From a virus, in IMG/VR virus record IMGVR_UViG_3300022934_000205, positions 1-22,850 of that record: 22,850 bases of DNA, one strand, 5' to 3'. Positions 1-22,850 of this stretch are shown piece by piece. The position numbers and the translations under genes are program-made. A model generated the notes under the pieces. It was not told the origin of the DNA and ran no database searches. It was given only the letters and a program-made list of their open reading frames with translations. Position 1 is the stretch's first letter. Each line of letters starts with the position of its first letter.

Positions 1-2
1 AT

Positions 3-1424
3 TTTAAAACTTTCTCGCAACTTGTGTACCAAAATACAAATGCGAGCCTACAATTTCTTACAGCAACAGATACTACAAGAAAGAAGTTTCTTATTGATTT
101 ATTGCATCTTGAAGAATATGTAGAACTTTTTGAATTATTTAAAAATGTATCAAAAGACTTATCGCTTGAAGTTTCAGCGATACGTGCAAAAATTGCAACA
201 GTAGAAAAGTGGTTATCTGATAACAAATTGAGTGATACCAATATACTGCCCATGCTAGAAATTGAAAATGATACGGAAGAACTTGAGAATCAATTCCGTT
301 CATTAACGAAAGAAATTGAAAATATTTCGGAAAAAAATAAAAAAATCTCACAAAATAATCAATGTATTTCCCTACTCAAGCAAATAAATATAGAAGAAAT
401 ACAGAACATTGAAATAAATGCAAAAGAATCTTATGATACATTACAGTCAGAGCTTGGCAATCTCAACGGGGTCGTAGCGGGGTCTCGTAAGATTATGAGA
501 AAGTTGGAAGATTTAGAAGGTAAATGTCCAACTTGTGAGCAACCTGTACAAGAAGCTTTTAAGCAGAGCCTAATAACAGAAGAGTCTACAAAGATTTCTT
601 TTGCACAGGAGAAAATGAGTGAAATTACAACAAGAATTGAACAAATTAAACGAAACAATGAACGTTTCGAATATAAAAGTAAAATGCAAAGAGAGTGGGA
701 AGATCTTTATCGAAGCATTGATCGAGATCTCCCAGTGGCCCTCTTGGATGAAGGAGAGCTTGAAGAGCGGTTGGCAGGAGTACGAGCTGACTTGGTTTCG
801 ATTAAAAAGTCTGTGGCGTATGCAACGGAGGAAAACGAAAGAAGAACAAAACAAAACACCCGCATCCAAGTAATACAAGAACAAACAGATAGTTTTCTTA
901 AACAGTTGGAAGAAGCACAACAGTCTTTAGAAAAAGTAGAGAGTGTATATTCCAATCTCGAAGTACTCAAAAAAGCATTTAGCACAAACGGCTTAATCGC
1001 ATATAAAATTGAAAATCTAGTAAAAGAACTAGAAGAGTTAGTAAACACATACTTGGCTGAACTTTCAGACGGACGTTTCACTCTTGAATTTGTTGTATCA
1101 AATGATAAGCTAAACGTGCAAATTACAGACAATGGAAACATTGTCGACATTCTTGCTCTTTCCAGTGGAGAGTTGGCAAGAGTAAACACCGCTACTCTTA
1201 TAGCTATTCGTAAGCTAATGAGTAGTATTTCCAAGTCACGAATCAATATTCTGTTTTTGGATGAAGTAATCAATGTATTAGACGAAACAGGTAGAGAAAA
1301 GCTAGTAGAAGTTCTACTTGGCGAAGAAAATCTAAATACATATGTAGTAAGTCACGGATGGACTCATCCTCTACTGGAGAAAATTGAAGTCGTAAAACGA
1401 GAAAATGTGAGTGCCCTTGAATGA
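3..1424 (+). CDS. SbcC/Rad50/T4 gp46-like recombination ATPase, C-terminal part (5' end outside window)
   Basis: This is the ATPase subunit of an SMC-like exonuclease complex (SbcCD, Mre11-Rad50, T4 gp46/47), which processes DNA ends for recombination. The frame is open to the left edge and the visible start reads like the middle of such a protein, so the N-terminal lobe with Walker A lies outside. Counting from the GTG at 24, charged coiled-coil segments flank a zinc-hook CPTC at residues 168-171. The C-terminal lobe has the ABC signature LSSGE (from 379), Walker B ending in D413-E414, a D-loop (NVLDE) and the H-loop SHG with H444. The GTG at 24 is probably internal rather than the true start, because clear homologous sequence continues upstream of it. 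The nuclease partner (SbcD/gp47) is not in the window and would be expected upstream. The stop overlaps a possible ATG at 1421. Confidence 0.9.
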   Translation, partial: FKTFSQLVYQNTNASLQFLTATDTTRKKFLIDLLHLEEYVELFELFKNVSKDLSLEVSAIRAKIATVEKWLSDNKLSDTNILPMLEIENDTEELENQFRSLTKEIENISEKNKKISQNNQCISLLKQINIEEIQNIEINAKESYDTLQSELGNLNGVVAGSRKIMRKLEDLEGKCPTCEQPVQEAFKQSLITEESTKISFAQEKMSEITTRIEQIKRNNERFEYKSKMQREWEDLYRSIDRDLPVALLDEGELEERLAGVRADLVSIKKSVAYATEENERRTKQNTRIQVIQEQTDSFLKQLEEAQQSLEKVESVYSNLEVLKKAFSTNGLIAYKIENLVKELEELVNTYLAELSDGRFTLEFVVSNDKLNVQITDNGNIVDILALSSGELARVNTATLIAIRKLMSSISKSRINILFLDEVINVLDETGREKLVEVLLGEENLNTYVVSHGWTHPLLEKIEVVKRENVSALE

Positions 1425-1591
1425 ATCGACTAGCAGCACAGCGTAGAATGTGGTTATTAGTTAAAGCAAAAGAAAAGGAATTAAAATATGAGCGAGACAA
1501 ATTTGAGGCAGGTATTGAAATCGAGGATGGAAAACTATCTGAAAGGGAAAATGCAATACCACGAAGCAAACGTACAGGTGTTTCTCAGTAA
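1421..1591 (+). CDS. Possible small basic protein (56 aa), overlaps next gene
   Basis: The ATG overlaps the stop codon of the preceding ATPase gene (ATGA), a classic coupling arrangement. It opens a 56-residue frame beginning MNRLAAQRRMWLLVKAKEKE, which is rich in Lys, Arg and Glu and probably helical at its start. The frame ends at TAA 1589-1591. It overlaps the better supported gene at 1488 by 104 bases in another frame, and its C-terminal third (ENAIPRSKRTGVSQ) looks like out-of-frame translation of that gene. I recognise no family. It may be a genuine small overlapping gene or a chance open frame, and the overlap argues for caution. Confidence 0.3.
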   Translation: MNRLAAQRRMWLLVKAKEKELKYERDKFEAGIEIEDGKLSERENAIPRSKRTGVSQ

Positions 1592-1715
1592 TCCCACAGG
1601 TATTGGAGAACACCCAGACATCATGGAATGTATAGAAAGCGAATTAGGAAAAATTGCCGAATACAAAGAGAAGTTAGATGTATTAGGAGAACTTGTGCAG
1701 AATGGTGGACAGTAG
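1488..1715 (+). CDS. Small conserved phage hypothetical protein (75 aa)
   Basis: This 75-residue protein has no signal peptide or membrane segment. Its central stretch, NPTGIGEHPDIMECIESELG, followed by a helical segment with alternating charge, resembles small hypothetical proteins I recall from cyanophages and other marine phages next to DNA metabolism genes. That resemblance is from memory and assigns no function. The ATG at 1488 is supported by an AGGA Shine-Dalgarno sequence about nine bases upstream. The frame runs into the start region of the resolvase-like gene, with a short overlap, so it is probably co-translated within the replication/recombination operon. The residues around IAEYKEKLDVLGELV would suit a short coiled coil. 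Confidence 0.7.
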   Translation: MSETNLRQVLKSRMENYLKGKMQYHEANVQVFLSNPTGIGEHPDIMECIESELGKIAEYKEKLDVLGELVQNGGQ

Positions 1716-2157
1716 AGCAAAAGGAGCGAGAGGAGAATACTTAGTACGAGATATGTTGCGGGTCGCAACGGGGTTGCAGTTCGAAAGAGTCCCTAATTCA
1801 GGGGCTCTTGAGTATCTAAAAGGCGATCTTTATGTTCCGAACGAAAAAAATCGTTTTTGTATTGAAGTAAAAAACTACTCGGAGTCACCTCTCTCCGATA
1901 AAATATTTACTGCGAAAAAGACAAATAATCTTATTCGCTGGTGGAAAAAAGTACAAGTACAAGCGAAAGGAGGAGACCAAGAACCTTTACTCTTTTTTAA
2001 GTATAATCGTTCTCCGGTATTTGTTGTAACAAATTTACAGCCTAACAAAAGTGAAGAATGGATGTATATACAGTTTCTTAACTGTTTTATTCTTCTCGCA
2101 GAAAATTGGCTAGAAAATGAAACAGTGGAGTTTTTAAAGAATGGCATTCAGTTTTAG
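1702..2157 (+). CDS. PD-(D/E)XK nuclease, Holliday-junction-resolvase-like
   Basis: A 151-residue protein with the layout of archaeal Hjc-type resolvases and related phage PD-(D/E)XK nucleases. Numbered from the ATG at 1702, it has SRAKGARGE with E12 on helix 1, then G41-D42, then E55-V-K57 after a beta strand; E12, D42, E55 and K57 would form the metal-binding active site. The likely role is cutting branched recombination or replication intermediates. A TTG at 1693 in the same frame would add three residues. I prefer 1702 because the SRAKGxRGE motif normally lies near the N-terminus and AGGAGA lies 12 bases upstream. The 3' end overlaps the exonuclease gene by 17 bases. Its place between a Rad50-like ATPase and a flap nuclease fits a recombination role. 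Branch-specific activity is inferred; a general structure-specific or DNA-repair nuclease remains possible. Confidence 0.78.
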   Translation: MVDSRAKGARGEYLVRDMLRVATGLQFERVPNSGALEYLKGDLYVPNEKNRFCIEVKNYSESPLSDKIFTAKKTNNLIRWWKKVQVQAKGGDQEPLLFFKYNRSPVFVVTNLQPNKSEEWMYIQFLNCFILLAENWLENETVEFLKNGIQF

Positions 2158-2986
2158 TGAAAAAATTATAAATCCGAGTGATAAAACCACTCTGATTGTG
2201 GATGCTCTTAATTTAGCTTTTCGGTGGAAACATCAAGGACGTACAGACTTTCGATATGATTATCAACGTACTGTAGAGTCTCTTGCAAAGTCTTATGACT
2301 GTAAAAATTTGATTATTGCAGCAGACTGGGGCTCTTCTAGCTATAGAAAAGGTATTAATCCTGAGTACAAGCAAAATCGAAAAGAAAAGTTTGCAGAACA
2401 AACTGAAGAAGAACGAATCGCATTTGAAGAGTTTTTTGAAGAGTTCGAAGCATCACTAGAAGTATTGGAAGAAGCAGGATATACTGTACTTCGATATAAG
2501 GGTGTAGAAGCAGATGATATTGCTGCTCACTTGGTAAAAGAAAGAAATAAGTATGGTTTAGAGTACATTTGGCTTATTTCTAGCGATAGAGATTGGGATT
2601 TACTTATTCAAGAAAACGTCGGACGATTCTCATATGTGACGAGGAAGGAAGTCACGCTTGATACATGGTCTGATCATTACGAATGTTCTCCCGAAGAGTA
2701 TATCTCTCTTAAATGTCTCACAGGAGACAAAGGTGACAATGTCCCAGGCATACCTGGAATAGGTCCAAAGAGAGCTGTACAGTTAATTCAAGAATATGGA
2801 GATGCAATGAGTATTTATGATGCAACTCCGATTGATAGTCGATATAAGTTTATTCAAGCATTAAACGAAAATGCAGAACAAATTTTAGAAAACTATGAGC
2901 TTATGGATTTAATGACTTATTGCGATGATGCGATTGGGTCTGATAACATATCAGATATACAAGGGAGAATGTTAAGTGTCGTTTAA
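2141..2986 (+). CDS. 5'-3' exonuclease / flap endonuclease (T5 D15, Pol I N-terminal type)
   Basis: A 281-residue member of the FEN/5'-3' exonuclease family, a usual length for the stand-alone phage form. It would remove RNA primers and 5' flaps during phage DNA synthesis and may also act in host DNA degradation or recombination. Visible motifs are D21 in IVDALN; D62 followed by the basic stretch R69, K70, Y76-K77, R80; VEADDIAA with E123, D125 and D126; SSDRDWD with D149, D151 and D153; and TGDKGDN (D196, D199) leading into the helix-three-turn-helix VPGIPGIGPK at 201-210. All expected metal ligands are present, so the enzyme should be active. No polymerase domain is fused to it. It overlaps the resolvase-like gene by 17 bases and the reductase gene by 11 bases. 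Confidence 0.93.
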   Translation: MAFSFSEKIINPSDKTTLIVDALNLAFRWKHQGRTDFRYDYQRTVESLAKSYDCKNLIIAADWGSSSYRKGINPEYKQNRKEKFAEQTEEERIAFEEFFEEFEASLEVLEEAGYTVLRYKGVEADDIAAHLVKERNKYGLEYIWLISSDRDWDLLIQENVGRFSYVTRKEVTLDTWSDHYECSPEEYISLKCLTGDKGDNVPGIPGIGPKRAVQLIQEYGDAMSIYDATPIDSRYKFIQALNENAEQILENYELMDLMTYCDDAIGSDNISDIQGRMLSVV

Positions 2987-4757
2987 TGTAGTAGTAGATT
3001 ATCGACGAGATCGGTATCTATCAGAGTTTAGTAAGAAAACTCTGCAAGACAGATATTTAATTGATGGAGAAATATCTCCTCAAGACGCGTTTGCACGAGC
3101 AGCAAAGGCTTTTGCTAATGATGAAGCTCATGCACAGCGATTGTATGATTATGCTAGTAAACTCTGGTTTATGTTTAGTACTCCTATACTTTCTAATGGA
3201 GGTACTACTCGCGGCCTTCCTATTAGCTGCTTTCTCAACTATGTTGATGATAGCAGAGAGGGTCTTACAAATCACTACACCGAGAATGCTTTCCTTAGCA
3301 GTGTTGGTGGCGGTATTGGCGGGTGCTGGAACGGGGTTCGGAGTGTGGGCTCGAAAACGAGCAATGGCTCCGAAAGTACGGGCGTTATTCCGTTTTTGAA
3401 AGTAGTAGATGCAGAAATGTTGGCTTTCAGCCAGGGTGTTACTCGTCGAGGAAGCTATGCTGCATATCTTGACATTTCACATCCTGAAATTGAAGAGTTT
3501 TTGGATGTTCGTAAGCCGACTGGCGGTGACGTAAATCGTAAATCTGTAAACTTGCATCATGGAATACTTATTTCAGATGAGTTTATGGAGCTTATTGAAG
3601 GAGCTACGAGAGAAGAAGGTTTCGATGACTCCTGGGACTTGATTGATCCTCATTCTGGAAGAGTTACAAAGACTGTATCTGCAAAAACTCTTTGGGTAAA
3701 ACTTATTCAAAATCGTGTAGAAACTGGCGAACCTTATATTATGTTTAAGGATACTGTGCAAGATGCTTTGCCTCAGTGTCAAAAAGATAAAGGATTACAA
3801 GTACATCACTCAAATCTTTGTAGTGAAATTACTCTTGCAACAGACGATGATCGTACAGCAGTATGTTGTCTATCAAGCGTAAATTTGGAAGAATTTGATG
3901 AATGGCAGCATGACCCGCATTTTATTCCAGATCTGATAGCAATGCTTGATAATGTTCTTACACACTTTATTGAGAATGCTCCGAATGAGTTATGGAGAGC
4001 CGTACATAGTGCAGAGCAAGAACGAAGTATTGGTCTTGGAGCAATGGGTTTTCATGCCTATCTTCAAAGACACCATACGCCACTCGAAGGAGTAATGGCG
4101 AAGAGCGCAAACATGAGAATGTTTCGCCACATAAAAACGGAGGCGCTAGATGCAACTCGTAAATTGGCTGAAGAACGGGGCGAAGCTCCTGATGCAGTGG
4201 GTTATGGCGTTCGTAACGTTCATCTCTTGGCTGTTGCTCCTAATGCTAGTAGTAGTATTATCTGCGGTAACACTAGCCCTAGTATTGAGCCTTACAGAGC
4301 TAACGCGTTTACTCAGAAGACTAAATCCGGATCCAGTCTTCAAAAAAATGAGTACCTTGAGCACATTCTTCAAGAGATAGGAGAAGATAACGATGAAGTA
4401 TGGAAAAGTATTGTTACAAACGGCGGTTCAGTTCAGCATCTTGACTTTCTTGACGACTTTACAAAAGACGTCTTTAAAACCGCAGTTGAAATTGACCAAA
4501 GATGGCTTATTGATTTTGCAGCCGATAGACAGCAATATATCTGCCAAAGTCAGTCTCTAAATGTATTTTTTCCTGCAAATGTATCAAAGCAAGAACTTCA
4601 CGCTATTCATATGATGGCATGGAAAAAGAAAGTAAAAACTCTATACTATTTGCGAAGCGAAGCGTATAAGCGTGCTGAAAATGTATCTGATGAAGCTCTT
4701 CGACAGTATATTTTTGAAAGCATGGACGAAGAGGGGTGCCTTGCTTGTGAAGGATAA
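2976..4757 (+). CDS. nrdA: Class I ribonucleoside-diphosphate reductase, large (alpha) subunit
   Basis: The catalytic subunit of an aerobic class I ribonucleotide reductase, reducing ribonucleotides to deoxyribonucleotides for phage DNA synthesis. At 593 residues it is shorter than E. coli NrdA (about 760). It begins almost directly at the catalytic barrel, so the N-terminal ATP-cone that senses dATP is absent. Key residues are C85 (PISC) and C297 (VCCLSS), the active-site redox pair; N280, C282 and E284 in NLCSE, with the thiyl-radical cysteine; Y557-Y558 of the radical-transfer chain; and a C-terminal swinging tail with C588 and C591 (CLAC). Start is GTG at 2976 with AAGGGAGA eight bases upstream. 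It overlaps the exonuclease gene at its 5' end and the glutaredoxin gene at its 3' end. The function call is secure; assignment to a subclass is less so. Confidence 0.96.
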   Translation: MSFNVVVDYRRDRYLSEFSKKTLQDRYLIDGEISPQDAFARAAKAFANDEAHAQRLYDYASKLWFMFSTPILSNGGTTRGLPISCFLNYVDDSREGLTNHYTENAFLSSVGGGIGGCWNGVRSVGSKTSNGSESTGVIPFLKVVDAEMLAFSQGVTRRGSYAAYLDISHPEIEEFLDVRKPTGGDVNRKSVNLHHGILISDEFMELIEGATREEGFDDSWDLIDPHSGRVTKTVSAKTLWVKLIQNRVETGEPYIMFKDTVQDALPQCQKDKGLQVHHSNLCSEITLATDDDRTAVCCLSSVNLEEFDEWQHDPHFIPDLIAMLDNVLTHFIENAPNELWRAVHSAEQERSIGLGAMGFHAYLQRHHTPLEGVMAKSANMRMFRHIKTEALDATRKLAEERGEAPDAVGYGVRNVHLLAVAPNASSSIICGNTSPSIEPYRANAFTQKTKSGSSLQKNEYLEHILQEIGEDNDEVWKSIVTNGGSVQHLDFLDDFTKDVFKTAVEIDQRWLIDFAADRQQYICQSQSLNVFFPANVSKQELHAIHMMAWKKKVKTLYYLRSEAYKRAENVSDEALRQYIFESMDEEGCLACEG

Positions 4758-4977
4758 AATAACAGTATGGGGCACAGAAGATTGTCAATTTTGTCATCTA
4801 GCAGAAAAGCTGGCAAAAAGCAAAGGATTTGAAGTAGAGAGTATCGAAGCAAGTCTTGATATGTTAAAATTTATGGAATTATTCCCTGGAGTCAAAACAG
4901 TACCTCAGATACTTATTGGAGATACTTGGATTGGGGGATATAGCGACTTGAAAGAAGTCTTAGAGAGCATTGAATGA
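4747..4977 (+). CDS. Glutaredoxin, electron donor for the phage reductase
   Basis: A 76-residue glutaredoxin-fold protein, close to the size of E. coli NrdH or Grx. It has a CQFC active site (C13, C16), the cis-proline motif T51-V52-P53, and the glycine pair with G63-G64-Y-S-D-L that shapes the glutathione or substrate groove. It would re-reduce the C-terminal cysteine pair of the large reductase subunit. It lies between nrdA and nrdB, and its TGA overlaps the ATG of nrdB (ATGA). The start is uncertain. GTG at 4747 gives a clean N-terminus (KDKITVWG), TTG at 4741 has better spacing from GAGG at 4731, and an in-frame ATG at 4672 would add 25 residues unlike the family. All of these lie inside nrdA. 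Confidence 0.9.
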   Translation: MKDKITVWGTEDCQFCHLAEKLAKSKGFEVESIEASLDMLKFMELFPGVKTVPQILIGDTWIGGYSDLKEVLESIE

Positions 4978-5933
4978 ATTTATTAACAGAAAGAGAATAT
5001 TACAAGCCTTTTAATTACCCTTGGGCTTTTAAACACTATAAAACTCAACAGCATATGCACTGGCTTCCTGATGAAGTAAATCTTGCGGATGACTTACGAG
5101 ACTATAGAGATAAGTTGACACCTGAGAATCGTAGACTTATCAATCAGATTTTTAGATTTTTTACACAAGCTGATGTAGATGTTTGTTGTGGATATGCAAA
5201 GCATTATCTACCAACATTTAAGCAGCCTGAAGTAAGAATGATGCTATCTGCTTTTGCAGCAATGGAAGCAGTGCATCAAGAAGCATATTCATTATTGTTA
5301 GAAACTCTTGGTTTTGGTGACGACGAATACCAAAAGTTTTTTGAACACAAAGCAATGATGGATAAACACGAGCATCTTTCCAATTTTGGGATGGATACTC
5401 CAATGAATATCGCTAAAACAATGGCAATTTACTCTGGATTTACAGAAGGAGTACAGTTGTTTAGTAGTTTTGCGATTCTACTCAACTTTCCAAGACATAA
5501 CTTGATGAAAGGTATGGGACAGATTGTTACATGGTCGATTCGTGATGAAACATTGCATGTTGAAGGTATGTCACAACTATTCCGTACTTTTATTCAAGAG
5601 AATCCAGAGCTATGGAATGATGATCTAAAGTATGAGATTTATTGTGCAGCAGAGCGCACAGTAGAACTAGAAGATGCTTTTATTGACTTATGTTTTGAAG
5701 GTGCGGAAGTGCCTGATTTAACTGCTGCAGAAGTAAAAGAGTATATTCGATATATTGCAGATCGTCGACTTCTTGGTCTAGGAATGAAGAAAATTTTTGG
5801 AAGTGAAAATAATCCTCTACCCTGGCTTGACTATATGTTAAACGGTGTAGAGCACACTAACTTTTTTGAAAACAGAGCCACCGAGTATGCGCGCGCGAGC
5901 ACTACCGGAAATTGGCAAGATATATTTAAATAG
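4974..5933 (+). CDS. nrdB: Class I ribonucleoside-diphosphate reductase, small (beta) subunit
   Basis: The radical-generating subunit that pairs with the upstream large subunit. Its 319 residues are within the normal range for NrdB/NrdF. The metal ligands match the R2 pattern: D67, then E98 and H101 in EAVHQEAY, E158, and E192 with H195 in DETLH. Spacings of 31 and 34 residues between D67-E98 and E158-E192 equal those in E. coli R2. Y105 sits at E+7 and so corresponds to radical tyrosine Y122, suggesting a tyrosyl-radical enzyme rather than a tyrosine-less variant. The protein ends in acidic/aromatic residues (NWQDIFK) that probably dock on the large subunit. The start overlaps the glutaredoxin stop by four bases, implying coupled translation. 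Confidence 0.95.
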   Translation: MNLLTEREYYKPFNYPWAFKHYKTQQHMHWLPDEVNLADDLRDYRDKLTPENRRLINQIFRFFTQADVDVCCGYAKHYLPTFKQPEVRMMLSAFAAMEAVHQEAYSLLLETLGFGDDEYQKFFEHKAMMDKHEHLSNFGMDTPMNIAKTMAIYSGFTEGVQLFSSFAILLNFPRHNLMKGMGQIVTWSIRDETLHVEGMSQLFRTFIQENPELWNDDLKYEIYCAAERTVELEDAFIDLCFEGAEVPDLTAAEVKEYIRYIADRRLLGLGMKKIFGSENNPLPWLDYMLNGVEHTNFFENRATEYARASTTGNWQDIFK

Positions 5934-5944
5934 GAATTTCTATT

Positions 5945-6124
5945 ATGGCAAATGAAAGTATTAAACTTGACCTATCTCTCGAAGAAATCAATATGGTTCT
6001 TGGAGGACTAGGCGAACTTCCAGCAAAAGCAAGTATGGGAGTGATTACTAAAATTCAACAGCAAGCGAGTCCACAGGTTCAACCCGAGCCTGTTGAGGCA
6101 CCAGAAGAAGGAGAGGAGGCGTAA
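5945..6124 (+). CDS. Small phage protein with acidic Pro-Glu tail (59 aa)
   Basis: A 59-residue frame starting MANESIKLDLSLEEINMVLG and ending in a Pro/Glu-rich acidic tail (PEPVEAPEEGEEA). The central part, LSLEEINMVLGGLGELP then GVITKIQQQA, resembles short proteins I have seen in many marine phages, for which I know no established function. The ATG lies 12 bases after the nrdB stop, with AGGA overlapping that stop serving as Shine-Dalgarno. It is the last gene of the plus-strand operon, and its stop codon forms the loop of the terminator hairpin. An acidic unstructured tail on a short helical head would suit a small regulatory or protein-binding role, which is inference only. Confidence 0.75.
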   Translation: MANESIKLDLSLEEINMVLGGLGELPAKASMGVITKIQQQASPQVQPEPVEAPEEGEEA

Positions 6125-6136
6125 GCCTCCTTTTTT
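6114..6136 (+). terminator. Rho-independent terminator ending the plus-strand operon
   Basis: AGGAGGC at 6114-6120 pairs with GCCTCCT at 6125-6131 around a GTAA (GNRA-type) loop, and six thymines follow at 6131-6136. The loop is exactly the stop region of the 59-residue gene, and the T tract runs into the stop codon of the converging minus-strand gene. On the minus strand the same stem is followed only by a pyrimidine-rich stretch (TCTCCTTCTTCT), so it may also terminate minus transcription, but more weakly. Confidence 0.9.
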
Positions 6137-6689
6137 ATGGTTTTGTAGGCCAAGTAATATTAGTTGGAAAGCCCTCTTGTTGAGGAACGTCTCTTAATGC
6201 TTGTCGGTAATCTAATAAAACCTGAGAAGGCTCTGGAGTATCAGAAAATACTAAATAATCTGTTTCTCTTAAAAGATAAAAACGCTTTCCGCGTGCTCTA
6301 TCAGCTAATTCTTCTTCTGTTAAATCTACGACTTCCCAATACTCTATGATATTATCTTCTGTTTGCCGTACTGCCGAAACTAATTTTTGAGTATCAAAGT
6401 TATACTCAGGCTCCGGTTCGGTAAGTATTGTTTTTATTTTTTCTCGCACAGCAGACTGAGGCCCAGTTAAAGTGTCTGAAAGTGCGGAGGGCGCACTTTC
6501 AGATCTTTCCCACGTATCACATATTACATGAGCAAAAGTTTCTATTTGGTCTCTAACTGACTCTTCTGATAAATCCGGCAATCTGAAAGAATGCACTATG
6601 TCTTGATGATTTTCATTACTCGACATATATCGTACTGATATAATAAGAGTGTTTGAATTGTAGTCTATTATTTCGTAAGTGTAATTCAT
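6135..6689 (-). CDS. Tail fibre assembly / phage tail assembly chaperone-like protein
   Basis: A 184-residue protein. Its last 50 or so residues contain LLRETDYLVFSD, then LLDYRQALRDVPQQEGFP and a final WPTKP. This is the signature of the tail assembly chaperone family (Pfam Phage_tail_APC as I recall it) and of C-termini in Tfa-type fibre assembly proteins. The N-terminal 120 residues are a less familiar alpha/beta region with no catalytic motif. Such proteins usually sit directly downstream of the fibre or adhesin they help fold, trimerise or cap, and here the start overlaps the stop of the glycine-rich adhesin-like gene by four bases (ATGA), so the pair is probably translated together. It could remain on the mature fibre as a tip protein. 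It is the last gene of the minus-strand cluster. Confidence 0.75.
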   Translation of the reverse strand: MNYTYEIIDYNSNTLIISVRYMSSNENHQDIVHSFRLPDLSEESVRDQIETFAHVICDTWERSESAPSALSDTLTGPQSAVREKIKTILTEPEPEYNFDTQKLVSAVRQTEDNIIEYWEVVDLTEEELADRARGKRFYLLRETDYLVFSDTPEPSQVLLDYRQALRDVPQQEGFPTNITWPTKP

Positions 6690-7687
6690 ACTGTATAAGT
6701 CCCTGAGTTTGCTGATGAGCCACTTGATATTACTCTTTTGACCCGCGTTCCCCCGATATAAATATCAATATACCCTGTCCCATTTCGATTACCGTTAGAG
6801 CCCGTAACTGTCACAGTAGAAGAGCCGCTATAAGCAGAGGTTCTTCCGTAGCCGCCTCCGCCTCCGCCTCCGCCGCCACCAGCGTTTGCACCTCCAGAAC
6901 CGCCTCCGCCATAGCCCCCGCCGCCGCCGCCGCCAAAGCCATCCCCGGCGCTTGCCCCGTCTCCACCGTAGCCGCCGTTATAACCTAAACTATTATTTCC
7001 TCTGTTAGCTGTATAGGGATTTTTGCCATTTGCTCCGGCTATGGTGCCTCCTGCGTTTCCTGGGTTTCCTCTATTTGAGCTTCCTGCTGAACCTCCGGTG
7101 CCGCCACCGCCACCGCCCCCGCCTTGTCCGAGTTGCGCCGTTGCAGTGGTTGGCATTGCCGAGTTCCCGCTATTATTTGCTCCCCCGCCATTACCGCCCC
7201 TCCCATCATTAGGGTCAGAATAAGTATAAGGGTCAGTGCCGCCGCCGCCGCCACCACCACCAATTCCAAGAATTACGCCTCCGGAAGTCCAGCGAATTAC
7301 TGAAGCGGCACCGCCGGGTCCACCTCTTTCATGCCTACCCCCATTGGTCGTAACATTATCGGTTGCTTGCCCGCCAGAATATAATTGAAATTGAGTCCCA
7401 GATGGTACGCTTAGTTGGCAACGAGTATATCCACCGTAGCCTCTTCCGCTTTGCGCGTTGTAGTTGCCTCCCTGAATGTTACCGCCCCTGCCTCCACGAA
7501 TACGTACATCAATAGCTACTGACGATGAAGCCCCATACCATTCGCTAAAAGCCATCTGCACACCCGAGGCTTTACCTATTAAGGCGCGAATATCAGAGTC
7601 GTTGATAGACACGGTAGTGCCGGATGTGCCTCCTGCCTCTACGTGTATCTCATTAAGACTAATTGCTCCGCTACTTTGAAGAGCCAT
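6686..7687 (-). CDS. Glycine-rich tail adhesin-like protein
   Basis: A 333-residue protein. The first ~55 residues (MALQSSGAISLNEIHVEAGG ... AFSEWYGA) match a short N-terminal module common on phage tail and structural proteins. Residues ~65-300 are extremely glycine-rich, with runs of up to nine glycines separated by short polar or aromatic loops, and the last ~30 residues form a beta-like end (GYIDIYIGG). Long parallel polyglycine runs are typical of polyglycine-II sandwich adhesins such as gp38 of T-even-like phage S16, where loops between glycine helices bind the receptor. This protein could be the receptor-binding tip. The DNA is locally much richer in G+C because of Gly codons (CCGCC repeats on the plus strand near 6850-7260). 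It is coupled to the assembly-chaperone gene downstream. The adhesin role is inferred from composition and position; no sequence homology to gp38 is claimed. Confidence 0.75.
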   Translation of the reverse strand: MALQSSGAISLNEIHVEAGGTSGTTVSINDSDIRALIGKASGVQMAFSEWYGASSSVAIDVRIRGGRGGNIQGGNYNAQSGRGYGGYTRCQLSVPSGTQFQLYSGGQATDNVTTNGGRHERGGPGGAASVIRWTSGGVILGIGGGGGGGGTDPYTYSDPNDGRGGNGGGANNSGNSAMPTTATAQLGQGGGGGGGGTGGSAGSSNRGNPGNAGGTIAGANGKNPYTANRGNNSLGYNGGYGGDGASAGDGFGGGGGGGYGGGGSGGANAGGGGGGGGGGYGRTSAYSGSSTVTVTGSNGNRNGTGYIDIYIGGTRVKRVISSGSSANSGTYTV

Positions 7688-7690
7688 ATT

Positions 7691-7933
7691 TTACTCTGCC
7701 GGAGGAGTTGGTGCGGGCTCTCCACTGCTTTCGGTAATTACTCCGAGAGCAATTTTATTTTCTACACCTGCTCCTACTTCTGCTACGCGAGCTTCTGTTG
7801 CAGTTGCATCGTAGCTTTCGTCTGTAAATACTGCGTTTACAGATCGTTCGTGTGTAATTGTACCGTCAGTAAAACTTACGTTTACAGTTCTATTTTCACC
7901 TTCTGGTGCATTATAAGTCCATGTTACTGGCAT
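7691..7933 (-). CDS. Small tail-cluster protein (80 aa), function unknown
   Basis: An 80-residue protein starting MPVTWTYNAPEGENRTVNVS with a beta-rich first half, an alanine-rich middle (ARVAEVGAGVENKIALG) and a Pro/Glu end (GEPAPTPPAE). There is no signal peptide or membrane segment. The start has a strong GGAGA Shine-Dalgarno and overlaps the last ten bases of the 1412-residue fibre gene; three bases separate its stop from the glycine-rich adhesin gene. I do not recognise a family with confidence. Its position directly after an S74 fibre parallels the 103-residue protein at 12175, which suggests a fibre-associated or assembly role, but nothing in the sequence proves this. Confidence 0.7.
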   Translation of the reverse strand: MPVTWTYNAPEGENRTVNVSFTDGTITHERSVNAVFTDESYDATATEARVAEVGAGVENKIALGVITESSGEPAPTPPAE

Positions 7934-10900
7934 TTAATTATCTCCTTGAGTTCTTCGATTTGAGCTTGTTGCTCTTTGATTGCTTCGATTAATAATGGTA
8001 TAATCTTTTCTTTGTCTACGGTTAAAAACTTGTGTTCTTCTCCAGTATCTTTTGTGTGTTCTACACTAAAAGGAGCTTCTGTAATTGCATCCGGAATTAT
8101 TTTTTCAACTTCTTGAGCAATGACTCCGTGCTCAAAATTACAAACAGGTTTAAAGTTATATTTTTCTTCTAAATCATCTCGCCAGTTAAAAGTTACGCCC
8201 CTTAATTTTAAAACCTTATTCAAAGCGTTATCAATAGTAGTAATATTTGTTTTTAATCTTTCATCTGAAGAGTATGCAGTAATATTTCCTGTTGCTAACA
8301 AGTTTCCTACAACTCTTACTCCAGAAAGCCCATAACTACTTCCCCCATCGAGATAAATTCCCGTGGGCCAATCTAGTTTAAGCTGTTGATAGTTGGGGCT
8401 GGTCCACGTGCCAGATGTTCTATAAATGGAGTAGGTAGAGGCATTATGCCAAAAAATACCTTCTGGGTATGATGCAGTATGGCCTACACTTGCTGGGGCA
8501 TAGGTTCCATTGGTAGAAAGAGTGAAAGTATTAAAAGTAATTCCACCCGTTGCAGTATCGTTTGCATCACTTCTTAAAAATGAAGCGCCTTGTATTCCGT
8601 CTACAGTATCAGCATCTAAACCTGAACCAGAGCCGTCGTTACCGGCATGCCATATAGTATTTCCACCATATGTAAAACTGTTGCCATTTACAAACTGAAT
8701 ATCTCCTGCTGTAGTTACCTTTAAACGCTCGGTCGAAGTAGTGCCAGACATAATTCTGACGCCTTTTGACGAGGTTGTTCGTTGAGCAAGAGTTAGCCAC
8801 CCTCTATCTGCAACAAGAGTAATTCCATCCGCCGTGTACACACCCGATGTAGATGTACCTCCATAGTGTAGAAAAAACCCTGCATAATTTGAAGTATTTG
8901 CTTGACTATCAAATTGAATACCTGCGTAGCCACTTGAAGGCGCTCGAAATTTTAAAGTATAGTTTGTGCGAACAGCTCCATCCATGTTTGCCCACATGCC
9001 GGATTTATGAATACCATCAAGAGTATCAGCATCAAGACCAGAGCCAGAACCGTCATTGCCAGCGTGCCAAACAATATTAGAGGTGCTATTATTTAAGCTC
9101 ATGTTACCGCTGGGAGTTTTTCTAATATCCCAAGCGCCCCACTCAGATGCTAGAAAGCCATAATCACCCCCCGCACCATATAACTGAACTCTAAAAGCAT
9201 CATTTGCATCTTCTAGTAGTAGAGCTGAAGCGCTTGTTGATCCGCTACGAAGAACTATATTTCGGTCGCCTTGCTGTAGAGTTTGTATTCTATCAATGCT
9301 TGCGTCTTTTACAAATAGTTTATTTGTACCATGAGCCGTCCAGTTTAGTATTACAAGAGACACATACCCAGTACTAGGAGCAATCCACTCTCGAGTTAAA
9401 GATACATAAGAAGTTGTAATAGCTCCGTTTTCATACCAACTTGTATCTCCGCCCGTTTCTTCTTGAACTAACGTGTGTGTTGCAGAGTTTGATACGTGTG
9501 TTTTTCCAGCAGGAAGATTACCAGTATAGTAATAAATTCTTGCATATAGACCATTTGAAGAAGCAGTATCTCCTTTAACTTGAACATTAAATTTTAATCT
9601 TTCTCCCGCAGTTACCGGGATTGCTTTGTAGACAGCACCTATACTCGTATCAGTTGTGCTATGGATTGCTACTGCTCTTTCAGAAAAATCGTAATAAACG
9701 GATGCTTCAGCCGAATTACCATATGCTGGGTTCCATCCTTGTATTCTTGCATATGTTTCTTGAAGGCCCTGAAGTTGTTGACCATCAAGAGTATCAGCAT
9801 CAAGACCAGAGCCAGAACCGTCGTTACTAGCTCCCCATACCGTTCCTTGAACCGTAGTGGAGAAAGATCCCCCGGTAGTGAGCACTGCTCTTTGTCCGCC
9901 ATTACAAATAAAAGATAATTGATGGTTTGTGTATGTGCCAACGTGCCCCATAGCGCCGCCATGCCAGCTATCGTGGGCATAAATACCCATACGCACATTG
10001 GCGGTTTTTACATTTATTCTTGAGTGGCCCGATCCATTTACATTTAATTGAGTATCCCAGCCGTCATAATTGGTTGGCGTTTCACCAATAGAAAGTCCAC
10101 CATAAGTTGCTCCATTTATATAAGCATTTCCCCCAACATATAATGTTGTGCTGTTGGGTCCGGTAATGCTTTCTCCTTGTCCAATACTTAAGCTTGTAGC
10201 AATTGTAGCGCGACCATTGACTGTGAGAGACATTGCTCCGTTACCCAAGCCGTGCCCTGAATCTCCCCACCAAAATCCACGATCAGATTGAGTGTCATCA
10301 TTCATCTGGAAGGTCATGGCCCAATCGTTTAGATGACCGTAAGTAATATTATCTTGCATTCCGATAGCGTAATTACTACCGGGGTATACTCTAATTTTAT
10401 CTCTAGAGGAAGCATTAGTAGCAGAAATTGTAGTGAATTGACCACTACTATTTGCCATATCTGTATAGTATGAGCCCTGCTGTCCGTCGAGTAGGTCAGC
10501 ATCAAGACCAGAGCCAGAACCGTCATTATCAGCGCCCCACGCTTCATAGCCCCCTCGTAATAGTACGCTTGAGCCAGCTAGATAAACGGGTGCGCTTGGG
10601 TTGTTTATGTAAAGATAATTAGTTGAGCCACTTCCATACCCTATATAACCCAAATTACTTCCATTTGCTTGAAAATAAAAATAAATATTTGCATTTGTTG
10701 CATTTGTTGCATTTGTATCGTTTAATTTAAATATATTTCCGCTTGCAACTGAAAAAGTCTTGACTCCAGTAATCGTCTGCGACCCACTAAGAGTTAATAG
10801 GTTTGAACCTTGTATTCCATCTACAGTGTCAGCGTCTAACCCCGAACCAGAGCCGTCGTTACCTGACGACCAAACGGTATCGCTACCACTTGAACCTATT

Positions 10901-12162
10901 GTAAGCACGCCCGAGGAAGTGAGCTTTGCTTTCATACTCCAACTAGTGCCGGTATTTCCACTGGTATCAAAGTACCAAGTCAAATGTCCGGAAGCGTCTA
11001 AGTGCTGTAAAAACGTTGTACTCGATGTGGTACTACGAAATGCATAAGAAGGGTATGTGCCGTAAAGTGTAAGAGCTTCAATATAGGAACCCGTATCCCA
11101 ATCTGCATCAATAAGTAAAGGTGTGTAAGAAATATTATCAGTTGCAGTTAGTTCGAGAGTTTTTCCAGAGCTATTTCCAGTTGGAGCCATTCGAATAATA
11201 CTTGCAGCTCCGTTAGACCATATAGTCGACTTTCCACTGTTATATCCTGCTCCCCACTGCAAATTATATCCTCCAGGAAGAGTTAAACTACCTGACGCAA
11301 TTGTAAGATTTCCTGTAAAAGTATCGGAAGTATCACTTCTTAAATACTTTGAGTCAGTTTGAGTTGTAATGTCAAAAGAAGTAATATAACCAGCACCATT
11401 CGTTAGCTGGTTGTTATTCGTTGGGATAGTTGGTTTGCCAGTCAAATCAGCATAAGCGCCACTAAACGACGATGTGCCTTTTGCATCGAGCTGTGTTTGA
11501 ATATTACTAGTTACACCATCTACATAATTAAGTTCCGCAACAGTTGCTGTAATACCAAGATTAGTTAGTGCATTTGTTTGTTGTGTTCCAGTTAAACCCT
11601 GAGAAGCTGTATCAATTCTTAAACGATTACCTAATGATGTCGCTGTCGTTGTAGAAAAGTTAGCATCATCACCCAGGGCTGCAGCCAATTCATTTAGTGT
11701 ATCAAGAGTAGTGGGTGCGCTGTCAGTAATTGAAGCAATAATACTACTCGAAGTGCCGTATCCATTTGTAGAAAGATAACTTGCTACACGAGCGTCTGTA
11801 TAGTAAAGATTCGTAGAGCCTTCTGTAATTTCATCAGAGTTATCTTTTGTTTGAATTTGAGTACCTACATAGTCAATCAGGGCCGCAGTTGTAGGAACAG
11901 TAGTATCATTATCATTTGAACCACTAATTCCCGTAGACGAAGTAATTGTTACATCAGTATGCAGTTTTGCAAAAGTTACATTTGCATCAGCAAGATTTGC
12001 AGTATGAACAGCTCCATCCGCAATTTTTGCGTTGGTAACCGCATCCGTCTGTAATTTAGCCGTAGAAATACTACCATCTGCAATAGTATCAGAAGACGCT
12101 TTCGAATTACTATCAAGATTTCTTAGCCACTCTGCTAACCGTCTGCCCTTCGATTTTGACAT
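7924..12162 (-). CDS. Long tail fibre with C-terminal S74 (endosialidase-type) autoprotease/chaperone
   Basis: A 1412-residue fibre protein. The N-terminus (MSKSKGRRLAEWLRNLDSNS) leads into a repeat region of the type DGSISTAKLQTDAVTNAKIADGA. A collar-like segment (LNYVDGVTSNIQTQLDAK, LTGKPTIPTNNNQLTNGAGY) follows. A long beta-structured shaft carries at least five copies of the motif NDGSGSGLDADxxDG. The C-terminal ~115 residues form a peptidase S74 / intramolecular chaperone domain: S1299 and K1304 in SDERLK fit the Ser-Lys dyad, HGVIAQEVEKIIPDA is the family core, and a C-terminal helix (KEQQAQIEELKEII) closes it. In known cases this domain drives trimer folding and then cuts itself off before the serine, so the mature fibre would end near residue 1298. 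It probably binds a host surface receptor. A GGAGT Shine-Dalgarno precedes the ATG. Confidence 0.92.
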   Translation of the reverse strand: MSKSKGRRLAEWLRNLDSNSKASSDTIADGSISTAKLQTDAVTNAKIADGAVHTANLADANVTFAKLHTDVTITSSTGISGSNDNDTTVPTTAALIDYVGTQIQTKDNSDEITEGSTNLYYTDARVASYLSTNGYGTSSSIIASITDSAPTTLDTLNELAAALGDDANFSTTTATSLGNRLRIDTASQGLTGTQQTNALTNLGITATVAELNYVDGVTSNIQTQLDAKGTSSFSGAYADLTGKPTIPTNNNQLTNGAGYITSFDITTQTDSKYLRSDTSDTFTGNLTIASGSLTLPGGYNLQWGAGYNSGKSTIWSNGAASIIRMAPTGNSSGKTLELTATDNISYTPLLIDADWDTGSYIEALTLYGTYPSYAFRSTTSSTTFLQHLDASGHLTWYFDTSGNTGTSWSMKAKLTSSGVLTIGSSGSDTVWSSGNDGSGSGLDADTVDGIQGSNLLTLSGSQTITGVKTFSVASGNIFKLNDTNATNATNANIYFYFQANGSNLGYIGYGSGSTNYLYINNPSAPVYLAGSSVLLRGGYEAWGADNDGSGSGLDADLLDGQQGSYYTDMANSSGQFTTISATNASSRDKIRVYPGSNYAIGMQDNITYGHLNDWAMTFQMNDDTQSDRGFWWGDSGHGLGNGAMSLTVNGRATIATSLSIGQGESITGPNSTTLYVGGNAYINGATYGGLSIGETPTNYDGWDTQLNVNGSGHSRINVKTANVRMGIYAHDSWHGGAMGHVGTYTNHQLSFICNGGQRAVLTTGGSFSTTVQGTVWGASNDGSGSGLDADTLDGQQLQGLQETYARIQGWNPAYGNSAEASVYYDFSERAVAIHSTTDTSIGAVYKAIPVTAGERLKFNVQVKGDTASSNGLYARIYYYTGNLPAGKTHVSNSATHTLVQEETGGDTSWYENGAITTSYVSLTREWIAPSTGYVSLVILNWTAHGTNKLFVKDASIDRIQTLQQGDRNIVLRSGSTSASALLLEDANDAFRVQLYGAGGDYGFLASEWGAWDIRKTPSGNMSLNNSTSNIVWHAGNDGSGSGLDADTLDGIHKSGMWANMDGAVRTNYTLKFRAPSSGYAGIQFDSQANTSNYAGFFLHYGGTSTSGVYTADGITLVADRGWLTLAQRTTSSKGVRIMSGTTSTERLKVTTAGDIQFVNGNSFTYGGNTIWHAGNDGSGSGLDADTVDGIQGASFLRSDANDTATGGITFNTFTLSTNGTYAPASVGHTASYPEGIFWHNASTYSIYRTSGTWTSPNYQQLKLDWPTGIYLDGGSSYGLSGVRVVGNLLATGNITAYSSDERLKTNITTIDNALNKVLKLRGVTFNWRDDLEEKYNFKPVCNFEHGVIAQEVEKIIPDAITEAPFSVEHTKDTGEEHKFLTVDKEKIIPLLIEAIKEQQAQIEELKEIIKCQ
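8590..10863 (-). repeat. Five dispersed ~50-base repeats encoding NDGSGSGLDADxxDG
   Basis: Copies lie near 8590-8643, 9011-9060, 9778-9826, 10481-10530 and 10810-10863 within the 1412-residue fibre gene. They share a core such as AGCATCAAGACCAGAGCC on the plus strand. Two sub-types are visible: the first and last copies resemble each other (encoding DADTVDGIQG), and the middle three form another group. They mark the joints between shaft segments of different sequence, so they are coding repeats. They could serve as sites of homologous recombination that swap or delete shaft segments. Confidence 0.85.
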
Positions 12163-12174
12163 TTTGTATACTCC

Positions 12175-12486
12175 TTACCAAGGTATCCCAGAGCTGTGAG
12201 TCGGGTTAGCCTGTTCTGCGATCTGTGCGTCGATAGCGGCTTCAACAGCGGCTACTTCATCGTCGCCCATTGTGGCCTTAGCCCACCCAACGGCAGTTTC
12301 TTCGGTAATATTAGCCCACTCGATAAAAGACTCGCCGGGGCTTTCGAGTCCTACAGTCCCGTAGGAAGAACCAGAGTTGTCGCCGTCTTCCTTTGAACAG
12401 CGCCAGTGTATGGTAGTCACTACGTTGGTGTGACCGTCTTGTGATACGTTGTAATCCATTGCGGATATAGTCCAGTTGTGTGCCAT
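12175..12486 (-). CDS. DUF7936-like small phage protein (103 aa)
   Basis: A 103-residue protein starting MAHNWTISAMDYNVSQDGHT. It has a beta-hairpin-like first half (NVVTTIHWRCSKED, then SSYGTVGLESP), a helical middle (EWANITEETAVGWAKATMG) and a conserved-looking end (IDAQIAEQANPTHSSGIPW). This pattern closely resembles small proteins common in cyanophages and other marine phages that I associate with DUF7936; the number is from memory. No biochemical function is known to me. The gene starts four bases after the stop of the 1556-residue S74 fibre, with its own AGGAG Shine-Dalgarno, and precedes the second S74 fibre by 12 bases. A structural or fibre-accessory role is therefore likely but inferred. 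Confidence 0.8.
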   Translation of the reverse strand: MAHNWTISAMDYNVSQDGHTNVVTTIHWRCSKEDGDNSGSSYGTVGLESPGESFIEWANITEETAVGWAKATMGDDEVAAVEAAIDAQIAEQANPTHSSGIPW

Positions 12487-12489
12487 AGT

Positions 12490-15400
12490 TTATTCTCCTT
12501 TTAGTGCCGATACTTCGGCTTCAAGTGTTTCAATTCGTGTTACTGCTTCTTGTAGGGCTTTGATGGCCTTCATGTACAAGACGCTGTACTTGACTGACTT
12601 CATGCCTTCATCGTTAGTCTTAACAAGTCCAGACATTCCAGAGGCTTCAAGCTCTTGAGCAACGACACCAATGTGCGTATCGTCTGTTTCATTGAGCGTA
12701 TAGCTTCTAACTTGCACAGCCATGATGTCATCAATCTGTGATGAGGCATCTACAATGTTTGACTTAACGCGCTCATCAGAAATACTACCGTAGCTGTTGT
12801 TTGTGTTTTGTAAGTCGCCATCACCCATAACTTTGGCTTCACCAGCATTTCCGCCAAAAGCACAACAAGTACTTCCTCCCCCTGCGTTACGGAAAGACTT
12901 TAAAGTGGAAGAATTCGAGCCTCCGATTCTTGTCCCAAAGTTAGTTGTATTTACAGTTGTTGATGTTGTACCAACTAGCAAAAAACCATCGCTTGTAATA
13001 CGCATACGCTCTGAATCATTTGTTGCGAATCGAAGAGCCGCATTTTCAAACAAATAGAGTTGTCCTTCAGTGCCGTTCCACCCTACTCTTAAGCCATCAG
13101 TATTAGCAGACCCTGACGTATCATCAGTAAATTGCATCTGAGAGTTAGAAGCTTGGTGTATGTGAAGAGGACGAACAGGAGAACTCGTACCAATACCAAC
13201 GTTACCACTGGAGTCGATACGCATACGTTCTGTAGCAGACGTATGAAGTTCTATAGCTTTTGCTTCATACTGGAGAATTCTAACATCTTCGTTAGAGTCA
13301 ATGCCTACCAAAGCTCCAGCACTACCTCCTGTCCCAGTAGTAGAGTTAGTAAACTGCACCCAGCTTCCTGCGCTAGTGCTTCGGTTTATGTGCAGAAGAT
13401 AGTTAGGACTCGTAGTACCAATACCAAAATTACCCACTGGAGTCATAACAAATTTATAGCCAGCACTTTCTCCGCTCGTACCAGCGTTTGTTAAATGAAA
13501 CCCAAGATTATTATCATTTCCTCCGCCAGTAGTTCCTTGAGCGATAAGGCTCCATTTGGCGCCTGTATCTGTAGCATCTAAAGTTAAACCAGCACCAACT
13601 GTAGACCCGCCCATAAAATGAGCTGTATCCCAAGTAGTGTCGTCTTTTACTTCAAATTGGACACTTGGACTCGTAGTACCAATACCAACGTGGCCGTCAC
13701 TTGTAATTGCTAAATCGACATTGCTACTCGACGGCGCGCCATGTCCCATTAAAAATTTATTTGCTCCTGCTGACCAAGTATTATCAGAAGCTAACATAAA
13801 GAATTCAGCGCCACCTGTTGTATTATTATCAAACAATAAAGTGGCACTATATGAAGTACTAGTTCCACCTAATGTAAGTTTTGCGGTCGAAAGCGGACTA
13901 GTTCCCATACCAATGTGACCTATTCCATCAATTCTCATACGCTCGGCATAAGAACCCCCATGTTCACTAGTCCAGAAAGAAAGTGCTGAATGGCCAGTAC
14001 TCCAAACATTTGCGTGATGTCTTATACCTGCCGCATTTTGGTCAGCGGCCGCCGCAACAAATTTTAATTCTTGGTAGTTATCATAAGAGGAGCCATTCGT
14101 TGTTGATAAATAGTTTTCTAGTTTTAAAACTGTACTATCTTTGGTTGCAGAAGTTATATGTAAGTTTGTTTCTGGAGAAGACTCTCCAATACCAACGTTG
14201 CCGCTAGAGTCGATACGCATACGTTCGGAGCCGCCAGCATATTGCACAAGGTCATTAGCATCAGAGCCAATGCGAACCTGTAAGTCATTAGTAGTAGTAT
14301 CTGCGTCTTTGAAAAGAATCTGAGAACCGCTAGTCGATGCGCTTTCAAACTTGCCAGAAACAACAGAGGCAGAACTACGGCTAACATGAAACACCCTGTC
14401 AGGACTCGCAGTGCCAATACCAACGTTGCCTGAAGAATTAATCGTAATTCGCGCGGTTGTAGCATCGTTGTCATAAAAGTCTAAATTACCTGTATTTCCT
14501 GACCGTATGGAGTATGAACGCCCCGTAGTAGCAGTAGTGTTATCTAACGTTATGTTAGTAGCATTACCTACGCCTTCAAGCTCAAGGGCACTTGCAGGAC
14601 TCGTAGTGCCAATACCAACGTTGCCGCTAGAGGTAATGCGCATTTTTTCATCGCTATCAACTTTAAAAATATGAGTACTATTTCCTACAGTATTTCCTTG
14701 ATCTGCTTCATAAACCATAGAACCATTCGTAGCTTCTAATCTAGCATAACCTCCTGCAGATGTGTCATCCCAACGAATTGCTGGGTCAGCGCCTTCTATT
14801 TCTAATTCATCGGCAGGACTCGTAGTACCAATACCAACATTGCCAGAAGCAGTAATTGTAGCTCGTACCGAGCCGTTTGTTTTTAAGCGCAAACCGTGGT
14901 TGCTATCGGTTCCTATGACGCCAACACCTGCTTGAGCTTGAATATTGATTAGCGCACCACTAACTCTTTCTACTTCTATTTCACCATTACCTGCTGAACT
15001 AACATGCAACAAAGCATTAGGACTATTAGTACCAATACCAACATTGCCAGATGAATTGATAACTAGTTTTGCTGACAGCCCGCCCGCATCGGTTGCATTG
15101 CCAGCGTCTGCACCAATAAAAAACGCATCACCAGCGATTTGATCGCTATCAGCCCTGCCTAACCACCATTTATCTGTACCTGCTGATTGAAAACCTATTG
15201 AGTTGTATCTGTTTGCAGGGGCATTTAAAAGTATTGCGTTATTGCTGGCATTTTCAACATGCAATGTCTCCGCAGGACTCGTAGTACCAATACCAACATC
15301 GCCGCCATTAAAATAAGAATCAGTTGTGCTGGAAATTTGTACATCTACAGTATTGCCAGCATCTCTTAACTGAATTTGACCGCCGCCAGCCGATGAAAGC

Positions 15401-17160
15401 TGGAGCATTCCTTTGTTGACGCCATTTGAGTTATTCCACTGAACTACATCTTCGCCGCCGGTGGTCGTATTGCCAGAAATTTCTAAATTTGCATTTAATG
15501 AGGTGGCTTTAATCCCTACACGCTCACTGCTATCAATAGTAATCGCAGTGCTTGTAGCGTTATCGTCGATGCCTGTAGAGGTTAAATTTCCGGTTACATT
15601 TAATCCTTTATTAAAATTCCAATCGTCATTTGTACCATTGTAAGTTAGTGTAGCACTTGCACCATCAACGGTAATACCAGCACCATTTGCAGCGGCTGCG
15701 TTGGCCGCGCCACTTGCAAGAGTAATATTCAAATCATCGACTGTCATTGTAGTCGAGTTAATTGTGGTGGTAGTGCCGTCAACCTGTAAATTACCCGCAA
15801 CTACAAGAGTACCAGTATTATCGCCTACAGCCGCAGGGTCAATAGTAAATGTAGAAGGTCCAGCAATATAGCCAGTAGTAGTAATATTTCCAGAATTTAT
15901 AGTGGAGAAAGAAGGTGTAGAAGTGCCCGCGTCTAAGTAATCTTCTATTTTTGTATTTAAAGATGCAGTTACAGCTTGATTTGAAGCATTTCCAATAAAT
16001 ATATCGCCATCATCAAGATTCGGAGTAGCATTACTTCTGCCAGCACCCATAATTTTAATTGAACCAGCAGAATTATCAGAACGAGTAACCTTTGCAATCT
16101 TTTGAATTTGTGCAGATTCTCCTGTAGGAGCAGAATTTGTTAATAAACCTGCTGTGGTAGAAACAAAAAGCTCGTCTCCTTCCGAAAAAGAAGAAGTATC
16201 TAACCCTGATAAAGTACCAAAGGTATAAATATCTACAGGATTGCCGGAAGACGCTGCAGCAGCTACAACACCAAATGCAGGCATCTTAGCAGAATCATCT
16301 GCATCTGCTTTAGAAACTACTGTAGTATTTCCAGAAATTCCAGAAATATAAACAACATCTCCTTTCGAGAGTGCTTCACCTGCTTGTGCCTTAAATAATA
16401 TAGCACCTCGAAGGTCACCAATGATATCCCCAGTAACTTCAAGTTCGCCACCAACTGCTAAATCTCCGCTATACTCACCAATTGTAACGGCTCGACCCAT
16501 ATCTACGATATAGTCGACCACGTCGCCTGTTACGAGCGCAGGATCAAATGTAATTGTAGAGCCAGAAATTGTGAAAGAGTCGCCGGGCTCCTGGGTTATG
16601 CCGTTAAGAGATACAATAAGAGCAGTTTCAGAAGAAGGAGTGTACGCAGACGAATTTAAGGTAAGACTATACGCAGCCTGAGCATTTACAGTAGTAATTG
16701 CATCAAGTTTTGTAGGATCCTGCAAAGTACCAGTAGTTGTTACATTTGTAAATGCAGCTATGCGAACTTCATCGTTCGCAGCAAGAGCCGAAGTAAATAC
16801 TACAGAGGTGCCATTTGTCGCCGTATAGTCAACTCCATCATCTTGAAATACTCCATTAAGAAATACTATGATAGAGTTTGCTGTATAGGAAAGAGTTGCA
16901 CTATTATTATCAGAGCCAGAAAAAGTAGTTTGGCTGGAAGTGGCAGTATACTCATACTCAATCATTCCAGCTTCTAAATAAGAGACTGAATCTGCTCCAC
17001 TTCCTCCAATCTCTACAATAGACTCAGTACCACCAACGTCCTTTTTGATGTACATTTTGCCATCATAGGTGTTGATTGCAACTTCGCCGAGTGCTAAATT
17101 CGATGTAGTAGGTGCAGCGCCCTGAGTACCAGAACGCTTTAATTTAATCGTCTGTGCCAT
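12490..17160 (-). CDS. Very long tail fibre with C-terminal S74 autoprotease/chaperone
   Basis: A 1556-residue fibre. Residues ~1-45 (TIKLKRSGTQGAAPTTSNLA, then LGEVAINTYDGKMYI) resemble the N-terminal domain of major tropism determinant (Mtd_N), also seen on the neighbouring 405-residue protein. Two copies of an FLNGV..DYTAT / SLNGITQEPGDSF module follow (~60-230). Next comes a region around KAQAGEALSKGDVVYISGIS, then a long shaft of about ten repeats of the type SSGNVGIGTTSPxxxLH. The last ~96 residues are an S74 domain with S1461 and K1466 in SDERVK, THIGVVAQELE, and a terminal coiled coil. The domain should direct trimerisation and then cleave before S1461. No enzymatic (lyase, sialidase) domain is evident, so it is probably a binding fibre. 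Start is ATG with a GAGGGAG Shine-Dalgarno. Confidence 0.92.
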   Translation of the reverse strand: MAQTIKLKRSGTQGAAPTTSNLALGEVAINTYDGKMYIKKDVGGTESIVEIGGSGADSVSYLEAGMIEYEYTATSSQTTFSGSDNNSATLSYTANSIIVFLNGVFQDDGVDYTATNGTSVVFTSALAANDEVRIAAFTNVTTTGTLQDPTKLDAITTVNAQAAYSLTLNSSAYTPSSETALIVSLNGITQEPGDSFTISGSTITFDPALVTGDVVDYIVDMGRAVTIGEYSGDLAVGGELEVTGDIIGDLRGAILFKAQAGEALSKGDVVYISGISGNTTVVSKADADDSAKMPAFGVVAAAASSGNPVDIYTFGTLSGLDTSSFSEGDELFVSTTAGLLTNSAPTGESAQIQKIAKVTRSDNSAGSIKIMGAGRSNATPNLDDGDIFIGNASNQAVTASLNTKIEDYLDAGTSTPSFSTINSGNITTTGYIAGPSTFTIDPAAVGDNTGTLVVAGNLQVDGTTTTINSTTMTVDDLNITLASGAANAAAANGAGITVDGASATLTYNGTNDDWNFNKGLNVTGNLTSTGIDDNATSTAITIDSSERVGIKATSLNANLEISGNTTTGGEDVVQWNNSNGVNKGMLQLSSAGGGQIQLRDAGNTVDVQISSTTDSYFNGGDVGIGTTSPAETLHVENASNNAILLNAPANRYNSIGFQSAGTDKWWLGRADSDQIAGDAFFIGADAGNATDAGGLSAKLVINSSGNVGIGTNSPNALLHVSSAGNGEIEVERVSGALINIQAQAGVGVIGTDSNHGLRLKTNGSVRATITASGNVGIGTTSPADELEIEGADPAIRWDDTSAGGYARLEATNGSMVYEADQGNTVGNSTHIFKVDSDEKMRITSSGNVGIGTTSPASALELEGVGNATNITLDNTTATTGRSYSIRSGNTGNLDFYDNDATTARITINSSGNVGIGTASPDRVFHVSRSSASVVSGKFESASTSGSQILFKDADTTTNDLQVRIGSDANDLVQYAGGSERMRIDSSGNVGIGESSPETNLHITSATKDSTVLKLENYLSTTNGSSYDNYQELKFVAAAADQNAAGIRHHANVWSTGHSALSFWTSEHGGSYAERMRIDGIGHIGMGTSPLSTAKLTLGGTSTSYSATLLFDNNTTGGAEFFMLASDNTWSAGANKFLMGHGAPSSSNVDLAITSDGHVGIGTTSPSVQFEVKDDTTWDTAHFMGGSTVGAGLTLDATDTGAKWSLIAQGTTGGGNDNNLGFHLTNAGTSGESAGYKFVMTPVGNFGIGTTSPNYLLHINRSTSAGSWVQFTNSTTGTGGSAGALVGIDSNEDVRILQYEAKAIELHTSATERMRIDSSGNVGIGTSSPVRPLHIHQASNSQMQFTDDTSGSANTDGLRVGWNGTEGQLYLFENAALRFATNDSERMRITSDGFLLVGTTSTTVNTTNFGTRIGGSNSSTLKSFRNAGGGSTCCAFGGNAGEAKVMGDGDLQNTNNSYGSISDERVKSNIVDASSQIDDIMAVQVRSYTLNETDDTHIGVVAQELEASGMSGLVKTNDEGMKSVKYSVLYMKAIKALQEAVTRIETLEAEVSALKGE
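13177..15302 (-). repeat. About ten DNA repeats encoding the VGIGTTSP motif
   Basis: A sequence close to ACTCGTAGTACCAATACCAA (plus strand) recurs near 13185, 13408, 13668, 13897, 14181, 14400, 14597, 14817, 15020 and 15273, a spacing of about 200-280 bases. Many copies are followed by GTCGATACGCATACGTTC, encoding ERMRIDSSG. The variable DNA between the copies encodes differing shaft segments. Near-identity at the DNA level, rather than only in protein, points to recent duplication or continuing homogenisation by recombination. This is a coding repeat within the 1556-residue fibre gene. Confidence 0.88.
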
Positions 17161-17180
17161 ATGGCTCCCTCTTTAAAACT

Positions 17181-17227
17181 GCGTATATACGCGAAGGATT
17201 ATATTGTTTAGAACGTGCCGCCGTCGA
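17181..17227 (-). promoter_or_regulatory. Possible promoter with 12-base palindrome at the predicted start site
   Basis: In the 47-base gap before the 1556-residue fibre gene there is a perfect TATAAT on the minus strand (plus 17198-17203). Eighteen bases upstream lies TCGACG (17222-17227), four of six matches to TTGACA, within the end of the preceding coding region. The perfect palindrome GCGTATATACGC at 17181-17192 begins five bases after the -10 and would cover the start of transcription near 17191, the position of many operators. The weak -35 makes promoter activity uncertain. Confidence 0.45.
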
Positions 17228-18425
17228 GTGTCGTAATCTGAGTCTCAAAGTTTACTGTTGTCAACAAGTTAGCAGTAGTTAAAGTATTACTATTATTGGG
17301 ATCGGGCTCAAATACTTGCCAAATGTCAGAAGTCTCATTCCAACGCAAGTAAACATTTGTTGCTGTGCCTCTCTCAATTTCAATACCTGCATTTTGCGAA
17401 GGAGTACCCGTTTCATCACGATTGAGAAGAATAATATTATCGCCAATCTCTACAGTGTTTGAATTTACCGTAGTAGTTGTACCATTTACAGTAAGATCAC
17501 CCGCGATTGTTACAGCACCATCGTCTGCAATTGTCATTGCAGAAGTAAATGAATTTACACCTGTACCGCTTGTAGCACCATCAGCAGTTTGGAAAATAAT
17601 TGAACCGCCCGCACCTGCTCCAGTACCCGCACCCGCTTTTAAAGTAAGATTTGTACCTGCAGCATCCGTGCCCGAACCATCAATACCATGAATAACTTGC
17701 ATGCCATCAATAGTGGATGTAGTGCCTGTCGTATCGCCTAAAGTAAGTTCTGTGCTTCCAAGGAATGTAGAGTCATTTGCAAGTTGAGTATTTGAAATTC
17801 CTCCAGTTGCAATACTAACCGCTCCTGAAGAAACAGAAAAATCTGCAGAGCTAAAAGATGCAATACCTTTTGTAGATGTAGTAGCATCATCTCCAGTAAT
17901 TGTTACATCATCACCAGTGTTACTTGTAGTAATACCGGTTCCACCAAGAATCTTTAACTTATCTGTAGCAAGAGCTACAACATTGTCCACCGCGTCGTCA
18001 GATTGAATAGTAAGACTTGTAGTAATCGAAGCAGTGCCCGCTGCGGTCAAACGACCTTGCTGGTCGACCGTAAAAGTAGGAATCGCAGTAGAAGAGCCAT
18101 AACTTCCAGGAGTTACAGCAGTATCGTCAAGATCTACACTAAGTGTTGCTGTAGTTCCTGACTTAGCAATAGTAGTAGTAATACCAGTATCACCAGTAAT
18201 ATCAAGAAGATCTTGAATATTAATTGTTACATCAGTACCTGAATCGCCTCCGACTGTAAGAGGAGCGGTAGATGCAATTACAATATTACCAGTGGTTCCA
18301 TCAGGATGCCCGATAAAAAGTTTATCAGAGTTACTTGAATACGCGAGTTCGCCTGCCGCTAGACTAGTACTGGGAGCGGCGGTGGTTGTACTGCGCTTAA
18401 TTTGAATAGTTTGAGTAGTGGCCAT
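17208..18425 (-). CDS. Fibre-like structural protein with Mtd_N-like N-terminus (405 aa)
   Basis: A 405-residue protein. The N-terminus (QTIQIKRSTTTAAPSTSLAA, then GELAYSSNSDKLFIGHPDG) is of the Mtd N-terminal type and parallels the start of the 1556-residue fibre. The middle is a Thr/Ser/Gly-rich beta region (DVTINIQDLLDITGDTGITT, and FTVDQQGRLTAAGTASITTS) typical of phage fibre proteins. A segment near residue 320 (DLTVNGTTTTVNSNTVEIGD) is also paralogous to part of the 1556-residue fibre (near 465). The C-terminus is TQITTLDGGTF, resembling the end of the neighbouring 132-residue protein. No S74 domain is present. It may form a short fibre or the base onto which the long fibre attaches; this is inferred from shared modules. 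Start ATG sits within the palindrome CCATTTAAATGG and has a GGAGA Shine-Dalgarno. Confidence 0.82.
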   Translation of the reverse strand: MATTQTIQIKRSTTTAAPSTSLAAGELAYSSNSDKLFIGHPDGTTGNIVIASTAPLTVGGDSGTDVTINIQDLLDITGDTGITTTIAKSGTTATLSVDLDDTAVTPGSYGSSTAIPTFTVDQQGRLTAAGTASITTSLTIQSDDAVDNVVALATDKLKILGGTGITTSNTGDDVTITGDDATTSTKGIASFSSADFSVSSGAVSIATGGISNTQLANDSTFLGSTELTLGDTTGTTSTIDGMQVIHGIDGSGTDAAGTNLTLKAGAGTGAGAGGSIIFQTADGATSGTGVNSFTSAMTIADDGAVTIAGDLTVNGTTTTVNSNTVEIGDNIILLNRDETGTPSQNAGIEIERGTATNVYLRWNETSDIWQVFEPDPNNSNTLTTANLLTTVNFETQITTLDGGTF

Positions 18426-18445
18426 TTAAATGGTCTCCAGCAGCC

Positions 18446-18844
18446 TTAAAAGGCCCCTCCGTCTAATCGACTATCTACTTGAGTTGCAAGCAGGGGGTAC
18501 CAGTCTGTGATACCATTGATTGTCCGGTAAACGTAAAAAATATCATTTAAAGTATCGTACCAAGTATCGCCCTCTTCTACATTTGTAGTGGGAGTCGAAC
18601 TTCCACGAAAACTTTGATCTGCAAGCTCTTTTAGAGCTGTATCTAAAAAACCTCCAGAAATTGTATTATAAGCACTTACAGTTACACTAGATGCATCAAT
18701 AACTCCAGGTACCGCAGTAGGCACTGCTAAATTATATGCTTCTATAGTAGTTACATCATCGGTGAGATCAATTGAAATTTGATCTCCAGTGGCTGTAATT
18801 GTAGTTATGTTTTCAGTAACTTCGATTGTTGTAGGTCCGGCCAT
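18446..18844 (-). CDS. Tail structural protein ending in LDGGAF (132 aa)
   Basis: A 132-residue protein with a Thr-rich beta-type N-terminus (TTIEVTENITTITATGDQIS), a helical middle (GGFLDTALKELADQSFRG) and a compact C-terminal element (EEGDTWYDTLNDIFYVYRT, then WYPLLATQVDSRLDGGAF). The GDTWYDT...FYVY pattern is common on phage fibre and tail proteins, where it forms a small beta domain. The final TQVDSRLDGGAF matches the end of the 405-residue protein that follows. The start overlaps the previous stop by one base (TAATG), implying coupled translation. No enzymatic motif is present. It is probably a baseplate or fibre-attachment component; the exact role is unknown. Confidence 0.75.
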   Translation of the reverse strand: MAGPTTIEVTENITTITATGDQISIDLTDDVTTIEAYNLAVPTAVPGVIDASSVTVSAYNTISGGFLDTALKELADQSFRGSSTPTTNVEEGDTWYDTLNDIFYVYRTINGITDWYPLLATQVDSRLDGGAF

Positions 18845-19215
18845 TATCTAGTCACTTCTGGATTAACTGTAGCAGTTCCTTGCATAATTCTTTTTACTAC
18901 TGCATCTGCATTAGTGAAAATTTCTAAATCATAGACATACTGTCCGGCAGGAATATCTTTGCTCCCTTGCTGAGCAGTGCCTTCAGAGTCGGTCCAGTCT
19001 CCATTTGGAATTTCTACTTTTAAAGCCCCTCCGGTGGGATTTGTTTTTGTGACTTTAAAATACCCTGCTATCGTAGTAGACTCATGAGCTGAGCGCAGTT
19101 GCCCACGACCGGAGTAATTGGTCAAATCCATGGTGGAACCATTTTCCTTAATTACTAAGTCAATAGCAAAGTCGGATCCTTGGTCAATGAATAAGTTGTA
19201 AGTAGCTGCGCTCAT
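18844..19215 (-). CDS. Small tail/baseplate structural protein (123 aa)
   Basis: A 123-residue protein starting MSAATYNLFIDQGSDFAIDL, then VIKENGSTMDLTNYSGRGQL, a central LKVEIPNGDWTDSE, and an end with AGQYVYDLEIFTNADAVVKR followed by TVNPEVTR. This is the pattern of a widespread small phage protein with an immunoglobulin-like or baseplate-upper-protein-like beta sandwich (IDQGxD..., LTxYxxRxQ, YxYDLE, GxxTVxPEVTR). It occurs near fibre genes in many phages. It is the first gene after the consensus promoter in the preceding 69-base gap and has a GGAGAG Shine-Dalgarno before the ATG, so it should be well expressed. Assignment is by pattern memory; no catalytic residues are seen. Confidence 0.75.
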   Translation of the reverse strand: MSAATYNLFIDQGSDFAIDLVIKENGSTMDLTNYSGRGQLRSAHESTTIAGYFKVTKTNPTGGALKVEIPNGDWTDSEGTAQQGSKDIPAGQYVYDLEIFTNADAVVKRIMQGTATVNPEVTR

Positions 19216-19228
19216 TTAAATCTCTCCA

Positions 19229-19276
19229 TGATGAAATTATAACAAAGGGGACATTTTATGTCAAGTTTTATTTTTT
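19229..19276 (-). promoter_or_regulatory. Consensus sigma70 promoter with UP-like tract and overlapping dyad
   Basis: In the 69-base gap on the minus strand there is TTGACA (plus 19259-19264), a 17-base spacer, and TATAAT (plus 19236-19241), an exact match to the consensus with optimal spacing. Directly upstream lies AAAAAAATAAAA, resembling an UP element (plus 19265-19276). A perfect inverted repeat GACAT-TTT-ATGTC (plus 19250-19262) overlaps the -35 and could be an operator. Transcription would start near 19229 and lead into the 123-residue gene and the fibre cluster. Confidence 0.85.
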
Positions 19277-19284
19277 TGGTGGTA

Positions 19285-22200
19285 TTAAGATAGCTTTCCT
19301 AGGATTACTCGTTCAACTGAGTTGCCATCAGTAATTACAATTCTTTGACCACTTCCTTCAATCTTTACACTCCCGGAGCCGCCTCCCACAATTATTTCTC
19401 CATCTACGTTATTTGTACCAGCAGGACTTAGAGTTATGCCTGTATTCGTTCCTGAACCTACTTTTAAAGTGCCAGTAACTGTACTACTTCCTTGTACCTC
19501 TAGATTTCCTTTAAAGCCTGCTAGCGGGGCGCCACCAGTAATAGATGGATTAACATAAAAGTTTGTACTTAAAATTCTAGAATTTATAAAATCTATTTCC
19601 ATTCCACTACTTGTATAAGTAATCTGACCATTACTAGGAGCTAGACTAGCGGGGCCGGAGGTAGTGGTTACAACTCCATTCGCATCGGTACTAGTAGTTC
19701 CTGCATTATTATTTAAATATCCTAAGTTAGGCCCCGTAACCTTACCTGTAGTTATCCAAGCACCATCAATAGCTGTATAGTTAAATTCATAGTCAGCACT
19801 ATCCCATTTAAGAGTCCTGCCAGAAAAAGTTACAAGACCTTCGAAAGCTATTGTTTGTCGTACATTAATAAAGCTAATAGAGCCACCGGTACCAGAAGTA
19901 TCTCCAGTTCCTGTTTTTACTCCATTTGCATCAGTAGTATACCCCTCTTTGGCAACCATAGTAGCAGCGTAATATTTGTAAAAATCTCCATTACTATCTA
20001 AAGGCTCAAAGTTAGGTGCACTAAAGCTCCAATTAGGCGGGGCTCCCGCAGTGAACGAAAAACTATCAAAATCAAAAACTGTATCTACATTATTATTTGT
20101 AGTACTTATTGAGGGCGGAGTATAGGTTCCATTTATAGAAGGAAGTACTCCGTTTTGATGATATATTAGTGTACTAACTTCTCGTAATCCAGCATCTCCA
20201 TCAACTCCATCAGGGCCTGGAGTAGTAGAAACAGCGCCAGTTTTAGACTTACTAAAAGTTTGAACTTTTGATATTCCTGCAACAATATCTCCTCTCTGAG
20301 TTTTTGCCGCGATTGTCCAGACAAGGGTTCCACTGTTTCCGGTTCCGCCAAAATTTCCACTGCCTGCCCCTGCATCTCCATAAACTAAAGTTGTATTATT
20401 TGAAACGGAAGGTGTTGCAGGGACAATTCCCGCACTACTTGAAGGACCTCCAGTGATTCTCCATTCCCCGTTTGACAGACCTTGATTAGTATTAGCCGTA
20501 CTATTGTATGTAAGATAAGTAGCACCTTCAAAAACAGATAAACTTGTGCCAGAGCCGTTCATAACAGGGTTACTACCATCATTGTCAGCAGAGGCTGTAA
20601 AATTATCATTTGATAAAGAAACAGTAATTGCTTCTCCACCATCAATAAGTTTTTCAATAGTTTCACTATCTGAGTAAGTTGTTCCATCAAATGAAACACT
20701 TGCTGAAACACTTACAGAAGTTGTGGTTGGAGAAGATACGGAACTGCTTCTTAAATATACAGTATCTCCCGTAAAAGTTGATTGATTTATAGGATTGCCG
20801 CCCGTGGCTGCAGCATACAAATCTGCACTCGAACTCCAGCTTGCAGCGGTTGTTCCGATATTTTGTCTATTTGCAGTAATTGCAATGTAAGAAGGTTCAA
20901 TAGTATTATTTTTTCGCAATACAAAGTTTTGTGCGCTCGTAGATAAAGATAGCTGTTTCGCAGTTGAAGGAAAAGCATTATCAATTATTGCAGTAGACCA
21001 GTCCCCTGTATTTATTGAATCAGTCTCTACATTCGAGATAGCGGCTGCGCTAATTCTCCATAAATATTTCTGACTAAGAGTCGGAGCCGGCCTAGATTCG
21101 CCCCACCCATTTAAAACAGTCGCTGTGGGGGTTGATGATTCAGTACTCAAACTACCATTTGCAAAATTATACGAAAGGGACTCGGTTGGATCATTGGGAG
21201 CATTTGCATCATCATTGCTTAGTTGGTAAAGAACAATAGTTGCTTGATTATATCCATCAATTCCCGTAAATTGAGTTGGAGGATCTGACCACTCATTATA
21301 TTCGATAAGGTCATACGCACCACTTCCATTTGCTGTTGCAGCAATAGCCCAAACTTTTTCAGTTGAAGTAGGACTAGTTCCTGCTGCCGTAGTATACCAA
21401 TCTGCTGCAGGATCAGTATTATTTGTTCCACCCGAGGTACCTTCCGTATAATATCCAGTTATATTTGAGTCTGTTACAATTGTACCCGTAGCCAGATCAA
21501 CTTTTATATCTGGAAAGCTTGATTGAGGCTCACTCGGTCGATTTTCTGCTGCCGCATATAAAAATACAATACTTGCGGAAGAGCCTGGATTACCATTTAC
21601 TCCTGCTTTTGCAAGACTGAAGGTTTGTACTGCTGTTGCTGTTAAATCAGATTTACCTGCCCCTTGGGGAACCTCAATAGCGTAAGTAATTGATTCTTGG
21701 TCGTCAAGTGCGTTTACTGAACTAAAGGTATGGTCGGGCACATTCGCCACTACTGGTCCTGATCCTGACGTAGTAGGAGTACCAGGAGTAATGTCAGCGC
21801 CGCCAGTATCACTTATACTTGAAATTGTCCATTGACCCAAAGTCGGGCTTGATGTAACATAATCTAATCCTACACCTCCTGAAAATACTTCAATAGTAGT
21901 GCCAGAACCAGTGTTACTAGAAACAACTCCAGTATCATCAGCAGTAAGAGAGTGAGTGGGGTTTGATAGCACTATTGCTAGACCACCTTGACCTATCTGA
22001 ACAGCAAGTAGGCTGGCACTATCGCTTGCCTCTATTTCAGTAGGATCATTTACTCCTTGGGTCCAAGAAGTAGGTTCTTCTGCAACTTCTACACTAAATA
22101 CACGGGTACCTCCTGTGCCTGAACCCCATGTAGAAATATTAGTAGGAACAGTATACGTTTCGGTAGAAATATTACTTGCGGAAGAAACCCAATTGCCTTG

Positions 22201-22850
22201 AGTACCATCTATTGTAAATCTAAATAAAGGATTCGCAAATCCTGTAGAAGCTGTGGCCGTAATTGTAATATCGCCTGCGTTTCCACTTGAATTATTAAAC
22301 TGAGGATTTTCTCCATCAGCATCATATACAATACTATAATCTTCCAGCTCCAGATTGACTATTTTTGCACCTGAACCTGCTGCTACATCTTCTACTTTTG
22401 GAATTTCTAAAGTATCCGTAGAGTATTTATCAGAATTTCCGGGGTCTTTTCCTTCTATTACATCTACTTGAATTCCATAAGCACTTCCACTTCCATAAGA
22501 AAGCAGATCATCTTCATCGTAGATATAAATTGTTTTTTCATATTTAAAAGGATTACTTCCACTGGGAGCACTATATCCAGTATCTTCAGCTTCAAAAGCA
22601 GAGTCTGCAGTATTATAAGTTATTTTAAATAGAGGCTGCTCGTATCCTGTTGCGGTTGCATCTACAATTAACTCATCTGGCAACAATACTGGTTCTGGAG
22701 TTGCTTTTAAATCAAACTGAACGTATGCAGTATTTGTATCAAGAAATACTGAGCGGCCTGCTGCGAGAGAAGGGTCAAGAGTTAGAAAGTTAACAAATTT
22801 ATAGGCTTCAGTGGTTGTATTATAAAATACTTGACCAAGGATAACATCTT
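19285..22850 (-). CDS. Giant multidomain tail protein, 5' end outside window
   Basis: The frame stays open to the right edge (first full codon at 22848), so at least 1187 residues are visible and the N-terminus is missing. The TTG at 22686 is not the true start, because uninterrupted tail-protein-like sequence continues upstream of it (VFYNTTTEAYKFVNFLTLDP). The protein is built of repeated beta domains: two modules with TATGYEQPLFKITY / TASTGFANPLFRFTI, then two with LSN...AD..G...GSGT.I.VF.G ending in VQTFS.aK.G and collagen-like GNPG or GPDGVDGDAG stretches. The C-terminus (FINSRILSTNFYVNPSITGG, LEVQGSSTVTGTLKVGSGTN, SVKIEGSGQRIVITDGNSVE) looks like the end of a tail tip or host-specificity protein. 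It probably belongs to the tail tip or baseplate hub near gp J-like proteins, but the missing N-terminus leaves this open. Confidence 0.8.
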   Translation of the reverse strand, partial: DVILGQVFYNTTTEAYKFVNFLTLDPSLAAGRSVFLDTNTAYVQFDLKATPEPVLLPDELIVDATATGYEQPLFKITYNTADSAFEAEDTGYSAPSGSNPFKYEKTIYIYDEDDLLSYGSGSAYGIQVDVIEGKDPGNSDKYSTDTLEIPKVEDVAAGSGAKIVNLELEDYSIVYDADGENPQFNNSSGNAGDITITATASTGFANPLFRFTIDGTQGNWVSSASNISTETYTVPTNISTWGSGTGGTRVFSVEVAEEPTSWTQGVNDPTEIEASDSASLLAVQIGQGGLAIVLSNPTHSLTADDTGVVSSNTGSGTTIEVFSGGVGLDYVTSSPTLGQWTISSISDTGGADITPGTPTTSGSGPVVANVPDHTFSSVNALDDQESITYAIEVPQGAGKSDLTATAVQTFSLAKAGVNGNPGSSASIVFLYAAAENRPSEPQSSFPDIKVDLATGTIVTDSNITGYYTEGTSGGTNNTDPAADWYTTAAGTSPTSTEKVWAIAATANGSGAYDLIEYNEWSDPPTQFTGIDGYNQATIVLYQLSNDDANAPNDPTESLSYNFANGSLSTESSTPTATVLNGWGESRPAPTLSQKYLWRISAAAISNVETDSINTGDWSTAIIDNAFPSTAKQLSLSTSAQNFVLRKNNTIEPSYIAITANRQNIGTTAASWSSSADLYAAATGGNPINQSTFTGDTVYLRSSSVSSPTTTSVSVSASVSFDGTTYSDSETIEKLIDGGEAITVSLSNDNFTASADNDGSNPVMNGSGTSLSVFEGATYLTYNSTANTNQGLSNGEWRITGGPSSSAGIVPATPSVSNNTTLVYGDAGAGSGNFGGTGNSGTLVWTIAAKTQRGDIVAGISKVQTFSKSKTGAVSTTPGPDGVDGDAGLREVSTLIYHQNGVLPSINGTYTPPSISTTNNNVDTVFDFDSFSFTAGAPPNWSFSAPNFEPLDSNGDFYKYYAATMVAKEGYTTDANGVKTGTGDTSGTGGSISFINVRQTIAFEGLVTFSGRTLKWDSADYEFNYTAIDGAWITTGKVTGPNLGYLNNNAGTTSTDANGVVTTTSGPASLAPSNGQITYTSSGMEIDFINSRILSTNFYVNPSITGGAPLAGFKGNLEVQGSSTVTGTLKVGSGTNTGITLSPAGTNNVDGEIIVGGGSGSVKIEGSGQRIVITDGNSVERVILGKLS

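Follow-up and report, generated by a model that had tools for sequence, protein, structure and literature searches.

This locus raises the question of what a strongly glycine-rich protein, encoded beside a phage tail fibre, does for its virus and how it is held on the particle. The window analysed here is a whole IMG/VR virus record of 22,850 bases, and its source is a marine virus that infects bacteria. The frame concerned (6686..7687, minus strand) opens with ATG, encodes 333 amino acids with zero internal stops, and is a real gene, because it is under purifying selection in comparison with two relatives (dN/dS of 0.16 and 0.23). It belongs to a densely packed series on one strand, consisting of a large fibre gene, an 80-residue gene that overlaps the end of the fibre gene, the glycine-rich gene, and a gene of the Tfa type whose start lies on the preceding stop in an ATGA overlap (Table 1). 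The product is very probably a tip adhesin. The fuller reading developed below, in which the glycine-rich protein binds the receptor from the end of a tail fibre, docked there by an N-terminal connector, is in our view probably correct as a whole. Beyond the Tfa gene, a few hundred bases from the tip cassette, the gene for NrdB lies on the plus strand. Over 5.5 kb the window is matched at 99.9% identity by another IMG/VR contig (L003). Megablast of the window against cultured phages gave no match, and the cultured-phage relatives of its flap endonuclease and NrdB are all less than 60% identical, so that no near cultured kin was found there. An NCBIfam scan matched neither the tip nor the Tfa protein, and the 80-residue gene had zero Pfam or PHROG matches.

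Table 1. The putative tip cassette and the fibre gene before it, by position in the window, with the basis for each assignment.
Feature	Position	Strand	Basis
Gene of the putative glycine-rich tip adhesin, 333 aa	6686..7687	-	ORF; purifying selection against two relatives
N-terminal connector module, residues 1-55, phrog_26746 type	7523..7687	-	phrog_26746, E 1.2e-17 (residues 2-67); IMG/VR relatives
First half of a predicted TNF-like beta-sandwich, residues 56-143	7259..7522	-	Low-confidence strands 56-64, 87-95, 99-104, 128-133, 139-143; structural search rows cover 54-329
Glycine-rich insert, residues 144-287, conserved runs and variable loops	6827..7258	-	Runs; substitution counts
C-terminal strands of the predicted beta-sandwich, residues 288-333	6689..6826	-	Low-confidence strands 291-297, 305-311, 314-321, 328-332
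Tfa/APC-type tail-fibre assembly chaperone, 184 aa	6135..6689	-	Phage_tail_APC (PF16778), E 8.9e-16; phrog_4912 tail fiber assembly, E 3e-17
Small gene between fibre and tip, 80 aa	7691..7933	-	Relatives in L028 (90% aa identity), L023 (81%), L084 (70%), L004 (59%), L074 (46%)
Tail fibre, 1412 aa, proposed to be capped by the tip	7924..12162	-	PHROG tail-fibre matches
Peptidase_S74 self-cleaving chaperone domain of the 1412-aa fibre, residues 1299-1360	8083..8268	-	PF13884, E 2.6e-16

The initial annotation had proposed a distinct N-terminal module fused to the glycine-rich part as a structural anchor, and this description was apt, in that residues 1-55 correspond to a connector of the phrog_26746 type. 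Relatives were collected with residues 1-54 as an IMG/VR query, of which the best 80 of 260 were used. Together with two further scans (one of them with the best 80 of 113), a genome-contig scan, Alteromonas phage AD45-P1 and the window's own copy, this gave 163 loci, which are a top slice picked by connector similarity with the same contigs repeated; the 99 complete proteins taken from them, each 110 residues or longer, are therefore counted below as distinct proteins and not as independent events. All 99 match phrog_26746, a family labelled as of unknown function, at their start. When 98 rows are aligned, the connector, 56 residues long, shares 64-84% identity with that of the window; one column is invariant and 23 are nearly so. 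At most 18 open codons precede the connector in all 162 hits, which argues that it is the N-terminus of a protein and not a piece of a longer fibre. What follows it varies greatly. Masked blastp of the post-connector parts, run on 98 names with both L065 proteins under one, yielded 61 groups, 38 of which (68 proteins) contain less than 20% glycine and are mutually dissimilar; the masking of low complexity over-split the glycine-rich tips, so that the window and L084 fell into separate groups despite 76% identity. The connector is thus a shared N-terminal module of many otherwise dissimilar proteins. Among cultured phages it was found at E 1e-5 only in five Alteromonas AD45 records (P1 to P4, with P1 present twice), at 65% identity over 57 residues, and one connector locus was found among the genome contigs, in a gammaproteobacterial MAG. 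The second of two AlphaFold2 models predicts only short helices in the connector, at 11-14 and 30-37, with moderate confidence, and its profile had no match in the PDB up to E 10. An eye-catching likeness to gp38 around I-G-K/R...E-W was dropped because profile comparison of the connector with the gp38 N-terminal domain returned a probability of 0.5, that is, no similarity.

The gene that precedes the connector suggests where it might attach. One gene per locus (98) was taken for the analysis of neighbours, and the upstream ORF was defined as the longest one of at least 60 residues on the same strand ending between 250 nt before and 30 nt after the tip start. Such an ORF was present at 91 loci and missing at L002, L021, L053, L063, L109, L120 and L155, the first of which is the row of the window itself, taken in the wrong orientation and hence outside the 91. 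The upstream gene ends within 30 nt of the tip start at 83 of the 91 loci and farther away at eight. Peptidase_S74 (PF13884, at E 0.01) was detected in 63 of these upstream genes, and a further 19 end in the motif T-A-F/Y-G-x. In the 91-row alignment all 19 of these short fibres stop at one and the same column, three before the serine of an S-D motif, which in all 46 rows with a pattern match falls in one column. No PF13884 match was found in any of the 19 up to E 1; the two sets therefore do not overlap, and between them they cover 82/91 upstream genes. The short fibres form seven groups at 60% identity, and in 18 of the 19 the fibre stop and the tip start overlap as TAATG. Cleavage by S74 chaperones is placed at a serine in the published account drawn on here (PMC10579305), and on that basis we read the T-A-F/Y-G-x end as the S74 cleavage region. 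The order is not without exceptions: in the window the 80-residue gene separates the S74 fibre (7924..12162) from the tip, and in L089 the tip comes after a 711-residue gene, in which a pattern search found no S-D motif, and ahead of the last fibre. Taken together, these arrangements make it rather more probable than its opposite that the connector docks on the cut end of the fibre. They also bear on the alternative that the protein decorates the capsid or neck, or is some other structural protein away from the fibre tip, with its fibre neighbours being incidental. That phrog_26746 has no assigned function would suit such a role, but S74 fibres (63) and genes that stop at the S74 site (19) together make up 82 of the 91 upstream genes, and two further observations described below (receptor-binding domains on the same connector, and a variable part that differs among relatives with similar neighbours in the manner of receptor-binding parts) point the same way, so that we regard a decoration protein as very improbable.

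GP38-type adhesins are known tips of T-even phages, and in phage S16 the fibre gp37 carries PF13884 and gp38 is the next gene. Domains of this type also occur on the connector studied here. When the glycine-rich parts of ten relatives were compared by hhalign with eight gp38-family proteins (a set that includes Klebsiella phage Roth66, L170, whose C-terminal part is not glycine-rich), the probability was 95.8, with E 7.9e-9 over 95 columns. The GP38 domain PF05268 was detected in four of these ten at E up to 1 (best 3.2e-6) and, at 0.001, in 3/99 connector proteins; phrog_2056 ('tail fiber protein; host specificity') matches 6/99. A PDB search from the ten relatives placed the S16 gp38 chain 6f45 second, at an E of only 0.057. 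Given the GP38-type and phrog_2056 matches, the connector bears known receptor-binding domains where such domains belong.

The tip of the window itself is extreme in composition. Glycine makes up 104/333 residues of the whole protein and 89/235 (38%) of residues 56-290, and runs of at least three glycines lie at 143-150, 167-169, 189-196, 252-258, 260-263 and 270-279, with lengths of 8, 8, 7, 4 and 10 besides one of 3. The initial annotation described more than 200 residues dominated by glycine runs; this stands as far as composition goes, but 'dominated' is somewhat strong, because the five runs of at least four hold 37 residues. When residues 56-333 were shuffled 20,000 times, a run of at least ten occurred in a fraction of 0.00385, and at least five runs of at least four in 0.085. 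From these fractions it follows that the composition is the extreme part and that clustering into runs is only moderately above chance for that composition. The G+C content was rightly described as far above the surroundings, with a maximum of 0.588 at 6751-7250 in a window that otherwise lies mostly at 0.34-0.45. We considered whether this marks foreign DNA and rejected the idea, as glycine codons account for most of the rise. Third-position GC in non-glycine codons is 0.34 across the tip gene and 0.31 for residues 56-333, compared with 0.23-0.29 in the four neighbours computed, and in glycine codons it is 0.56 in the tip gene versus 0.34 and 0.40 in two big fibres.

Comparison with two relatives separates the runs from what lies between them. 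Loops in the glycine-rich part differ in 40/87 columns (L083) and 34/87 (L084), or 39-46%, and have dN of 0.42 and 0.35, respectively. The runs differ in 5/58 and 3/58 columns (5-9%) with no gaps, and have dN of 0.08 and 0.06. The loops are therefore not invariant between these relatives; invariance among relatives that infect different hosts is what would have spoken against an adhesin of the kind first proposed. The contrast fits a fixed framework with loops that may change freely. Positive selection in the loops was considered and dropped, as their dN/dS against the two relatives is 0.18 and 0.31, compared with 0.05 and 0.06 in the runs, and the ratio is below 1 in every part of the tip for which it could be computed. 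The same figures bear on the possibility that no folded lattice exists and that the glycine-rich part is instead a disordered, flexible brush acting as a spacer or loose sticky coat. For such a brush one would expect what the models give, namely no confident structure in 144-290 in either of them (pLDDT below 50 across nearly all of this stretch, which by the criterion of the initial annotation would count against a lattice, though the alignments are shallow there); it would likewise suit the lack of any period of three, for among the non-glycine residues of 75 segments from 31 glycine-rich tips we found no lag-3 excess and instead a deficit (z -2.7). A floppy spacer would not, however, need runs that are kept in place and length, with three and five changed columns in 58 and the low dN/dS just given, and the corresponding domain of phage Pam3, with 39% glycine, is folded according to its structural description (PMC9608196). 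We consider a disordered brush unlikely, and a packed arrangement, in which the glycine strands would lie side by side, the probable one.

The fold itself can be approached from sequence and from predicted structure. The tip protein had no Pfam match, including none to Gly_rich_2 (PF21722) up to E 0.1. That domain was detected at 0.001 in 13/99 connector proteins, and in a scan of ten glycine-rich proteins eight matched to some degree at E up to 1, in one case below the cut-off; the closest homologue, L084, is one of the two with none. In the multiple alignment the window protein aligns with several Gly_rich_2 relatives through strands and runs. Comparison of its closest family with the Gly_rich_2 relative L111 by hhalign gave no link, and it is thus the multiple alignment that ties the protein to this domain. 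In searches of the PDB, the protein sequence alone found linker, low-complexity and chance-level matches and no relative, a profile built from the three nearest glycine-rich domains found an scFv construct along with two further chains, all unrelated, and a profile of 16 glycine-rich connector proteins placed the Pam3 fibre chains first (E 8e-4), in an alignment whose composition bias was large and whose best segment had an E of 0.0078. Chains of the animal receptor ALK followed at 0.011-0.052, and low-complexity chains (a calcium-channel subunit and an HIV gp140 construct) had E-values between the two. A tblastn search of cultured phages with the glycine-rich part of the window and two other tips gave no match, under a low-complexity filter that costs sensitivity.

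A first AlphaFold2 model (mean pLDDT 45.2, pTM 0.41) predicts strands at 56-143 and 291-332, on either side of the glycine part. A second, built on 97 mostly connector rows, reached a mean of 52.6, with block means of 57-77 over residues 1-50 in the connector, and had no match in a structural search. Foldseek gave ALK as the best PDB match, at a non-significant E of 0.48. In a second structural search with the first model, rows 1-12 were all ALK/LTK (Z 4.4-4.8, 112-154 residues), only about 0.5-0.9 above an unrelated DUF4425 protein (3.9), which was followed by the Bxb1 phage tail tip (3.8); Z-scores below 8 can arise by chance, and Pam3 chains were absent from these rows. A viral structure library returned mainly glycine-rich proteins that superposed poorly. 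Residues 56-333 thus weakly resemble the TNF-like plus glycine-rich domain shared by Pam3 gp24 and ALK/LTK, and not gp38. A likeness between the Pam3 domain and ALK has itself been published (PMC9608196). We favour this fold because methods based on sequence and on structure reach the same published fold, each of them weakly and both from the same alignment.

The initial annotation drew a parallel to S16-like gp38, which does not hold as written. It corresponds to a reading in which the protein is an S16/T-even gp38-type adhesin, made of a beta-helix and a polyglycine-II sandwich, that differs in its N-terminus only. Glycine runs with variable loops, an S74 fibre followed by the tip in the gene order of S16, and GP38-type domains on the same connector in relatives would all agree with it. 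The window protein, however, matches neither GP38 (PF05268) nor Gp38_N (PF21721), both of which were recovered from S16 gp38 as a positive control; hhalign of its close family against the eight gp38 proteins gave a probability of 2.3, compared with 95.8 for the GP38-type relatives, in a comparison of three sequences that has little power and also missed L111; and strands are predicted on both sides of the glycine part. The nearer, albeit weak, match is to Pam3 gp24 and ALK/LTK. We therefore consider a gp38-type adhesin unlikely, and a TNF-like plus glycine-rich fold reasonably likely in its stead.

As described for cyanophage Pam3 (PDB 7yfw, 7ypx; PMC9608196), gp24 has a similar glycine content (~38-39%), conserved runs with variable loops, the TNF-like beta-sandwich that is predicted here, and a Tfa-type gene (gp25) directly after it. 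It differs in that its own long alpha-helical trimer bundle docks on the baseplate, where the tip of the window has the 55-residue connector instead; the window gene moreover follows a large S74 fibre, and direct sequence similarity between the two is weak. The T-even gp38 proteins of S16 and PP01 (PF21721 and PF05268; PDB 6f45), in the account given in PMC12892980, are likewise separate tip proteins encoded after an S74-type fibre, with a constant N-terminal part and glycine-rich motifs alternating with variable loops. The window protein has no detectable similarity to either gp38 domain and a different predicted fold in its middle. With the TG domain of ALK/LTK (for example PDB 7lir and 7nx0) it shares, in the first model, a glycine insert flanked by strands; these are animal receptors, and the likeness is weak and one of shape only.

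How such a tip might work can be proposed from these parts. The S74 domain of the fibre would be cut off, or never made, and the fibre end thus exposed would be bound by the connector without a covalent bond. The chaperone of the Tfa type (6135..6689), which would be matched to the tip domain, may aid folding of the glycine-rich domain and then leave, as is proposed for gp25 of Pam3, which would help gp24 to fold and then depart (PMC9608196). Residues 56-143 and 288-333 would form a TNF-like sandwich holding extended glycine strands side by side, and the packed strands could aim the variable loops at the host surface. A broader proposal is that residues 1-55 act generally as a plug for cut S74 fibre ends, mostly in marine phages, used by dozens of unrelated tips including GP38-type and ALK-like ones, and that some phages dispense with the self-cleaving chaperone, ending the fibre at the cleavage site and coupling it translationally to the tip; we give this an even chance. 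Glycine-rich phage tips of both folds, and modular exchange of fibres, are already in print. What appears to be new is the use of one connector as a mount for many tips, the link between it and the S74 end, and the existence of fibres ending at the S74 site, since none of the three was found in the literature by text search as distinct from a search by sequence. The host-recognition account of Alteromonas phages A5 and V22, in the parts that we could draw on, does not include the connector (PMC10579305). If the proposal is right, the connector signature would mark host-recognition tips across many uncultured phages, in a family now labelled 'unknown function', and host-range genes could be found by sequence. 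Two glycine-rich tip folds that have been described separately would then sit on one mount, and natural fibres without an S74 chaperone would provide material to study the need for that chaperone.

Exchange of the part after residue 55 could give a new receptor without the tail being rebuilt, and comparison of the cassette with its surroundings agrees with the initial suggestion of a recombinant adhesin. NrdB protein is 99.7% identical to the window in L087/L089 and 96.9% in L083, and the glycine-rich part is 75.5% identical in L084 and 72.7% in L083. For the L084/L089 phage, dS rises from 0.22 for NrdB to 0.7 for Tfa and 1.2 for the tip, so that the tip cassette there has a longer history of divergence than the DNA around it, as would be expected after recombination. 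In L083 the values are 0.64, 0.53 and 1.0, and there is no clear sign of exchange because NrdB is near Tfa and not far under the tip. Tip and Tfa lie together at another site in L089, ahead of the last fibre and not behind it. Dissimilar tips also stand beside similar neighbours: L004, L023, L028 and L074 have unlike tips, yet in each of them the connector is kept, together with relatives of the small gene (at 46-90% identity) and of the fibre end (35-60%); in three of them the C-terminal part of Tfa is kept (54-63%) and the similarity of its N-terminal part is mostly lost. Transfer of fibre and chaperone as a unit between distant marine phages is described for Alteromonas phages A5 and V22 (PMC10579305); there the module consists of fibre and chaperone. 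AD45-P1 to P4, in which the present search found the same connector, are also Alteromonas phages.

The Tfa/APC assignment of the neighbouring gene, which had been made from the sequence at first sight, is borne out by its Phage_tail_APC match (Table 1). Such a match was found in 9/93 downstream genes, the window included, and most tips thus lack a neighbour of this kind. The two parts of the chaperone have diverged to different degrees. Against L083 and L084 its N-terminal part is 77.5-82.5% and its C-terminal part 87.5-92.2% identical, and against L023, L028, L074 and L066, which have other tips, the corresponding values are at most 31% and 47-63%. The gp25 chaperone of Pam3 is alike in having the more variable N-terminal and the more conserved C-terminal part, and it is the N-terminal part that is described as contacting the tip (PMC9608196).

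In ten loci the connector, residues 1-55 of the tip protein (the proposed receptor-binding protein of the tail fibre), carries GP38-type adhesin domains, taking the place of Gp38_N, the N-terminal domain of T-even gp38 (see table). The gp38-type protein of Klebsiella phage Roth66, in which the N-terminal part of T-even gp38 is joined to a C-terminal part with no glycine enrichment, is a tip swap parallel to those borne by the connector. In the phage at locus L089, whose NrdB is 99.7% identical to that of the window, the tip gene and the adjacent gene for Tfa, a Tfa/APC-type chaperone, are placed ahead of the last fibre and not behind it; by eye, this fibre is S74-like. Contig L065 holds two connector-bearing tip genes.

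The Peptidase_S74 domain is absent from 19 upstream fibres, which end instead at the S74 cleavage-site motif, and in all but one of these (18/19) the fibre's stop codon and the tip gene's start codon overlap in the sequence TAATG.

Four phage proteins among the structure library matches listed are named 'receptor protein-tyrosine kinase'. They probably owe this name to a likeness to the glycine-rich domain of the animal receptor ALK, rather than being kinases.

Elsewhere in the window, a DUF7936 gene lies between two large S74 fibres; in related loci such genes adjoin some of the tips, accounting for 4 of 91 upstream and 3 of 93 downstream genes. A 405-aa protein matches the major tropism determinant N-terminal domain below the cut-off, and no reverse transcriptase was seen by eye among the ORFs listed. 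Finally, what looks by eye like an inverted repeat with a run of T after it separates the genes of the nrdB side from those of the tail side, which converge there, and is a probable terminator.

Features of the window and of related loci
Feature	Locus	Position	Strand
Tip and Tfa genes	L089	3977-5553	
Last fibre	L089	5557-7697	
Connector-bearing tip genes	L065	2519; 3743	
Roth66 gp38-type protein	L170	701-1240	
Connector with GP38-type domains	L008, L020, L032, L047, L051, L052, L079, L099, L121, L127		
Fibres ending at S74 motif	L136, L008, L024, L025, L029, L030, L032, L034, L045, L047, L049, L051, L054, L057, L064, L065, L070, L072, L076		
DUF7936 gene	window	12175-12486	minus
405-aa protein	window	17208-18425	minus
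Apparent inverted repeat and T run	window	6112-6137
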